A stretch of 64,000 nucleotides of DNA from the IMG/VR virus record IMGVR_UViG_3300007512_002515, positions 62,001 through 126,000 of that record, one strand, 5' to 3'. Origin of the DNA: a virus. The notes below the pieces were generated by a model. That model had not been told where the DNA came from, made no database searches, and was given only the letters and a program-made list of their open reading frames with translations. A program made the position numbers and the translations under genes. Below, piece by piece: positions 1 through 64,000 of this stretch. Every line of letters begins with the position of its first letter. The first letter of the stretch is position 1.

Positions 1-1275
1 TCAATAGTTGTAAAAGTAACTGATTTTCCTGAAAATGCTGTCTCCGCAGGAGTCAGAAGGTATAATCTAACAACAAATTCATATTCGGAATTTCAAGCGC
101 AAAAAGCTACTGGGTATATTCAGGTTGGCGCCACATTCGAAGCCCAGATTCAAGAAATAACGTCACAAGATGATACGCTAAGTTTTGTTGACACCCCGGT
201 TTCTGGCTCCACACCGCTTCTTCCCGGATCAATTTATAAATACGTTCCTGTTACTTACACTTTATATGGGAAAGAAGTCATTGGTAAGCCAGCGATTATC
301 GATTTTGTATCTTCTGAAAGTGATAATGCAAAAGTGGCTTTAACTGTTGGTGCTGGTAGATTAGCATCCTCAAAAACTGGCCAGTCTGTTTCTTTTACTC
401 TCGCTGGAGCTTTTACAGAGTTTGGGTTTGAGGAAGTCGAAGCGGTTTTAAGTAACGCAAATCAAGCCGCCTTGTTTACTGGTGATATTTCTTCAAATCG
501 AAGCAAATTTTCTTCTTTAATAACATTCTTAGTTGAGAGACAGAACATCAAAACGGGTGAAGTTGAGTCATTTGGTGTACAAGAATCGGGTCCATTTACC
601 GATAATCAAGAATCTCAGCAAGCAAAGAATATTAAGCCTCTTGAGTCTGGTACACGTTACGCGTACACAGTGACAGCTTGTATACGCCCTGCTGAAACAT
701 TGTTTCCCACCATCGCTGCACCAGAAGCGAATGCTACTACTCTAATGGCATTTACTAGATCTATACAAAAGTTTCGTGGTCCAATGCAACTACGCAAATC
801 CACGTTGGCTTCCACGGCTCGTCAAACCGATTCATCGGCACCGAGTGCATTAGAGCCCTCTAATCCGATGCTGGCTGGCAAAACATCTATTCAAAGCACT
901 GTTGAGATTGCTATCCCTGGAACAGTCTCTAAGGGCTCGGCGGCGTCAATAGAGAAACGCATGACTCATACCTTAATAAAGTGGATATATGTCGGTGATG
1001 TGAAATCTATAGACCATTTTCAAGTATTTCTTGTTGCTGATGGTGGGTTTGAGTTACTGGGCACAGTCCATGCAGATTTTTCTTCCTCCAATTTTTCTTT
1101 TCGACATTTTCTAGCTGAAGACGTGATATATGAGAGCAAATATTTTTACGAAGTTAAGGCAATAGGCTTAAACTTTAAAGAGGGCCAAAAGATGCGAACT
1201 CAATCTGCGGTTCAACAATCGTTTGGCGGAATTTCACCCCAGCTGCTTCAGGGCGCGAAGGTTATACAAAGATAA
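1..1275 (+). CDS. Virion structural protein, 5' end missing
   Basis: The frame is open from the first base of the window, so the gene begins upstream; 424 residues are visible before the TAA. A GTG at 334 could be read as a start, but the reading frame continues without a stop to base 1 and the upstream translation has the same character, so I treat the gene as truncated by the window. The protein is rich in Ser, Thr and Ala, beta-strand-like, with short stretches resembling fibronectin-type sandwich domains (SGTRYAYTVTA, ESKYFYEVKAIG). I recognise no enzyme motif. Its stop overlaps the next ATG by one base (TAATG), which implies translational coupling with two more large virion proteins. A baseplate or fibre-base component is the most likely role; that is inference from context. 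Confidence 0.6.
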   Translation, partial: SIVVKVTDFPENAVSAGVRRYNLTTNSYSEFQAQKATGYIQVGATFEAQIQEITSQDDTLSFVDTPVSGSTPLLPGSIYKYVPVTYTLYGKEVIGKPAIIDFVSSESDNAKVALTVGAGRLASSKTGQSVSFTLAGAFTEFGFEEVEAVLSNANQAALFTGDISSNRSKFSSLITFLVERQNIKTGEVESFGVQESGPFTDNQESQQAKNIKPLESGTRYAYTVTACIRPAETLFPTIAAPEANATTLMAFTRSIQKFRGPMQLRKSTLASTARQTDSSAPSALEPSNPMLAGKTSIQSTVEIAIPGTVSKGSAASIEKRMTHTLIKWIYVGDVKSIDHFQVFLVADGGFELLGTVHADFSSSNFSFRHFLAEDVIYESKYFYEVKAIGLNFKEGQKMRTQSAVQQSFGGISPQLLQGAKVIQR

Positions 1276-4200
1276 TGCCAAATTTGTTAAAAAATGCAGA
1301 TCTATCTCCGTTGACGAACGTTGACGAGACAGCGCAGCCAAGCCTTGCGCAGCTCTTGCTTAGCGAAGAAGCGTATGAAGCTCTTGTTGTAAAGAGGGCC
1401 GCCGAGCAGGCGTCTGCAAAAACAACAAAGTCCTCCCGCTCTGCGCGGTTATCCCGGACCAGAAGCGCATCAACGTCAACCCGCGGACAGGTTTCAGCAG
1501 GAATGCAAAAGTCTGAACAGCTGCGAAAAGAAAAGAGTCAACAAGAAGAAGCAAAGAAAAGGCTCGAGCAGTGGCAACTTCAGGAAGGAGCAAAGCATGG
1601 GGGGTCGACTCAAGCACCGGCTTTAAATAAGAAAAAAGACACAAGCTCATCACTAACCGAAACAAAAGAAAATTCATTAATAATAAATGAAAAGTTGCGC
1701 CCTGTTGTTTTTGGGCTTTTAGACTTTATGCCAACAGTGGACTCAAGTGGTAATTCAACTGTCGCGGGAGATATAATGAGCTTTAATAGGGCGATTAAAG
1801 TCTTAAATGCTGAACATATGCCTGATGACGCAAAGCGCTCAAACGAAGAAGACTCGGTACTAACACTACAATGGCTAGATGAATACACACAATATGTGAA
1901 TATGGTTGAAGCTTTTTTAACATCTCTAGATGCCAATAATTTTACATTTTTAGACGACATGCTCAGTTTTTTAGCTATTCAAAAGGAAAGCTCAACAACG
2001 TGCTCGAATACTCAGCTTTTGATAACAATTTTAAGAGATTATGCAGTCGCTGTTGAAAATTGTTCCCCGCGTCTATTTGAGACAGAAGAAAGAGAAATCC
2101 CCACCGCTGGTCCAGTACTACCCCCTAAACTGTCGGGAATTGACGCCGTTAGAGCTGTACTGAAATCCAGTACCGCATTTGATTATCTAGGTGCTGTTTT
2201 GGGCGATGATCAAGAGCGTGCTTTGAAGGTTCTGCTATATCAAATCAGCTCGGAGCTTAAACTATCTTACAATACATCAAAATATGGCTCCTCAGGAACA
2301 GCTGCATCTCTTCTTCAGACTCCAGCGACAACAAGCACGATTATCCCATCTAAAGTGGCATCTATGAACTCAATGGGCCTGAAGCAATTTTTACCTGGAG
2401 ATGCTTCATACTCTTTTTTGTTTCCATTTGAGAGACGAGATATTTTGCCAGATGACTCTAATATTAAATTTGATTCTGCTCCGGATCTTGTGAGCAGAGA
2501 AGAGAGCATCGGCAGCACCGCACCAACAACCACCTATACGAAGATATCTTCACAGGCTAAAACAGCATTTTCACAAGTTGCTGCGTTACTAGATACCGAC
2601 GATTTTTCCTCTGATTACGCGCCTTCTGTTGGTGCGTTTATACTCATTGCTCAAAATGTAACACTCCCACTTTTAGAGCTATTGGGAAAAAAGAGCCCTG
2701 CTAGAAGGGATATAATAGAGTTTATATTTCTTGCTCTGGCGGCCGATAATGAGGAAGTGTTAGCGCAATTGCTATTATTTCTAGCGGCATTGAAAGAAGA
2801 GCTAGCCAGACCGTCAACAGAAAGCAGTTTAGGAACTGTTCAGCGAGCTAAGGTGGTCGGGTCATTAGTTGCGACGAAAGAAATTGCGTCAAATTCGAAA
2901 TTTGATTTTCAACAGTCAAAACTAGACACCGCTATCGCTCCTTCACCAGTTCAAGCGACCACAACAGTTGTCTCCACAAAAGTGTCTTCATTCGCACCCC
3001 TTATGTCGATAGGCTCTGTAGGGCTTATGAGCCCGACACCAAAGTCTGGTGGAATGTCGCTGAAGAAGTCAACGACAACAACCGCTGTAACAAGCACACT
3101 TGCAAATGCCGGATCGTCATTGGTAAAAGCAGTCACTGCTAGCGCAATAGTACAAGAGACGGCAGCTAAGGCAGACGGCTTACGTGTGGCGGCGGTTGTC
3201 CAACTGGATCCTACCGTCACCCCTCCAACCACCACCACACAGACATATTCAACTGCATGGTCTGACATCTGTTCTGCAACTGCAGCATTATTATTGGAGG
3301 CTATGACTGGCGTAAGATCTTCCGGAACGATGACAGGTGCTGTTATTCCACTCGGTTTGCGAGAGATTACAGATCAGTTAAGATCAATCTCCACCTCAGC
3401 AGAAGACACTGACGTTTTCATTTCTCTTCTTACATTATTTGACGATTTTCTTGAGATGTTTGCTTCCTCAGAGGGTGATTGTATCAGTGGGTCTTCTACA
3501 GTGTATGGCGGAATTTCTCGAGGTAATATTGAGATAGCTTTTTTCATGTGTGTATGTAAAATCCAGTATTTTATTAGCAAAAATGTGTATACTCTTTCAA
3601 CAAATACTACTAATAGCGATTCAACTGATGTTAAGCTGGACACTACGAAGTTAGAAGATTTAGATGATGCACTCATTGACGCGTTCAGTGGAGATATAGA
3701 TTTGGACAGTTTAGCAGTAGCGTCTGATTCTTTGGGTCGTGTTTTAGAAAGCCTAATTGACGAAGAGGCAGATGTTGCAACTTTTCCTGCTACATTCTCG
3801 GAATTTTTAGACAAGATTGGAGCTACGTTTGTTGCGCTAAGAGATATTTTAGACACAGATGGTGATGAAACAGTGGAAGGGGTTCAGGCATTACGTACCC
3901 GGGTTGAGGGAGGATTGCCCATTTCAAGAGATTTAGCAATGGAGCTACGATCCTTCCAGAATAGGTACAATTCAGATATAGGCTCGATCTCAGAGACTAA
4001 AACAAAAGACTGGCCTGTTGATGACGTGTCAGCATTATTTCTTTCAAATATGCTAACTGAAGCGACTTTTTCTTCTACTAAGAAAGTTATGGCTATCGCA
4101 ATCCCCGCGGGGTTGTGCGAGGCAATATACAACGTACCTGTTTCTCTTGAAGACTTGTCAAGGTCTGCTGAGGAGCTGTCAAAAACAACATTTGAGGTTG

Positions 4201-5051
4201 AGATAGAGAAGCTTGATCTGACCAGACCAAACCTGAAATTCACACCAAGGGTTTATTCTTTCGCTAGAAATGTAAGAATAAATAGCTTCTACAAGGTCAG
4301 CTCCGGTGTTGCTGATGCCTACTACGATGTATATACTGGTGAGGCAGACCCCATAGCGTATAATGAGGGATCCTTGACAGAGAGTGATAAGGGTCTAACT
4401 GCCATCTCATTTGATATGATATCTGAGCAGATTAATAATTTGAAGATCGATCAAGCATTAAAAATGTACTCTTCGTTATTATATGATTTAAACTTTAGTT
4501 CGACGAACCATCCAATTGATGTCACATCTGCTGCTGCAATGAAAAAGAAGTTCATTTCAATTCCCGGTGCTGCTCGGCTAGACTATGACGGAGACGAATT
4601 TTTATCTGGTAGCAATCTTGCATGGGACTATCTCCATCGAGCAATACCTTCCTTTGACCAATGGTATAAGCCCACTGGAGGTGAAGTCGAAAATCAATTA
4701 AACTTGGATGTCGATTTCAAGTCAGATCGTACTGCTTTTTCTTTGTGGGAATATTTAAGCTCAATGGGCGTTCTTAAGTTCTCCTCCGAAACAGCCGAAC
4801 GTTTAAGTTTGGGCGCAAAATTTGAAAACGTTATCTTGATCCCATTTGATGTAGATTCATTCGAGGTGGACCCAGAAACGTTTGGTGACAATTATGAAAG
4901 TGAAAATAAAGCAAACGCATCACTCACTCTAGCTGAGGAAGAAGTGTCAATTGGTCTTGAGACATCGCAAGGTGTTGATTTAGCAACGTTTAGGGTGACT
5001 ATACGTATTCCTGCTGAGGGCGACGAAGCTGGTGAGGAAAAGGAATCATGA
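1275..5051 (+). CDS. Large virion structural protein, function unknown
   Basis: This 1258-residue protein is coupled to both neighbours: its ATG overlaps the upstream stop, and its TGA overlaps the downstream ATG. Residues about 40-120 are a basic, Ser/Arg/Lys/Gln-rich segment that looks disordered or coiled. The rest is mixed helix and strand with long Ser/Thr/Ala-rich linkers, for example around residues 560-650. No catalytic motif, transmembrane helix or signal peptide is evident. Its position between two other large structural genes, and its size, suggest a baseplate or peripheral tail component. I do not recognise the family; a structure-based search would be the way to place it. Confidence 0.55.
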   Translation: MPNLLKNADLSPLTNVDETAQPSLAQLLLSEEAYEALVVKRAAEQASAKTTKSSRSARLSRTRSASTSTRGQVSAGMQKSEQLRKEKSQQEEAKKRLEQWQLQEGAKHGGSTQAPALNKKKDTSSSLTETKENSLIINEKLRPVVFGLLDFMPTVDSSGNSTVAGDIMSFNRAIKVLNAEHMPDDAKRSNEEDSVLTLQWLDEYTQYVNMVEAFLTSLDANNFTFLDDMLSFLAIQKESSTTCSNTQLLITILRDYAVAVENCSPRLFETEEREIPTAGPVLPPKLSGIDAVRAVLKSSTAFDYLGAVLGDDQERALKVLLYQISSELKLSYNTSKYGSSGTAASLLQTPATTSTIIPSKVASMNSMGLKQFLPGDASYSFLFPFERRDILPDDSNIKFDSAPDLVSREESIGSTAPTTTYTKISSQAKTAFSQVAALLDTDDFSSDYAPSVGAFILIAQNVTLPLLELLGKKSPARRDIIEFIFLALAADNEEVLAQLLLFLAALKEELARPSTESSLGTVQRAKVVGSLVATKEIASNSKFDFQQSKLDTAIAPSPVQATTTVVSTKVSSFAPLMSIGSVGLMSPTPKSGGMSLKKSTTTTAVTSTLANAGSSLVKAVTASAIVQETAAKADGLRVAAVVQLDPTVTPPTTTTQTYSTAWSDICSATAALLLEAMTGVRSSGTMTGAVIPLGLREITDQLRSISTSAEDTDVFISLLTLFDDFLEMFASSEGDCISGSSTVYGGISRGNIEIAFFMCVCKIQYFISKNVYTLSTNTTNSDSTDVKLDTTKLEDLDDALIDAFSGDIDLDSLAVASDSLGRVLESLIDEEADVATFPATFSEFLDKIGATFVALRDILDTDGDETVEGVQALRTRVEGGLPISRDLAMELRSFQNRYNSDIGSISETKTKDWPVDDVSALFLSNMLTEATFSSTKKVMAIAIPAGLCEAIYNVPVSLEDLSRSAEELSKTTFEVEIEKLDLTRPNLKFTPRVYSFARNVRINSFYKVSSGVADAYYDVYTGEADPIAYNEGSLTESDKGLTAISFDMISEQINNLKIDQALKMYSSLLYDLNFSSTNHPIDVTSAAAMKKKFISIPGAARLDYDGDEFLSGSNLAWDYLHRAIPSFDQWYKPTGGEVENQLNLDVDFKSDRTAFSLWEYLSSMGVLKFSSETAERLSLGAKFENVILIPFDVDSFEVDPETFGDNYESENKANASLTLAEEEVSIGLETSQGVDLATFRVTIRIPAEGDEAGEEKES

Positions 5052-6859
5052 GTAGCGAGTCAATCGTCAGTCGGCCTTTACACTATTTTGATGTGCCAGA
5101 AGTAAATTCGCTCTCTGCAGATTTTTCCTATAACTTTTTTGTTTCTGATGAAAAAGTTAATGAGAGCGGAAATGAGGCTGTTAATGGAAATTTGTCATCT
5201 CGACTACTGAGAAAGGGTACCGCTGATATTACAAACCTGAATGCAAGGATACCTCGATATGTTTCCCTTGCATTTACAGTACAGGATACCCCTAAGAAGA
5301 TTTTGGCTACAAAAAACTCTGCTATTCGTACAACACGCAGAGAAATCCAGGATGCGTTGGATGCCGGTAACATTTATACTGAAACCCAGGCAGCTGGATT
5401 AGATTTTGATGCCTATGTATTTGCCAATGATCAAGTTCCGACAAACTTAGACAATTTTTTTCGGCGACGTTTAACAAGTTTTGGTGGCGAAGAGTCCTCG
5501 CCGCTTGATTTGTTAAGACAGCTGGCTGATATATCTAAAGTTAATTCTAACTTGCTAGAAGACATGTTGTCCCCCCAGCTTAAGGGAATGGACACTCACG
5601 GACAATGGCTCTCCAAAGAAAGGAAAAATTACGGGGTGGCCGTATTAAACACCAGCTACGCTCCTGCATTTTTAAGAAAATCCTGTGAGAACGGAAGCTC
5701 TCTGAGAATTGATGACACCAATTATAAGTTTTGTACTGCTGTAGATAATTTGCAACCTGACCTCAACAAGTATGTCAGTAATAGTGAGTACCTTTTTGAT
5801 GTTCCCTTTACTGATATAGAATTAACACAGGACTCTACTTTTGTCGCAGAAGCAGATGTGATTGGGTACATTTTTGAAAAAGTTCGCATCTATAAGGGCA
5901 AAAGGTATCCAATGCCTTCGGTGATAGTCGCAGGAGCGAGCGTACGTACAGGATATGATTCCGAAATAGCATACGGCCAAACATACGAATATTCAGCTCG
6001 TACAATTGCCAAGTTTCGTGTTCCAATGACTGATTATGAAACGGGAGAAGTTTTTATTGGGACGTTCTTATTGGCTTCACGACCCTCAGCGGTATCGAAA
6101 ACCACAATTACTGAAAATCGTCGACCAGACCCTCCAAGCGACATAAATTTCTATTTTGATTATGATGATGAAAATGTTAAGATTACGTGGGCCCCACCTG
6201 TTAATCCCCAACGCGATGTAAAGTATCTTCAGCTCTTCCGTAGAAAAAGCGTTGAAGAGCCCTTCGAGCTACTAGTACATTATGATTGGGATGACTCTAT
6301 TATACGAACCACGACTGAAGAATCGATTGATCCAGACTTGATAAAGACAGTATTGTCATGCCCAACCTACTATATAGATACTGAGTTTGACAAAGAGAAA
6401 ACATTCATTTATGCTCTTGTTACAATAGATGCTCGTCAACTCTCTTCTACATACTCTACGCAGTATGAGGTTTCATTTGACGAGGCCAAGAATCGAATCC
6501 ACAAAGGGTTTCTTTCATACGCAGGCGCCCCGAAGCAATATCCTAATTGGTTTTTAAAAGAAAACTTTTTTGTAGATTCCATAAAGGATAGCACACACAA
6601 ACAATTAACGATTTACTTTAATCCTGAAACATACGGCCTAATAACTGACGGAGGTAACGAAATTTCTGCATTTTGTACGACATCAATGGACCCGTATAGC
6701 AAGTACGTTTTCCAGTTAATCAATACAGATCGGCTAGACGAAGCGCAGGTTGAAGTAGTAATAAACGATGAGATATATCGCCGGTCTTTAATACCGGAAG
6801 ATGGTGGAATGCTTAATAGACCAGTGTCTACTAGTTTGTCACCGTTGTGGGATAAGTAA
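5048..6859 (+). CDS. Virion structural protein with a fibronectin-like region
   Basis: The start ATG lies inside the stop of the preceding gene (ATGA), so the two are translationally coupled. The 603-residue product has a region near residues 355-420 that begins with a proline-rich linker (RRPDPPSDINFYF), contains VKITWAPPVNP and continues with YLQLFRRKS; this pattern is typical of fibronectin type III sandwich domains in phage tail proteins. The remainder is beta-rich and acidic. There are no enzyme motifs. Together with the two upstream genes it forms a coupled trio, likely parts of one tail or baseplate substructure. The domain call is moderate; the exact role is unknown. Confidence 0.55.
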   Translation: MSSESIVSRPLHYFDVPEVNSLSADFSYNFFVSDEKVNESGNEAVNGNLSSRLLRKGTADITNLNARIPRYVSLAFTVQDTPKKILATKNSAIRTTRREIQDALDAGNIYTETQAAGLDFDAYVFANDQVPTNLDNFFRRRLTSFGGEESSPLDLLRQLADISKVNSNLLEDMLSPQLKGMDTHGQWLSKERKNYGVAVLNTSYAPAFLRKSCENGSSLRIDDTNYKFCTAVDNLQPDLNKYVSNSEYLFDVPFTDIELTQDSTFVAEADVIGYIFEKVRIYKGKRYPMPSVIVAGASVRTGYDSEIAYGQTYEYSARTIAKFRVPMTDYETGEVFIGTFLLASRPSAVSKTTITENRRPDPPSDINFYFDYDDENVKITWAPPVNPQRDVKYLQLFRRKSVEEPFELLVHYDWDDSIIRTTTEESIDPDLIKTVLSCPTYYIDTEFDKEKTFIYALVTIDARQLSSTYSTQYEVSFDEAKNRIHKGFLSYAGAPKQYPNWFLKENFFVDSIKDSTHKQLTIYFNPETYGLITDGGNEISAFCTTSMDPYSKYVFQLINTDRLDEAQVEVVINDEIYRRSLIPEDGGMLNRPVSTSLSPLWDK

Positions 6860-6895
6860 CTTTCTGACGGTTAATAATTTACGCCATTCTATTTA

Positions 6896-6908
6896 TGGTA
6901 TAATTAAG
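6896..6908 (+). promoter_or_regulatory. Promoter, extended -10 and late-type motif
   Basis: A perfect TATAAT at 6899-6904 is preceded by TG at 6896-6897, an extended -10 arrangement; no good -35 box lies 17 bases upstream. The same bases read TATAATTAAG, which matches a motif found before several other structural genes here. It ends 21 bases before the ATG at 6930, in the only sizeable gap in this part of the window. Confidence 0.5.
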
Positions 6909-6929
6909 CGTGAGTGATGGAGATAATAC

Positions 6930-7637
6930 ATGGGATTTTTAGACAACAGCACCAATAATATTATAGTAGATGCAGTGCTAACAGATTATGGTAGACAACT
7001 GCTCGCGCGCAACGACGGAAGCTTTTCAATTGTTAAGTTTGCGCTCGGCGATGACGAGGTAGACTACCTTACAATTAAAAAGTTTGGACGAACTGTCGGG
7101 AAAGAGAAGATAGAAAAAAATACACCCGTCTTTGAAGCACAAACAAACCAAAACCTGGCATTAAAAAATAAGCTAATATCTCTCTCAAACCCAACTCTTA
7201 TTAAGCTTCCCGGTATCAGTATGACTGGCGATGTGACAAGTAATAAGATGTCGTTTAAGAGAACAGGTTCAACAGCTACTCAAGCGATTACGCTTAGTCA
7301 AAATGTAACGGATGAAAACACTATCGATCCAGAATTAAGAGATCAAGCATTTATAGTGAAAATACCTTACAAATTTTTGGAGTTGGATGGAACAGATAAT
7401 ACGCCAGACTCTATTGACGGTGATGATATTGCTACATACATTGTGACCAGGGACAGTACTACAACGTCTATTGGTGGGTCTCAATTATCACTATCGATTA
7501 AGACCAGGTCAATTTCAGACAGCGTGTTTGATTATTATGGCGATGCCGACAACAAGGCGCAGATTTCCTCTACAATTCAAGTTACAGGAATTCAGTCGGG
7601 TGTGGTATCCGAATTAAGCATCGTAGTAGAAAAGTGA
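6930..7637 (+). CDS. Conserved marine T4-like structural protein
   Basis: The N-terminus (MGFLDNSTNNIIVDAVLTDY, then GRQLLARNDGSFSIVKFALG and DDEVDY) matches a family I know from many marine T4-like phages, in which a VLTDxGR...FALGDDE block opens a virion protein of unconfirmed role. The protein has 235 residues; the C-terminal half is beta-rich and Ser/Thr/Gln-rich. The start is supported by TGGAG upstream and by the promoter before it. It heads a group of three genes whose products look like parts of a fibre or peripheral baseplate assembly. Family recognition comes from memory of the motif; the function is inferred from context. Confidence 0.65.
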   Translation: MGFLDNSTNNIIVDAVLTDYGRQLLARNDGSFSIVKFALGDDEVDYLTIKKFGRTVGKEKIEKNTPVFEAQTNQNLALKNKLISLSNPTLIKLPGISMTGDVTSNKMSFKRTGSTATQAITLSQNVTDENTIDPELRDQAFIVKIPYKFLELDGTDNTPDSIDGDDIATYIVTRDSTTTSIGGSQLSLSIKTRSISDSVFDYYGDADNKAQISSTIQVTGIQSGVVSELSIVVEK

Positions 7638-7648
7638 GGAAATAGCAA

Positions 7649-8893
7649 GTGGCAACATTTAAAGAAATATCAGCAGCGGATGTAAAAACTTCTAAATCCG
7701 TTTTGAATCAATTGGTCGATGTAATCCAAGAAGACATATCTGGTTCAGCGACCAGAAAGAAGTACCAGCTTTTTGTGACGGGTGGTGTTGGTCCTGGTGT
7801 GACATCATCGATATACCAAACTGTGTTTGATCAAGACTTCTCTCTACAAACTTCAAATGCAATATTTGACACTACCGTCGGACTCTACGCAAAGGGTAGT
7901 CCTGTGGTTTCTTGCTCTTCTGGTACGGATTCCGCAGGAAAGCTTTTGTTTCCGTCTCAATCAATGATGATGAGAGAAAAGATTGATGTCTATCAACAAT
8001 ACGCAGCAAATTTGCTCGGCGACGCCTCAACCGCGTTTTCGACGCCCTACGGCAGCTCAACATCCACAGACCAGGTTGATGCTGCATTGTTTCTTTCGTT
8101 TAAGAGATTATTCACAAGAGACAAAATTAAGCGAGAGACTTTTGCAATGCGGATGTATTATTCGGGGACGCTAAAGGAAAGTTCACCATGGCCATTTGGT
8201 CCAAACTTAAACGTCACATCAGAGTTAGATGAACGTATTTACACGGACTTCGGTGCAGCTTCAAACAGGCGCCGGACTTTCGGTGGCGAGGTCGGTGATT
8301 TAGTAGATGCGAATGATACAACTCGCTCTGTTGGGCTAGTTTTCTACGACACTGGAACCGTGGTCCTGAATGTTGATCGTATTATCAGCTCAAGCCAACC
8401 TGTAAGTGGAGTTATCGACGCAATGCGCTCTGGTCAAGTTTATGATGTACCTACCGGCCGTACAGTTATCGGTGGCACAGCACACGGTTTTTATCCAAAC
8501 TCCTTGAATCCCGATGCAACATTTTCTCCAGATTTTATGGTTTCTGGAAGCATCGACGATATTATTGATTACTTTACAACAACCCGGTTCAGCTCAGGTT
8601 CTCTTACTGCCGCAACATTCCAGAATAACACGAATATTAATTCTACGTTACTTTTCTGTCGTGCTACAGCAGACGAATTCAACTATTCTTCAAATCCAAC
8701 TTATACAAACAGTGCAAACAGAATTGTAGTGATCGATGAAGGCCAAGAAGACGTTCAAAGGTCATTTTCGTTTATTACGACCGTTGGATTGTTCGACGCC
8801 AATGATAATCTCTTGGCAGTTGCGAAGCTATCGCGCCCAATCGAGAAGAATGATGAGAAGGATTTGACGGTAAGAGTTAGACTAGATTTCTAG
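7649..8893 (+). CDS. Virion structural protein ending in VRVRLDF
   Basis: Translation probably starts at GTG 7649, preceded by GAGGAAA; no ATG in this frame fits better. The 414-residue protein is Ser/Thr-rich and beta-rich, like a phage fibre or peripheral tail protein. The last 40 residues (FITTVGLFDANDNLLAVAKL and then SRPIEKN, ending VRVRLDF) closely resemble the end of the next gene's product, which points to a shared C-terminal module, perhaps for docking to a common partner. Proteins with this type of ending occur next to VLTDxGR proteins in marine T4-like phages. No enzymatic motif is visible. Confidence 0.6.
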   Translation: MATFKEISAADVKTSKSVLNQLVDVIQEDISGSATRKKYQLFVTGGVGPGVTSSIYQTVFDQDFSLQTSNAIFDTTVGLYAKGSPVVSCSSGTDSAGKLLFPSQSMMMREKIDVYQQYAANLLGDASTAFSTPYGSSTSTDQVDAALFLSFKRLFTRDKIKRETFAMRMYYSGTLKESSPWPFGPNLNVTSELDERIYTDFGAASNRRRTFGGEVGDLVDANDTTRSVGLVFYDTGTVVLNVDRIISSSQPVSGVIDAMRSGQVYDVPTGRTVIGGTAHGFYPNSLNPDATFSPDFMVSGSIDDIIDYFTTTRFSSGSLTAATFQNNTNINSTLLFCRATADEFNYSSNPTYTNSANRIVVIDEGQEDVQRSFSFITTVGLFDANDNLLAVAKLSRPIEKNDEKDLTVRVRLDF

Positions 8894-8902
8894 GGGGTAA
8901 AC

Positions 8903-11320
8903 ATGTCCCTCTTTAAGCTGGATAAGTCATATTTCGACTCATATAAGGTTTTAGCCAAGCCCAAAAGAGTCTTTACTTCTTCTTCGGTGGGAGGAGCAAC
9001 CGGTTCAGTTCGAGTGTTCCCTCTCGCATCTCTTGATATGAAGGAGATTCCAGTAGACGATGGTAGCGAAGACGGAGCTCCAGTCGGTGAAAGTTTAGAG
9101 ACGCTTCGCTTAGAGGCATGGGGTACCGCATCCAACGCTGGTAATGCATCTGCCTATATGGACGCAGTAAACGCTGCAAGTACAACCGGAAAGCGAGATA
9201 AAGAGGTTGAAATATTACGTTTTGAGCCTTCGTTTAAGTTCACCAGTGATACTCTTCGTAAACGAGTGATTCAAAAGGTTCTGTTCCCGTATTACCGACC
9301 ACAATATGGTACCCCATGTAATTGGTCTTTCACAAACTATAATACGTTGAATTACTTTACGGGATCTCAGGTCCCAACTGATTCGGTGATGATATATCCA
9401 GCATCATCATCATTCGACCAGTCTTCCACTTACAGACCAAGCGGTTCATTTTCGTTTGAATTTTATATCAACCCGAGGTATACGGTCGAGAATCGAGGAG
9501 AGGAGTTCAAAGCGGGTACAATTTTTCATATGTCTAGTAGCTACGCTTTGTCGTTGGTTACGGGTAGCAGCAAAGATATTAATGGATTACCCGATGGATA
9601 TCGTCTAATGTTGCAATTGAGCCACAGCGCAGACTATCCTCCTTCATCTGTTAATCTCACCCAGGTTCCGTCAGTCGGTATTGAGCCGTATGATTTAACT
9701 TTTTTATCCAGTGATAATTCCCTTCGTAGAAATACCTGGCACTATTGTTGCGTCCGATGGGGCGGCACTGATGAGGTCCAGGGTTCGACTGGTTCATTTT
9801 GGATTGACGGAGAAGATAAGGGTACATTCGTTCTTTCTAGTTCGTTTTTACAACAAAAAGATTGGTCGACAAAATGGTTTGATGGGTCACCTGGGTCGCA
9901 GCAGATCGTTGGCGATCCAGATGCTCTTTTTGTGGGAAATTTTTATGAGGGCACTAATTCCGAGTATGGAGTGGGTGAGTCATTTATCGCTCAATTTTTT
10001 AACCCTACAATTTCCGTTAAGGATGGAATCGCTGATTTTTACGGGACTGGTGACGACGATATTCCCGATCCAGCAGAGTACGCCTTTCAGCATCCACTAA
10101 GTGCAGAAGTTCACGAATTAAAGATCTTTAACACATATCGAGATGAAGCGCAGATCGTGTCAGCTAGTTTATATGGGATAGAAAATATCTCAGACGACCC
10201 ACATCTTATGTTTTACGTTCCGCCATTTTTTGTGAAAGACACTAATTTACGTGAAATATTTCAAACCCCATTTCAAACTGCGATGGGATACACTAATGAC
10301 CCGTTTAATGTTGCATTATCGTTTGGCGTCGGTGGCCATTATTTAAATTTAGAAAACTTTGTCAAAGAATTTGTTCGTAAAAAATGGCCAAGATTGCTGA
10401 ATTTGACGGGCTCTACAATCGATGAGTCAACTGATTGGGTAAGTTGTAACGGGTTTTTATTTGCCACCGGAAGTATACGAAAGAGAAACCTGACGGTGCT
10501 TCCATGTGATAATGGCAAACTACTTCCTAATTTTTCGTTGTTAGAGCAAGATGTAACGTCATCAGACGGATTAAGCTTGTTTGTTAATGATTATGGGGTC
10601 CAAACGCTGAGCATGGTCTCCCTCAATAATTTGCTAAGCACCGGCTCAAATAGTTTTCCAGGATTATTGAATTCAGACGACCCCAACTCAATATCTGCAT
10701 TTCTTGCTGGGGCGACCCCTGATGATCCCGCTCTTCCAGCTGGATCAGTTTTAACAATATTTAATAGGACCAAAGATCCGACATCAAATGAAGTTGTATT
10801 TTTTGATGCAAGCAATCTTTTTTATGGCAATAAAATTGATCCAGGATCTTATACGCTGGTTGATCCTAACATAACTGGTTCTGGTGGTAGGGTTCGAATT
10901 ACGCTAAAAGATAACAAGCGTGGCAGTTTGTATCGTGCAGACTGTACCGGTAGTCACCCAACTTGGTCCTCCGCAGGTACGCTTCTATATGACGAAGGTC
11001 TGGCAGTCGTAAAGACGCCTGTTATTCCTCGTTTCGGGGTAGATAAATTTAATATCGATCTAGCAGGACAGCAACACATATATGTCCTACAAATGAATAT
11101 TCCTGCAGAGGCAGGATCGCTAGACCTCTCGGAAAACCCATCCTACAAACCACTTTCCCCATCTGATCTAGACGCAGATATGTCTTCTCTTTTCACTTAT
11201 ATCACAAATGTCAATATTTTGGACGAAAATCTCAACGTTATTTGTAAATCCAACTTCGCGCAAGCTATAGTAAAAAGGGAGGATGATCGCTTCATGGTAA
11301 GGGTGCGTTTAGATTTTTAG
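8903..11320 (+). CDS. Large tail/fibre protein with LamG-like domain
   Basis: The product has 805 residues and a strong GGGGG ribosome site in front of its ATG. Residues about 175-345 look like a concanavalin/laminin-G jelly roll: SGSFSFEFYINPRY opens the fold, LRRNTWHYCCVRWGG and FWIDGEDKGTF are its typical middle strands. Such domains in phage tails usually bind glycans. The C-terminus (TYITNVNILDENLNVI... VRVRLDF) repeats the module at the end of the preceding protein. The stop codon abuts the ATG of the RuvC-like gene without any spacer. I infer a fibre or adhesin role from the LamG fold and context. Confidence 0.6.
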   Translation: MSLFKLDKSYFDSYKVLAKPKRVFTSSSVGGATGSVRVFPLASLDMKEIPVDDGSEDGAPVGESLETLRLEAWGTASNAGNASAYMDAVNAASTTGKRDKEVEILRFEPSFKFTSDTLRKRVIQKVLFPYYRPQYGTPCNWSFTNYNTLNYFTGSQVPTDSVMIYPASSSFDQSSTYRPSGSFSFEFYINPRYTVENRGEEFKAGTIFHMSSSYALSLVTGSSKDINGLPDGYRLMLQLSHSADYPPSSVNLTQVPSVGIEPYDLTFLSSDNSLRRNTWHYCCVRWGGTDEVQGSTGSFWIDGEDKGTFVLSSSFLQQKDWSTKWFDGSPGSQQIVGDPDALFVGNFYEGTNSEYGVGESFIAQFFNPTISVKDGIADFYGTGDDDIPDPAEYAFQHPLSAEVHELKIFNTYRDEAQIVSASLYGIENISDDPHLMFYVPPFFVKDTNLREIFQTPFQTAMGYTNDPFNVALSFGVGGHYLNLENFVKEFVRKKWPRLLNLTGSTIDESTDWVSCNGFLFATGSIRKRNLTVLPCDNGKLLPNFSLLEQDVTSSDGLSLFVNDYGVQTLSMVSLNNLLSTGSNSFPGLLNSDDPNSISAFLAGATPDDPALPAGSVLTIFNRTKDPTSNEVVFFDASNLFYGNKIDPGSYTLVDPNITGSGGRVRITLKDNKRGSLYRADCTGSHPTWSSAGTLLYDEGLAVVKTPVIPRFGVDKFNIDLAGQQHIYVLQMNIPAEAGSLDLSENPSYKPLSPSDLDADMSSLFTYITNVNILDENLNVICKSNFAQAIVKREDDRFMVRVRLDF

Positions 11321-11875
11321 ATGAAGAAGGTTCTAGGGTTAGACATTTCTACTTCTTGTGTCGGGTGGTGTGTATTAGATGCTGAGACTGGGTCTGTAGA
11401 GGCCGCGTCTGCGATAGTATTAAAAGACATTAAGTGCGTGTTTGAGAAGGCTCTAAGGGTGAAAGAAAGCCTCCAGACAATCACTCTAGAATATAATGTC
11501 GACAATATCGCTATAGAAGAAAATCTACAGGCATTTCGACCCGGTTTTTCAAGCGCAAAGACTATTGTTACGTTAGCAAGATTTAATGGGATCGTCAGTT
11601 GGTTATCTTATAAGTGCACGAAAGTTAAACCAGACTTTATAAATGTGAACCATGCCCGAAAAGCAGTGGGGCTGAAAATCGATCGAAAGAGTGACTTGTC
11701 TACCAAAGAACAAGTGCTTGAGTGGGTAAAAACAAACGGAATGCAAGACTTCCTCTGGCCTATGAAGACTCTAAAGTCTGGTCCTCGAAAAGGGCGTGTA
11801 ATCTTTGATGATAGTTGTTATGATATATCTGATGCTTTTGTAATTGCAAAGGCGCACGTGAATAATGAACGATGA
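11321..11875 (+). CDS. RuvC-like Holliday junction resolvase
   Basis: This 184-residue protein has the RNase H fold signature of RuvC-type resolvases: Asp8 in GLDIST, Glu66/Glu67 in IAIEEN and C-terminal Asp168/Asp171 in YDISDAF, the expected four-acid metal site. RuvC-like enzymes resolve branched DNA; here it would trim replication and recombination intermediates before packaging, the job of endonuclease VII in T4. The ATG directly follows the stop of the LamG protein, and its end overlaps the primase start, so it opens an island of DNA-processing genes between virion genes. Specificity for four-way junctions is not proven by sequence. Confidence 0.8.
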   Translation: MKKVLGLDISTSCVGWCVLDAETGSVEAASAIVLKDIKCVFEKALRVKESLQTITLEYNVDNIAIEENLQAFRPGFSSAKTIVTLARFNGIVSWLSYKCTKVKPDFINVNHARKAVGLKIDRKSDLSTKEQVLEWVKTNGMQDFLWPMKTLKSGPRKGRVIFDDSCYDISDAFVIAKAHVNNER

Positions 11876-12836
11876 TCTAGATATAAAAAAACGTATAAGA
11901 TTAATTCAACGAGCATTCGGCTCTGTTCTTTTTGATAGGGATGGTGTGAATGTTGCAATCGGATGTGTAAATAAGGATTGCTCGACTTTTTCCAAGCCAG
12001 CTAAAAAGAAATTAACTCTTCGTGTAGACAATGAGTTTTATCATTGCTGGGTGTGTGGCCTTCGTGGCCGAGGGTTGGCGAGATTTTTTCGTAAGTACAA
12101 GCCTGCGTTCACCGCACAGGCAAATTCGTTATTTGAGAAATCAGTAGCTGAAGTCCAAGAGGAAAAGCATGTTGTTCAATTACCTGAAGGCTTTACTCTG
12201 CTGGCTACGCTTAAAAAAAGAGCCGATCCGGATTTGCGAATGTGTCGGGATTATTTTTTTAGTAGAGGACTGAACGAGAGAGACCTGTGGTATTTTAAGG
12301 TTGGCGCAGCATCAAGCGGCCGATACCGGAGGCGTGTCATAATTCCTTCGTTCGATTGTGATGGGAACCTTAATTATTATACTGCTCGATCGATAGACGA
12401 CACTGCTTACCGAAAGTATTTAAATCCCAAAGTGAAAAGGTCAGAGATTATTTTTAATGATCTAAACCTTAATTGGGAGAAACCGCTAACGCTTGTTGAG
12501 GGCCCATTTGATTTAATTAAATCAAATGAAAATTCTACATGTCTGCTGGGCAGTTCATTAAACACTCACCATGAATTATTCAAGAAAATTGTGAGTAACA
12601 AAACGCCAGTTATTTTGGCACTAGATCCAGATGCTATAAAAAAGACTCATGAAATTGCTGCTTTACTTTCTAGTTTTGACATAAGCGTAAAAATATTAAA
12701 GTTTAATAATTTCTCTGATGTTGGAGAAATGCCAAAGGACCACTTGACCAAATTGCTACCTGAAGCGGAAACGTGGAGTGAATTAGATCGCTTACGATCA
12801 CTTATAGGTACAATTCGGTCAGGGTCGTTATTGTAG
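11865..12836 (+). CDS. DnaG-type DNA primase
   Basis: The protein (323 residues, close in size to T4 gp61) has an N-terminal zinc-binding site, Cys34, Cys39, Cys61 and Cys64 (HCWVC), and a TOPRIM domain with the catalytic Glu in LVEGPFDLIK (about residue 212) and the acidic LALDPDA motif at about 250-256. It would make RNA primers for the lagging strand with the DnaB-type helicase encoded at 57584. The ATG overlaps the resolvase end by 11 bases. It sits about 45 kb from the helicase, whereas the two are often neighbours. Confidence 0.85.
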   Translation: MNDDLDIKKRIRLIQRAFGSVLFDRDGVNVAIGCVNKDCSTFSKPAKKKLTLRVDNEFYHCWVCGLRGRGLARFFRKYKPAFTAQANSLFEKSVAEVQEEKHVVQLPEGFTLLATLKKRADPDLRMCRDYFFSRGLNERDLWYFKVGAASSGRYRRRVIIPSFDCDGNLNYYTARSIDDTAYRKYLNPKVKRSEIIFNDLNLNWEKPLTLVEGPFDLIKSNENSTCLLGSSLNTHHELFKKIVSNKTPVILALDPDAIKKTHEIAALLSSFDISVKILKFNNFSDVGEMPKDHLTKLLPEAETWSELDRLRSLIGTIRSGSLL

Positions 12837-12844
12837 GGAGTACG

Positions 12845-15800
12845 ATGTTTCGTTGTGCACATTTCGCTGATATACACTTTCGTGGTCTAACCAGACATGA
12901 AGAGTATAGAGAAGTATTTTCAGAATCGTTTGTTAAGCTAAAGCAGCTGTCACCAGATCTTATTTTTATCGGAGGTGATATTGTTCATTCAAAAACACAA
13001 GGAATTAGTCCAGAGCTGATTCACATTTTGACATGGTGGTTTAATTCCTTAGCAGAAATAGCTCCTGTGCATGTCATCTTGGGAAACCACGACGGTCTTA
13101 TGCTGAATGAAGATCGCCTCGATGCGATCACTCCCATCTTGGAGGCGATCAATAATCCTGATATTAAACTGTTTAAAGATTCCGGAACATATGATACTGG
13201 CATTCCCGGCTTTAAGTGGAATGTATTTAGCTGCTTTGATATTAGGGGGTGGGAAAATGTTTTACCCGACCCAGACGCCATTAACATTGCTACTTTTCAC
13301 GGACCTGTTAACGGATCATTAACAGATCAAGATTGGGAGATTAATGGCGAAAGCGTAAAGGTAGACTTTTTTAATAAGTTTGACTTTGGTTTTTTGGGCG
13401 ATATTCACAAGAAGCAATATCTTACACCAAAAATAGCTTATCCAGGCTCGACCATCCAGCAAAATTACGGCGAAAGCATAGAGAAAGGGTTTCTATTTTG
13501 GGAAATTGAGGATAAAGATACTTTCAATGTCGAGTTTATTCCACTCTCAAACAAGAGGGCTTTTAGGACATATAGGTGGAAGGGTTCAGTCATAGATACC
13601 TTGGAGCAAATTCCTGATTATGCGTCTGGTTCTAGATTTCGTATCGCGCATGAGGGCATCGATCAGGTCTCATTTAAGCAATTACAACGCGAGCTAAAAG
13701 AGCGCTTTTCTGCTGAGGAAGTTGTATCAAAGAATGAGACCAAAGCAATGTCGGATTCTGATGTTGTGATTACTACATCTGTTGGTGAAATAAGTCGTGC
13801 CGACCTTCGTAGCTTCAAGTATCAAGATAGACTAATGTCGGACTTTATTACCAGAAATGAAATTCCGGAAGAGGCTAGGGAAGAGCTCCGGACCCTTCAT
13901 AAAAATATATTTCATAAATGTGTGCAGCAAGTGAGTCAGAATGCTCACCAATGGCGTCTACGTAGGCTAGCATTTGATAACACATTTGGGTATGGTGAGG
14001 ATAATGTCATTGATTTTGATGTGCTAAATGGAATTACGGGTATCTTTGGAAAAAATCGTTGTGGAAAGTCTTCGATACCAGGTACCCTTGTTTATGGCTT
14101 ATTTAATGCTACAGATCGAGGCGCACTCAAAAACCTCCATGTTATTAATAGCAGAAAGAATTTTTGTAAATCGACTGTGGACATATCAGTGGGTAGTAAG
14201 CTTTATAGAGCAGAGAGACAAACTATTAAGCGAGTTAGCAGGAAGGGTGTCGTCTCCGCTCCAACACACCTGAACCTGTATGCGCTTGATCAGGATAGGA
14301 ACATAGAAACAGACAGCACTGAAGAGCAAAGACGCGAAACAGAGAAGGTGTTAAAAAATCTGGTTGGGTCTGTAGACGATTTTCTAATGACATCATTCGC
14401 TTCCCAGGGAGATATGAATGCATTTATCCGTGAGGGCGCGACTCAACGTAAGGCAATACTCACAAGGTTTCTAGATCTTCAGATTTTTGATGAAATGCTG
14501 AAGATGGCAAAAAGCGAGATGACTGAACTCCGTGGAGAAATGAAATCAGCTCCAGACAGGGACTGGGACACATTGATCAGCGAGCAGACCGTATTGTTAG
14601 ATTCGCATATGATTGAACGAAAAGAGATTGAGCAAGAGTTAATTGAGCTTAAAGAGAATCGTGATCAACTAAAGCTTCAATTGGCTTCGTCCCCCGCCGA
14701 TGCGATTTATACACGTCAAGACATCGAAAAGCAATCGCTCCATCTTAAGCATCTTGAGGAGCGAAATGTTTCTATTAGCCAAAAGATATTAGATATATGT
14801 TCAGAGATGGATGCAACAAGAGGTAAAATTCAAAAGATTGATAACATCTGTGAACAATTTCCAGTAGATGAGTTGAGGGAAGAAGCAATCCTCCAGACTG
14901 ATCTGACGAGCCAGGTTCGGCTTGCACAGTCACGTTTAGATCTAGAGAACCAACGTCTGAAATCTCAACAGCGTTCCGCAAAGAAGCTTGATAGTGTTCC
15001 CTGTGGAGACCAATTTCCAAAGTGCCCATATATCCGGGATGCGCACAAAAGCTCTAAAGAGCTCGAGGGACAAAAGGAAATTATTTCATCTGTGAAAAAA
15101 GAGCTATCTGCGATTAAGCGAAACTTAGACAAGCTTATAGGGAAAGGATTAAGCGATAAAATTTCGAAATATGAATCTATGCTAGCATCCGCACAATCAT
15201 TGAGGCTTAAGAATTCTGATATGAAGCTTGAGCTAAGGGAGTCAGAGAGTAACCAGCAGTCGCTCACCAGCGAATTACGACAAGGGAAAGAGCATTTACG
15301 AGAAATGCGCTTGCGCGCTGCCGATGAAGAAAAAGATGCAGAGGTTATTAAGATGCGTCTTGATTTAAGTCAACTTGAGAAGCGAATATCAGAGATAGAT
15401 GCGGAGCGACTTTACTTGGCTGAACAGATCAGCTTGGGTGGAGTAAAGAAAAAAGAGCTGCTAGAAGAAAAAGAGCGGTTTGGCTCTCTTCGTACAAGGT
15501 GGCAGACTTATACCCTGTTAACTCAAGCGGTTGACAAGCGAGGAATCCCACTGACCATTCTATCATTGCAGCTTCCCAAAATTAATGCTGAATTAACAAA
15601 GATCTTGTTGGGCGTTGTGAATTTCGATATTAGCATTGAATCAAAGATGGACTCAAATAACCTTGACATCTTTATAGATTATGGGGACTCAAAAAGAATC
15701 ATAGAATGTGGTTCTGGAATGGAGAAGATGATTTCTTCACTAGCCCTACGGGTCGCTTTGATTAACATCTGTAACGCACCAAGAAGTGACGTCTTAATTA

Positions 15801-15988
15801 TTGATGAGGGCTTCGGCGCTTTGGATGACAAAAATATAGAAGCTTGCAGCCGTTTACTAATATCTCTTAAGAAGTATTTTTCTAATATTCTTATCATCTC
15901 GCATGTTGACGCAGTCAAAGATATCGTTGATAATGTGCTAGATATTCAGAAGGTTGGACGAGATGCAAAAGTTAGATATTGCGAGTGA
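12845..15988 (+). CDS. Fused SbcD-SbcC (gp47-gp46) recombination nuclease/ATPase
   Basis: One 1047-residue frame contains both subunits of the Mre11-Rad50 type complex. Residues 1-350 carry the phosphoesterase motifs: Asp9/His11, Asp45 in GGDIVHS, GNHD at 80-83, FHGPV and GDIHKK. A linker of about 25 residues leads to the SbcC part: Walker A GKNRCGKSS near 401, long coiled coils, a Cys pair (CGDQFPKC near 718) at the apex where the zinc hook lies, the SGMEKMISSLALR signature near 965 and Walker B LIIDEGFGALDD. In T4 these are genes 47 and 46, which process ends for recombination-dependent replication. The hook is CX6C, not the usual CXXC. The ribosome site AGGGAG precedes the ATG. Confidence 0.88.
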   Translation: MFRCAHFADIHFRGLTRHEEYREVFSESFVKLKQLSPDLIFIGGDIVHSKTQGISPELIHILTWWFNSLAEIAPVHVILGNHDGLMLNEDRLDAITPILEAINNPDIKLFKDSGTYDTGIPGFKWNVFSCFDIRGWENVLPDPDAINIATFHGPVNGSLTDQDWEINGESVKVDFFNKFDFGFLGDIHKKQYLTPKIAYPGSTIQQNYGESIEKGFLFWEIEDKDTFNVEFIPLSNKRAFRTYRWKGSVIDTLEQIPDYASGSRFRIAHEGIDQVSFKQLQRELKERFSAEEVVSKNETKAMSDSDVVITTSVGEISRADLRSFKYQDRLMSDFITRNEIPEEAREELRTLHKNIFHKCVQQVSQNAHQWRLRRLAFDNTFGYGEDNVIDFDVLNGITGIFGKNRCGKSSIPGTLVYGLFNATDRGALKNLHVINSRKNFCKSTVDISVGSKLYRAERQTIKRVSRKGVVSAPTHLNLYALDQDRNIETDSTEEQRRETEKVLKNLVGSVDDFLMTSFASQGDMNAFIREGATQRKAILTRFLDLQIFDEMLKMAKSEMTELRGEMKSAPDRDWDTLISEQTVLLDSHMIERKEIEQELIELKENRDQLKLQLASSPADAIYTRQDIEKQSLHLKHLEERNVSISQKILDICSEMDATRGKIQKIDNICEQFPVDELREEAILQTDLTSQVRLAQSRLDLENQRLKSQQRSAKKLDSVPCGDQFPKCPYIRDAHKSSKELEGQKEIISSVKKELSAIKRNLDKLIGKGLSDKISKYESMLASAQSLRLKNSDMKLELRESESNQQSLTSELRQGKEHLREMRLRAADEEKDAEVIKMRLDLSQLEKRISEIDAERLYLAEQISLGGVKKKELLEEKERFGSLRTRWQTYTLLTQAVDKRGIPLTILSLQLPKINAELTKILLGVVNFDISIESKMDSNNLDIFIDYGDSKRIIECGSGMEKMISSLALRVALINICNAPRSDVLIIDEGFGALDDKNIEACSRLLISLKKYFSNILIISHVDAVKDIVDNVLDIQKVGRDAKVRYCE

Positions 15989-16205
15989 TGCTCAAAATAA
16001 CCAGTTTGTCCCTCTAGATTGTCCTATCTGCGGATTTTTATTTCGTGATTTTCAAGATTGCATGCAATATTTAGAGAGCAAGTGTTGTGTCGAGTGCTGG
16101 ATTAGCTTTTTAGAGCCAATTAGAAAATTAAACAAAGATGAAAAATATGAGCCAAATTCAGAAGAGATCGATAAGTGGCGAGAAAAGGTTTCGCCAGGTG
16201 AATAG
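15963..16205 (+). CDS. Small zinc-ribbon-like protein
   Basis: I prefer ATG 15963, nine bases after AGAAGG, over TTG 15954, which touches that ribosome site; this gives 80 residues. Two cysteine pairs (DCPICGF and CCVECW) separated by about 25 residues suggest a zinc ribbon. The start lies inside the end of the SbcDC gene, implying coupled expression with the recombination nuclease, so a role as an accessory of DNA processing or transcription is possible. T4-like phages encode small late-transcription factors of similar size, but nothing here identifies it as one. Function unknown. Confidence 0.6.
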   Translation: MQKLDIASDAQNNQFVPLDCPICGFLFRDFQDCMQYLESKCCVECWISFLEPIRKLNKDEKYEPNSEEIDKWREKVSPGE

Positions 16206-16225
16206 TTAAATACGGGAGTTAACGA

Positions 16226-16594
16226 ATGTTTACGGTTGAAGAAGTACGTGCTTTGGGCAATTGCCTGAATATAACATGGGGAAAGTCTGTTGACAATCTC
16301 AAATTATCTCATAAGTTCAATGGCGATCTTTTAGAGCTTCGGTTTGATAGTATCGTTCATTTTGCTGCTGAACAAGCCCTACGAAGTCAAGTTACGAACC
16401 TCAGAGAGATATCAAATGATATTTTCACTGATGGTGTGAAGAAGATCAAGGCTGATTTTAAAGACGCCGCCGATAGGACGTTGAAGGTGTCTGAGCTTTC
16501 TAGAAATGATACTATAGAAATGGTTCAAGCCACCTCCAATTCTCCCCGAAAGGTTGCGTATTATCGGGCTTTTTTAACATTGCAAGTAAGTTAA
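16226..16594 (+). CDS. Conserved small protein upstream of terminase, function unknown
   Basis: The frame encodes 122 residues after a GGGAG ribosome site. The pattern LLELRFDSIVHF, IKADFKDAADRTLKVSEL and SPRKVAYYRAFLTL reminds me of a small family found near structural genes in marine T4-like viruses, but I cannot attach a function. A small terminase subunit is the positional guess; however there is no visible helix-turn-helix or coiled-coil oligomerisation segment, so I do not call it that. It is separated from the terminase gene by nine bases and likely shares its transcript. Confidence 0.6.
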   Translation: MFTVEEVRALGNCLNITWGKSVDNLKLSHKFNGDLLELRFDSIVHFAAEQALRSQVTNLREISNDIFTDGVKKIKADFKDAADRTLKVSELSRNDTIEMVQATSNSPRKVAYYRAFLTLQVS

Positions 16595-16603
16595 CGATGT
16601 TGA

Positions 16604-18199
16604 ATGCCTCCTTTATCCAAACAGAAACAAGTCGCTGAAATTGTAAAGTGCGGTAAAGATCCTGCGTACTTTATAAATCGATACGTCCAAATTCAGCATC
16701 CGATACGCGGGCGTATTCCATTTCACACATTCCCATTTCAAGATGATTGTTTAGTCCACTTTAATGATCATCGCTTCAACATAGTCGTTAAGTCACGCCA
16801 GCTTGGGTTGTCAACCTTGACAGCTGCATATGCTGTGTGGATGACAATGTTTAGAAAAGATAAGACTGTCTTGATCATAGCTACTAAGCTGGCAGTTGCT
16901 CAAAACTTTATTAAAAAAGTAAAGATAGCGTTAAGTGGAATCCCTAAGTGGATGTGGATTACTGAAATAACCGCAAAGAATACACAAGCGATTGAGTTTT
17001 CGAATGGTTCAATGATTAAGGCTATTCCTACCTCTGAAGACGCCGGCCGCTCCGAAGCATTAAGCCTATTGATTGTTGATGAAGCTGCCTTTATTCGTAA
17101 TTTTGATGAACTATGGAAGGGCCTGTATCCTACACTGTCCACAGGTGGTAGAGCGATTGTTGTTAGCACGCCTAATGGAACGGGTGGTCAATATTATGAC
17201 TTATGGAAACAAGCTGCTGAAGGAACGAATGAATTTAATCCCATAAAATTGCCTTGGGATGTGCATCCAGAGCGAGACGATGAGTGGTTTAATAAAGAAT
17301 CGTTAAACATGAATAAGCAGCAGATCGCTCAAGAGCTGTTATGCGATTTTCAAGCATCAGGAAACACTTTTCTATCAATTGAGGAGATAGAGAAATTACG
17401 TTATAAAGTTCGCACGCCGCTCGAGAAGTGGGGTCCGGAAAATAATGTATGGGTATGGAAATATGCGCTAGAGGATCATGAGTATGTAGTCTCTGCCGAC
17501 GTTTCGAGAGGTGATGGAAAAGATTATTCTACTTTCCATGTCATTGATACAACAGTGTCAGAGGTGGTCGCTGAATTTCGTGGAAAGGTACCTCCAGATC
17601 AATTAGCATATTTGTTAATAGAGGCAGGTAGAAGGTATCATGAAGCCATGCTTTGTCCTGAAAGCAATACATTCGGATACGCTGTTTTAATGAAGCTACA
17701 AGAATTAGGGTATAGAAACATTTATTTTTCCAAAGAAAAGGATAAATTTAACGCATTATATGGCACGGGTCCAATTGGTAAGGCAGGGTTTTCGACTCAA
17801 GGCGGCAGTCGTGCTAAAATTCTCACTAAGTTAGAAGAGATGATTAGAAACGAAAAAGTTGATGTATATTCACAAAGACTGGTTGATGAGCTAAAGACGT
17901 TTGTGTGGACTAACGGAAAAGCTCAAGCTCAGCGTGGGAGAAATGACGATCTTGTAATGTCTTTTGCCATTGGTCTTTGGCTTTACGACGGAGACTCTCA
18001 TTCTTCAAAGAAGACAGTGGATATCAACAAAGCGATGTTGCAGGCATTTGCAATTAATAAAAAAGAAGAGCACCCAAAACGAAACATGTCCAATTTTGCT
18101 CAGCAGGTCGGGATGTTTACCGCTCGTGGTTGGCCTATAGCTGTGGATGAAGAGCATCCTGCAGTATCTGGCTCTGTGGATTTCAGTTGGTTGCTTTAG
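16604..18199 (+). CDS. Terminase large subunit (gp17-like)
   Basis: The 531-residue protein is the packaging motor ATPase and headful nuclease. The N-terminal ATPase has KSRQLGLST at 63-71 in the Walker A position, the Walker B LLIVDEAAFI with Asp159/Glu160, and coupling motif VVSTPNGTG near 186. The nuclease domain follows with Asp299 in VSADVSRGDGKDYS and a C-terminal acidic pair in GRNDDLVMSFAIG. The Walker A lacks the classical Lys before Ser/Thr (Leu69 instead); the Lys at 63 may serve, as in other deviant terminase P-loops. It acts with the portal encoded 19 bases downstream. The order TerL, portal, protease, scaffold, capsid is the T4 order. Confidence 0.93.
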   Translation: MPPLSKQKQVAEIVKCGKDPAYFINRYVQIQHPIRGRIPFHTFPFQDDCLVHFNDHRFNIVVKSRQLGLSTLTAAYAVWMTMFRKDKTVLIIATKLAVAQNFIKKVKIALSGIPKWMWITEITAKNTQAIEFSNGSMIKAIPTSEDAGRSEALSLLIVDEAAFIRNFDELWKGLYPTLSTGGRAIVVSTPNGTGGQYYDLWKQAAEGTNEFNPIKLPWDVHPERDDEWFNKESLNMNKQQIAQELLCDFQASGNTFLSIEEIEKLRYKVRTPLEKWGPENNVWVWKYALEDHEYVVSADVSRGDGKDYSTFHVIDTTVSEVVAEFRGKVPPDQLAYLLIEAGRRYHEAMLCPESNTFGYAVLMKLQELGYRNIYFSKEKDKFNALYGTGPIGKAGFSTQGGSRAKILTKLEEMIRNEKVDVYSQRLVDELKTFVWTNGKAQAQRGRNDDLVMSFAIGLWLYDGDSHSSKKTVDINKAMLQAFAINKKEEHPKRNMSNFAQQVGMFTARGWPIAVDEEHPAVSGSVDFSWLL

Positions 18200-18217
18200 G
18201 TTTAGATGGAAGGTTAG

Positions 18218-20206
18218 ATGGCAAATAAGGGAAACATATTTCAGAGGCTAACAAGTCTTTTTAGGGCCGGCCCAGTTGTTAAGCGTAAGGTTCGGATGCA
18301 AACGCCCGGCGCTTCCTCCTCTGCTGCCCAGCTTTTTAAGCGGGCTCACAATGACGTCTATAATACGACATTAAGTGCGTATGGTTCCTTCGACCGGATG
18401 TCTCGGTACTCTGATTTTGCAGAGATGGAAGCTACACCAGAAATTGCTTCTGCTCTTGATATCTATTCTGAAGAAACGACTAGTCCTGATGAACACGGAC
18501 GCGCGCTCCATATTTTTTGTGAAAATGATATTCAAAAAGAGCTTTTAGAAACGCTTTTTTATGATACTCTAAATGTTGAGTTTAACCTTGTAATGTGGGT
18601 ACGAAATCTTTGCAAATATGGCGATTTTTTCCTGTTCAACGATATCGATCCTGAGTTTGGTGTTGTTAACGCTTTCCCAATTCCTATTTCGGAAATGGAG
18701 AGAGAAGAAGGTTTTGATCCAGAAAATCCCGGTGCAGTAAGATTCCGGTGGCTCACACAGGGAAACAGTGTATTAGAGAACTGGCAAATAACACACTTTC
18801 GCTTGCTGGGGAATGATGCATTTTTGCCTTATGGGTCCTCTGTTCTAGAATCGGCTAGAAGAATTTGGCGACAGCTTATCCTTATTGAGGATGCAATGCT
18901 AGTTTATCGAGTAATTCGTGCTCCTGAACGACGAGTATTTTATATTGATGTTGGTAACGTTCCACCGGAAGATGTTCCAAATTATTTAGAGCAAGCAACT
19001 AGCACATTAAAAAGAGCTCCAGTTATTGATAAAGACAATGGAAAAGTTGACTTGCGTTATAACCCTCTTTCGGTAGACGAAGACTACTTTATTCCTGTAC
19101 GTGGTGGGGACAGTGGTACAAAGATCGACACCCTCGCCGGGGGCCAGAATACAGCAGCAATCGAAGATGTTGAATATATTCAGAAAAAATTATTTGCTGC
19201 GTTAAAAATTCCTCGAGCATATCTTGGTTATGATGAAGACGTCGGAGCGAAAGCGACACTCGCACAAGAAGACATCCGGTTTAGCAGAACAATTCAGCGA
19301 ATTCAGAAAACAGTAATCGCCGAATTAAACAAAGTCGCTATGATCCACCTCTTTGTGCATGGATACGAGGGTGAAGACTTAATTGACTTTGAGCTTAAAC
19401 TTTCCAATCCATCTTCTGTGGCTCAATTGCAAAAACTTGAATTAATATCAACCCGTTTTGATATTGCTGGCAAGGTTCCCGAGGGAATGCTTGATAGACG
19501 GTGGGTTCAGAAAAATGTTCTTGGTCTAACAGACAAGGTTATCGATGAAATTAATGAAGGTAGAAAAGAAGATAAGGTCCTCGATGCAGATGTCGAAGCC
19601 GCCGCCGCAGGTGGCGAAGGCGGTGACATGGGTGGTGGCGACATGGGTGGAGGAGATATGGGCGGTGGTGAAGAAGCCGGTGGTCTGTTCGCAGCAGATG
19701 AGCCACACGGTCCACTCTTAACAGCCCTACCCGGTGATGGGAACAAGCAAGCCGAAGAAGAAGAAGAAGAAGATGATGATATTGATATAAGCGCTCTTTC
19801 GATTGATGATCCAGATGCTCCCTTGAAAGCCCAGTCATCAGTTAAGAGAGTTTTCGGGAAGCCAACTCCCGGAACTAAAGCAAAGAGAGGGCCACTAACG
19901 ACTCAAATGCCAGACTTTAAGAAGATGGTAACCCATTCCCGACCACAGGACTCTTTAAGAAAACCATACGGTGAAGATTATCTTCGACCTGCATTCGAGG
20001 GCATAGAATGGGATGAGCGAGATACTTACGATAGTATGTCAAGATCTACTAGACCAATGATGACACCAGAGATGAGGAGCGCAATGCAATCGCTCTCCTC
20101 GATTTTAACTCCTGAAGGTGGCGTGCTGTTGTCAGAAGCAGCCGAAAATGAGGAAGAAATATTCGACCTCGATGAATACGATACCGGAGACATAGATGAA
20201 AGTTAA
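18218..20206 (+). CDS. Portal vertex protein (gp20-like)
   Basis: The dodecameric portal forms the DNA entry ring of the head. The 662-residue protein (T4 gp20 has 524) contains the T4-portal block near residues 285-375: EDYFIPVRGGDSGTKIDTL, then QNTAAIEDVEYIQKKLFAAL and KIPRAYLGYD, with conserved basic/aromatic pattern after it. The extra length is a C-terminal tail of about 170 residues with a Gly/Asp/Met repeat (three GGDM units) and a run of Glu/Asp at about 509-518, then a basic stretch; the tail is probably flexible. The start after GGAAGG is well supported. Its end overlaps the next gene by 11 bases. Confidence 0.92.
   Translation: MANKGNIFQRLTSLFRAGPVVKRKVRMQTPGASSSAAQLFKRAHNDVYNTTLSAYGSFDRMSRYSDFAEMEATPEIASALDIYSEETTSPDEHGRALHIFCENDIQKELLETLFYDTLNVEFNLVMWVRNLCKYGDFFLFNDIDPEFGVVNAFPIPISEMEREEGFDPENPGAVRFRWLTQGNSVLENWQITHFRLLGNDAFLPYGSSVLESARRIWRQLILIEDAMLVYRVIRAPERRVFYIDVGNVPPEDVPNYLEQATSTLKRAPVIDKDNGKVDLRYNPLSVDEDYFIPVRGGDSGTKIDTLAGGQNTAAIEDVEYIQKKLFAALKIPRAYLGYDEDVGAKATLAQEDIRFSRTIQRIQKTVIAELNKVAMIHLFVHGYEGEDLIDFELKLSNPSSVAQLQKLELISTRFDIAGKVPEGMLDRRWVQKNVLGLTDKVIDEINEGRKEDKVLDADVEAAAAGGEGGDMGGGDMGGGDMGGGEEAGGLFAADEPHGPLLTALPGDGNKQAEEEEEEDDDIDISALSIDDPDAPLKAQSSVKRVFGKPTPGTKAKRGPLTTQMPDFKKMVTHSRPQDSLRKPYGEDYLRPAFEGIEWDERDTYDSMSRSTRPMMTPEMRSAMQSLSSILTPEGGVLLSEAAENEEEIFDLDEYDTGDIDES
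19619..19669 (+). repeat. Short tandem repeat encoding GGDMG units in the portal tail
   Basis: Three imperfect 15-base units encode GGDMG GGDMG GGDMG and a final GG, at the start of the low-complexity portal extension. The codons differ between units (ggtggtggcgacatg versus ggtggaggagatatg), so the protein pattern rather than the DNA is conserved. Confidence 0.85.
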
Positions 20207-21050
20207 GCACAATAAGAAAAGGAATGTCGGCATTCTTTTTTCGCAATTATCAGAATATATTTCGAGCGCCCTCGTTGAGGGGCGTGAAAAAGATGCCCAC
20301 ATCGCGCTTGGAATTCTTAAGAAGCACTTTGCAAAAGGGTCGCAGCTGCACAGGGAGTTTCGCCTTTTTCGAGCGCTGGTTACCACATCAGTCCCAAGTT
20401 CTTCACTGGCTGTATCTATAATAAGTGAAGCACGAAATGCTTCTAGAAATATGGACGTCTCAAAATTAAGGCAAGAAAAATCTGCCCTAATCAAAGACAT
20501 CAATTATAAGATTGCCGAGGAGGGCTTCTACACAAGACGTGTTATTGAATATAAGGCTTTTGCAACTGTCCAGACATTATTAAATAATTGGCGTCGCAAA
20601 GAATCCGATATTGATGTTACCACGAAGTTTGAAGCATCTCTCCATGAGCATCTCTTAAGAGAAAAAGCGGTAGTAAACTTAAGCTCTATGTCTACACCCG
20701 ACGTTAATCGTTTGACGGTACAGATAATGCAGGAAAAACTTCAAGAAAAATTCGGACAGATCTTAAATGAACAGCAAAATCTTTTATTAAAGCAATACGT
20801 GTTTTCAATGCAGTCAAATTCAAAAGACCACTTATTGGCTTCGATGCAGAGAATAAAAGAAGAAACACGCAAATCATTAAACACCTTTGAGAATAAATGC
20901 TCAAATATAGTACTAAAAGAACAGCTGGCGGGGGTTCAACAAAAAATTGATATACTTCCCTCAGACAGAGTAGATGACTCTATCATATCACAATACTTAA
21001 CTCTAATGAAGCTCGTGGAAGAGCTTGTTCCTGGAGACAAAAATGGCTGA
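20196..21050 (+). CDS. Putative prohead core protein
   Basis: The 284-residue product is highly charged and helical, with no enzymatic motif, and lies between portal and protease. In T4 this interval holds the small core proteins gp67 and gp68, so a prohead-core role is a positional inference. Its ATG lies inside the portal end, and its own end overlaps the protease start. The segment FYTRRVIEYKAFATVQTLLN followed by NWRRKE, and the basic/hydrophobic heptads after residue 150, suggest coiled coils. LxE sites (LSE, LVE near the N-terminus) could be targets of the gp21-type protease, which normally degrades core proteins. Confidence 0.6.
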   Translation: MKVKHNKKRNVGILFSQLSEYISSALVEGREKDAHIALGILKKHFAKGSQLHREFRLFRALVTTSVPSSSLAVSIISEARNASRNMDVSKLRQEKSALIKDINYKIAEEGFYTRRVIEYKAFATVQTLLNNWRRKESDIDVTTKFEASLHEHLLREKAVVNLSSMSTPDVNRLTVQIMQEKLQEKFGQILNEQQNLLLKQYVFSMQSNSKDHLLASMQRIKEETRKSLNTFENKCSNIVLKEQLAGVQQKIDILPSDRVDDSIISQYLTLMKLVEELVPGDKNG

Positions 21051-21660
21051 TTTAAAGCTTTTGACAGAATGGGCCCCATTTGAGTATACGAAAGAGCTTG
21101 TAGAGCAATCGAAGCTGGAAAATGATGGTAAGATAGTAATGAAGGGTGTTTTACAAAAGTCGGATACGTTAAACCAAAATGGTCGTATCTATCCTCGAGC
21201 TATTTTAGATCGAGAGGTAAGAAATTATCAAAAATTTATTCAGGAGAACCGAGCGCTTGGGGAGTGCGACCACCCTGAAAGCTCGGTTGTTGAATTAAAA
21301 AATGCATCTCACATCGTAAGAGAAGCGTACATGGATGGAGACATATGCTATGGTCTTGTAGAGCTCTTAGACACCCCCGCTGGTAGAATACTACAGAGTC
21401 TTGTAGAAGCAGGGGTCACATTGGGCATCTCCAGTCGCGGTGTTGGTTCGACAAAAAGAAACGGTGACACCGACGTTGTACAAGATGATTTTCAATTGAT
21501 TTGTTGGGATTTCGTTTCAGAGCCTTCTACTCCAGGAGCATTTATGATGCGTGAGGGCCGGGTTGTGAATCAGAGCGAATTGAGTTCGGTATTTAACAAA
21601 TCTGACAGAATCCACAGAATATTCAATGAAATACTAGAGTGGGGAGAAGATAATGAGTAG
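21043..21660 (+). CDS. Prohead core protease (gp21-like, family S77)
   Basis: I choose ATG 21043, eight bases after GGAG, over the in-frame TTG at 21025; this gives 205 residues, near T4 gp21 (212). The family motifs are present: NGRIYPRAI near 46, catalytic His77 in ECDHPESS, and the nucleophile Ser130/131 in LGISSRGVGS. The protease matures the prohead by cutting scaffold, capsid and internal proteins after LxE or IxE. Such sites occur in the capsid N-terminal region and in several small proteins of this window. The gene overlaps both neighbours, fitting coordinated production of portal, core, protease and head-region proteins. Confidence 0.9.
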   Translation: MADLKLLTEWAPFEYTKELVEQSKLENDGKIVMKGVLQKSDTLNQNGRIYPRAILDREVRNYQKFIQENRALGECDHPESSVVELKNASHIVREAYMDGDICYGLVELLDTPAGRILQSLVEAGVTLGISSRGVGSTKRNGDTDVVQDDFQLICWDFVSEPSTPGAFMMREGRVVNQSELSSVFNKSDRIHRIFNEILEWGEDNE

Positions 21661-22183
21661 TCGATGGAACAATCCGGGCCCAGGGTTTGCTGGTGCGTAT
21701 CAAGTAAGCGGTATTCCCTATGTCACATCATCAAATCATGGTGAATTAAGCGCCACGTCCGCAAACGTAGTTCAGATTAGTTTCCCCCGTGTTACTCGCT
21801 GGTTTGAGATCGCTTGTAGCGGATCCACGGATGCTAATTCTCATTTACGCTTGGGTTTTTCAGAAAATGGTGTTAAGGGTGTCGGTGCCGTTACAAGTTC
21901 GGTATACACTGGTGTGATTAATGAGTTTGGTACCGAAGTTTGGGATACCACGTCCCCACGTCCGACAGCTGCGCAATTGGAAAATACACATAAGAATTTT
22001 TTCGTCGTTGGTGCGTCGACTGGCGTCGGTGCTACTTCTCGATTTGAAATGGCATGCACTGATTTATTTTTAAGGGCAGACGGCGCCGGAGACACTGGGT
22101 TTACAATTATTGCTGGGCTGACATCTATTGCGAGAACAACACTTAATCTTACAGGCTCTACTGGCTTCCACGGAGTTGGATAA
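21653..22183 (+). CDS. Head-region structural protein, function unknown
   Basis: The 176-residue protein is beta-rich with many Gly, Ser and Thr and starts SSRWNNPGPGFAGAYQVSGI, a style shared by small virion proteins of marine phages located between protease and scaffold genes. Its start overlaps the protease stop and its TAA overlaps the following ATG. The composition and compact predicted sandwich suggest an exposed decoration or vertex protein, but no motif proves it. One conserved-looking block is the VTRWFEIACSG...HLRLGFSE pattern. Confidence 0.55.
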   Translation: MSSRWNNPGPGFAGAYQVSGIPYVTSSNHGELSATSANVVQISFPRVTRWFEIACSGSTDANSHLRLGFSENGVKGVGAVTSSVYTGVINEFGTEVWDTTSPRPTAAQLENTHKNFFVVGASTGVGATSRFEMACTDLFLRADGAGDTGFTIIAGLTSIARTTLNLTGSTGFHGVG

Positions 22184-22629
22184 TGGCGAAGGTAACTAGA
22201 GACCACTTGAAGGCTCTTGTAAAAGAATGCTTATTTGAAATTTTGCTAGATGCTAGTGACACAAACGAGGTGATACAAGAAAGTAATACTTCGAAGCTTG
22301 TGGGTAGGTCCCGAAAGCTTTCCAGGAAACCGAAGGCAAGATCTCTTCATCCATCATTAGACAATACGAGTTATGGAAAAAAGCAGCCTGAAAAGCCAGC
22401 GCCCCGCGTAAATACCCAAGCAATAACCAGTGATCCTATAATGTCTGCAATCTTCGAAGACACAGCGGCAACAACGCTGCAAGAGCAGGCCGCAGCAGAG
22501 CGTGGAAGGCCAATTGCTGGCGGCGATGCAGCTGCATTGATGGCTTCAAACAATGACCCCACCGACCTATTCGGTGAATCATCGCAGAATTGGGCAGCAC
22601 TAGCTTTTAGTGATTCACCCAAAAAATGA
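22183..22629 (+). CDS. Small head-region protein with N-terminal amphipathic tag
   Basis: This 148-residue protein starts with a short helix, LKALVKECLFEILLDA, that carries an LxE site (LFE), followed by a basic Ser/Arg/Lys linker and a C-terminal block DPIMSAIFEDTAATTLQEQ. The last block resembles one I associate with small proteins near the capsid gene of marine T4-like phages. It overlaps the upstream stop by one base and has GGAG for ribosome binding. Internal head protein or capsid accessory is the likely role, based on neighbours and the tag; no biochemical function can be read from it. Confidence 0.55.
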   Translation: MAKVTRDHLKALVKECLFEILLDASDTNEVIQESNTSKLVGRSRKLSRKPKARSLHPSLDNTSYGKKQPEKPAPRVNTQAITSDPIMSAIFEDTAATTLQEQAAAERGRPIAGGDAAALMASNNDPTDLFGESSQNWAALAFSDSPKK

Positions 22630-22677
22630 TAACAAACTACTCGAGCGAAATAAGTAATATTATTCCGGAGGATTGAA

Positions 22678-22953
22678 ATGGCAAAGTCCAAGAAACTTAC
22701 ACCCGCACTTCTTAGAAAGTTAGTGCTTCAAGAAAAAAGAAGAATTAGAGAAACTCTAGAGTCTGGCACTTTAGGAGATGTTGATAAAGTGAAGGCTGAT
22801 GAAGTTGAAGCTGATGAATATGCTAACTCTCTCGAGAAAGATATTGATTGGATGAAGGCTCTTAAAATTCACGAACGACGATTAAAGATCAAATTAAAGA
22901 AGATCCAGGAAAACCGCGCGAAGCTACGTAGAAGAATCACTAAAAAACTTTAA
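22678..22953 (+). CDS. Small highly charged helical protein
   Basis: The 91-residue product is almost entirely helix-forming and charged (Lys, Arg, Glu), beginning with LLRKLVLQEKRRIRETLESG and ending in a basic coil (RAKLRRRITKKL). The start follows a very strong GGAGG site. LQE and IRE sites in the first 30 residues match the gp21-type cleavage consensus. In context it is likely a prohead-core or internal head protein. A partial match to the late-promoter-like motif (TAATATTATT, 22655-22664) lies upstream, too weak to list separately. Confidence 0.55.
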   Translation: MAKSKKLTPALLRKLVLQEKRRIRETLESGTLGDVDKVKADEVEADEYANSLEKDIDWMKALKIHERRLKIKLKKIQENRAKLRRRITKKL

Positions 22954-22965
22954 AGGAACAAGAAC

Positions 22966-23448
22966 ATGCCCACACACAAACAAGGAATGGTAGAATCAGT
23001 TGTAACCACCAATGGGTCGGGGACTTCTGGAACTGAGACGATCAAGGCTAGCTTTCCCGCTTCGCCCATATATCTTGGTGAAATGACGGATACCACCGTC
23101 AAAGAGCAAGCTCAAGAGCTTTTACTCGACGGCGTTGTAAATGACGGCGGACATACATTTGGTGAATTTGATCGTGATTATGTCAATGCGCCCAACTACG
23201 GAGACGTTGAGGTTGGCGGCGGTGGTCTACCAGGCTCGCCATGGACACCAAACCCTGTATCACCTGGACCTGGAAGTATGAATCCAACCGATCAAGCGGA
23301 TCCGCCTGATGGCTGGGGTCAAACTCCAAATGCCCAGTGGGGTGGTGGTGTTGGTTCTCAACTTGAGCCTTCCGAGGCGTCAGCAGCACAATCGGCTACA
23401 AAGTTAGGTGATTATTCCCTAGGGAAAGCATCTGGCGACGCGGCATAA
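22966..23448 (+). CDS. Gly/Pro-rich head-region protein, function unknown
   Basis: The 160-residue protein follows the preceding gene after 12 bases with AAAGGAA as ribosome site. The N-terminal half is an ordinary acidic sequence (MTDTTVKEQAQELLLDGVVN); residues about 80-130 are rich in Gly and Pro (VEVGGGGLPGSPWTPNPVSP), suggesting an extended linker. No known motif is visible. Its place between protease and scaffold argues for a virion or prohead role. Confidence 0.5.
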   Translation: MPTHKQGMVESVVTTNGSGTSGTETIKASFPASPIYLGEMTDTTVKEQAQELLLDGVVNDGGHTFGEFDRDYVNAPNYGDVEVGGGGLPGSPWTPNPVSPGPGSMNPTDQADPPDGWGQTPNAQWGGGVGSQLEPSEASAAQSATKLGDYSLGKASGDAA

Positions 23449-23454
23449 ATTATA

Positions 23455-24033
23455 ATGAATGGATCAGATCTTCCTGTAAGTATTGGTCGCCGCTCTGGAC
23501 GGAGCTACGATACGAACAAAGGGTTCGGCTACGGAAGAACGTCTGACCGTTTTCATAAGCCCCGAATGAAGGGCGGAAATTTTCCATATTCTGCGCCAGT
23601 TGAAACCGACGAGCCATTAACGGATGAAGATGAAGAGATTGCAAAGAAAGTCGTTAACAAAATGCGTGGTGGAGCAGACCATAGAGATCACCTTTCCAGT
23701 CGCGCAGCAGATCACTTCACCTTTCAAGGCGGGAATATGCGGGTTGGCATAGCGAATGAAGCCACTGCCGGAACCGGAATGGTACCTTTCCCGCGCATGT
23801 ATAAAAGAAATAGGATACAAGTTGGTGGCGGGGTTAATAGTCCAATGGCGTTCACTCCGGGTAGCGCACTACAAACCGGAACAGAGCGAGGATGGGCTCA
23901 CGCACCAATTCCACCGGCGAATGCCAATGATGAGATAACGTTTTCAGAGCTTGAGACTGGTGAAGACCCGTCAATTCTTAAATTAAGAAAGGTAATTAGC
24001 AGTATCTTGAAGCAAGAAAAGGAAAATGAATAG
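23455..24033 (+). CDS. Head-region protein with C-terminal amphipathic helix
   Basis: The 192-residue product begins six bases after the previous stop without an evident ribosome site. It is Gly/Arg-rich at the N-terminus and contains HLSSRAADHFTFQGGNMRVG near residue 75. It ends with a short basic helix, LKLRKVISSILKQEKENE, similar to the N-terminal tags of other small proteins here, which suggests a shared docking partner. I cannot assign a function; a minor capsid or internal protein is likely from its neighbours. Confidence 0.5.
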   Translation: MNGSDLPVSIGRRSGRSYDTNKGFGYGRTSDRFHKPRMKGGNFPYSAPVETDEPLTDEDEEIAKKVVNKMRGGADHRDHLSSRAADHFTFQGGNMRVGIANEATAGTGMVPFPRMYKRNRIQVGGGVNSPMAFTPGSALQTGTERGWAHAPIPPANANDEITFSELETGEDPSILKLRKVISSILKQEKENE

Positions 24034-24062
24034 CGAAGGGGAGTAATCTTCTTTTTTCATTG

Positions 24063-24072
24063 CATATTTAAA
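24063..24072 (+). promoter_or_regulatory. Candidate late promoter before the scaffold gene
   Basis: The sequence CATATTTAAA ends 22 bases before the scaffold ATG in a 61-base gap. It fits the YATANTTAAR motif seen at similar distance before other structural genes. It would drive scaffold and capsid, which need high expression. Confidence 0.45.
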
Positions 24073-24094
24073 ATGTGCGCTAAGGAATGATATA

Positions 24095-25765
24095 ATGTCA
24101 ACAAATCTTTACATGGAAGCGATTCAGGAGGCTCAAGAGCTCAAAGCTATGGCCGAACAGAGCGCAAAAAACAAGATTATTGAAGCACTCACACCCAAAA
24201 TTCAGGCGATGGTTGAAGCACAGCTTCTTTCTGAGCAGGTCGAAGATGTTGAAGTCGAAGAAGTAGACGGAGAAGACTGGGAAGCAATGGATGCCCCAGT
24301 TGATGACGTCGAGATCGTTGACATGTCAATGGATTCACTACTACCTGCTGAGGAATTAGCGGCTCCCGATGAACTGGTCGACGATGAAGATGCCGTCGAA
24401 GTAGATAATGAAGCTCAAGTGGTAGTAAATGCCCAGGGTGACGTTTCTGTAAACGTATCTGAAAATTCTTCTCTCTCACGAGAGAGCGTCAATGCCATGA
24501 ACAGGTTGCGACGCAACTCTAAGTCTTCCAAAGGAAGTAAGCTCACAGAAAGAAATGTGCGGCTTCGGAGGAAGGTTAGGAGAATGGACGCATTGTTGGA
24601 GGGCATTGAATATCGTCAATTGTCTTCGCAGCAACGTGCTGTAATTAAAAAGTCATATGCAAAACTTTTAAACGAAATGATCAAATTGCGTAAAGAATCA
24701 ATAGTTAGTTCTAATCGCAACGAGAAAAAGGTTCGTCTTGCAATTTTCGAAACATTAAAGGAGATGAAAACAATGACTGATCGACGAAGCCGCGCCATCT
24801 TCAACCGCCTTTTTGAAGCTGGTGTCGACGAATTAGATGAAATGGAAATCGTTCTTTCCGACGACGATCTTTTGGGTCTCGGAGTGGAAGAAGAAGTGCT
24901 CGAGGATGAGGAAGCCTTAGACCTGGATGCACTCGCCGCCGATGTGGAAGTATCATGGGCTGGCGCAGAGGAAGAAGCCGAAGGCGAAGCCCTTGAAGAT
25001 GAAGGGTTGGAGCTTGAGGATGAGGGCGAGGCCCTTGAAGATGAAGGTGAAGCTGAAGAGCTTGACCTTGGAGAGGTCTATGAGATCGATCCCCGTATGT
25101 TGAAGATGGAGCTTCGTAAGCTTCGTCAGAGACGTCGTCTTGCCGAACAGGAAGTTGGAAGAGCCGCTGCGGCCGATCCGGCACTTGCTCACGGTGGCGA
25201 TGACGAGGGTGATGTCATTCTTGATGTCAACGAAGATGACCTTATTAATGCTTTAGCTGATGAGCTTGGTGACCCTGGTGTTCCTACACCTGATGTTGGC
25301 CCCCGACCTTCTGCAGGTGATGCAATGCCTGAGTCCTACAAGCGTAGACTCCGTAGACGCCGTGTTGCTGAACAGCGCCGTCGTCAAGCATCTGCCGGCA
25401 GACGAACTCGTCGAAACCCCAAGACAGTTGCTGAGAACCGAGTTCTCAAGCGCAAGCTGTCTGAAATGAATCTTTTTAACGCAAAACTGCTTTACGTGAA
25501 TAAACTGATGCAAAATCGTAATGTAAGTTCTAAGCAGCAGCGTGCCATTGTCGAGGCTTTAGATAGTGCCAAGACTGTTAGAGAGGCCAAGCTTGTTTAT
25601 GACAGCTTGACTCGCTCACTCAAGAAGCGGTCCCTTTCTGAGGGATCAACCGGAAGAAGAGTCCTTGGATCTTCATCTAGACCTACTCGCCGAGGCAGTT
25701 CATCTGCTTCTGAGTCGGGACAGACTGATCGTTGGGCAGTTCTCGCCGGAATTAACAACAAGTAG
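24095..25765 (+). CDS. Prohead scaffold / capsid assembly protein (gp22-like)
   Basis: The 556-residue protein is extremely acidic in its first third and middle and highly basic elsewhere. Near residues 455-505 it has LFNAKLLYVNKLMQNRNVSS followed by KQQRAIVEALD and VREAKLVYDSL, the signature of the scaffold proteins of marine T4-like phages. A related block occurs at about 149-197 (LRRKVRRMDALLEG, then LSSQQRAVIKKSYAKL), so the module seems duplicated. An IQE site at residue about 11 fits the prohead protease. It lies just before the capsid gene, as T4 gene 22 does before 23, and would form the core that shapes the head. Confidence 0.78.
   Translation: MSTNLYMEAIQEAQELKAMAEQSAKNKIIEALTPKIQAMVEAQLLSEQVEDVEVEEVDGEDWEAMDAPVDDVEIVDMSMDSLLPAEELAAPDELVDDEDAVEVDNEAQVVVNAQGDVSVNVSENSSLSRESVNAMNRLRRNSKSSKGSKLTERNVRLRRKVRRMDALLEGIEYRQLSSQQRAVIKKSYAKLLNEMIKLRKESIVSSNRNEKKVRLAIFETLKEMKTMTDRRSRAIFNRLFEAGVDELDEMEIVLSDDDLLGLGVEEEVLEDEEALDLDALAADVEVSWAGAEEEAEGEALEDEGLELEDEGEALEDEGEAEELDLGEVYEIDPRMLKMELRKLRQRRRLAEQEVGRAAAADPALAHGGDDEGDVILDVNEDDLINALADELGDPGVPTPDVGPRPSAGDAMPESYKRRLRRRRVAEQRRRQASAGRRTRRNPKTVAENRVLKRKLSEMNLFNAKLLYVNKLMQNRNVSSKQQRAIVEALDSAKTVREAKLVYDSLTRSLKKRSLSEGSTGRRVLGSSSRPTRRGSSSASESGQTDRWAVLAGINNK
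24967..25077 (+). repeat. Acidic internal repeat in the scaffold
   Basis: The segment encodes repeats of the type ALEDEGE and LELEDEGE. Two near-identical 23-base stretches begin at 24983 and 25025 (ggcgargcccttgaagatg plus aagg), a period of 42 bases or 14 codons. The repeat is prone to length change by slippage. Confidence 0.75.
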
Positions 25766-25793
25766 ACGCTAATTTCTAAAGGAGAAAACAAAA

Positions 25794-27740
25794 ATGTCTA
25801 AGAAGTTCACACTTGGTCAATTGACCGAAGGTATCCGAGCGCGCCACATGGGCGATCACGGTCGGCGCCTTACAGAAAAGTGGACTCGGACTGGTCTCTT
25901 GCGGGGTCTCGAGAGCGTCCATCGTGAAAACATGGCACAGTTGCTCGAGAACCAGGCAGGTCAGATTTTACGAGAGCAGAATACTCTCGGTGGTGGTGGG
26001 CTAGCGCCTGCAGCTTCATCTGGTGACATCCGAGGTTTCACTAATATTGCATTCCCAATCGTTCGTCGAGTATTCGGCGGTCTGGTTGCGAATGAGCTGG
26101 TTTCAATCCAGCCTATGAGTTTGCCGTCCGGCCTACTCTTCTACCTTGACTACACTTATGGTTCTAACCAGGGTGGTGTTGCGGAAACTAGTTCCGGTGC
26201 AGATACCGGTCTTGGTACTAGCACTAAGAGTACATACGGCAAGGGTCAGTCCATATATAATAACCCCGCGGGTAAGGGCGTTCGCTCTGGTTCGCTGGGA
26301 ACGGGTGGACAGTATGACTTGGCTGGTTCTGGTTATTCAAAGGTTCATGCAAGGGTCGATGTTACTCTTGATGCAACCAACCAGTTCGTGCTTGGAAACA
26401 GTGCAACTCAAAGTCGTACAACGTCAGCTGGCTCCGCTGCATCTTCTGGTGCAGATGGTCGGTTTCTCCAGTTCGATCCCCAGGTAACTAGGGCAATCGA
26501 TTCAGAGAGCGGAACATTCCGTTTCGTTACCGTTGATCTTGGCACCCTCGGGTCCGAGTTCGATCCTCGTATGATTAAGGAAGCAGCCCTTGTTATATCT
26601 GGTACTGACTCCGCGCTTCAAAACCAGGCTGGTGATGGTCTGGCAGCTCCCTATACTGACCTTGCGGTTCCTGGCGAGACATGGCAGGGCGGCCGGAATG
26701 TGTATAACATCCGTCGTCTTAACCAGCTCGTTAAGTCCAGCTCAGATGGTGGCGCCATTTCTAGTGATCCACTGGCTGCTGCAAGTAAGGCTGGTTCTGC
26801 ACTTTTGATGGTACTTTCTGGTACGAACATCGGTACAGGCGACCTCGGTTGCTGGTCAGTTGTCTTTCCGAAGAGCAACTCTCTGAATGTTGGTAACGAT
26901 GGCGATACCCTTGTGGTTCCCGTCTTCGAGTCTAACTTCAGCCAGAGCGATGCGCAACCGGTTATTCCCGAAATCGACATCAAGATCGAGAGCATCTCGG
27001 TCGTGGCGTCCACTCGGAAGCTGCGTGCTCGTTGGTCCCCAGAGCTTGCTCAGGACTTGAATGCTTACCACAGCCTTGACGCTGAGGTTGAGCTTACTCA
27101 AATCCTCTCTGAGCAGATTGCTCTTGAGATCGATCGTGAGATCCTTAACGATCTCTTGATGGAAGCTGATACCAACTTCTACTGGAACCGTTCGCCTGGT
27201 GACTTTGTCAATAAGCGTAACGGTGCAGCTGTTTCTAGATCCGCATCCGCCGGGCCTTCCTTTACTGGTACGGTTCGCGAATGGTACGAGACCCTGGTCG
27301 AGACCATTATCGATGTTGCTAATGAGATTCATCGTAAGACTCTCCGAGGCTCTGCAAACTTCATGGTCGTTGGCCCTGATGTTGCTACCATCCTCGAGGC
27401 TTCGATCCTCTACCGCCCAGCCTACACCATTGATGGTGACGGTCAGGTGACTGGTGGAATGACTCTCGGCGCAGAGAAGGTCGGTACCCTGAGCAACCGT
27501 TTCACGGTCTATAAGGACCCCTACTTCCCACGCAACAAGATTCTTGTTGGGTATAAGGGCGGTAGCTACCTTGAGACTGGTTACGTATATGCTCCTTATG
27601 TACCCCTGATTGTTACTCCGACAATCTTCGCTCCTGAGGACTTCACTCCTCGTAAGGGTGTGATGACTCGGTATGGCAAGAAGATGGTACGTTCCGACTT
27701 CTACGGTACAGTCACGGTCATGAACATGGATATTATCTAA
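25794..27740 (+). CDS. Major capsid protein (gp23-like)
   Basis: The 648-residue protein forms the head shell. The T4 gp23 block FPIVRRVFGGLVANELVSIQ followed by PMSLPSGLLFYLDYTYGS lies at about 84-121, and the C-terminal part holds the expected gp23 pattern (VVGPDVATILEAS, then PYVPLIVTPTIFAPEDFTPR). The N-terminal 61 residues are helical and charged and contain LTE, LLE and LRE sites; ILRE-Q at 58-62 falls where T4 gp23 is cut, so the mature protein probably begins there. A strong AAAGGAGAAAA site precedes the ATG, codon choice is more C-ending than in the neighbours, and a strong terminator follows, all fitting very high expression. Confidence 0.93.
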   Translation: MSKKFTLGQLTEGIRARHMGDHGRRLTEKWTRTGLLRGLESVHRENMAQLLENQAGQILREQNTLGGGGLAPAASSGDIRGFTNIAFPIVRRVFGGLVANELVSIQPMSLPSGLLFYLDYTYGSNQGGVAETSSGADTGLGTSTKSTYGKGQSIYNNPAGKGVRSGSLGTGGQYDLAGSGYSKVHARVDVTLDATNQFVLGNSATQSRTTSAGSAASSGADGRFLQFDPQVTRAIDSESGTFRFVTVDLGTLGSEFDPRMIKEAALVISGTDSALQNQAGDGLAAPYTDLAVPGETWQGGRNVYNIRRLNQLVKSSSDGGAISSDPLAAASKAGSALLMVLSGTNIGTGDLGCWSVVFPKSNSLNVGNDGDTLVVPVFESNFSQSDAQPVIPEIDIKIESISVVASTRKLRARWSPELAQDLNAYHSLDAEVELTQILSEQIALEIDREILNDLLMEADTNFYWNRSPGDFVNKRNGAAVSRSASAGPSFTGTVREWYETLVETIIDVANEIHRKTLRGSANFMVVGPDVATILEASILYRPAYTIDGDGQVTGGMTLGAEKVGTLSNRFTVYKDPYFPRNKILVGYKGGSYLETGYVYAPYVPLIVTPTIFAPEDFTPRKGVMTRYGKKMVRSDFYGTVTVMNMDII

Positions 27741-27769
27741 TAACTCCGGTTCATACCACTCTATAAACT

Positions 27770-27799
27770 ACGGGGTCCCTTCGGGGGCCCCGTTTTTTT
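27770..27799 (+). terminator. Rho-independent terminator after the capsid gene
   Basis: A 10-base stem (ACGGGGTCCC with GGGGCCCCGT, one G-T wobble) closes a TTCG tetraloop and is followed by seven T residues. It lies 29 bases after the capsid stop. Confidence 0.92.
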
Positions 27800-27848
27800 A
27801 CGCGTACATGAATATGTTTATGATTCTAGAAATAAGGGAGTTATTTTT

Positions 27849-28223
27849 ATGCCATCAACAAGAGCCAGTTTAAATTCAAGTAAAAAATCAACAAAGACGT
27901 CAAAAGCGACAAGCTCAACTTCACCAGAAGTGACAAAGTCTACGTCTACTACAGCACCATCAACTGTATCATCAAAAAATGCTACAAGCGCTACAGCAGA
28001 TTCAGCTCGAATTGATAGTCTGGAAAATGAAGTTGCTAATTTAAAAGAACAGATTTCATTATTATCAACCACCCCAATAATTCAAGGTACTAGTAATCCA
28101 GTAGAATCAAATGAAGCACTTCTTAGAATGATTTATGATTGGTTTCGCCTTCAAGACAATGAAATGGTTCGTACGCAATTTAACTCACGTCACGGCGAAT
28201 TTTTGAAGAGCTGCGCTCGTTAA
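27849..28223 (+). CDS. Ser/Thr/Lys-rich small protein with coiled coil
   Basis: This 124-residue protein follows the capsid terminator. Residues 1-55 are a low-complexity run of Ser, Thr, Lys and Ala; residues 56-75 (DSLENEVANLKEQISLL) form one coiled-coil segment; the C-terminus (LLRMIYDWFRLQDNEMVRTQ) is compact. The ribosome site AAGGGAG lies before the ATG. It lies between head and neck genes; a head-surface or connector accessory is possible, but nothing in the sequence decides it. Confidence 0.55.
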   Translation: MPSTRASLNSSKKSTKTSKATSSTSPEVTKSTSTTAPSTVSSKNATSATADSARIDSLENEVANLKEQISLLSTTPIIQGTSNPVESNEALLRMIYDWFRLQDNEMVRTQFNSRHGEFLKSCAR

Positions 28224-28282
28224 TTCACTTCCACGAATGTGATTTTTTGCGCCTGGGTTCTATAGTTAGAACAGGGTGAGCT

Positions 28283-29470
28283 ATGTCAACATTCGCATTT
28301 ACTAGAAATCCAACACCATTCGGTTTTTTCGATACTGACTCTGCATTTCAATCAGAGGCCGATGGTGTAGTTACGTTTGTTAAGCGAAAGCTTGGCGACG
28401 ATATTTTAAGCGTAGAGCTTACAAAAAAGCAGATTTGGGGTTGCTTGGAAGAAGCAACCCTTGAGTACGGTCGGGTTATAAACGAGGCCGACGCAAAGTC
28501 TCAGATCTCCAATGTTTTAGGTATGCCCACCGGCTCTGGGGATACAATGACCATTAACGGTGGTGGAGTGTTCCCCAGACAAAGCTTGGAATACTTACTT
28601 AGGATGGCCGAACCGTATGCCTCAGAAGCCGGTATCGGAGGTTCATACAATGCAGTGTCAGGATCGATCCAACTTAATAAGAATCAGCAAGACTATAACA
28701 TTTATGAAACGTTAGTGACATCACCGGGCGGATCGACATTAGTGGTTAGTAGTAGCAAGAATAGCCCACGTACAAAGCTTAAAATTAACGAGGTATATCA
28801 TTTTACCCCCTCTGCTGCATATCGTTTTTTTGATACGACCTCAGCTATAAATTACATGAATAATGAATTTAGTTTTGAGTCGTTTACTCCGGAAACCGTT
28901 TTTTATGTGCTCCCGGTATTCGAAGATGTATTACGAGCGGGTCAAATGGGAATTTCGAACCGCGTCCGAAAATCAAATTATTCCTATAAGATTACTGGCG
29001 AGAATATTCGGATATTCCCAATGCCCACGCAAGATGACCCAAAGTATTTATGGCTTAATGTGTCTTTTGCTCCAAACCCTCTAGACCCCGATATAAAAGA
29101 TGATACAATATACGGGGTATCTGGGCTTTCGAACGTTCCGTATGGTAGGATAGCTTACAATACGATTAATTCGGTTGGTAGACAGTGGATACGTCAATTT
29201 GCGGCCGCCCTATGCGAAGAGCTTCTTGGGCAAGTTCGTTCAAAATTCGGCTCTGTACCGATTCCTTCGGGTGACCTTCAATTAAACGGTGGTGACTTAA
29301 TAACTAGAGGCAGGGAGGATCAAACACGTTTACGCGACCAATTAATAGAACTCCTGGAAGGGTTGACATTTAGCAAGATATTAGAGAGTCAAGCCGCCGA
29401 CGCAGACAATATTCAGAATACATTAAAGAAAATCCCAATGCCACTCGGCAAAACAATAATAATAGCTTAA
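28283..29470 (+). CDS. Neck protein (gp13-like)
   Basis: The 395-residue product lies where T4-like genomes encode the neck protein gp13, directly before the gp14-like gene. Its N-terminal part (VKRKLGDDILSVELTKKQIW, then GCLEEATLEYGRVIN) resembles head-completion/neck proteins of marine T4-likes, and the C-terminal YGRIAYNTINSVGRQWIRQF and CEELLGQVRSKF segment is also typical. It would close the head after packaging and offer a platform for the tail. It is separated from the next gene by nine bases. T4 gp13 has 309 residues; the extra length lies in a Ser/Gly-rich middle. Confidence 0.68.
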   Translation: MSTFAFTRNPTPFGFFDTDSAFQSEADGVVTFVKRKLGDDILSVELTKKQIWGCLEEATLEYGRVINEADAKSQISNVLGMPTGSGDTMTINGGGVFPRQSLEYLLRMAEPYASEAGIGGSYNAVSGSIQLNKNQQDYNIYETLVTSPGGSTLVVSSSKNSPRTKLKINEVYHFTPSAAYRFFDTTSAINYMNNEFSFESFTPETVFYVLPVFEDVLRAGQMGISNRVRKSNYSYKITGENIRIFPMPTQDDPKYLWLNVSFAPNPLDPDIKDDTIYGVSGLSNVPYGRIAYNTINSVGRQWIRQFAAALCEELLGQVRSKFGSVPIPSGDLQLNGGDLITRGREDQTRLRDQLIELLEGLTFSKILESQAADADNIQNTLKKIPMPLGKTIIIA

Positions 29471-29479
29471 GGTGATTTG

Positions 29480-30163
29480 ATGGCTCGTCTTTTTATCACC
29501 CCCCGGGAAGTTGATCTTATATCTGACTTGACTAAAGAAGTCATGAAAGATGTTATTGGTCAAAAGATTTATTATTATCGTATTCGGGAAGACCTTACGG
29601 AAATTCATGATGTGTATGAAGAGGCCGTAAATAAGATCTTTGATCCTCCAATCGATATTGATGCGACAATCGAGTGGAACTCCCCCGTTGTAACAACAGG
29701 TCGTTTTGGTGTGGGAAAGAATCAAGAAATTGGTGCTTATTTACACTATAGAGACTTAATTGATAAGGGTATCGACGTCAGAGAGGGCGATTACTTCAGC
29801 TATGGTGAGGTATTCTTTGAAATAACTCAACTTCAGTGGCAGTCGACAATATATGGCGAAGTCGAACACACAACTGGCGTGAAACTCCAGGGCAAACAAG
29901 CTCGTAAGGGTCTAATTAATAAGGAACCAATCGGCCCAACAGACGAGGCCTATTATCCTGGAGACCCAAAAGCAGTGCAAGAGGTTTTTGTTCAACAACG
30001 CGGCTTCGCTGAAAATAGGCTCGGCCCAACGGGTGATGTCCGTGCTCTAATAGAGCAAGGAAAGATGCAATTACCTCCGACACCAGCACCAGCTGAGGTC
30101 TCTAAGAGGGTTCCACCGAATGAGCCGACACCAATCACTTCAAGATTTTATGATGAGACATAG
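29480..30163 (+). CDS. Neck protein (gp14-like)
   Basis: I start at ATG 29480, a good distance after AAGGTGA, rather than the adjacent TTG at 29477; the product has 227 residues (T4 gp14 has 256). The blocks RLFITPREVDLISDLTKEV, YYRIREDLTEIHDVYEEAVN and RDLIDKGIDVREGDYFSYGE match neck proteins of T4-like phages that, with gp13, complete the head. The C-terminal 40 residues are Pro-rich and probably flexible. It is almost contiguous with its neighbours on both sides, consistent with a neck-terminator operon. Confidence 0.72.
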   Translation: MARLFITPREVDLISDLTKEVMKDVIGQKIYYYRIREDLTEIHDVYEEAVNKIFDPPIDIDATIEWNSPVVTTGRFGVGKNQEIGAYLHYRDLIDKGIDVREGDYFSYGEVFFEITQLQWQSTIYGEVEHTTGVKLQGKQARKGLINKEPIGPTDEAYYPGDPKAVQEVFVQQRGFAENRLGPTGDVRALIEQGKMQLPPTPAPAEVSKRVPPNEPTPITSRFYDET

Positions 30164-30165
30164 AG

Positions 30166-31509
30166 ATGTCAACACGATATAATACAACAGCATTCAAGGG
30201 TGGGCCACTAGACTTAGGATACTCAGGTGAGGATATTCCTCCTGATTTTGCTATTCCCTCTTGTACGATAGAAGATGTTGATAGAGCATTGTTCAATTTT
30301 TTCAATGAAGAATTACCTCTTTTTTATAAGCGTCGGAAAGAAATGAAGAGGGTCCCAATAATTTTCGCAACTGGCGAGCGCTTTGCCATCCTTGCAAGAA
30401 ACAAGCCTTTGAGAGATAAAGCCGGCGCGATTATTCTACCGCTAATATCCATCTTAAGAAGCGGGATAGACCAAAATAGTGCCAAGGGTGCAATTCATGC
30501 ACAGGGTGGTCCAATTACGATTAAGGTTCGACTTTCTGAAGATGACCCTCGATATCAACGCTTGCAGAATAGATTTGAATTTGAGAATTCTGATTCTGTG
30601 GCGGTAGCCGCAGATTCAAAGACTGCTGCTGGAACGGGTGGCGGCACTTCTGGCGGGAGGATTGCAACTAGAAGAGAGGCGCCAGCGCTTCCGATTGCTC
30701 AACGTGGTGGATCTATGTTGACACCTCATACCTCAAAGAATATTGTCGAATTTATAGAGATTCCACCCATTAAACAATACACTGCAAATTATGAAATTAC
30801 TTTTTGGACACAATACACTCAAGAAATGAATTCATTGTTGACTGTTTTGATGGGCGGTTATACGAGTCAATATCAAAGAACATTTTTGATTTCAACGACG
30901 GCCGGGTATAAATTCACCGCGTATATTGACGCAAGTTTAACACCCGGTAATAATTTTGATGACTTTTCGGAAGATGAAAGACTAGTTAAGTATAGCTTCA
31001 ATGTAAGCATTCCAGCGTATGTTGTTGCTCCACAAGAAATAGGATTACCGGTGCCATTTAGGAGAACAATTTCAGCCCCAGACATTAATTTTGGTACATC
31101 TGAATTAAGTGCCCAATTGGACACTGGACCGCCGTCTGGGGTTGCGTCAGGGGAACCTGGCCAATTTATATTAGAAAATCTTGATACTGAAGATATGGGA
31201 ATACCTGGACAAGCAATGCCAGCAGGAATTAATAGCACACTTACGAGTGGGTTTCCTGGTGTAGCCGCTGTTGTTTCGAACGCTATTAATATAGGATCTA
31301 CAAATTCAGATTCGGTAACAACAGCAGCTTCATATCCGAACCGTCCGAAGGTAATAATTACTAAAAGAAACCCCTTCACTGGGAAGGATGAATACATTCA
31401 ATTAAACGTGTTATATGCAAACAATAGAAAGGGAGAAACCGTTTTTAGACAATCAACTCAACCTCCGAGTGGATTTTCTATAGATTTAGGTGATCTCTTC
31501 AAGGATTGA
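30166..31509 (+). CDS. Tail terminator / sheath stabiliser (gp15-like)
   Basis: The 447-residue protein occupies the gp15 place, between the neck genes and the sheath. The segment at about 200-290 (IPPIKQYTANYEITFWTQYT, then MNSLLTVLMGGY) resembles the T4 gp15 core in which SPIKMIYELSIFTRY precedes a helix. gp15 hexamers cap the finished tail and bind the neck. The N-terminal third (DRALFNFFNEELPLFYKRRK, PIIFATGERFAI) also fits the family. It is longer than T4 gp15 (272), mainly through a Gly/Ser linker near 155 and a C-terminal extension after 300. The assignment rests on motif resemblance and order. Confidence 0.65.
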   Translation: MSTRYNTTAFKGGPLDLGYSGEDIPPDFAIPSCTIEDVDRALFNFFNEELPLFYKRRKEMKRVPIIFATGERFAILARNKPLRDKAGAIILPLISILRSGIDQNSAKGAIHAQGGPITIKVRLSEDDPRYQRLQNRFEFENSDSVAVAADSKTAAGTGGGTSGGRIATRREAPALPIAQRGGSMLTPHTSKNIVEFIEIPPIKQYTANYEITFWTQYTQEMNSLLTVLMGGYTSQYQRTFLISTTAGYKFTAYIDASLTPGNNFDDFSEDERLVKYSFNVSIPAYVVAPQEIGLPVPFRRTISAPDINFGTSELSAQLDTGPPSGVASGEPGQFILENLDTEDMGIPGQAMPAGINSTLTSGFPGVAAVVSNAINIGSTNSDSVTTAASYPNRPKVIITKRNPFTGKDEYIQLNVLYANNRKGETVFRQSTQPPSGFSIDLGDLFKD

Positions 31510-31574
31510 TATGACATTTACCCTTTGCACGAAATAGTTATTTGTGATGAAAGTAGATCCAGGAGACCCGACTC

Positions 31575-34500
31575 ATGGCAGAACAGACATTTAGATCCCC
31601 CGGCTTCTTTGAGCGCGAAATAGATGCGTCAACAAGAAAGACCGAAATAACCGGAGTTCCAGCAGGAATTATAGGCACTGCTGAGAAGGGACCAGCATTT
31701 GTACCCGTAACTGTGGGTAGTTTTCAAGACTTTGTTAATCGATTTGGAACAATAGATCCTGATCGATTTGGACCATACGCGGTTCAAGCATTCTTAAAAA
31801 ATAGAACTGCTGCAACATACATGCGCGTTTTAGGTGCCGGAGCGAATGAAACAACATCACAGATAACGAATACACAAAATTATGGAACAGTTGTTAATGC
31901 TGGTCTTGTTTTGTCCGGTAACGTTTCTGCTTCGACTTCTAATGCAAACAATGGCGTTGTACAGTTCCTATGTGCTCGACATGATGCTGCAGCCTCCGAA
32001 GCAGTTGCGATGCCAGAGTTCACTGACAATCCGAGCTTTAATAACGCCGATGCTATGAAAATAGTTCGGGGTGTTATTTTTAATGCCACAACAGCACGTA
32101 CACAAGTTATAGACCTGGATGAAACGTGGACGAGCACCGTCGACGATGAGTGCCAAATTGATAGTGGTGGTCTATTTGCTGTCGTTATTTCATCTTCGCT
32201 TGGGACAACTTTTGCGAACCAAGAAGATAATAATGGTACTGTGGTACCGGGTGTCAAGATTGTTTCTGCATCTTTAGATCCAGCTTCTCCAGCGTACATC
32301 TCGAATGTATTGAACACCGACCCCACGAAATTCGTTCAAGAACAGCATCTCCTATATCTTGATTTTGCCGTTGAAGATGAAATCGCACCAGTTGCGACCT
32401 CTGCAGCCGGCGTGGCCCTTCTGTCTGGGTCTGCGAACTTTGGAAAAACTTTACAGTCTGGTGCAGGGAATGAATTCACAATGCTCTTTGGGCGTTATGA
32501 CACTCGCTACACAACACCCACAAGTCCCCAGATTATTTCGCAACCATTCGGAGGGACAGAGTATCCTCTTTTCCGGTTCGAAAGTCTATCTGATGGTGCT
32601 TACGGAAATGATAAAGTAAAGATTTCTATAGCAAACCTTCGCGCTAGTACAAACAAGAATTATAGGTACGGAACATTCGAGGTCCAGGTTCGACGATTCG
32701 ACGATACCGACTTAGCCCCCCAGATTCTTGAGAGCTATCCAGAGTGCAATCTAGACCCAAATTCTGAAAGCTTTATTGGTAGAAAAGTTGGCGACTATAA
32801 GACGTGGTATAACTTTGATGCTGAAAATGATGACGAACGTCGAATCATCGTCAGTGGAAAATATCCCAATCAGTCGGTATACATTCGCACGGTTATAAAT
32901 GAAGCGGTATATAGAAGTGAGGTTCCTACTGACTCTTTACCTTTCGGCTTTTCTGGTATTCCAGCCCTCAAGACGTCTGATTCTTTAACTGATAATTCTC
33001 TATCACGCCTTGAGTTTGGTGGCGTTCCCTATGGAAACACTGGAAACACACGGTTGTGGGGTGACTGTAGTGCTGATGGCCTCGTAATGACTGGATCGAT
33101 TATTCCTCCCCTTCCAATGCGCTTTAAGGTGACCAGAGGTGCTGTATCCACCACCGCATTCATGTCAGGCTGGCCCGGAGATGATGAAAGAGTGGATGGT
33201 CGCTTTTACTGGGGCGTAAAATTTGAAAGATGTCCAAAGGAAGATGACGTTACTAACGCAATCTTGAACCAGAATATTTCCTCCGCGCCGAATTCAACCG
33301 TAGCTGCATATACTAAGTTCCAGGGAATTTCTAAACTTGATGCTCTAGTATCGGGAAGCGCAGTAGATGCTTTCAACGCTAACAAGTTCACCCTTGCAAA
33401 GGTCGCCTTGGCTGGGACAGGAAGTGATACAACCGCCGCGACTCTGCTCTCAGAGGTTACGGCTTCCGCAAAAGAGCACATGCTAGAAGCAGCATACATC
33501 AGGAATGGTGTTCCAGATTCTCAGACATATGTTGTAGAAGATCCAGACGGATATGGTAAGCGTATCACCTTCGCAACACTAGCACAGTCTTCGTCCATTA
33601 AGTTTAATAGATTTACAGCATATCTGAAGTTCACAACACCAATGTACGGTGGCTGGGATGGCTTAAACATCTTGGACAAGGACATGTCTTTAATGAACGA
33701 TAGAGCAACGTCAACAGACGCCTCTGGAGAGACAGGAAAGGCATCATCGGAATTCTCTGCAACAACAATTGGGCTTGCAAGTAATCCAGCTGGAGACGGT
33801 AGACTCAATAACAATATTTTCGCTTATCGGGAAGCTGCCAGAATTATGACCGATCCTATGACGGTTCGAAATAATATTCTTTCCATCCCTGGAATAAGAG
33901 ATTCTTATGTCACGGATTGGGCTGCTGATAGGACGAAGGCATACTCCATGGCTATTTACCTTATGGACATCCCATCGTGGTCTGAGAATGCTGGTCGCCT
34001 ATTTGGTGATGAGAACAGAACTCTTATCAAGAGCTCTTCGGATTCATTCCCAGATGTTCGTGAAACGGCGGAGCAATTTGAGTCTCGAGCAATCGATAAC
34101 AACTATTGTGCGACATACTTCCCTGATGTGTATATTACTGACTCAAACAATCAGCAAGCTGTATTGGTCCCATCGTCAGTTGCCGCCTTGGCAGCGCTTG
34201 GGTATAATGACGCAGTCGCTTATCCTTGGTTCGCTCCCGCAGGGTTTAATCGAGGAAGTCTTGGGATGGTAACCAATACTGACGCAAGATTGACTGCTAG
34301 CGATCGAGATGATTTATACGATGTACGAATCAATCCAATAGCAAACTTCCCGAATGGTGGGTTTGTAATATTTGGACAAAAGACAATGCAGCTGTCTCAG
34401 TCTGCATTGGATCGTGTTAATGTACGTCGTATGATGCTTGAATTGAAGCGCCAGGTGGTTGCGGTCGCAAACAAGATTTTGTTTGAGCCAAATAATGCTG

Positions 34501-34724
34501 CGACGAGAGGACGCTTTATAAATCTAGTGACTCCATTACTAGCCGCGATTCAAGCGCAGCAGGGTATTGAGTCATTCAAAGTTGTCATGGATGACACAAA
34601 CAATAGCGCGCAAGATGTTGAAAGCAACAAGTTGAATGGTAGGATCGTTGTCGTACCCACAAGGGCGATTGAGTTTATTGCGATAGATTTTATCATTACA
34701 AACAGTGGCGTAGACTTTGCGTGA
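31575..34724 (+). CDS. Tail sheath protein, first paralogue (gp18-like)
   Basis: At 1049 residues it is much longer than T4 gp18 (659), but both ends are plainly sheath: N-terminal FRSPGFFEREIDAST and TEKGPAF-type loop (IGTAEKGPAFVPVTV), and C-terminal DRVNVRRMMLELKRQVV with KILFEPNN and IEFIAIDFIITNSG. The sheath surrounds the tube and contracts at infection. The middle (about 100-700) is an inserted multi-domain region likely exposed on the outside. A second full-length sheath gene follows after 33 bases. The ribosome site AGGAG precedes the ATG; a weak motif AATAGTTATT lies 32 bases upstream. Confidence 0.9.
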   Translation: MAEQTFRSPGFFEREIDASTRKTEITGVPAGIIGTAEKGPAFVPVTVGSFQDFVNRFGTIDPDRFGPYAVQAFLKNRTAATYMRVLGAGANETTSQITNTQNYGTVVNAGLVLSGNVSASTSNANNGVVQFLCARHDAAASEAVAMPEFTDNPSFNNADAMKIVRGVIFNATTARTQVIDLDETWTSTVDDECQIDSGGLFAVVISSSLGTTFANQEDNNGTVVPGVKIVSASLDPASPAYISNVLNTDPTKFVQEQHLLYLDFAVEDEIAPVATSAAGVALLSGSANFGKTLQSGAGNEFTMLFGRYDTRYTTPTSPQIISQPFGGTEYPLFRFESLSDGAYGNDKVKISIANLRASTNKNYRYGTFEVQVRRFDDTDLAPQILESYPECNLDPNSESFIGRKVGDYKTWYNFDAENDDERRIIVSGKYPNQSVYIRTVINEAVYRSEVPTDSLPFGFSGIPALKTSDSLTDNSLSRLEFGGVPYGNTGNTRLWGDCSADGLVMTGSIIPPLPMRFKVTRGAVSTTAFMSGWPGDDERVDGRFYWGVKFERCPKEDDVTNAILNQNISSAPNSTVAAYTKFQGISKLDALVSGSAVDAFNANKFTLAKVALAGTGSDTTAATLLSEVTASAKEHMLEAAYIRNGVPDSQTYVVEDPDGYGKRITFATLAQSSSIKFNRFTAYLKFTTPMYGGWDGLNILDKDMSLMNDRATSTDASGETGKASSEFSATTIGLASNPAGDGRLNNNIFAYREAARIMTDPMTVRNNILSIPGIRDSYVTDWAADRTKAYSMAIYLMDIPSWSENAGRLFGDENRTLIKSSSDSFPDVRETAEQFESRAIDNNYCATYFPDVYITDSNNQQAVLVPSSVAALAALGYNDAVAYPWFAPAGFNRGSLGMVTNTDARLTASDRDDLYDVRINPIANFPNGGFVIFGQKTMQLSQSALDRVNVRRMMLELKRQVVAVANKILFEPNNAATRGRFINLVTPLLAAIQAQQGIESFKVVMDDTNNSAQDVESNKLNGRIVVVPTRAIEFIAIDFIITNSGVDFA

Positions 34725-34734
34725 TATAGTTAAG
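34725..34734 (+). promoter_or_regulatory. Candidate late promoter before the second sheath gene
   Basis: TATAGTTAAG begins directly after the stop of the first sheath gene and ends 23 bases before the next ATG, matching YATANTTAAR. It would let the second sheath be transcribed independently of the first. Confidence 0.45.
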
Positions 34735-34757
34735 AGAGAAACAGGAGATTTTTTGAA

Positions 34758-37700
34758 ATGGCTGAACTGACATTTAAGAGCCCCGGGGTTTCTACAAGAG
34801 AAATCGATCTATCGGGCCCAACTAAGGCTGCTCCGACCGGAATACCTGCAGGTGTGATTGGAACAGCCAATCAGGGCCGAGCATTTGTGCCAATAACAAT
34901 GGCTACGTTTGCAGACTTTGTGGCTGAATTCGGTAATACTGATGGTGAAAAGTTTGGACCTATGGCGATGCGTCAATGGTTGAATTACGCCAGAGCCGGT
35001 ACTTACCTTAGAATTCTAGGAGTAGGAGACGGGAAGAAGAGAAATTCGAACGGAACTGTCACTAATGCTGGTTTCGTAGTAGGCGCTGAGCAGTGGCGCG
35101 CCACTGGCATAGTTGGAGACAATGCGTACGCTGGTTCCACAACTACAAACGGTGGCGTTCTTGGACGAACTTGGTTCCTCGGCTGCATCATGGAAGAGTC
35201 GGGAAGTTCAACTGCATTCTCGTCAGCAGGACTGCAGTCTGTTCAACCCATCCTTCGCGGTGTCGTTATGGCTCCTTCCGGCGTTGTACCGGCATTGAGC
35301 GCTTCAAGAAGTGCTATTTCCAACAACACTCCATTAGGTGCCCCTGGTGCAAATGATTACGCAGCTGCAGGAACGTTCGGCGCGGGCGCTACACAAGATG
35401 CCGGTTCCACGGTAGGATCAGTCAATCTCGCTGGTGGCCGTCAGGAATTTGTATTATTACTAAATGGTCATAGCCACACCGATGAGTATCCAACCATTAT
35501 CACTGCTTCGTTTGATCCCAAGGCGCCCAATTATCTTTATAACGTTTTAAATACTGATTCTACTAAGATCCAAAACGCTGGACACTATCTCTATGCGCAT
35601 TGGGGGATCGATCCCGCCATAGCATATGTTACTGGTTCATCGCTGGTGGATGATGACTACGCCGCAATAACTGAGGGTGGAACCGTTAAGACTGAGGATG
35701 TTGCATTCTTACTCACATCATCCATTAGCAGAAACAATAATGGTGACGCCAGTGTACCAAACTTTGAAGGGTTCGTTGACAGATTTCGTACAGCTTACTC
35801 TCCATACATTATCTCCCAGGCATACGGGGGAGTGAATTACAACTTATTTAGGATTCACGCTCTTGACGATGGCGCGATTGGAAATACCAGGGTTAAGATC
35901 TCGGTCGAAAATATTACAAAGTCGACGAATACAAACAATCCGTATTCAGCGTTTGATTTACTGGTTAGAGACTTTAATGATACAGATTCTGAGCCGATTG
36001 TGATAGAAAAGTTCTCTAAGCTTTCATTAGACCCGGGTTCAGAAAGATATATCGCAAGACAAGTTGGAAATTACCACCTCTATTATGATTTTGATAAGCG
36101 CGTAGGTTCTCAAAAGCTTGTACTTGATGGTGCATATCCCAACAAGTCTAACTACATTAGAGTAGAGACAAATAAGCTTCTGGATAACGCACAGCTTCCT
36201 GCGGATGTTTTACCCGTTGGTTTCCGTGGTCCAGCGCACCTCATTACATCAGGGTCCTCGATTTTCTCTGTTGCTGATAGCGCAGTAACGGACGTGATGG
36301 CCGGTGAAGTTGCATCTCAGCTCGTACAGCTACCCATTCCATATCGCTTAATGGTTTCTAAGAATAAGACTCCGAAAAAGTCGCTCGCCCCTGAGCTATA
36401 TTGGGGTGTCCAGTTCTCGATTCAAGATAGCGTGGATGAGCCAAACCGGAACATTCAAACGAACAACTCGATTGCATCCTATAGCACGTACTTTAACACA
36501 TATTCGCAGAACGGTCAAGCAGCAGTCGTTGGTAATAACCAGGGTGTTGCTGATGCAAGCGGAACGATTTTAGATTGTGATAAGTTCAATAACAACAAGT
36601 TCTCTCTTGAGAATATCCAAGTTGTTGTAACCACCGACACCACCCCTCGAGCAGATTCATCGCAATGGGCAGCAGCACAGTATATGCGGTCCGGTATCGC
36701 ATCGGCGAGTATTCCTGATATTGATGGAACCGCTAGAACATCTGGTGATTCGGGTGGGTCTAGACTACTTAGTGTAGCAACAGACTTTGGTTTGACGTCG
36801 ACAAGAAGGTTCCTGAAGTTCACCACTATCGTGCAGAATGGGTTTGACGGGTCTAATATCTTTAACAAGGAAAAGCTAGCATTCTCAAACATTGCTGTAA
36901 CGAAAGAAATGGCTGATGTCACCGCACAAGGCGGAGTAACTGGTCAGGTTACCGCTGCTTATCGAAAAGCAATGGATGTCTTAAAGGAACGCTCAGATGT
37001 GGATATTCAGTTGTTGGCTATTCCAGGTCAGAGAAATTCCGCCGTCACTGATTATTGTATGCAAGCTGTTGAAGAACGGTTTGATGCCATGTATATTATG
37101 GACCTCGAGGGGAAAGACACCTACAACGAGGTAATATCTGGTTCATCTCAGTTGGCGAGTGTTACAAACACTGCGAATTCTTTTGCAGGGCGAAATTTGG
37201 ATAACTCTTTCGCTGCTGCGTACTTCCCTGATGTGATTATGACTGATGTGGGTACTTCTACTAACGTACAGGTTCCACCCAGCGTTGCGGTCCTCGGCGC
37301 GTTTGCACTAAACGATTCAGTCGCTTATCCCTGGTTTGCACCAGCAGGATTCACTCGAGGTGCATTGAAGAATGTTCTTGAAACACAAGTGAAGTTGAGC
37401 CGCTCAAACCTTGATGCTCTTTATGATGTAGACATTAACCCAATAACAGCATTCCCACAAACGAAGGGTGAGGTTGTGGTATTTGGCCAAAAGACTCTCC
37501 TCGCAGCACAGTCTGCGCTCGATAGAGTCAATGTAAGACGGCTTCTAATCGATGTTAGGCGCCAGGTTCGAGCGATTGGTGATACATTCCTCTTCGAGCC
37601 CAATAGGGAGTCAACGTTGGCGAGGTTCTCGGCTGCTGTTAATCCAGTTCTGGCCAGAATTCAAGCACAGCAAGGTCTAGACCGATTCAAGGTACAGATC

Positions 37701-37832
37701 GACACTACCACAACGACGCAAGCCGATGTGGAAAATAACATTGTCAGAGGTAAGATTTTCCTCCAGCCGACAAGGTCCGTAGAGTTTATATCTCTTGATT
37801 TTGTCGTAACCAACGCTGGAACCGAAATTTAA
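34758..37832 (+). CDS. Tail sheath protein, second paralogue (gp18-like)
   Basis: This 1024-residue protein is a homologue of its upstream neighbour along the whole conserved frame: FKSPGVSTREIDLSG and IGTANQGRAFVPITM at the N-terminus; DRVNVRRLLIDVRRQVR, FLFEPNRE and VEFISLDFVVTNAG at the C-terminus. The central parts share pieces (ISQAYGGVNYNLFRIHALDD versus ISQPFGGTEYPLFRFESLSD) but diverge in length and loops. Both frames are intact and both have AGGAG ribosome sites, so neither looks like a pseudogene. The two could build a mixed sheath or specialised rings; which one polymerises along the tube cannot be told from sequence. Confidence 0.9.
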   Translation: MAELTFKSPGVSTREIDLSGPTKAAPTGIPAGVIGTANQGRAFVPITMATFADFVAEFGNTDGEKFGPMAMRQWLNYARAGTYLRILGVGDGKKRNSNGTVTNAGFVVGAEQWRATGIVGDNAYAGSTTTNGGVLGRTWFLGCIMEESGSSTAFSSAGLQSVQPILRGVVMAPSGVVPALSASRSAISNNTPLGAPGANDYAAAGTFGAGATQDAGSTVGSVNLAGGRQEFVLLLNGHSHTDEYPTIITASFDPKAPNYLYNVLNTDSTKIQNAGHYLYAHWGIDPAIAYVTGSSLVDDDYAAITEGGTVKTEDVAFLLTSSISRNNNGDASVPNFEGFVDRFRTAYSPYIISQAYGGVNYNLFRIHALDDGAIGNTRVKISVENITKSTNTNNPYSAFDLLVRDFNDTDSEPIVIEKFSKLSLDPGSERYIARQVGNYHLYYDFDKRVGSQKLVLDGAYPNKSNYIRVETNKLLDNAQLPADVLPVGFRGPAHLITSGSSIFSVADSAVTDVMAGEVASQLVQLPIPYRLMVSKNKTPKKSLAPELYWGVQFSIQDSVDEPNRNIQTNNSIASYSTYFNTYSQNGQAAVVGNNQGVADASGTILDCDKFNNNKFSLENIQVVVTTDTTPRADSSQWAAAQYMRSGIASASIPDIDGTARTSGDSGGSRLLSVATDFGLTSTRRFLKFTTIVQNGFDGSNIFNKEKLAFSNIAVTKEMADVTAQGGVTGQVTAAYRKAMDVLKERSDVDIQLLAIPGQRNSAVTDYCMQAVEERFDAMYIMDLEGKDTYNEVISGSSQLASVTNTANSFAGRNLDNSFAAAYFPDVIMTDVGTSTNVQVPPSVAVLGAFALNDSVAYPWFAPAGFTRGALKNVLETQVKLSRSNLDALYDVDINPITAFPQTKGEVVVFGQKTLLAAQSALDRVNVRRLLIDVRRQVRAIGDTFLFEPNRESTLARFSAAVNPVLARIQAQQGLDRFKVQIDTTTTTQADVENNIVRGKIFLQPTRSVEFISLDFVVTNAGTEI

Positions 37833-37843
37833 TCTTGCTGATG

Positions 37844-37853
37844 TATATTTAAG
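37844..37853 (+). promoter_or_regulatory. Candidate late promoter before the tube gene
   Basis: TATATTTAAG ends 20 bases before the tail-tube ATG. It matches the YATANTTAAR motif and sits in a 41-base gap. The tube protein needs high copy number. Confidence 0.48.
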
Positions 37854-37873
37854 CACGTATAGGAGAAAACAAA

Positions 37874-38362
37874 ATGGCAGAGACTCTTTCAGTTACCGAC
37901 ATGTTGCCGAACAAATTTGAGCCCAAAAGAAAATTTAGGTGGGTGTTCGCGATTGAAGGTATTGATGCATTCCTTATTAAGACGGCGGCTCGTCCGACAA
38001 TGAACACCGGTGAGATTGAGATTAATTTCATGAACTCTTCTCGGTGGATTGCTGGTAAGACGAAGTTCGATGCGATCTCAGTTACCCTTCACGATCCAAT
38101 TGCTCCCTCAGGTGCGCAGCAGGTTATGGAATGGGTACGCACACACTACGAGTCGGTTTCAGGCCGGGGCGGTTACGCGGATTTTTATAAGCGTGATTGT
38201 CAGCTCAAGATGCTGGACCCAGTAGGGACAGTAGTCGAGCTTTGGGACATCAAAGGATGTTTCCTCACCTCAGCCGGATTTGGTGACTTGGATTATGGTG
38301 CGGAAGATCCGGAAGAAATTTCGTTGACCCTACGTTTCGATAACGCAGTCCTTCAATACTAA
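37874..38362 (+). CDS. Tail tube protein (gp19-like)
   Basis: The 162-residue product equals T4 gp19 in length (163). Blocks FEPKRKFRWVFAIEGIDAFL, TAARPTMNTGEIEINFMNS and the ending EDPEEISLTLRFDNAVLQY match the T4-like tube family. Its hexamers stack into the tube through which DNA passes, assembled around the tape measure and enclosed by the sheath. AGGAGAAAACAAA before the ATG is a strong ribosome site. A terminator follows the gene after about 60 bases, so with its own upstream motif it may be a single-gene transcript. Confidence 0.93.
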   Translation: MAETLSVTDMLPNKFEPKRKFRWVFAIEGIDAFLIKTAARPTMNTGEIEINFMNSSRWIAGKTKFDAISVTLHDPIAPSGAQQVMEWVRTHYESVSGRGGYADFYKRDCQLKMLDPVGTVVELWDIKGCFLTSAGFGDLDYGAEDPEEISLTLRFDNAVLQY

Positions 38363-38422
38363 TTTAAACCCTTTCCACAGTCTAGATTTGTCGGTGACAG
38401 ATTGTTGGATAATTTAAGATGG

Positions 38423-38452
38423 AAACGCCCCACTAAGTTGGGGCGTTTTTTA
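38423..38452 (+). terminator. Rho-independent terminator after the tube gene
   Basis: A 9-base perfect stem (AACGCCCCA with TGGGGCGTT), extendable by one A-T pair, encloses CTAAGT and runs into six T residues. It lies in the 158-base gap after the tube gene. The rest of that gap holds a possible weak promoter (TTGATA, 18 bases, TATTAG at 38490) and a GAGG ribosome site before the next ATG. Confidence 0.92.
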
Positions 38453-38520
38453 TTTACACATTTTTTGATAGCTATATGATTTACTGAGTATTAGTACTGT
38501 ACTACAGATGAGGTTTATTA

Positions 38521-39369
38521 ATGTCAAAGAAAAAAGAGAGTTCGGATAGAAGCGAATTATTCGGCGGTATGAAAGAGAATATGCCTACCCGTAACGTCAT
38601 GAAGGACGATTTTGGGTTTGAGATTCCTGTTGAAAATGTTCCACTTCCGTCCATGGGAAAAGTTTATCCCGAAGATTCTGCATGTCACAATAAAGAGACT
38701 TTAGAAATTAGAGCCATGACCGCTCGTGAGGAAGACATTCTTACTTCAAAGGCGCTTATTAAGAAAGGCACAGTTATCTCACACCTCTTAAAGTCGTGTA
38801 TGATTGATAAATCGATTGATCCCGAGTCGATGTTGGCCGGTGATAGAAATGCTATCATGGTTGCATTACGAGTTACAGGTTACGGTGCAGACTATAAGGT
38901 AGAAGTAGATTGTCCAGCCTGCAGCCAGCGCTCGAAACAAAACTTTAACTTAGGAGAGCTAGAGATTAATCGACTTGGAATTGAGCCTGTTTCTCACGGC
39001 GTAAATCTTTTTGAGTTCGAAATGCCTGTCACAAAGGCAAAGGTTAGGTTTAAGTTCCTAACCGGTAAAGATGAGCAAGAGATTATGGTTACGACAGAGC
39101 GGCGAAAGAAGCAAGGTTCGCAATCAGAGAATCTAATTACATCACGTCTACGCTACTCAATTGTGTCAGTCAACGGAGTGACGGACAAATCTAAGCTTGA
39201 CTTGTTTATTCGTAATCTTCCTGCACGTGATTCTTTGGCATTTAGGAATCATCTAGACAAGAACGAACCAGGTATTCAGATGAAGGCCTGGATGGATTGT
39301 AATTCATGTTTAGAGCACTCGGAGGTTAGACTGCCCCTGGGGGCGGCGTTTTTTTGGCCTGACGAGTAG
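38521..39369 (+). CDS. Baseplate hub-assembly protein (gp26-like, T4_baseplate family)
   Basis: The 282-residue protein matches the T4 gp26 baseplate family: LPSMGKVYPED, the motif EIRAMTAREEDILTSKALIK near 62-82, DRNAIMVALRVTGYGADYKV near 115-135 and a zinc-knuckle-like CPAC. Another Cys pair (CNSC) occurs near the C-terminus. In T4, gp26 acts in assembling the central baseplate hub. The end is AAFFWPDE-stop, coded over a run of seven T residues; past that run, the frame shifted by +1 (or -2) continues into the small chaperone-like reading frame. T4 gp26 has 208 residues, so this version is extended. Confidence 0.75.
   Translation: MSKKKESSDRSELFGGMKENMPTRNVMKDDFGFEIPVENVPLPSMGKVYPEDSACHNKETLEIRAMTAREEDILTSKALIKKGTVISHLLKSCMIDKSIDPESMLAGDRNAIMVALRVTGYGADYKVEVDCPACSQRSKQNFNLGELEINRLGIEPVSHGVNLFEFEMPVTKAKVRFKFLTGKDEQEIMVTTERRKKQGSQSENLITSRLRYSIVSVNGVTDKSKLDLFIRNLPARDSLAFRNHLDKNEPGIQMKAWMDCNSCLEHSEVRLPLGAAFFWPDE
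39349..39355 (+). promoter_or_regulatory. Candidate translational frameshift site (T7 run)
   Basis: Seven T residues are read TTT TTT TGG in the zero frame, four codons before the TAG at 39367. Slipping +1 or -2 on the T run enters a frame that is open to 39607 and encodes the downstream small protein, with 17 plausible residues (GLTSSHKETFLEHIFAL) before its first ATG. Function as a recoding site is inferred. A homopolymer length error in the assembly would give the same picture. Confidence 0.4.
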
Positions 39370-39406
39370 TCATAAGGAAACGTTCTTAGAGCATATTTTC
39401 GCTCTG

Positions 39407-39607
39407 ATGTATTATATGGGCTTCTCGTACATAGAAGTCTATAACATTCCAATATGGCAACGTATATGGTTTATTCAACGCTTGAACAAAGAGCTGAAGA
39501 AATCTCAAGGTGATTCCAGGGCTGCCCATGCAAATTCCGCTGATGCCCGAGCATTAGCAGGTAAACACAGGGCACAAGTACCGTCAAAATTACGTAGATT
39601 CACATAA
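39407..39607 (+). CDS. Small baseplate/tail assembly chaperone-like protein
   Basis: From the first ATG the frame gives 66 residues, but homologous-looking coding sequence extends 17 codons further upstream to the T7 run without any ATG, GTG or TTG. The core FSYIEVYNIPIWQRIWFIQR is like a small family found directly after gp26-like genes in many T4-like phages (pattern FTxxDVYNMPVWLRRF), thought to be a hub assembly chaperone. An AAGGA at 39374 would suit initiation near 39384, where no usual start codon exists, and the ATG at 39407 has no ribosome site. Expression by frameshift from the upstream gene, or from a rare start codon, is therefore likely. Confidence 0.6.
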   Translation: MYYMGFSYIEVYNIPIWQRIWFIQRLNKELKKSQGDSRAAHANSADARALAGKHRAQVPSKLRRFT

Positions 39608-39612
39608 TTAAA
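39603..39612 (+). promoter_or_regulatory. Candidate late promoter before the 83-residue protein
   Basis: CATAATTAAA overlaps the stop of the chaperone-like frame and ends 14 bases before ATG 39627. It fits YATANTTAAR, although the spacing is shorter than at the other sites. Confidence 0.35.
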
Positions 39613-39626
39613 ACGTGAGGTACCCC

Positions 39627-39878
39627 ATGAAAGATAATAAGAAAGAATTTTTACGGGATTGTGCGAGGTATATTCGTGGCGAAGTGAGTGAAATTTCCTT
39701 ACGGGGTGATAAGGGTGACTGTGTTCTATTCGCGAATGCTCTAAAAGAATCTCGTAATTTATACGAAAAGTTAAATGAGGAAAATCCCTCGATCTCTAAT
39801 GTGATGGGCGCTTTGAAAAGAAAGCACAAGGCGTCAAAGAAATTGAGGATGGGTGCTGGGTTTACGTGGCCCTTCTAG
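39627..39878 (+). CDS. Small basic protein before the tape measure, function unknown
   Basis: I choose ATG 39627 because GAGGT lies five bases before it; an in-frame GTG at 39615 overlaps that ribosome site. The product has 83 residues, is helical and rich in Lys, Arg and Glu (FLRDCARYIRGEVSEI, then MGALKRKHKASKKLRMGAGF). It sits between the chaperone-like frame and the tape measure, a position often used by tail-assembly chaperones. It does not resemble any family that I can name. Confidence 0.55.
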   Translation: MKDNKKEFLRDCARYIRGEVSEISLRGDKGDCVLFANALKESRNLYEKLNEENPSISNVMGALKRKHKASKKLRMGAGFTWPF

Positions 39879-39906
39879 CTTAAACGATGCGCAGATTTTT
39901 AACTGC

Positions 39907-39916
39907 CATATTTAAT
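39907..39916 (+). promoter_or_regulatory. Candidate late promoter before the tape measure
   Basis: CATATTTAAT ends 20 bases before the GTG start of the tape measure, within a 58-base gap, and matches YATANTTAAR. Confidence 0.45.
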
Positions 39917-39936
39917 GAAGTAAGGGTGGTAAAAGC

Positions 39937-42900
39937 GTGGCAGCAGACTCGAAAGAACTACAATCGCAATTAGCTATCCAGCAGTCGATCAACAAGGTTT
40001 TACAAGATCGACAGAAGGTGCTGGAAAAGCAGCAAAAGTATTTATCTAGCCAGGTAGATACCGCGGTACAGCTGTGCAAGGCTCTAGAGTGTAAGGGCCT
40101 GGATGATGTCCAACAAAAAATGAAGGAAGTCCGAGATGGCTTAGCTGGTGCTGCCTCCGAGGCCGATAAAGCCAGCGGCAAAATTGGTGAAATGACCACC
40201 AGTCTTCAAGACACAGAACAAGCGAATAAAAAAGTAATCAAGTCGTTCGCCGAGCTGATATCCCATATTAAAGAATCACACGTTGCTTTAGCTGGCTTTG
40301 CCGCGGGTGCTGCTAAAGGGTTTAAGAGCGCCATCGCTGATATAAAGCAGATGGGTGCAACGATCGGTACGGTTATCGGTGGTATTAAAAACATCGGGCT
40401 GTCTATTGTTGCAATTCCATTCCAGATGTTTAGCGGACTAGTCGGCATGGCTAATGACCTGGCTGGAAGTGTATCTGCTTTAAGACAAGGAATCGAAGAC
40501 GTTCGAGGAAGCTTTGGCGATCTAGCTAGTAACGAGGGCGCTGCTCTAATGAGCGGCTTAAGCAATCTTCAATCACAGTCTAGTAGCTTAGGTGGGACAG
40601 GTGTGAGTCTGGCGGCCGTCTACGGCGTTGGCCCTGATGGTGTAGCTGCAGCCCTAGCAGATCTCGCCGCTACAGCGGAGGCTCTCGGCCCTAAATTTGG
40701 AATGCTTTCTGATGAGTTCGCAAATTCAGCTGGCGAGATTCTTGCATTCAAGAAGGGGATGGGGCTATCAGAAGAAGCCATGAGCGGTTTCGCAACGATG
40801 GCTATCTCTTCCGGCTCGAGTTTGACAGATACCCTTCAAGATGTAGGCAACTATTCTATTCAAATGGGCGATAAGTTTGGGGTCTCTTCCAAGCTCATAT
40901 CGAAAGATATGGGTGAGATGGCAGCTGACTTCAAGAACTTCGGAACCATGTCGACCAAGGAAATGGCCGCGGCGTCTGTATACGCTAGAAAGCTCGGTAT
41001 CGATGTTAAGGGTCTCCAAGGTGTTATCGGTAAGTTTGACGATTTCGAGGGAGCAGCTGACTCCGTATCCCAATTAAACCAAGCGTTTGGTATCCAGCTT
41101 GACACCATGGAGATGATGAACGCAGAGAATCCCGCCGAACGAATCGACATGATGAAGAATGCCTTCCATGAGGCAGGCAAATCTATCGAAGATATGACAC
41201 GTCAAGAACGTGCACTGTTGGCAGAGCAAACCGGCCTTAGCGAAGAGGCTCTTGCCACTGCATTCTCACAAGAGAATATGGGAACTTCTTACGAAGATAT
41301 TGCTGCGGGCGCAGATGAAGCTGAAGAGAAGCAGTTATCACAAACAGAGGTGATGAACAAGCTTGCTGACACGATGGATCGAGTATTTAACTCAGGCCGA
41401 GATTTTAACGGCTTCTTCGATGCATTAACCCAAGGATTTACGAAAGGTTTAACACAATTCCCAGAATTTAAGGAACTTTTAACTGCAATCCGCGAAGCAC
41501 TACAGACGGTGTTTGAAGCTGGTAAAGAAATGGGTAAGCTTTTTGGTGAGCTTCTAGGCTCTGGTGGATTTGATATTCTCGGTCCCCTTAAAGACATGTT
41601 CAACAGCGACGCCCTGAAGACATTATTCGGTGGAATAGGTGTCGATGAAACTGGCAAGAAAACAGGAACAGGACTTATTGGCGCATTTAGTATGCTTATG
41701 AGTTTCCTGAAGGGTGATGAGGGAGTGAAGCTGTCAGACGTCTTTGATTCGGTTTCAGAATCTTTTTCAAATTTCTTCGGAGCAAACTCTGAGGCAGCAA
41801 CTAAGTTGAAGGAAGGTATTTCAAGAATGATCACCGGGGTTGGTGAGATGATTGCTCAAATGATACCCTGGGTTGTAACAAAGGTTGTAGACTTTTTTAA
41901 GGGAATTGCTGAAGCCATCAGAAACCCACCAGACCTCGAAGGCGCAGCGTCTGAAGGGATAGGTGGTGCAATCATGGGAGCCATCTCTAGTATAGGTGGT
42001 GCCCTTATGGACGCCGTTCCAGAGTTGCTTGGTGCCTTCCTTGATATTATATCAGCTGTTTTTGAAAAACACGGTGGAAAGATCATCGCCGTTGGTGGCG
42101 CGTTGCTTGCATTTGTCCTTGGAAAGATGATTATCTTTGGAGCCATCAGCGCGGTTCAAGCAGCTGTAGGGGCAGTTGTTGTCAAAAAGTTAACAGACTT
42201 TATGCTCGGAGCAGTTGGGGATTCTGCTGATGCAGCTGAAGCATCGATGCCAGACGCTGGGCAGATGAAAGAAATGGCTCAGGGTGTTGGCGAAGGCCTC
42301 GGCGCGTTGATCGATTCCGTTGCGAAAATTGATGCAAAAAATATCGTAATGGCTGGCGTCAAGTTGGCCCTGATGGCGGCTTCGCTGCTTCCTGCAATTG
42401 CGATCTTTGCTGCTGGTATAGTCATGGCCGCCATGATTATGTCTGTAGCGCCCTGGGAAGGAATCGCGAAATTATTCGTGGTTATGCTGGTCGTCATTCC
42501 GCTTCTAATGCTAGTAATGCTCGCCGCGAAGTTCTTAGACCCTGGGACGTTATTATCATCAGCGGTTAACATGGCTTTAGCTGCTGTAGCACTTGGCCTT
42601 GGGATGATCCCATTCGCAGCGGCTCTAATGATCGTATATGCTTTAATTGGAAACATCCCGTTTTTGGAGATTGTGAAGATTTTTGCAGTGATGGGTCTTG
42701 CAATTCTTGCTGTGTTTATTATCTCTAAGATTGGTCTTTCTTTGGCTCCACCCATCACAGCGCCTGGCTTACTCTTTATGGCTTTAGCTGCAGGTCTGAT
42801 GATTATCGGAATGGTGGCATTTGCATTGGCCTTAAAATTGGTGCATATGATTCTTAAGCCAATCCCGTTTATGGAAATTGTGCAGATGTTCGGAATGCTA

Positions 42901-44628
42901 GGTATGGCGATCCTTGCTACTGCCGCGCTAGCGCTGGTTGGTGCCGCGTTTGCGATGGCTGCTCCGCTCTTTATTCCTATGATGGGTGGGTTATTACTCG
43001 CTGCGCTAATGTTGACTGTTGGAGTTGCCGTCTTTGCAGGGGCTCTGGCGCTATTATTGGGCGCTCTCCCCAACATCGACCCGGCGGCAGTAGACACAAT
43101 GTTTATTACAATTGGTAAAGCAATTCTTGCATTAGCTGTTTTGGTTGCTGTCGGTGCTGCCTTCGCACTAATAACAGCATTTGCCCCCATGATAATCACG
43201 GGAATGTTAGCAGCAGCTGGATTCCTAACTGTTGGTGTATTGGCTTTCGCAGCCGCTTTAGCGATCGCATCGACAGTCGCTGGGGATGTCATGAAAGGAG
43301 CTGCAATCATGCCAATGATCGAGATGATGCTTAAGGTTTCATTGGCGATGGCTATTCTCGTTCCACTTGCTGCTCTTTTTGGAATGATGATTCCTATCCT
43401 GCCCTTCTTACTTTGGGGTCTTGGTGGATTGTCAGTGTTTATGGTTGGTGCCGCGGTAGCAGTCGGTGCAATGGTCGCTGCAGCTGCAACAATACCAATC
43501 GCTGACCCTGAAGATATGGCCGCAAGGATGGAAGTTATCGGTGGTGTGGCCACAGCGCTTCAGGCCCTTGGTGGTCTTGCTCTTGATGCTGGGAAATTGG
43601 GTGTTGCAGCCGAATCGCTTGGTAAAGGCGGTATGGACAAGGTCTTTAATTTAATGGGGAGCTTCCTTGATAAGATTAAGGACACTCTAGTTGGCACTGT
43701 AACCACGTTGGTGGGACTTGCTGTTGGATATAGCAAGAGTGATCTTGAGAAAGCAGCAGTCGTCGGAGACGTCGTCGCCGCCGTCGCTCAGTTCGCAGCC
43801 GCGATCGCCGAGCCGTTAGCACTCGTATCCTCAATGACAGGGTTCTTCAACCCCAGCGCCGCGTCAAATATGAGCACTGTAATTGGTGGGCTTGGCGACA
43901 TGATGGACATGCTAGCTGAAAAGCTACCAACAATAATCAATGCGCTCATTACAGCTGGCGCAGGAATTCCATCGGGATTCAAGGAAAAAGCAGAATCAAT
44001 GCAGATTATGTTCCAGGCGCTTGGTCCCATGATGGACGCGCTAGGGAAAATTCAGGTAATTGCTGAAGAATCTGTAAAGGGAATAGACGGACCATCAGTA
44101 CAAACGTTATTCGACGGAATGGCCGGCGGTTTATCTGCCCTGGCCACGACGATGCCGCAGGTTATCTCAAGTTTGAGTGCCATCCCTGGAGCTGAAGAGG
44201 TTCAATCACAAGTTGATAAGTTAGATCAGTTGTTTAATGTGACAGTCGCTCTTTCTGACGTGCTTGGTAAATTTACGGAGCTCGGGGAAGCAAATTCTCC
44301 ATCGATGACAGAGCGCGCCGGCGCGTTTCTTAAGAATCTGGTTGGTGGATCTGATGGACCAACCCCCGCTGCACAAGCAATTCTCTCGATGGTCGAGGAG
44401 ATGAACTCTATCAACACCGCGCTAGACGGATTACCAGAGATTAATCTCAACGCAAACCTCCAGAAAGTTGCCGATGCATTCAGCGTTTCCGAATCCATCA
44501 ACGTAGAGAACAAGCCCGTTAATATAACAATTAACCTTAGCGTTACAATGGACGCGAATAAGGTAGGTAGTGTTCTGGTTGATAAATCAGTTATGACAAC
44601 ACCGCTAGCCACAGCAGAGGGTCAATAA
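39937..44628 (+). CDS. Tape measure protein with repeated hydrophobic hairpins
   Basis: Translation starts at GTG 39937 after AAGGGTGG. The 1563-residue product is by far the longest after the tube genes. Residues 1-60 form a Gln/Lys coiled coil, followed by Ala/Gly-rich helical sequence to about 700 typical of tape measures, a strongly hydrophobic block from about 710 to 1190 and a soluble C-terminal part. By the usual 1.5 angstrom per residue this would set a tail of roughly 230 nm, an estimate only. The hydrophobic block holds about 12-14 membrane-length segments, five of them pairs in tandem repeats, and could form a membrane channel for DNA entry. T4 gp29 is far shorter (590). Confidence 0.8.
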   Translation: MAADSKELQSQLAIQQSINKVLQDRQKVLEKQQKYLSSQVDTAVQLCKALECKGLDDVQQKMKEVRDGLAGAASEADKASGKIGEMTTSLQDTEQANKKVIKSFAELISHIKESHVALAGFAAGAAKGFKSAIADIKQMGATIGTVIGGIKNIGLSIVAIPFQMFSGLVGMANDLAGSVSALRQGIEDVRGSFGDLASNEGAALMSGLSNLQSQSSSLGGTGVSLAAVYGVGPDGVAAALADLAATAEALGPKFGMLSDEFANSAGEILAFKKGMGLSEEAMSGFATMAISSGSSLTDTLQDVGNYSIQMGDKFGVSSKLISKDMGEMAADFKNFGTMSTKEMAAASVYARKLGIDVKGLQGVIGKFDDFEGAADSVSQLNQAFGIQLDTMEMMNAENPAERIDMMKNAFHEAGKSIEDMTRQERALLAEQTGLSEEALATAFSQENMGTSYEDIAAGADEAEEKQLSQTEVMNKLADTMDRVFNSGRDFNGFFDALTQGFTKGLTQFPEFKELLTAIREALQTVFEAGKEMGKLFGELLGSGGFDILGPLKDMFNSDALKTLFGGIGVDETGKKTGTGLIGAFSMLMSFLKGDEGVKLSDVFDSVSESFSNFFGANSEAATKLKEGISRMITGVGEMIAQMIPWVVTKVVDFFKGIAEAIRNPPDLEGAASEGIGGAIMGAISSIGGALMDAVPELLGAFLDIISAVFEKHGGKIIAVGGALLAFVLGKMIIFGAISAVQAAVGAVVVKKLTDFMLGAVGDSADAAEASMPDAGQMKEMAQGVGEGLGALIDSVAKIDAKNIVMAGVKLALMAASLLPAIAIFAAGIVMAAMIMSVAPWEGIAKLFVVMLVVIPLLMLVMLAAKFLDPGTLLSSAVNMALAAVALGLGMIPFAAALMIVYALIGNIPFLEIVKIFAVMGLAILAVFIISKIGLSLAPPITAPGLLFMALAAGLMIIGMVAFALALKLVHMILKPIPFMEIVQMFGMLGMAILATAALALVGAAFAMAAPLFIPMMGGLLLAALMLTVGVAVFAGALALLLGALPNIDPAAVDTMFITIGKAILALAVLVAVGAAFALITAFAPMIITGMLAAAGFLTVGVLAFAAALAIASTVAGDVMKGAAIMPMIEMMLKVSLAMAILVPLAALFGMMIPILPFLLWGLGGLSVFMVGAAVAVGAMVAAAATIPIADPEDMAARMEVIGGVATALQALGGLALDAGKLGVAAESLGKGGMDKVFNLMGSFLDKIKDTLVGTVTTLVGLAVGYSKSDLEKAAVVGDVVAAVAQFAAAIAEPLALVSSMTGFFNPSAASNMSTVIGGLGDMMDMLAEKLPTIINALITAGAGIPSGFKEKAESMQIMFQALGPMMDALGKIQVIAEESVKGIDGPSVQTLFDGMAGGLSALATTMPQVISSLSAIPGAEEVQSQVDKLDQLFNVTVALSDVLGKFTELGEANSPSMTERAGAFLKNLVGGSDGPTPAAQAILSMVEEMNSINTALDGLPEINLNANLQKVADAFSVSESINVENKPVNITINLSVTMDANKVGSVLVDKSVMTTPLATAEGQ
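42448..43497 (+). repeat. Five tandem hydrophobic repeats in the tape measure
   Basis: Five units of about 63-78 codons begin at 42448, 42655, 42862, 43075 and 43309. Their openings align: APWEGIAKLF, IPFLEIVKIF, IPFMEIVQMF, IDPAAVDTMF and MPMIEMMLKV; each is followed by a hydrophobic helix, a short Pro/Gly turn and a second helix ending in a small polar spacer. Units one and two are both 69 residues. Similarity is at protein level; the DNA has diverged. Confidence 0.75.
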
Positions 44629-44810
44629 TGAGCAATGAAAAGATTGGTTTGACAGAGGAAGAAGCTAAATACTTAGAGGAGTGTGCAAAGGTATCGGAGG
44701 AAAAGTGGGAAGTTGTCAAGGGACTTTTGGAGTTTTTTGAAAAAACGCTCGCTGAAAATCCAGAAAGTGTTGGCGCCGCAATAGAGGAGTTGTTAAAGAG
44801 AAATGGCTGA
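44628..44810 (+). CDS. Small acidic helical protein between tape measure and hub
   Basis: The 60-residue protein begins in the TAATG overlap with the tape measure stop and ends inside the start of the hub gene, so it is tightly coupled to both. It is acidic and helical (LTEEEAKYLEECAKVSEEKW, then LLEFFEKTL). The size, charge and position suit a tail assembly chaperone, for example one that keeps the hydrophobic tape measure soluble. That role is inferred; the family is not known to me. Confidence 0.6.
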   Translation: MSNEKIGLTEEEAKYLEECAKVSEEKWEVVKGLLEFFEKTLAENPESVGAAIEELLKRNG

Positions 44811-47800
44811 AGATCCTTCAAACGGAGACTTTACACCTGCCGGAACCGGGACTAACGGTGAGGTAATGTGGGGAGACGACTTAAAGGAGTCGTCAAAGCA
44901 AACCCTTGCTTCCTATATGAGCTCTTTGACGACAAACCCACAAACCCATAATGAATATTCAATAGGCCATTCTGAGTATGCTGAGACGTCCTATGTTGCA
45001 GCTGACGGTACCCCTGCGCCCATCCAAACCGGAGGGCAAGATCCAGATGTTGAGACATATACCGACTCGTTAGGTACTTCTTCTGCCGCTAGTGCCACGA
45101 GAACACTTTTTGATACAATGAGTAATTCTGGTAAATTTGACCAAGCTGCTCCAACAGACATTCCACTAAGCGATATCGTAGATAAAAATTCTCAAATTGA
45201 CGGTCACCACCTACTATCAGACATTAAGGCCACGAGCGAACCATTTGAGCCAGGTGTTGGTGCGACTGACGGATCATCGTGGAAACCAATTCCAGCCGGC
45301 GCCCCTACTCAACAGCGAAAAATATCTCAAATTCTGCAAGGTTATAATCGTTTTAATCCTTCTGGTGCGACACCCTATATTGATGAAGGCGCGTTTTCTT
45401 CTCCTGGGTCGACGCAACAGATGGGGTTTGGTGTCTACGACCCAGACGCTGAGGGGATAGACTTTGCTACATTACGTAAAGTTGCGCAATCATTGTTACT
45501 TCGTCAAACTGGCCATGCCCGTGACGAAGACGCAGACCCCGCAGACTGGAGCCAGGTTGATGTTATTAACGCAACGAATGTCCAAACTGGTGCATCAAAA
45601 ATATCGATTGAATTCTTAAGAACAATTAACGCATTCGGGGCTCCAAATAAACCGTTTGTGCCGACTGAGTTACGATATAGCGATAGGGATGGTAGCCCAT
45701 TAGAGGCACAGAAAAGTTTTGGCGCTTTAAACTCTAATAAGGAACCGTTTACTGGTAAAAATAGACTAGCGATGCTAGCTGTCGCTGCAGAGGGTCTCGG
45801 CGCCATTGTATTAGGTGCGATTGTTGTCGGTGGTGTCATTGACTTACTAGACACAGGCGGCGGCTCCATCCCGTCTAGACCTGCTGAAATGAAGTATGGT
45901 CGACATGCAGATGAGCCCCTGCACGTTCGAGTTCTAAGAGTGATGGGAGTTCCACGCACGAATCATTCGTTTGTTATGTGCGTAATTTTCGGACTTATTG
46001 AATTTGTGGGGTTAAATCCCCCGTCAGGGGACCCGCCCGCATCGGCGACGGGAAACTGGGGAGCATTTGTTACATGGTGGACAATATTCGTAGTTCCATA
46101 TCTAGCCACTGCAGTTCAAAACGTATTGTGGGCAAGCGGGTACTATGCAAACCTCTTCAGAGTTATACGACGTGATATTGACCGATTCTTAGATACAGCA
46201 GGAGGAATTCCTGGTGGTGGCTCCAATCCCGCTTTAGCAATTCTGGACTTGTTACTTGCACTAAACACTTTTCCCTCATGGCGATTTTTCATGGTTCTTG
46301 CTGTGATTGGAGATTGCGCTCTTCAAAGAAAATATCGTTCGTTTCCGCTTGGTGGCGTTGGGTCAAATCCACTTGAGAAGATGCCAAACACCGGACAGAC
46401 TAGACAAGCTCAAAGTAAAATTGCAAAAGACAAAAATGCTTTAGCTTGGCGGCACAAAGCAGCTCCAGCCAGGTTTCTACTGCCTGAACAACTTACAACA
46501 GCATTCGAAGTTTTTGATATGGGTAAATCCACACCCGCTGCTCTTTTGTCACTGGTGGGCGATTCCAAGAACGATCCTGGTTCCATGTGGCCAACTGGTG
46601 AAACTTATTGGAAAAAGAAGCAACGCAATAAAAAATTGTCATCTAGTGGAAGGCTTCCAAAGGAAATGGTAACAGCGCTTGAAAACCAGCTGGAGATTGA
46701 GTACATGCCATTCTATCTTCACGATCTTCGTACAAATGAGATCATTGGTTTACATGGCTTCTTAGAGAATATTAAAGACTCTTATTCTGTAAGTTATTCA
46801 GACTCCAGTGGATATGGTCGTATAGACAAGGTGAAAATTTATCAAAGCACCGAGCGTAGCATTAATCTTGATTTTTGGCTTGTCTCAACATCTCCCAAGG
46901 ATTTTGATTCTATGTGGTTTACCGTAAATAAATTAATTACGCTGCTATATCCACAATGGTCGATGGGCAAAAGAGTCCAGGCAGGCGATAAGCATTTTGT
47001 GATGCCATTCTCTCAAATTCCCACTGCGTCTCCTATGGTTCGTCTCCGAGTCGGTGATGTAATCCGCGGTAACTATACGAGATTTAATCTGGCACGCTTA
47101 TTTGGAATCTCTGAGGCGCTCGCGGCCAGCGAATCCGGTTCATCTGCTGATGATATGGCCCAACAACAGGCATTTGATATATCATTTGATTCACAAACCG
47201 GCATGGATTGGGAGCAATATGAGGATGAGTTAGAGACCTATCATGCTCGATATGACACCGAGCCATCTTCTCCAACAGACAGCACCCACGGATTTTCTGT
47301 TGGCCAAGAATGTACACTGCTTGCAAACGTAGACGGATATACTACATGGGATAGAGGATCTGGTTCAGCTTCAGAGGTGCCCCCCGGCGCAGGGGCAATA
47401 CATGTAGAGTCAACGCCATTTTTGAGCCGTACATTAAGCGAGGGGAGAGTAAAAGTTCTCGAAGTGCGATGGCTCGGTCTTGCTGATACAGCGGATGGTA
47501 TTGAGGCAGAGACTGTTGGGGCGATGTCAATGAGAAATTCCGGTCACAATGTAGAATATTGTGTTACATGGGTCGACCCGAACAATAACGCTGACCCTTA
47601 TTCTGAGGCGCTTGAAGAAAAGGGTCACTATCATCATTATTACGTTCTTCAAGAAGATCTGGTAGCTGATATGCCTATGCCAGTGGATTTAGATGAGACC
47701 GTCACACTTGATGAGCAGATAGAGAATATAGCTGCATTTTTTAGTCCAGATAATAACGCCATTGTAAGTTCTTTCGAGACCGCCGGCGGGAGAGGTCTTG

Positions 47801-48159
47801 CAGGATTCATCACTTCTTTTGATATGGATTGGGGCCTGAACTCAAATCTTTGGGACATGAGTAAGATGGGAAGAAGAGCTCCGACGGCGATGAAGATATC
47901 TATGGCATTTGCCCCGATTCATGATATTCCTCCCGGGCTAGACAATAATGGGTTCATGCGATCAATAAATTACCCTGTTGGGAATATTGCTGGTATGCTC
48001 GGTACAGATCAATATGATCAAGGTTCAGCTGGAGAAGTTCAGATGTCAACCGATGCTGGCGAATCGCGTCGAGCTGGTGGCGTCGATGCTGGTAAATTAA
48101 CAAGAGATCGTTTTGTTGCGGCTGTTAATGAGGCGTTCGCGCACATGGGATCGCCATGA
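44803..48159 (+). CDS. Baseplate/tail hub protein with hydrophobic segments
   Basis: The 1118-residue product has a block at about 637-735 (FYLHDLRTNEIIGLHGFLEN, then GYGRIDKVKIYQSTERSINL and MWFTVNKLITLLYPQWSMG) that I recognise from large hub or baseplate proteins of marine T4-like phages. The N-terminal 250 residues are low-complexity and acidic. Unusually for a baseplate protein there are four strongly hydrophobic stretches near 321-350, 389-404, 422-452 and 478-506, long enough to cross a membrane. They may be buried in assembly or released during infection. It starts in overlap with the preceding small gene and its last codons overlap the LysM-like gene. Confidence 0.62.
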   Translation: MAEDPSNGDFTPAGTGTNGEVMWGDDLKESSKQTLASYMSSLTTNPQTHNEYSIGHSEYAETSYVAADGTPAPIQTGGQDPDVETYTDSLGTSSAASATRTLFDTMSNSGKFDQAAPTDIPLSDIVDKNSQIDGHHLLSDIKATSEPFEPGVGATDGSSWKPIPAGAPTQQRKISQILQGYNRFNPSGATPYIDEGAFSSPGSTQQMGFGVYDPDAEGIDFATLRKVAQSLLLRQTGHARDEDADPADWSQVDVINATNVQTGASKISIEFLRTINAFGAPNKPFVPTELRYSDRDGSPLEAQKSFGALNSNKEPFTGKNRLAMLAVAAEGLGAIVLGAIVVGGVIDLLDTGGGSIPSRPAEMKYGRHADEPLHVRVLRVMGVPRTNHSFVMCVIFGLIEFVGLNPPSGDPPASATGNWGAFVTWWTIFVVPYLATAVQNVLWASGYYANLFRVIRRDIDRFLDTAGGIPGGGSNPALAILDLLLALNTFPSWRFFMVLAVIGDCALQRKYRSFPLGGVGSNPLEKMPNTGQTRQAQSKIAKDKNALAWRHKAAPARFLLPEQLTTAFEVFDMGKSTPAALLSLVGDSKNDPGSMWPTGETYWKKKQRNKKLSSSGRLPKEMVTALENQLEIEYMPFYLHDLRTNEIIGLHGFLENIKDSYSVSYSDSSGYGRIDKVKIYQSTERSINLDFWLVSTSPKDFDSMWFTVNKLITLLYPQWSMGKRVQAGDKHFVMPFSQIPTASPMVRLRVGDVIRGNYTRFNLARLFGISEALAASESGSSADDMAQQQAFDISFDSQTGMDWEQYEDELETYHARYDTEPSSPTDSTHGFSVGQECTLLANVDGYTTWDRGSGSASEVPPGAGAIHVESTPFLSRTLSEGRVKVLEVRWLGLADTADGIEAETVGAMSMRNSGHNVEYCVTWVDPNNNADPYSEALEEKGHYHHYYVLQEDLVADMPMPVDLDETVTLDEQIENIAAFFSPDNNAIVSSFETAGGRGLAGFITSFDMDWGLNSNLWDMSKMGRRAPTAMKISMAFAPIHDIPPGLDNNGFMRSINYPVGNIAGMLGTDQYDQGSAGEVQMSTDAGESRRAGGVDAGKLTRDRFVAAVNEAFAHMGSP

Positions 48160-48458
48160 AAGGTGGAGTTCGTAGATATCGTAGGGCCCCTAAGCTTAAA
48201 AGAGGGAAATTTTATGGCACATTCGATCCAGGATTTTTCATTTACAAAGCTGTACAAAGAGGACAAATATACTGCGATAGCTATGTAACAAAGCAAACAG
48301 AGCGACTTGATGTAATAGCTGGTGCCAAATATGGGGATGGAACCCTATGGTGGATAATCGCTGCTGCAAGCGGTATAGGGTGGAATCTCCAAGTACCAGC
48401 CGGGACATATCTTTCTATCCCAAAGAGGTTATCACAAATTGAGAAACTGATAGGGTGA
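48156..48458 (+). CDS. LysM-like baseplate protein (gp53-like)
   Basis: The 100-residue protein carries a LysM-type motif from about 47 to 92 (RLDVIAGAKYGDGTLWWIIA, NLQVPAGTYLSIP), as in the baseplate wedge protein gp53 of T4 and tail protein X of P2. LysM domains bind peptidoglycan or act as structural clips between wedge and hub. The N-terminus is very basic (KGGVRRYRRAPKLKRGKFY). ATGA overlap with the hub gene and a three-base gap to the next gene show that the three are co-translated. The gp53 call rests on the motif and on context. Confidence 0.7.
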   Translation: MKGGVRRYRRAPKLKRGKFYGTFDPGFFIYKAVQRGQIYCDSYVTKQTERLDVIAGAKYGDGTLWWIIAAASGIGWNLQVPAGTYLSIPKRLSQIEKLIG

Positions 48459-48461
48459 ACG

Positions 48462-51400
48462 ATGTCTCTTGTAGATGATAAGCTGTCTTTGGCTGTTGAA
48501 AAATTAGGAAGATATTTCTCCATTGTATCAAAAGAAGATTTTGTCGCCGCACTAGCGTGGGGTGGAGATGATGTTGGGACTTTCGGTACTGAAGACTTTG
48601 ATAATGGCGATGTTCTAGATCAGCTTGTACGATTATTAACGAACACCACAGAGGGTGGCGTAATCGTGAATGATATCGTCTCAGAATTAAATGATCTTTT
48701 GTCAGGAGATGATGGTACAGACAAAGCTGCGGCCGCAACTCTTTATAAGTTCGTGGGAGAGCCTGATTCGTTCGGTACAATAGATTTTGATGGTATGCCT
48801 GTTTCTAGCGTTTCTATCAAAGATATGTGCGAGGGAGATGTAGTGAATCAGACGTTTGCCGCCCCACAGAAGGCCTCACCTAACCTAACAGCGACATGTA
48901 TTTATCCTGTTAGACTTACACCTGCCAATCGAGACACAGGCGCAGTCGCTCTTTTTATGAACGCGATTCCAACTCTAGAGTTCTCCAGGTGCGTTCCATA
49001 TTTGGACATCGTTATTATTTCACCAAATTCGCCTCTTAATGTTGACGGAAGTATTCAAACAATGTCTTTGATGCAATTTTTGCTAGGTCAAGCTATTCTG
49101 GATCCAGACACAGTGAACTACGATTTGGCATCCGCTATTGCTATGGATGCAGTAGGCGATTTTATAGAAAAAATGGAGGCAGCTGAAGCATCTGGTGATG
49201 AGGAGCTGCTGGAGGAAGTTGAGGCCGGTATCGCAACAGCTGGGATGGAGCTGTTTACCGCTCCCCAAACGCTAGTGCCGATGGATGAGATGTATGATGA
49301 TTTTGAGGCAATCCAGGGTGACACTGACGATCCCGACGATGCACCTGGAGGAGTGGGCGGAACCAGGGGGGCTCCAATTATTGATCGAACTCGTCCATTT
49401 ATGACTCTGGGGGACTTCAATATTACAGTCACTCCATCCAGAGGGATGATGTCTCATAAGACTGCCGAACTAAGCTTAACGCTCCATGATCGGTCAAGGC
49501 TTCAAGAAGTCGCAGAGTTTGTTAAGCCAGACCTTTATGGCAGAACAGAGCTTATGATTACGTACGGATGGTCTCATCCTGATGATTCCGGAGCCTCCGC
49601 AGATGATGGTACACTTTCTGGAAATTTTTACGGTACATTTTTAAATGCGTTAAAAGTTACGGAAAAATATGGGATCATTAATAGCTCTTTTTCGTTTGAC
49701 GAAGTAGGTCAAGTTAAAATCAAATTAAAGCTTTCCATGAAAGGTGCCTCTCAAGTTGATACTACAAGTATCAGTAAGGGTGAGGGCGTCGACGATATTA
49801 TGGAAACAATTCGTGACTTAACAGAGGCAATTTCAGTTTTAAAAAGAGAAATATTGGGGGATTCATCTGACTCTGCATCAGATGTGGGTGGTGCTACTTT
49901 TCTATCGTCAGCATCAGACACTAGTGGAGCATTGACAATAGATGAAGACACATCAAAGGCTATTGCTGCATTTTTAGATAGTCATAGAAATGAGGAAGAG
50001 GGAAGTCCCGTCGACGAACTCACCGATAACCTTACCGAACTTTTTGGTTCTGACGGTACGGGGGGCGCCGTCGCGGACGCGAAAAATACTATTGCTGCTG
50101 CTGTCGCTGATAAATTGAACAAGGCAAAAACTTTGCGCGCTAATCAGGATGACATATCAGAAACCAGAAGAGATCCATTTGCTAGAACTTTTACCGGTGC
50201 GGGTGGGTCTACGGAATTTGTTGATATCCAGTTTGATGATACCAAATATATAAGTCTTGGCGCACTTATGCTATATTTTGTTGGAAAACCGCTAGCTGCG
50301 ACACACCGATTTGACGAGGTACAATTTGTTTTTTACGCTTTTAACGATAAATCGACATACCTAAGCGATTCAAATATTTCCGAATTCCCCATTAAATTTA
50401 GCGAATTTGAGAAGAAATTTAAAGAGCTCACTGAGACTAGCGCGAATATTCCATTGTCTCGTTTTATCAGTATGTTAAACACTGAATACGTCCATAACCA
50501 AGCTGCTCCAGTTTATGGTCTGACTTCGTTATATGAAACTGATGACGAGGGTAATAGCAAAATGAAAGAGTCGTTCTCGGAAGATGCGACTGAGCTATAC
50601 AACGAGAAGGTGAAGCGTCTAGAAGATGCATACGGTGTCAGCGAGGATCAAGAATTTAAAATGCCCAGAGTGGCGATGCATATCGAAGCAGTTCCTACCA
50701 GACTTGGAAGTGAATTAGGAAAACGTGGCACAATTTTAAGAATACACTTGTATGATAGCCAGGCCTCAAAGTATACGGCGCTTTCTAAAATGCTTATCGC
50801 AGCCCGAGGAAGCTCTTTAGGGATGCTATCATCTGCTGCATCGGAAGCGAATCGGGAACCGGGGGAAGATGAAGAAACGTCCATCGCAGATCACCAAGCG
50901 GAGTATGTGGCTCTTTTGCAAGATGCAATAGACCAGGGATTAATCGAGGCTGTACCAGAGTTGGTAGGAGTGACTGTCGATTCAGGTAGTGGGGATGTTA
51001 CGATCGATCCTGAAGAATTTTCTAGAAATTACTTCAGGCTAAAAGGTGGGTTTCGTTCCCTAAAGGCCTTCATAACAAGAACAATGCCTTCCATAATCTA
51101 TGGATCTCAAAACTCTGCGGTGATTAGCGCTGATCTTGCATCAATGAATAACTCCAAATTAGCTACTGTAAATATGCAGCGTGGTGGATTGGGCGGCGGT
51201 ACGACAGCTCAGGGGTCTAGAGATTCTGGCCTCCCCCTCCAGACTGCTCCTACATCTTTAAGCCTCACCACGCTTGGTTGCCCGGTGATTTCGTACGGCC
51301 AGTACTTCTTTGTTGATTTTGGGACGGGAACAACAGTCGACAATCAATATGTGGTTAGCGGAATTAGCCACACTATTTCTCAAGGGAAATTTGAAACAAA

Positions 51401-51497
51401 GCTGAAGTGTACACAGGTGGACGCATTTGGAAAGTATATAAGCACATTCCAGAGTATAGAGAAATCGTTAGCAGCAATGGCTGACACCGAAGACTAA
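48462..51497 (+). CDS. Large baseplate hub protein (gp27-like region)
   Basis: The 1011-residue product has a beta-rich centre near residues 315-430 (GDFNITVTPSRGMMSHKTAE, then RTELMITYGWSHPDD and NSSFSFDEVGQVKIKLKLS) in the style of phage tail hub barrels (gp27/gpD fold). The last 90 residues (CPVISYGQYFFVDFGTGTTV, then VVSGISHTISQGKFETKLKC) resemble the C-terminal barrel that closes hub proteins. Long acidic linkers near 230-310 and 480-560 look flexible. It would form the central ring connecting tube and baseplate. No lysozyme domain is seen within it. Confidence 0.62.
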   Translation: MSLVDDKLSLAVEKLGRYFSIVSKEDFVAALAWGGDDVGTFGTEDFDNGDVLDQLVRLLTNTTEGGVIVNDIVSELNDLLSGDDGTDKAAAATLYKFVGEPDSFGTIDFDGMPVSSVSIKDMCEGDVVNQTFAAPQKASPNLTATCIYPVRLTPANRDTGAVALFMNAIPTLEFSRCVPYLDIVIISPNSPLNVDGSIQTMSLMQFLLGQAILDPDTVNYDLASAIAMDAVGDFIEKMEAAEASGDEELLEEVEAGIATAGMELFTAPQTLVPMDEMYDDFEAIQGDTDDPDDAPGGVGGTRGAPIIDRTRPFMTLGDFNITVTPSRGMMSHKTAELSLTLHDRSRLQEVAEFVKPDLYGRTELMITYGWSHPDDSGASADDGTLSGNFYGTFLNALKVTEKYGIINSSFSFDEVGQVKIKLKLSMKGASQVDTTSISKGEGVDDIMETIRDLTEAISVLKREILGDSSDSASDVGGATFLSSASDTSGALTIDEDTSKAIAAFLDSHRNEEEGSPVDELTDNLTELFGSDGTGGAVADAKNTIAAAVADKLNKAKTLRANQDDISETRRDPFARTFTGAGGSTEFVDIQFDDTKYISLGALMLYFVGKPLAATHRFDEVQFVFYAFNDKSTYLSDSNISEFPIKFSEFEKKFKELTETSANIPLSRFISMLNTEYVHNQAAPVYGLTSLYETDDEGNSKMKESFSEDATELYNEKVKRLEDAYGVSEDQEFKMPRVAMHIEAVPTRLGSELGKRGTILRIHLYDSQASKYTALSKMLIAARGSSLGMLSSAASEANREPGEDEETSIADHQAEYVALLQDAIDQGLIEAVPELVGVTVDSGSGDVTIDPEEFSRNYFRLKGGFRSLKAFITRTMPSIIYGSQNSAVISADLASMNNSKLATVNMQRGGLGGGTTAQGSRDSGLPLQTAPTSLSLTTLGCPVISYGQYFFVDFGTGTTVDNQYVVSGISHTISQGKFETKLKCTQVDAFGKYISTFQSIEKSLAAMADTED

Positions 51498-51534
51498 CAT
51501 GAACATTGTATGATCGGGCTCTATTGTTATTTGC

Positions 51535-52725
51535 ATGTCTCTCTTTATTCACAAAAAATCTATTGGAACCAGCAGAAATCTTTTTTTGGATGATGGCGAG
51601 GTTTGCTGGACTCCCACTGAGGTTGATGCAACATTTACATACGGCTGTCTCACAAGACCTAATTCCATTGAGCCGCTACTTAGTCTTTTTGGACTGACTC
51701 TTCCAGATTTGATACCACCTCGATTTGTCGAGGCCATGCGAATTTGTGGGATGACATCTGGCATACCGTGGGGAGACGTACTTCCAAAGAATCAATTTAT
51801 GGAGAGGTTTAAGCACTTCATGAACAAGCTAGCAGAGGCACAAGCCGTACTTCATAGTAATGAATATTCTCATTTTTTTATTAAGACAAATGAAATTTTA
51901 GGCAAACTGTCTCCATGTGAAATTGACAGTAAGTTCGCAGCTCAAGAATTGCAGATATCAGATTCAGCTGCATTGAGAAGTTTTTTGAAATCCAGCCGGA
52001 GTGTTCCGCTCTATTGCAGGGCTTCTACGAAAACTGGCCGATTGACAATCAAGGATGGCCCACAAATTCTGACCCTTAAGAAAGAATATCGTAAAGTATT
52101 AAAAAGCACATTCTCAAGTGGGTCGCTTTATGAAATCGATTTTACATCTCTAGAGCCAAGAGTCGCTTTTAATATTACAGCTGGTGAGAAACTGCTTCCT
52201 GGAGAGAAGAGCCCCGCTGATTTGTACCAATTCTTTATAGAAAAATCCAATATTCAAATTCAGAGAGACACAGCGAAGCTCGCAGTATTATGCTCACTTT
52301 ACGGTGCGGGAACTTCTAAGTTGAGGTCAGTTTTGCAGAAAGATGGGAGTACATTTTCCGCTGATATGCTAATCAAGAGGGTAGAGTCGTTTTTCGGCTT
52401 AAAAGAGATATTCAGGATGTTGAATGACCAAGCGCAATCAGGATATATCACTAATTTTTATGGCCGACCCATTGAGGTCACGGATGCTCGCCGCAATGTG
52501 CTTGTGAATAATTTCCTGCAATCATCCGCGGTCGACGTTGCATTGGCAGGGTTTTGCCAGATCGCTGAAAATATTCCTTCATGCAAGCCGGTATTTATTA
52601 TTCATGATGCTCTAATTATGGATGTGCCGAAAGGACAAGAAGACGCTTTGGAGAACATCGTTGCTCAAGGATTTTCTGATGAGAAGATGGGACACTTTCC
52701 TCTCAAGCTCACGAGGCTAAAATGA
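51535..52725 (+). CDS. Minimal family A DNA polymerase (palm/fingers only)
   Basis: The 396-residue protein holds the core motifs of Pol I: STKTGRLTIKDGPQ near 164-177, motif A with Asp202 in YEIDFTSLEPRV, motif B RDTAKLAVLCSLYGAG near 245-260 and motif C His357-Asp358-Ala359 in FIIHDALIMDV. It has no room for a 3'-5' exonuclease or 5' nuclease domain, both of which are encoded nearby as separate genes. Motif C has Ala where Pol I has Glu (VHDE). No ribosome site precedes the ATG; a stop lies eight codons upstream in frame. The end overlaps the next ATG. It is probably the replicative polymerase; T4 itself uses a family B enzyme. Confidence 0.85.
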   Translation: MSLFIHKKSIGTSRNLFLDDGEVCWTPTEVDATFTYGCLTRPNSIEPLLSLFGLTLPDLIPPRFVEAMRICGMTSGIPWGDVLPKNQFMERFKHFMNKLAEAQAVLHSNEYSHFFIKTNEILGKLSPCEIDSKFAAQELQISDSAALRSFLKSSRSVPLYCRASTKTGRLTIKDGPQILTLKKEYRKVLKSTFSSGSLYEIDFTSLEPRVAFNITAGEKLLPGEKSPADLYQFFIEKSNIQIQRDTAKLAVLCSLYGAGTSKLRSVLQKDGSTFSADMLIKRVESFFGLKEIFRMLNDQAQSGYITNFYGRPIEVTDARRNVLVNNFLQSSAVDVALAGFCQIAENIPSCKPVFIIHDALIMDVPKGQEDALENIVAQGFSDEKMGHFPLKLTRLK

Positions 52726-53240
52726 ACGAAGAAAAATTACGAAAATATATCCGGCGAATGCTTACAGAAGAGGCTGAGGAGCCACAACCTCCTACACGAC
52801 CAAAACGTAGAGGTGTTAAAACGAAACCAGGATCAATAACTGCGTCTATCGGTCGGGGGAACACCAGCACCGGCGTAAAAGAAGCAGGTGCATTAGCAAA
52901 AGACAACCCCAAGCAATTAATGAAAAATCTCAAGATTTCATCTGGAGGCCCAGGCGATTTAAAGGGTATTGGGTATATTCTTAAACAAGCGTTTAAGGGG
53001 GCTGAAGCAATGCAACAAGCATACTCTGGTCATAGTACTGTGAGTAAAGGTGATAAAAAAGGTATTAAGGTTTCTATGTCTAAGCTTGATCCTCGAAATG
53101 GTGTGAAATATCTTCAACATACTCTTTTTGCTGCGAAAGAAGCTGGGATGTTCAAGTTAAAAGATGCGCTACAAATAGACGTCGATGGTAAAGATATCGT
53201 CATTTATTTTTCTGAACATAAGGGTAGCTGGAACAAATAA
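52722..53240 (+). CDS. Basic protein with N-terminal amphipathic tag, possible internal head protein
   Basis: The ATG overlaps the polymerase stop (ATGA). The 172-residue protein opens with EEKLRKYIRRMLTEEAEE, a basic amphipathic helix carrying an LTE site, then a Pro/Arg/Lys linker and a compact C-terminal domain (LKGIGYILKQAFKGAEAMQQ and VKYLQHTLFAAKEAGMF). The tag resembles that of the protein at 54148 and of small head-region proteins, so delivery into the prohead and cleavage by the gp21-type protease is a reasonable hypothesis. The coupling to the polymerase instead allows a replication role. I do not recognise the domain. Confidence 0.55.
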   Translation: MNEEKLRKYIRRMLTEEAEEPQPPTRPKRRGVKTKPGSITASIGRGNTSTGVKEAGALAKDNPKQLMKNLKISSGGPGDLKGIGYILKQAFKGAEAMQQAYSGHSTVSKGDKKGIKVSMSKLDPRNGVKYLQHTLFAAKEAGMFKLKDALQIDVDGKDIVIYFSEHKGSWNK

Positions 53241-53244
53241 AGCC

Positions 53245-53272
53245 TTGTACATCCCACCAGGAATGTTAAAAT
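53245..53272 (+). promoter_or_regulatory. Possible sigma70-type promoter before the exonuclease gene
   Basis: TTGTAC (53245) and TAAAAT (53267) are separated by 16 bases, and AGGAG plus ATG follow within 30 bases. Both boxes deviate from consensus by one or two positions. Confidence 0.35.
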
Positions 53273-53293
53273 ATATCTTGGTAGGAGAAATGT

Positions 53294-54133
53294 ATGAAGC
53301 ATTTAGAAAATAAGGACGGTCTTGTAGTTCTCACTAAGTTCTCTGGACTGTCGGCCCCTGATCGAGAGCCCATTTCTGGAGATGTTCCAGCAGTTGTGCT
53401 GGATGTGGAAACAACCGGCCTTCGAGCAGACAAAGACGAAGTTATTCAAATCGCTATACGCCCGTTTTTTGTGAGCCCCTCGACCGGTGAAATTTCTGGT
53501 ATTAAGAAAACGATCGAGTTCAAGCAGCAACCGACATACCCTCTCTCGCCTGAAATTCAAGACATTACAGGCTTCTCTGATGAAGACTTGAAGGGTCATG
53601 AGATTAATTGGGCTCGAGTTGCAAAGATTTTAAATTCATGTCAATTTATAATTGCTCACAATGCAAGCTTTGATAGGGAATGGGTAGACACGAACCTTAA
53701 AAGGAACGGCCATTCGCCTCCCCCTGATGCCATCTGGTGTTGCTCAATGTCTCAAGTTATGTGGAAGGACATTTGCCGCCCATCAAAGGCTCTAGAGGTC
53801 CTCTGCGCCTGGCATGGTTTTTTCTATAATTCCCATAACGCTATTGCTGACATTGATGCGACTCTCCACCTTCTGAGGATGAGTGATAAGATGGAAGAAC
53901 TGCTTCAGACGGCAGTAAAATCTGATTATCATGTTTTTGCTGTTGGGTCTCAAAGGGATGAGAATCCGCTTTTGAAATCTCGTCGTTATCGCTGGAATCC
54001 CGAGCTAACATGTTGGTGGAAATCTACGCCGAATCAAAATGCGGCGGAAGATGAGTGCGAATGGCTAGCACAGAACTTAAGAAAAGTAGAGCCGCAATTT
54101 TTTGAAGTAGAGCCGCAGAATCGTTTTTCTTGA
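53294..54133 (+). CDS. DnaQ-type 3'-5' exonuclease (proofreading)
   Basis: The 279-residue protein has the DEDDh exonuclease motifs: Asp37 and Glu39 in VVLDVETTGL, an Asp near 125 in IAHNASFDREW, and His and Asp near 181-186 in HNAIADIDATLHLL. A C-terminal domain of about 80 residues (SRRYRWNPELTCWWKS) is often attached to stand-alone phage and bacterial DnaQ-like proteins. Encoded next to a polymerase that lacks this domain, it is most likely the proofreading activity of the replisome in trans. AGGAG precedes the start; a second ATG at 53290 is out of frame. RNase T-like RNA trimming is the alternative. Confidence 0.85.
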   Translation: MKHLENKDGLVVLTKFSGLSAPDREPISGDVPAVVLDVETTGLRADKDEVIQIAIRPFFVSPSTGEISGIKKTIEFKQQPTYPLSPEIQDITGFSDEDLKGHEINWARVAKILNSCQFIIAHNASFDREWVDTNLKRNGHSPPPDAIWCCSMSQVMWKDICRPSKALEVLCAWHGFFYNSHNAIADIDATLHLLRMSDKMEELLQTAVKSDYHVFAVGSQRDENPLLKSRRYRWNPELTCWWKSTPNQNAAEDECEWLAQNLRKVEPQFFEVEPQNRFS

Positions 54134-54147
54134 GATAATTAAAATAG

Positions 54148-54417
54148 ATGAGTATCGATCACGAAAAAAAGCTTAGAGAGTTTATTAGGTTTCTTGTTGA
54201 GGAAGCCGAAGTTCTTGGCGAACCCGATTTTATACCGGGTCGTGATGAGGATGATGATGAGGGTCATCATGATGAAGCTTCGACGGGCGGTGTCCCGGGT
54301 CCGATGCTTCCATTGGGTATGGGTTCCCCATCTGCTCGCCGAAAAAGACGGAAAGATGCCACGACCGCAAATGCGTCTGGTTTCGGCGGCGCAAAGGCCC
54401 ATAAAAAAAGAAAATAA
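54148..54417 (+). CDS. Small acidic/basic protein with amphipathic tag
   Basis: The 89-residue product starts with HEKKLREFIRFLVEEAE, much like the tag at 52722, with an LVE site. A strongly acidic, His-containing centre (RDEDDDEGHHDE) is followed by a basic Arg/Lys/Gly/Ala tail (ARRKRRKDATTANASGFGG, then KKRK), like a DNA-binding tail. There is no ribosome site before the ATG, only AATTAAAATAG. The gene lies between exonuclease and SSB. A packaged DNA-binding internal protein is my best guess. A second frame (54194-54430) overlaps it, but its composition is that of a shadow. Confidence 0.5.
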   Translation: MSIDHEKKLREFIRFLVEEAEVLGEPDFIPGRDEDDDEGHHDEASTGGVPGPMLPLGMGSPSARRKRRKDATTANASGFGGAKAHKKRK

Positions 54418-54491
54418 ATTTGAACATTGACAGCTTAACTATTAAATTTTACTTGTCCTTAGGGATACCCATACTGGGAAATTAAACATTG

Positions 54492-54501
54492 CATATTAAA
54501 A
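54492..54501 (+). promoter_or_regulatory. Candidate promoter before the SSB gene
   Basis: CATATTAAAA ends 16 bases before the SSB ATG and resembles the motif before the scaffold gene (both sites read cattgcatatt). A perfect TTGACA at 54427 lies in the same 100-base gap, but no good -10 box stands at the right distance from it. Confidence 0.4.
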
Positions 54502-54517
54502 ATTTGGAGATTACAAA

Positions 54518-55324
54518 ATGGCAATTGATTTTGAAGCACTTCGTAAGAAGCTAGGCCAGCTTTCTGGCACCAACTCTCGCCGCGATAAGATGTGGCGACC
54601 TCAAGAAGGGGAAGAAGCTATTGTTCGGATGCTAGCATTCGATACTGAGGATGGGCTTCCCTTTTCAGAACGATGGTTCTATTATAACATCGGAAATAAT
54701 CCAGGTCTCTTGGCCCCCTATCAATTTGGCAATCCTGACCCGATTCAGGAGCTGATTACCACTCTTCGTGATGAAGGAACAAAGGAGTCCTATGAGCTCT
54801 GCAAGAAGCTTTACCCAAAGCCTCGCTACTATGCTCCTGTTATTGTTCGTGGTGAGGAAGACAAGGGTGTTCGTCTTTGGGCTTTCGGGAAGACAGTGTA
54901 TCAGTCACTTCTCAACATTATGCTTGATGAAGACTATGGCGACATCACTGATCCCTCAAACGGTCGAGATGTAAAGGTTATCTGCACCAAGCAGCCCGGA
55001 CGTCTTTACGCCTCAACAGAAGTTCGACCTCGAGGTAAGCAGTCTAAGCTGGCTTCTTCGACCAAGCAAGCCAAGGAATGGCTAGACTCTTTGCCCAACC
55101 TTGACGATCTTTACGAAGCGAAGTCTTACGACCAGCTTTCAAAGATTGTTAATGACTGGTTGAGTGGGGATGATGCTGAAACCCAAAACTCAGAAGGTAC
55201 CTCGCGTGGGTTTTCCAACGCTCAGGGCTCCAATACTACCACAGCCGGTGATAGCAACGAGCTCACGTCGAAGTTCAAGAGTTTGGATGATGCATTCGCT
55301 GATTTGGAAGATGACGGTTTTTAG
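54518..55324 (+). CDS. Single-stranded DNA-binding protein (gp32-like)
   Basis: The 268-residue protein is like T4 gp32 in size (301), in its basic N-terminal part (DFEALRKKLGQLSGTNSRRD), aromatic OB-fold core (FSERWFYYNIGNNPGLLAPY, RLWAFGKTVYQSLLNIML) and acidic C-terminal tail (LDDAFADLEDDGF), through which SSBs recruit partners. The zinc site of T4 gp32 is not seen. It would coat single strands at the fork and help UvsX. GGAG precedes the ATG. The gene has its own upstream motif and a strong terminator downstream, and C-ending codons are common, as expected of an abundant protein. Confidence 0.85.
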   Translation: MAIDFEALRKKLGQLSGTNSRRDKMWRPQEGEEAIVRMLAFDTEDGLPFSERWFYYNIGNNPGLLAPYQFGNPDPIQELITTLRDEGTKESYELCKKLYPKPRYYAPVIVRGEEDKGVRLWAFGKTVYQSLLNIMLDEDYGDITDPSNGRDVKVICTKQPGRLYASTEVRPRGKQSKLASSTKQAKEWLDSLPNLDDLYEAKSYDQLSKIVNDWLSGDDAETQNSEGTSRGFSNAQGSNTTTAGDSNELTSKFKSLDDAFADLEDDGF

Positions 55325-55350
55325 TCTCTAAAAAATAAGCGAATATCTCC

Positions 55351-55386
55351 GAGGGACCGAATCTCTGATTCGGTCCCTCTTTTTTT
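55351..55386 (+). terminator. Rho-independent terminator after SSB
   Basis: A perfect 13-base stem (GAGGGACCGAATC with GATTCGGTCCCTC) around a TCT loop is followed by seven T residues. It isolates the SSB transcript from the recombinase gene. Confidence 0.95.
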
Positions 55387-55413
55387 GAAAACATGCTGAG
55401 AAGATGTTATAAT
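55385..55413 (+). promoter_or_regulatory. Sigma70-type promoter with extended -10 before uvsX
   Basis: TTGAAA (55385) and TATAAT (55408) are 17 bases apart, with TG at 55405-55406 giving an extended -10. It begins at the end of the SSB terminator T run and lies 19 bases before the uvsX ATG. This is the clearest host-type promoter of the window. Confidence 0.68.
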
Positions 55414-55432
55414 CTTTCAACGGGGAAATTTA

Positions 55433-56629
55433 ATGGCAAAGAAGAAAGACAAGAAAGAAACAGAAGATTTTACCAGCGACTTAATCAAATCGCTGAATAA
55501 AGAGCACGGCACCAGGGTCGCATATAATTTGTCTCAAGATGAATCTCCTACTCACGTCAAACGGTGGGTGAGCACTGGCTCTGCACAATTAGATTATATT
55601 ATTTCAAATAGATCGAATGGTGGTTTACCAGAGGGACGTATCGTAGAGATTTTTGGTCCTCCGTCCATTGGAAAATCCCATATTGCTATTCAAATTGCTC
55701 GATCCACCCAAGAAATGGGGGGTATCGTAGTTTATATTGACACCGAGAATGCTACATCAGTAGAAAATCTAGCTTTGCTTGGGGTCAACATTAGTAAGAG
55801 GTTTGTTTACGTCGATACACATTGTACTGAAGAAGTACTTTCCATTGCTGAGTCGACGATTATGAAGGCTAGAGCAATGGAAAAAGATGTACCAATCACT
55901 ATCATTTGGGATTCTGTTGCTGCATCATCTCCCAAGGCAGAGTTGACCGGAACGTATGAGCAGAATTCGATCGGACTACAGGCTCGAGCCATTTCAAAGG
56001 GAATGCGAAAAATTACAGGGGTTATAGGTCAAACTAATACACTCTTTGTAATTCTTAATCAGACTCGAACAAAAATTGGTGTTATGTACGGTGACCCCAC
56101 AACCACACCTGGCGGTAAAGCTATTCCATTCCATTCGTCGGTTCGCATTAAGCTCGGAGCTGGCCAGAAAATTGAAAATAAGGAAAAAGAAGTTATCGGT
56201 ATCCACGTATCTGCAAAGACAATCAAGAATAAAGTGGCTGCCCCTTTTCGGACATGCAAATTTGAAATTCATTTTGGAAAAGGCATCCGCGAACATGAAC
56301 AAGTTTTTGATGAATTACGTAAATTCGGAGCGGGAATTATTGATGGCAAAGAGGTGTGTATTAAGGGTTCGTCAGCTTGGAAAAATTTGACTGTTACTGA
56401 CACTAGCACAGGCGAAATTTTATTAGAGAAGAAATTCTATAAGGCTGACTTTAGAGATGTCTGGCAAGACCCTCAATATAAAGAATACATTGATGCTTTG
56501 CTAGAGCTCTGTATGATTCGAAAGTTAGAAGATCCCAATGAAGCACATCTAGATACCGAGGCTTACGAAGAGGTAAGAGCGGCTGCAATGGAGATTAATC
56601 TTGATGACATTCCTGATTTAGATGCATAA
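55433..56629 (+). CDS. uvsX: UvsX/RecA-like recombinase
   Basis: The 398-residue protein (T4 UvsX has 391) has Walker A GPPSIGKS at 75-82, a Walker B region at IIWDSVAASSP, and FVILNQTRTKIG with the DNA-binding loop region GDPTTTPGGKAIPFHSSVR. It forms filaments on single strands and performs strand exchange for recombination-dependent replication and repair, along with SSB and the SbcDC fusion. GGGGAA is its ribosome site. Its end overlaps the 5' nuclease start by eight bases. Whether it is closer to T4 UvsX or bacterial RecA cannot be settled by eye; size and context favour UvsX. Confidence 0.9.
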   Translation: MAKKKDKKETEDFTSDLIKSLNKEHGTRVAYNLSQDESPTHVKRWVSTGSAQLDYIISNRSNGGLPEGRIVEIFGPPSIGKSHIAIQIARSTQEMGGIVVYIDTENATSVENLALLGVNISKRFVYVDTHCTEEVLSIAESTIMKARAMEKDVPITIIWDSVAASSPKAELTGTYEQNSIGLQARAISKGMRKITGVIGQTNTLFVILNQTRTKIGVMYGDPTTTPGGKAIPFHSSVRIKLGAGQKIENKEKEVIGIHVSAKTIKNKVAAPFRTCKFEIHFGKGIREHEQVFDELRKFGAGIIDGKEVCIKGSSAWKNLTVTDTSTGEILLEKKFYKADFRDVWQDPQYKEYIDALLELCMIRKLEDPNEAHLDTEAYEEVRAAAMEINLDDIPDLDA

Positions 56630-57572
56630 ACGACCGATACTCATTATTGATGGTCTAAATTGTTTTTTTAGACATTTCGTTGCGAACCCATCATTAAGCG
56701 ATAACGGCGATCCGGTTGGGGGTGTTGTTGGTTTCTTGAAAGGTCTACAGCTTTTGCTGGAGAGGTACAACCCTGATCGGGTTATTGTTGTTTGGGAGGG
56801 TGGTGGTTCACCTCGCCGTCGGTCGATCGACCCTAATTATAAGATGGGCCGCCGGCCTGAAAGATTAAATCGTTTCTATTCAGATGACATTCCAGATACC
56901 GTCTCTAATCGAAATGAGCAGTTAGCAAAGCTTGTAAAAACGTTACGGTACACTCCTGTTTTGCAATTTTATGTTTCTGATTGCGAGGCAGATGATATAA
57001 TCGCAAGATTAGTGAACGTAAATTTTAAGGATGAAGACTGTATAATCGTCTCCACCGATAAGGACTTGTATCAATTGGTCTCTGAAAAAATAAAGCAATG
57101 GTCCCCAGGGCAAAAAGCTGAGCTCAGCACTAGCGTTATTTTAGAGAAATTTGGTATTCATCCAATTAATTTTTGTGTAGCTCGTTGCTTCATTGGTGAC
57201 GGATCTGACGGGTTAAAAGGCATCCCTGGAGCGGGGTTTAAAGCTATGGCAAAACGTTTTCCTGAACTTAAATCTTCTTCATTTGTGAGTGTCGAAGATA
57301 TACTTACATTATGTCGCGAACGGCAAGAACAAAAGAGGTTAAAGCTTTATGATAATATCATGTCAGGAGAAGAAGTTGTTAAGAAAAATTGGAAACTTAT
57401 GTATCTTGGAGATGGTAACCTTTCAGCCTCGCACGTTCAAAAAGTAGATGGTATTGTTGAAGCAGCAACACCCCGAAAAGACAAGCTAGGGTTTATGCGC
57501 TGCTTAATACAGCTTTGCATCAAAAACTTCGACACAGATAAGCTCTTTATGACTTTCAAAGCGTTAAATTAA
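56622..57572 (+). CDS. FEN-type 5' nuclease (RNase H-like, Pol I 5' domain)
   Basis: The 316-residue protein has the acidic motifs of the 5'-3' exonuclease domain of Pol I and T4 RNase H: ILIIDGLN with Asp10, VIVVWEGGGSPRRRS, VSDCEADDIIARL near 120, VSTDKDLYQL near 145, and GDGSDGLKGIPGAGFKAM with the helix-hairpin-helix. It would remove RNA primers from Okazaki fragments. In this genome it supplies the third part of a Pol I that is split into three genes. The start overlaps the recombinase end, so both depend on the promoter at 55385. Confidence 0.88.
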   Translation: MHKRPILIIDGLNCFFRHFVANPSLSDNGDPVGGVVGFLKGLQLLLERYNPDRVIVVWEGGGSPRRRSIDPNYKMGRRPERLNRFYSDDIPDTVSNRNEQLAKLVKTLRYTPVLQFYVSDCEADDIIARLVNVNFKDEDCIIVSTDKDLYQLVSEKIKQWSPGQKAELSTSVILEKFGIHPINFCVARCFIGDGSDGLKGIPGAGFKAMAKRFPELKSSSFVSVEDILTLCRERQEQKRLKLYDNIMSGEEVVKKNWKLMYLGDGNLSASHVQKVDGIVEAATPRKDKLGFMRCLIQLCIKNFDTDKLFMTFKALN

Positions 57573-57583
57573 AAAGGAACATC

Positions 57584-58987
57584 ATGGCATCCACTATTGC
57601 ATTATTAGATTCGGTTCCATCCGGCCAATTTTCACAGTATAACAAAAATTTTCAAGAAAAGATTTTGCAGGGCTTGTTATCTGACAAAACTTGGGCAATG
57701 CAGATGGTAGAAGTTATGCGCTCAGATTTTTTTGAACTTCGATATCTTGAATATCTTTGTGAAAAATACTTTACGTACTTTGCTGAGTACCGCTGCTTCC
57801 CAACACAGGTTTTGCTCATTAGTATTATTAAGGATGCCCTAAGCGAAGACGGTGATATTTTGCTCAGAGATCAAATAGTATCATATTTGATAAGAATGAA
57901 AGAAAACCCGAGCCCAAATGATCTGGCGTACGTTAAGGCTAAGGCGCTAGATTTTTGTAAAAGACAGGCCTTTAAAGAAGCCCTTGAAGAATCAGTTAAT
58001 TTGATCACCACCGGTGAATTTGAGCATGTTATTACTCTAATGAAGAACGCTGTTTCGATTGGGATGCCCAATACTGCTGGTCACGATTTTTTTGAAGATA
58101 TGGAAGCGAGATTTTTGAAAATCCAGCGTTGCGTTTGCCCAACAGGCTTAGCAGAATTGGATTCGAGAGAAATTTTAAATGGTGGCCTGGGACGAGGTGA
58201 AATTGGCGTCGTTGTTGCCAACACTGGTGTCGGAAAATCTCATTGGCTTGTGGCAATGGGAGCGAACGCAATGAGGAATGGAAAAAATGTTCTTCACTAC
58301 ACTTTTGAGTTGACAGAGCAGGCTGTTGGATTGAGATATGATGCCAATCTGTGTAATATATCAGCGTCTGATGTAATTGACCATAAGAAGACTGTTCAAG
58401 ACTACTATGGGAAAAATGAAGGATTTGGCCGATTGATGATCAAAGAGTATCCAACAGGTTCCGCATCTGTGGTGTCTATTAGGAACCATATCGAGAAATT
58501 AGCTTTTCGTAATTTCAAGCCAAGCGTCATAATCGTAGATTACGCAGATATTATGCGCTCCACCAAGTCATATGACTCTTTACGACACGAATTAAAGCTA
58601 ATTTATGAGGAGCTAAGAAATTTGGCCATGGAGCTTAATATTCCTATATGGACTGCATCACAAGCAAATAGGGATTCTGCAAATTCTGATATTGTTGGGC
58701 TTGAGAACATGTCAGAAGCATATGGGAAAGCCATGGTTGCAGATTTTGTAGTGTCGATTTCCAGAAAGGCAACCGAAAAAGCCACCGGTGCCGGCCGGCT
58801 ATTTATTGCAAAAAATCGTGCAGGGAAGGACGGGATCGTTTTTCCTATTCACATTGACACAGCTACATCTAAGATTAGCGTATTGGACGAAGATGTTTCT
58901 ACACTTTCAGAAACAATCGAAAATGATGAGAAAGAAATGAAGTCTGCGCTTAGAAAAAAATGGAAGTCAATTTCAGGTATCGCTTAG
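57584..58987 (+). CDS. DnaB-type replicative helicase (gp41-like)
   Basis: The 467-residue protein has a helical N-terminal domain and a RecA-type ATPase with Walker A ANTGVGKSHW near 212-221, Walker B IIVDYADIM near 326 and IWTASQANRDS, the DnaB motif 3. As a hexamer it unwinds the fork on the lagging strand and works with the primase encoded at 11865. AAAAAGGAA precedes the ATG, 11 bases after the nuclease gene. The length matches T4 gp41 (475). No helicase loader (gp59-like) is seen nearby. Confidence 0.92.
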   Translation: MASTIALLDSVPSGQFSQYNKNFQEKILQGLLSDKTWAMQMVEVMRSDFFELRYLEYLCEKYFTYFAEYRCFPTQVLLISIIKDALSEDGDILLRDQIVSYLIRMKENPSPNDLAYVKAKALDFCKRQAFKEALEESVNLITTGEFEHVITLMKNAVSIGMPNTAGHDFFEDMEARFLKIQRCVCPTGLAELDSREILNGGLGRGEIGVVVANTGVGKSHWLVAMGANAMRNGKNVLHYTFELTEQAVGLRYDANLCNISASDVIDHKKTVQDYYGKNEGFGRLMIKEYPTGSASVVSIRNHIEKLAFRNFKPSVIIVDYADIMRSTKSYDSLRHELKLIYEELRNLAMELNIPIWTASQANRDSANSDIVGLENMSEAYGKAMVADFVVSISRKATEKATGAGRLFIAKNRAGKDGIVFPIHIDTATSKISVLDEDVSTLSETIENDEKEMKSALRKKWKSISGIA

Positions 58988-58998
58988 GGAGTTCCGGT

Positions 58999-61506
58999 AT
59001 GACATATGACTATAAAACGGCGGTCGAAAAATCGCTGGCTTATTTTGGTGGTGATGAGTTAGCTGCTAATGTCGTTGTAACGAAATATCTTTTGATGAAT
59101 AAAGATGGTGAGTATCTTGAAGCCACACCTAACGATATGCACCGTCGTCTCGCAAAAGAATTTCACCGGATTGAAGCGAAATATGAGAACCCACTAACTG
59201 AAGAAGAAATATTTGATTTGTTGAAGGGATTTAAGAAGATAATCCCCCAAGGCTCTCCCATGGCTGGAATTGGTAACAATACCAAATTACAGTCTATCTC
59301 GAATTGTTTTGTCATTCCAGCGCCCGAAGACAGTTATGGGGGAATTCTTTCAACAGACCAAAGACTCGTTCAGATTGCCAAGCGCCGCGGCGGTGTTGGT
59401 TTTGATATAAGCACAATTCGACCAAAGGGCCTTTCTACTGCTAACGCTGCAAAGACTACCGACGGAATTGAGGTCTTCATGGATCGCTTTTCTAATTCGT
59501 GTCGAGAGGTTGCGCAAGGTGGCCGCCGCGGCGCATTGATGCTTACGATATCTGTTCATCATCCTCAAATTCGTGACTTTATAAAAATCAAGAAAGACCT
59601 TAAAAGAGTGACAGGTGCGAATATTTCTATTCGTGTAACTGATGAGTTTATGGAAGCAGTTCAATCAAGCTCAAATGTACATTTACGTTGGCCTGTAGAG
59701 AGCAAAGAGTGCACGATATCAGAGTACGTTGACGCAAAAACGCTTTGGCATGAAATTATAGAGTCAGCTCATGCCACCGCTGAACCCGGATTGTTGTTTT
59801 GGGATACGGCAAAAAAGATGACTCCTTCTGATATTTACGCTAACGAAGGTTTTTCATCGTGCTCCACAAACCCTTGCGGCGAGATTATTTTGTCTCCTCA
59901 TGACAGCTGCAGATTGATGCTTGTGAACTTGACAAGCTTCGTAAAGAAAAAGTGGAAGTCTAATGCAAAATTTGACTTCGCTTCATTCGGCAAAGTGGTT
60001 CAAAAAGCTCAACGCTTAATGGACGACATGATCGATATTGAGATTGAGCAAGTTGAAAAGATTCTTAAGAAGATTGAGGCCGATCCAGAGTCTGGCGAGG
60101 TAAAGCAAATCGAGAAAGACTTGTGGACAAATATCCAGACGATGGCTGTTCTAGGGCGTAGAACTGGCCTTGGAATCACGGGACTTGGTGATACTTTAGC
60201 AATGCTGGGTGTACAATATGGTAGCAAAAAAAGCATCAAGCTCACTGAAGAAATATATCGAGCGCTAGCGGTTAATGCGTACTATTCATCTGCTGTCTTG
60301 GCAAAAGAACGCGGTGCGTTTCCTGCGCACGATCACGCCAAAGAGGATGGTCATCCATTTTTAGAGAGAATTTGGAAAGAAAATCCAGAAATTAAGGAAA
60401 TGAATAAGGAATTTGGTCGCCGAAATATTTCAATAACTACGACGGCCCCAGCCGGATCAGTTTCTGTACTGACACAAACAACTTCCGGTATCGAGCCAGC
60501 TTATATGCTACACTATACACGTCGTAAAAAAATTACAGGTCAAGACGAGGCTGCTAGTGTGGATTTTGTTGATGATAGTGGCGATAAGTGGCAAGAATAT
60601 ACAGTTTATCATCATGGATTTAGAGAGTGGATAGAACATTCGGCATTTCGCAGCGATGATGATCCTGAAGAGATGGTCGAACTGAGTCCGTATAAGTGTT
60701 CAACAGCCTCAGAAATTGATTGGGTTGCAAAAGTGAGAATGCAGGCAGCTGCTCAAAAATGGGTATGTCATGCAATCTCTAATACGACAAATCTTCCCGC
60801 AGATATAGACATTGAGACCGTTAAAGATGTTTATATGACTGGTTGGGAGCTAGGGTGCAAGGGTATCACTGTATATCGTGATGGTTCACGAACTGGTGTT
60901 TTGGTCGCGAAAACAGAGGAAGAAGTTGACCCCCGGGAAAGTGAAAAGATCATCATAAAATCAGCTCCCAGAAGGCCTGAAATATTAGACTGTGATATTC
61001 ACCAGGCAAACATTAAGGGTGAGGCCTGGACGTTACTAGTGGGGTTAATGGACGGTGTTCCCTACGAAATTATTGGTGGTCTTGCGGAATATGTGGAAAT
61101 TCCACGACGCTATATCACTGGTCAAATTCGGCGTCGCCCTCGTAAGTCAATGCCTTCGAAATATGATTTAATTTTTGGGCAGAATGGTGACGAGATGACC
61201 ATCAAGGACATTGTTAAGGTTTTTGATAACCCCAACCATTCGGCATTTACAAGGACAATTTCGTTAGCATTACGCCATGGCGTCCCGACCCAGTATTTGG
61301 TGGAGCAATTATTAAAAGATAAAGATGCGGATTTATTTTGTTTTTCAAAAGTCATTGCACGGTGCTTGAAGAAATATATCGCAGATGGTACAAGGGCTAG
61401 CAATGGCGTACTTGAGTGTGATTGTGAAACACCAGAAGACTGTAATGTTGTTTATCAAGAGGGCTGTGCGACATGCTTGACATGCGGCATGGCGAAGTGC
61501 GGATAG
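58999..61506 (+). CDS. nrdJ: Adenosylcobalamin-dependent ribonucleotide reductase (class II)
   Basis: I place the start at ATG 58999, after AGGGAG, not at the ATG 39 bases earlier that lies inside the helicase gene; this gives 835 residues. The catalytic barrel is complete: ISNCFVIPAP with the first redox Cys, RRGGVGFDIS, NPCGEIILSPHDSCRLMLVN with the thiyl Cys and second redox Cys, and TTAPAGSVSVLTQTTSGIEP. The C-terminal part (about 650-790) is the TSCPD-type domain, then a Cys-rich tail (CATCLTCGMAKCG) that takes electrons from thioredoxin. It makes deoxynucleotides from ribonucleotides without oxygen or iron, but needs host B12. Confidence 0.92.
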   Translation: MTYDYKTAVEKSLAYFGGDELAANVVVTKYLLMNKDGEYLEATPNDMHRRLAKEFHRIEAKYENPLTEEEIFDLLKGFKKIIPQGSPMAGIGNNTKLQSISNCFVIPAPEDSYGGILSTDQRLVQIAKRRGGVGFDISTIRPKGLSTANAAKTTDGIEVFMDRFSNSCREVAQGGRRGALMLTISVHHPQIRDFIKIKKDLKRVTGANISIRVTDEFMEAVQSSSNVHLRWPVESKECTISEYVDAKTLWHEIIESAHATAEPGLLFWDTAKKMTPSDIYANEGFSSCSTNPCGEIILSPHDSCRLMLVNLTSFVKKKWKSNAKFDFASFGKVVQKAQRLMDDMIDIEIEQVEKILKKIEADPESGEVKQIEKDLWTNIQTMAVLGRRTGLGITGLGDTLAMLGVQYGSKKSIKLTEEIYRALAVNAYYSSAVLAKERGAFPAHDHAKEDGHPFLERIWKENPEIKEMNKEFGRRNISITTTAPAGSVSVLTQTTSGIEPAYMLHYTRRKKITGQDEAASVDFVDDSGDKWQEYTVYHHGFREWIEHSAFRSDDDPEEMVELSPYKCSTASEIDWVAKVRMQAAAQKWVCHAISNTTNLPADIDIETVKDVYMTGWELGCKGITVYRDGSRTGVLVAKTEEEVDPRESEKIIIKSAPRRPEILDCDIHQANIKGEAWTLLVGLMDGVPYEIIGGLAEYVEIPRRYITGQIRRRPRKSMPSKYDLIFGQNGDEMTIKDIVKVFDNPNHSAFTRTISLALRHGVPTQYLVEQLLKDKDADLFCFSKVIARCLKKYIADGTRASNGVLECDCETPEDCNVVYQEGCATCLTCGMAKCG

Positions 61507-61510
61507 TGAT

Positions 61511-61906
61511 ATGAGTTATTCAGGTAAAGTTATAGACCATTTTGAGAACCCAAAAAATGTAGGAAGCTTCGATCAGGATGACCCTAGTGTTGGTACTGGG
61601 ATTGTAGGCGCTCCAGCTTGCGGTGATGTAATGAAGCTTCAACTTAAAATTAGCGACACCGGCATTATCGAGGATGCCAAATTTAAAACTTTTGGTTGCG
61701 GTTCTGCAATTGCATCCACCTCGTTAATAACTGTATGGGTCAAAGGAAAAACGCTGGAAGAAGCCTCAGAGATAAAAAATACTGATGTTGCAAAAGAGCT
61801 TTGTTTACCACCAGTAAAGATCCACTGCTCTGTGTTGGCAGAAGACGCGATTAAAGCTGCAATAGAAGACTATAGGAGAAGAAGTGCACTGGACATCAAA
61901 AATTGA
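61511..61906 (+). CDS. iscU: IscU iron-sulfur cluster scaffold protein
   Basis: The 131-residue product is a full-length IscU. All functional residues sit at the E. coli positions: Cys37 and Asp39 in GAPACGD, Cys63 in FGCGSA, His105 and Cys106 in IHCS. The LPPVK motif at 99-103, by which the HscA chaperone releases the cluster, is intact. Comparison with my memory of E. coli IscU shows most residues unchanged, so it is a recent acquisition from a proteobacterium with an ISC system, or under strong selection. No IscS, HscA or Fdx gene is in the window, so it must use host partners. It lies five bases after the reductase gene and overlaps the ClpP-like gene. Confidence 0.93.
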   Translation: MSYSGKVIDHFENPKNVGSFDQDDPSVGTGIVGAPACGDVMKLQLKISDTGIIEDAKFKTFGCGSAIASTSLITVWVKGKTLEEASEIKNTDVAKELCLPPVKIHCSVLAEDAIKAAIEDYRRRSALDIKN

Positions 61907-62486
61907 TAATAAAATTGAAAAAGTTGAGCTAAGAAAAAGCCCGGTCATTGTAAGAGTTAATAAATTTGACGAAGAATCAGCAAAAAAGTTTAACGATGAA
62001 ATGGCTTTAGCACATAACACTGGACAAGATGTGATTCCAGTTGTTATTGATTCGTACGGAGGACAAGTTTACAGTTTGATGGCGATGATAAGCGCAATAA
62101 AGAATGCTGAAATACCCGTCGCTACGATCGTCGAAGGAAAAGCGATGTCCTGTGGTGCGATTCTTTTTTCATTCGGTGAAGAGGGTCGCCGTTTTATGGA
62201 CCCCAATGCAACAGTGATGATTCATGATGTGTCGTCAATGGACATGGGGAAAGTAGAAGAATTAAAGGCTGGCGCAAAAGAAGCAGATCGTCTAAACGGT
62301 ATTGTATACAAGATGATGGCTCAAAATTGTGGCAAGAAAGACGATTATTTTATGAAGATTGTCGACAAGAAGAAACACGCAGACTGGTTTCTGGATGCTA
62401 AAGAAGCAAAGAAGCATGGGCTTGCAAATCACCTCCGTGTTCCAAAGCTTTCTATAACGGTCGAAGTTAATATCGAGATGGAGTAA
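61884..62486 (+). CDS. ClpP-like serine protease (family S14)
   Basis: The start is GTG 61884, five bases after AGGAG, inside the iscU end. The 200-residue product has the ClpP triad: Ser89 in GKAMSCGAI, His114 in MIHDVSS and Asp167 in HADWFLDAKEAKKHGL; the oxyanion Gly pair lies in DSYGGQVYS. The length equals cellular ClpP (about 200). The phage already has a gp21-type protease for head maturation, so this enzyme probably has another task, such as degrading host proteins or altering host Clp activity. No ClpX or ClpA is encoded here; residues for docking a Clp ATPase cannot be judged by eye. Confidence 0.87.
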   Translation: MHWTSKIDNKIEKVELRKSPVIVRVNKFDEESAKKFNDEMALAHNTGQDVIPVVIDSYGGQVYSLMAMISAIKNAEIPVATIVEGKAMSCGAILFSFGEEGRRFMDPNATVMIHDVSSMDMGKVEELKAGAKEADRLNGIVYKMMAQNCGKKDDYFMKIVDKKKHADWFLDAKEAKKHGLANHLRVPKLSITVEVNIEME

Positions 62487-62490
62487 GGAA

Positions 62491-63450
62491 GTGGATAAAG
62501 ACTTTTATAATAAATCTAGCTCTGATAGTCTGGGGTGGGAACCGTCTTGGTTCGGGTGTGAAGAGTTTAATAACGATCTAGTAAAAGCCGTCAAGGAGTG
62601 GCAGAAATCATACGGTTTAACAGCGGATGGTCTTGTTGGCCCAATGACGTATAGAAGGCTCTGGACCGAAAGGGAGACGAACATTACTGATTGGATGGAT
62701 GCGTTACCATTAAAACGAACCTATCGAGATGGAGACAAGCACATCGTCCACAACGGGCACTTTATTCCCATAGAGTGGGACAAAGTAATTTTGTGGGATG
62801 AGTCTGATGGGTTCAAATCAAAAGACGGGTGCTACACAAGCTATGCCGGAAAGCCCGATCGTAAACCAACGATGTTTGTCAACCATTGGGACGTATGTCT
62901 CAGCGCAGAATCGTGCGCAAAGGTTTTGAATAAGCGTGGAATATCAGTACACTTTCTTATTGATAATGACGGTACCATTTTTCAGATGCTAGATACGCAG
63001 CATAAGGCATGGCATGCTGGAATTCCTCGCTACGAAGGTGGGAACTCAAAGGGAATTGGCGTCGAAATTTCTAATGCATATTACTTGAAATATCAAGACT
63101 GGTATACTAAACAGGGTCTAGGGAAAAGACCGGTTCAAGAACATGGTTATGTGCATGGAAGAACATTACCTCCGTTTACAGACTTTTATCCTGTCCAACT
63201 TGAGGCCCTTAAGGCTCTTTGGAAAGCGATACACACTGGAATTGGAATACCCTTAGATTATCCTAAGAATGTAGAAGGTCACATCGAAACAGGGGTGCAC
63301 AAAGAGTGTGAGCGAGGAAAATTTCACGGTTTTTGTAACCATTATAATTTCACTCGCGGAAAGATAGATTGTGCCGGATTAGATTTACCGAAACTGCTAC
63401 AAGATGTTGCTGCTTCTCCTGCTTATTGTATCGATAAAGAACGAGGATAA
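62491..63450 (+). CDS. Endolysin: peptidoglycan-binding domain plus amidase
   Basis: The start is GTG 62491, shortly after AAGGA. The N-terminal domain at about 28-60 is of the PG_binding_1 type (VKAVKEWQKSYGLTADGLVG). An Amidase_2/PGRP-like domain follows at about 125-305, with His in FVNHWDV, the core VHFLIDNDGTIFQMLD, HAGIPRYEGGN and VGVEIS-type strand (KGIGVEISNAYY), and the zinc ligands His and Cys in ETGVHKECERGKF, as in T7 lysozyme. It would cut between muramic acid and alanine for lysis. There is no signal peptide, so a holin is needed; none is evident in the window. A tail-associated lysin is the alternative. Confidence 0.85.
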   Translation: MDKDFYNKSSSDSLGWEPSWFGCEEFNNDLVKAVKEWQKSYGLTADGLVGPMTYRRLWTERETNITDWMDALPLKRTYRDGDKHIVHNGHFIPIEWDKVILWDESDGFKSKDGCYTSYAGKPDRKPTMFVNHWDVCLSAESCAKVLNKRGISVHFLIDNDGTIFQMLDTQHKAWHAGIPRYEGGNSKGIGVEISNAYYLKYQDWYTKQGLGKRPVQEHGYVHGRTLPPFTDFYPVQLEALKALWKAIHTGIGIPLDYPKNVEGHIETGVHKECERGKFHGFCNHYNFTRGKIDCAGLDLPKLLQDVAASPAYCIDKERG

Positions 63451-63454
63451 GATA

Positions 63455-64000
63455 ATGCCAGCATGTGATGGAAAGCTTTTTAAAAAATTTAAGCGGGGCT
63501 CCGCTTTTGTTGAGACAGGGGCATATCTTGGCGAGGGCGTGCAAGCTGCACTAAGGGCTGGGTTTGATAAAATCTGGACCGTTGAATTATCTGAGTCGCA
63601 GTACAAACATGTAGCCAAGAAATTTTGCGATAATGAAAAAGTTGTATGTTTATTTGGAGACTCGAGAGACCTTCTTGGGGAGATGCTGTTAAAGTGTAGA
63701 GACATGGACCCACTGATTTGGCTTGATGCACATGGCGGTCAATCAAACACGGGGGATATTACAATGCAAGATATGATTCCGCTTGAGTGTGGTATTATCA
63801 ATAATGTGATGGAAAAACGAAGTTTTACGATTTTAATCGATGATTTCGGCTACAGTAACGACAAGACTCTCCTAGAAGAAAATTGGATTGTTAAAGAAGT
63901 AAGAAGAATCTGGCCTGATGCTATTATTACTAGGGAAGACGGTTGCGGCGATCATCGCGGGGGATACCGGACTATGCCCGGTTTTGTCTTAGCAGTGCGT
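63455..64000 (+). CDS. FkbM/class I methyltransferase-like protein, 3' end missing
   Basis: The frame begins at ATG 63455 four bases after the lysin stop and stays open to the window end (182 codons). It reads MPACDGKLFKKF, FVETGAYLGEGVQAALRAGF and DKIWTVELSESQY, the pattern of a SAM-binding loop followed by the acidic residue that ends strand 2; later LIWLDAHGGQ and FTILIDDFGY fit strands 4 and 5 of the Rossmann fold. Similar proteins occur in marine phages, often near glycan-modifying genes. The substrate is unknown; without the C-terminus the assignment stays at fold level. Confidence 0.6.
   Translation, partial: MPACDGKLFKKFKRGSAFVETGAYLGEGVQAALRAGFDKIWTVELSESQYKHVAKKFCDNEKVVCLFGDSRDLLGEMLLKCRDMDPLIWLDAHGGQSNTGDITMQDMIPLECGIINNVMEKRSFTILIDDFGYSNDKTLLEENWIVKEVRRIWPDAIITREDGCGDHRGGYRTMPGFVLAVR

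Follow-up and report, generated by a model that had tools for sequence, protein, structure and literature searches.

The 64,000 nucleotides analysed here (the window) are part of a 178,344-base virus record. Searches against PHROGs and Pfam identified a large terminase at 16604, a portal at 18218 and a major head protein at 25794, as well as two tail sheath genes (31575-34724 and 34758-37832), a gp19-like tube gene (37874) and a T4-like baseplate hub gene (38521). Judged from these tail genes, the phage has a contractile, T4-like tail. The two adjoining sheath genes are paralogs with about 33-34% mutual identity, and both are also present in L091, L099, and L010. By their sheath, the nearest cultured phages are the Microcystis phage Mel-JY01 and the Flavobacterium immuto phages (36-37% identity over 39-48% of the protein).

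The gene at 39937-44628 (+ strand, GTG start) encodes a tape measure protein of 1,563 residues. It matches the tape measure family PHROG 167 over residues 6-798 (E 1.3e-5) and Pfam TMP_3 with an E value of 4e-5 that falls under the curated cut-off, and it lies between the tube and hub genes and the baseplate genes, as it does in its relatives. A tblastn search with this protein returned no match among cultured phages, in a search whose low-complexity filter may mask hydrophobic matches. Two regions are kept in the family: an N-terminal core (residues 1-640; 39937-41856, +), part of which aligns with syntenic tape measures of just 626-692 residues, and a C-terminal tail (residues 1501-1563; 44437-44625, +) that is identical in the sister contig L002.

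Between these regions, the tape measure carries four homologous hydrophobic hairpins of 69-71 residues each (residues 836-1115), preceded by a homologous half unit. The first-pass annotation had drawn, by eye, five tandem hairpins of about 70 residues at 42448-43497, corresponding to residues 838-1187, and its boundaries fall near those found with sequence profiles. Measured from linker to linker, the array on the + strand comprises the half unit, which consists of the second helix only (residues 789-835; 42301-42441), unit 1 (residues 836-904; 42442-42648), unit 2 (residues 905-973; 42649-42855), unit 3 (residues 974-1044; 42856-43068), and unit 4 (residues 1045-1115; 43069-43281). Units 1 and 2, whose start motifs could be located, are exactly 69 residues long, as had been noticed in that annotation, and units 3 and 4 are 71 residues long. 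The segment that follows (residues 1116-1186; 43282-43494, +) is hydrophobic, helical in a low-confidence model, and of the right length for a fifth hairpin. It nevertheless scores about -4 to -12 bits with the unit profiles, so its homology to the other units is undetectable in sequence, and its status as a fifth unit is uncertain.

The repeat was established by self-comparison and by profiles from other phages. The composition-corrected self-similarity of residues 780-1200 peaks at a lag of 69 (z 6.1), followed by lags of 71 and 142. None of 300 shuffles reached the main peak, and its z is 4.2 against shuffles that hold the hydrophobic, small or polar class of each position; six divergent relatives show a like lag, from 67 to 74. 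A profile built from four units of a single 34%-identical relative (L008) matches three window units, at residues 908-975, 977-1039, and 1054-1111 (E 2e-6 to 2e-8). A second profile drew on 81 units from phages other than the window and its sister L002. It detects the half unit at 18 bits (789-835) and units 1 to 4 at 14 bits (839-902), 31 bits (907-973), 32 bits (976-1039), and 26 bits (1050-1112), where the residues in brackets are the extent of each match. By comparison, local shuffles score at most 3.2 bits with the unit profile, and a family profile that includes the window units had no match at E<=1 among 9,232 control ORFs of the collected loci. Identity is 46% between units 3 and 4 and 39% between units 2 and 3. 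Across the family, unit pairs within one protein (n=94) are 34% identical in register and 12% identical when the register is rotated.

These results bear on whether the segments share composition alone and are not homologous repeats. The failure of the fifth unit in the profile test speaks for this, and class-preserving shuffles still reach part of the score, which means that the pattern of hydrophobic and polar positions carries much of the signal. However, the detection of the half unit and units 1-4 by a profile free of window sequence, the lack of matches in control ORFs, and the lag of 67-75 in many relatives make this explanation highly improbable, and for units 1-4 it is refuted. An origin of the units by tandem duplication, as originally suggested, is well supported by the sequence comparisons because the homology is in register, whole units are inserted or deleted between relatives, and unit numbers differ. 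The array does not look like a repeat of the type described by Belcaid, which is marked by an aromatic residue every 11 or 18 residues: its period is 69-71, and no shorter lag is among its top peaks in a scan from lag 20 upwards.

An open frame of 424 codons lies antisense to the array (42279-43553, - strand). We did not take it as a gene because the + strand is under purifying selection (dN/dS 0.06-0.13 where measurable), and it is probably a mirror of codon usage.

The consensus of the hairpin unit is VPFKKVAKGLIALALAILATVALIKAGAAALKPGTIIKAILGLLAAALLFTVGMVAFALALGVVAKIL, with well-conserved Val/Ile at position 1, Ala at 19, Gly at 42, Ala at 47, Gly at 53, and Phe/Tyr at 57. An AlphaFold2 model of units 2 and 3, for which 44 unit pairs served as input, has a mean pLDDT of 77 and contains four helices (5-32, 38-68, 74-102, and 105-139), that is, two of 28-35 residues per unit, in agreement with the regular two-helix hairpin proposed at first. 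The model of the whole array reached a pLDDT of 59 and served for secondary structure alone. A hydropathy scan found 14 segments across the tape measure, 11 of them in a single cluster, which lies within the 12-14 possible membrane helices anticipated by the first-pass annotation. Both the scan and the predicted helices thus give hydrophobic segments of membrane length, and the hydrophobicity of both helices is retained over 80 units. By our own count, Lys and Arg lie mostly in the linkers between units (about 105, vs 33 in the hairpin loop); this bias is suggestive of all linkers being on the cytoplasmic side. We could not detect relatives of the unit in PHROGs, and a sequence search of the PDB gave only a chance match to a rhodopsin (E 0.18). 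Fold searches in the PDB and in BFVD, a database of predicted viral structures, returned no match, nor did tblastn against cultured phages, where the low-complexity filter may hide hydrophobic matches.

Directly 3' of the hairpins is a second array of soluble tandem units of about 70-80 residues, which the first-pass annotation had overlooked. Three units are present in the window (residues 1190-1259, 1267-1336, and 1345-1412; 43504-44172, +), scoring 32, 45, and 27 bits with an iterated profile, and 3-9 in most hairpin-bearing relatives. Their consensus is DPKALKAKIEAIGKAMGAVGKFAKALGKIAELVPESGGFFSSGKSMSERLKAMGDFMSKIMDAIKGLIPKLVKSV. Common descent of the two unit types, hydrophobic and soluble, is not supported: a profile-profile comparison aligned them in register, but the match was not significant (P 0.17).

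We compared the array across 80 relatives, which yielded 46 distinct closed tape measure frames, including the window protein (L001), a 371-residue fragment (L003), and two isolate proteins. The number of hydrophobic helices in the main cluster ranges from 0 to 16 among these frames. In about two dozen tape measures, all from uncultured phages, a lag of 67-75 ranks first or among the top lags, with the strongest periodicity in L060 (lag 72, z 11.7) and L042 (lag 71, z 10.4). Most of these relatives have 2-5 recognised units, half units counted, starting near residue 700-840, although the profile undercounts: L044, L053, L063, and L070 have 6-8 clustered helices and zero or one recognised unit. 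Within this detection limit, a tree of the N-terminal core requires a minimum of six events in which the recognised array appeared or disappeared, and of 16 changes in unit number.

Some relatives have no array at all. L049 and L067, which the tree groups with L042, L046, and L060 with strong support, retain the N-terminal core and the C-terminal tail, but their middle is soluble, unrelated, of similar length, and free of hairpins. More distant syntenic phages have the tape measures of 626-692 residues mentioned above, which are without any hydrophobic helix, and the tail genes next to these encode at most one or two hydrophobic segments. Because these syntenic relatives do without it, the array lies outside the essential core of the tape measure; it is an optional module. 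For 68 of the 82 units, the closest unit lies in another phage and often occupies the corresponding place there, a sign that the duplications are old. Units 2 and 4 of the window are closest to other window units, and this is weak evidence of later duplication there.

Along most of a 13-kb stretch of tail genes, the DNA of the sister contig L002 is 97-100% identical to that of the window. This identity drops to 53-83% in a tract at about 42150-44370 (+) that spans both arrays and stops before the conserved C-terminal tail; this recombination-like tract, too, had escaped the first-pass annotation. Over nearly the whole tract, synonymous sites are saturated or close to it. In units 3-5 (counting segment 1116-1186 as the fifth), amino-acid identity is down to 35-51% and non-synonymous change peaks; unit 1 and parts of the soluble array show little such change. 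The high non-synonymous change in units 3-5 is explained equally well by relaxed constraint and by selection for change. A smaller, mostly silent tract lies inside the tape measure core, at about 40360-40920 (+; 75-81% DNA identity). Its amino acids are 90-95% identical while synonymous sites are near saturation, and it looks like a separate recombination event.

Point mutation would not be expected to leave divergence as local as this, but recombination with another lineage would, and in this one pair of metagenomic contigs the two arrays together have the look of a cassette that can be exchanged. Within units 3-5, the window resembles L002 no more closely than it resembles L090, though the core of L090 is just 72% identical. 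We identified no donor of the L002 array, as L090 is no closer to it than to that of the window, and when we used the neighbouring gene at 44803 to look for further relatives at strain level, just the two contigs already known came up. A chimeric assembly could possibly produce such a tract, but the window version is also found, 100% identical, in a separate record (L001/L088), and the faster divergence of the tape measure middle is general in the family.

Little is understood of how tailed phages pass their DNA through the inner membrane, and it is disputed whether the hydrophobic stretches of tape measures are a conduit or a chaperone site. Predicted membrane helices are described in the tape measures of diffocin, TP901-1, phiCD119, P2, and Pam3, with three to seven of them in several tape measures; the diffocin tape measure is described as a trimer, a trimer pore is proposed, and such helices are suggested to make a conduit through the inner membrane (PMC10996793). 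The initial interpretation is supported in part, for the duplication and the hairpins; its functional half, a putative channel set free in the inner membrane as the DNA is delivered, is in line with these published ideas.

On balance, we lean towards an array that arose by duplication, is replaced as a block and serves as an accessory module for passage through the inner membrane. The C-terminal half of the tape measure would be an accessory module joined to the conserved core of about 640 residues, with duplicated two-helix hydrophobic hairpins as its first part and the soluble repeat array as its second. Seated in the tail lumen, the tape measure would exit before the DNA when the sheath contracts; the hairpins would then insert into the host inner membrane, and several tape measure copies may jointly line or brace the DNA route. 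Because each unit is a complete helix pair, with like linkers, adding or removing units would leave the orientation of the following segments unchanged. Recombination would swap the module as a block, perhaps fitting it to different host membranes or inner-membrane partners. The data themselves show the tandem homology, the predicted hairpins, the differing unit numbers, the lack of the array in some relatives and its replacement as a tract; ejection, insertion, a conduit and a fit to hosts are inferred. The up to 16 clustered helices of some relatives count for a role in the membrane, and the predicted helix length, which exceeds a plain membrane span, counts against it. Since the syntenic relatives manage without the array, DNA entry in general does not require it.

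Other functions were weighed against the same evidence. The units may be spacers of a ruler that lengthen the tape, in which case duplication would tune tail length and hydrophobicity would be incidental or would aid packing in the lumen. Repeat units that set tail length are already known (PMC3271669, PMC5099701), and unit number and protein length co-vary in part. Still, a ruler does not need the membrane-like hydrophobicity that is kept over divergent units, the adjoining soluble array varies in number too, and L049 and L067 reach a similar total length with a soluble middle, so that length is attainable without hairpins; we therefore find this explanation doubtful. We consider it unlikely that the hairpins serve assembly alone, as a binding site for tail chaperones until the tube has enclosed the tape, and do nothing at the host membrane. 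This has been put forward for the hydrophobic regions of TP901-1, the first of which is essential, although a membrane or a chaperone role could not be assigned to it (PMC5099701). Chaperone sites would be expected in every member, yet relatives with the same tail gene order are without the array.

The array may also bind a host inner-membrane protein, form no conduit alone, and be exchanged to switch partner. The replacement of the tract, with amino-acid change strongest in units 3-5, would fit such docking, and in lambdoid phages the host range region determines the inner-membrane protein required for DNA entry (PMC6832061). According to the citation of Cumby et al. (2015) in PMC10240207, the tape measure of HK97 itself contributes to this requirement. 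We rate docking as quite unlikely: relaxed constraint on membrane helices also predicts high amino-acid change, and sequence does not separate docking from an inner-membrane passage module. It is conceivable, and we propose it only tentatively, that the hairpin array is an inner-membrane specificity cassette, swapped and resized by recombination to match the host membrane or an entry partner. If so, it would determine host range at a second level, in addition to the receptor-binding proteins. The family is in any case a natural experiment, in which one N-terminal core is joined to duplicated membrane hairpins whose number runs from none to many, and a near-identical pair, the window and L002, differs mainly in the array module. 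Should cultured members be found, their unit number and array type could be compared with tail length, host envelope, and DNA entry.

Tape measures are already known to contain tandem repeats (PMC3271669), and also membrane helices; in the part of the literature that we covered, none is reported to carry membrane hairpins duplicated in tandem. The tape measures of TP901-1, P2, phiCD119, Pam3, and diffocin (CD1366) likewise have membrane-like helices thought to act at the inner membrane (PMC10996793, PMC5099701), but their descriptions give three to seven helices and no tandem array, whereas the 11 clustered helices of the window, and more in some relatives, are built of homologous hairpins. 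The 11- and 18-residue repeats of other tape measures are also tandem units that are gained and lost (PMC3271669, PMC5099701), but they bear aromatic markers, in contrast to the longer hydrophobic hairpins of the window. The T6SS effector Tde1 and Burkholderia tape measures share a glycine-zipper, small-residue-rich membrane segment linked to translocation; in Tde1 this is a GxxxG stretch at residues 12-51 (PMC10240207). Among cultured phages, the tape measure of Flavobacterium phage immuto (MW353176; L085:14921-17938) is the closest one to show similarity (51.6 bits). Its repeat units are not recognised by the hairpin profile, and it has a hydrophobic tandem repeat of its own, with a period of 52 (z 7.0).
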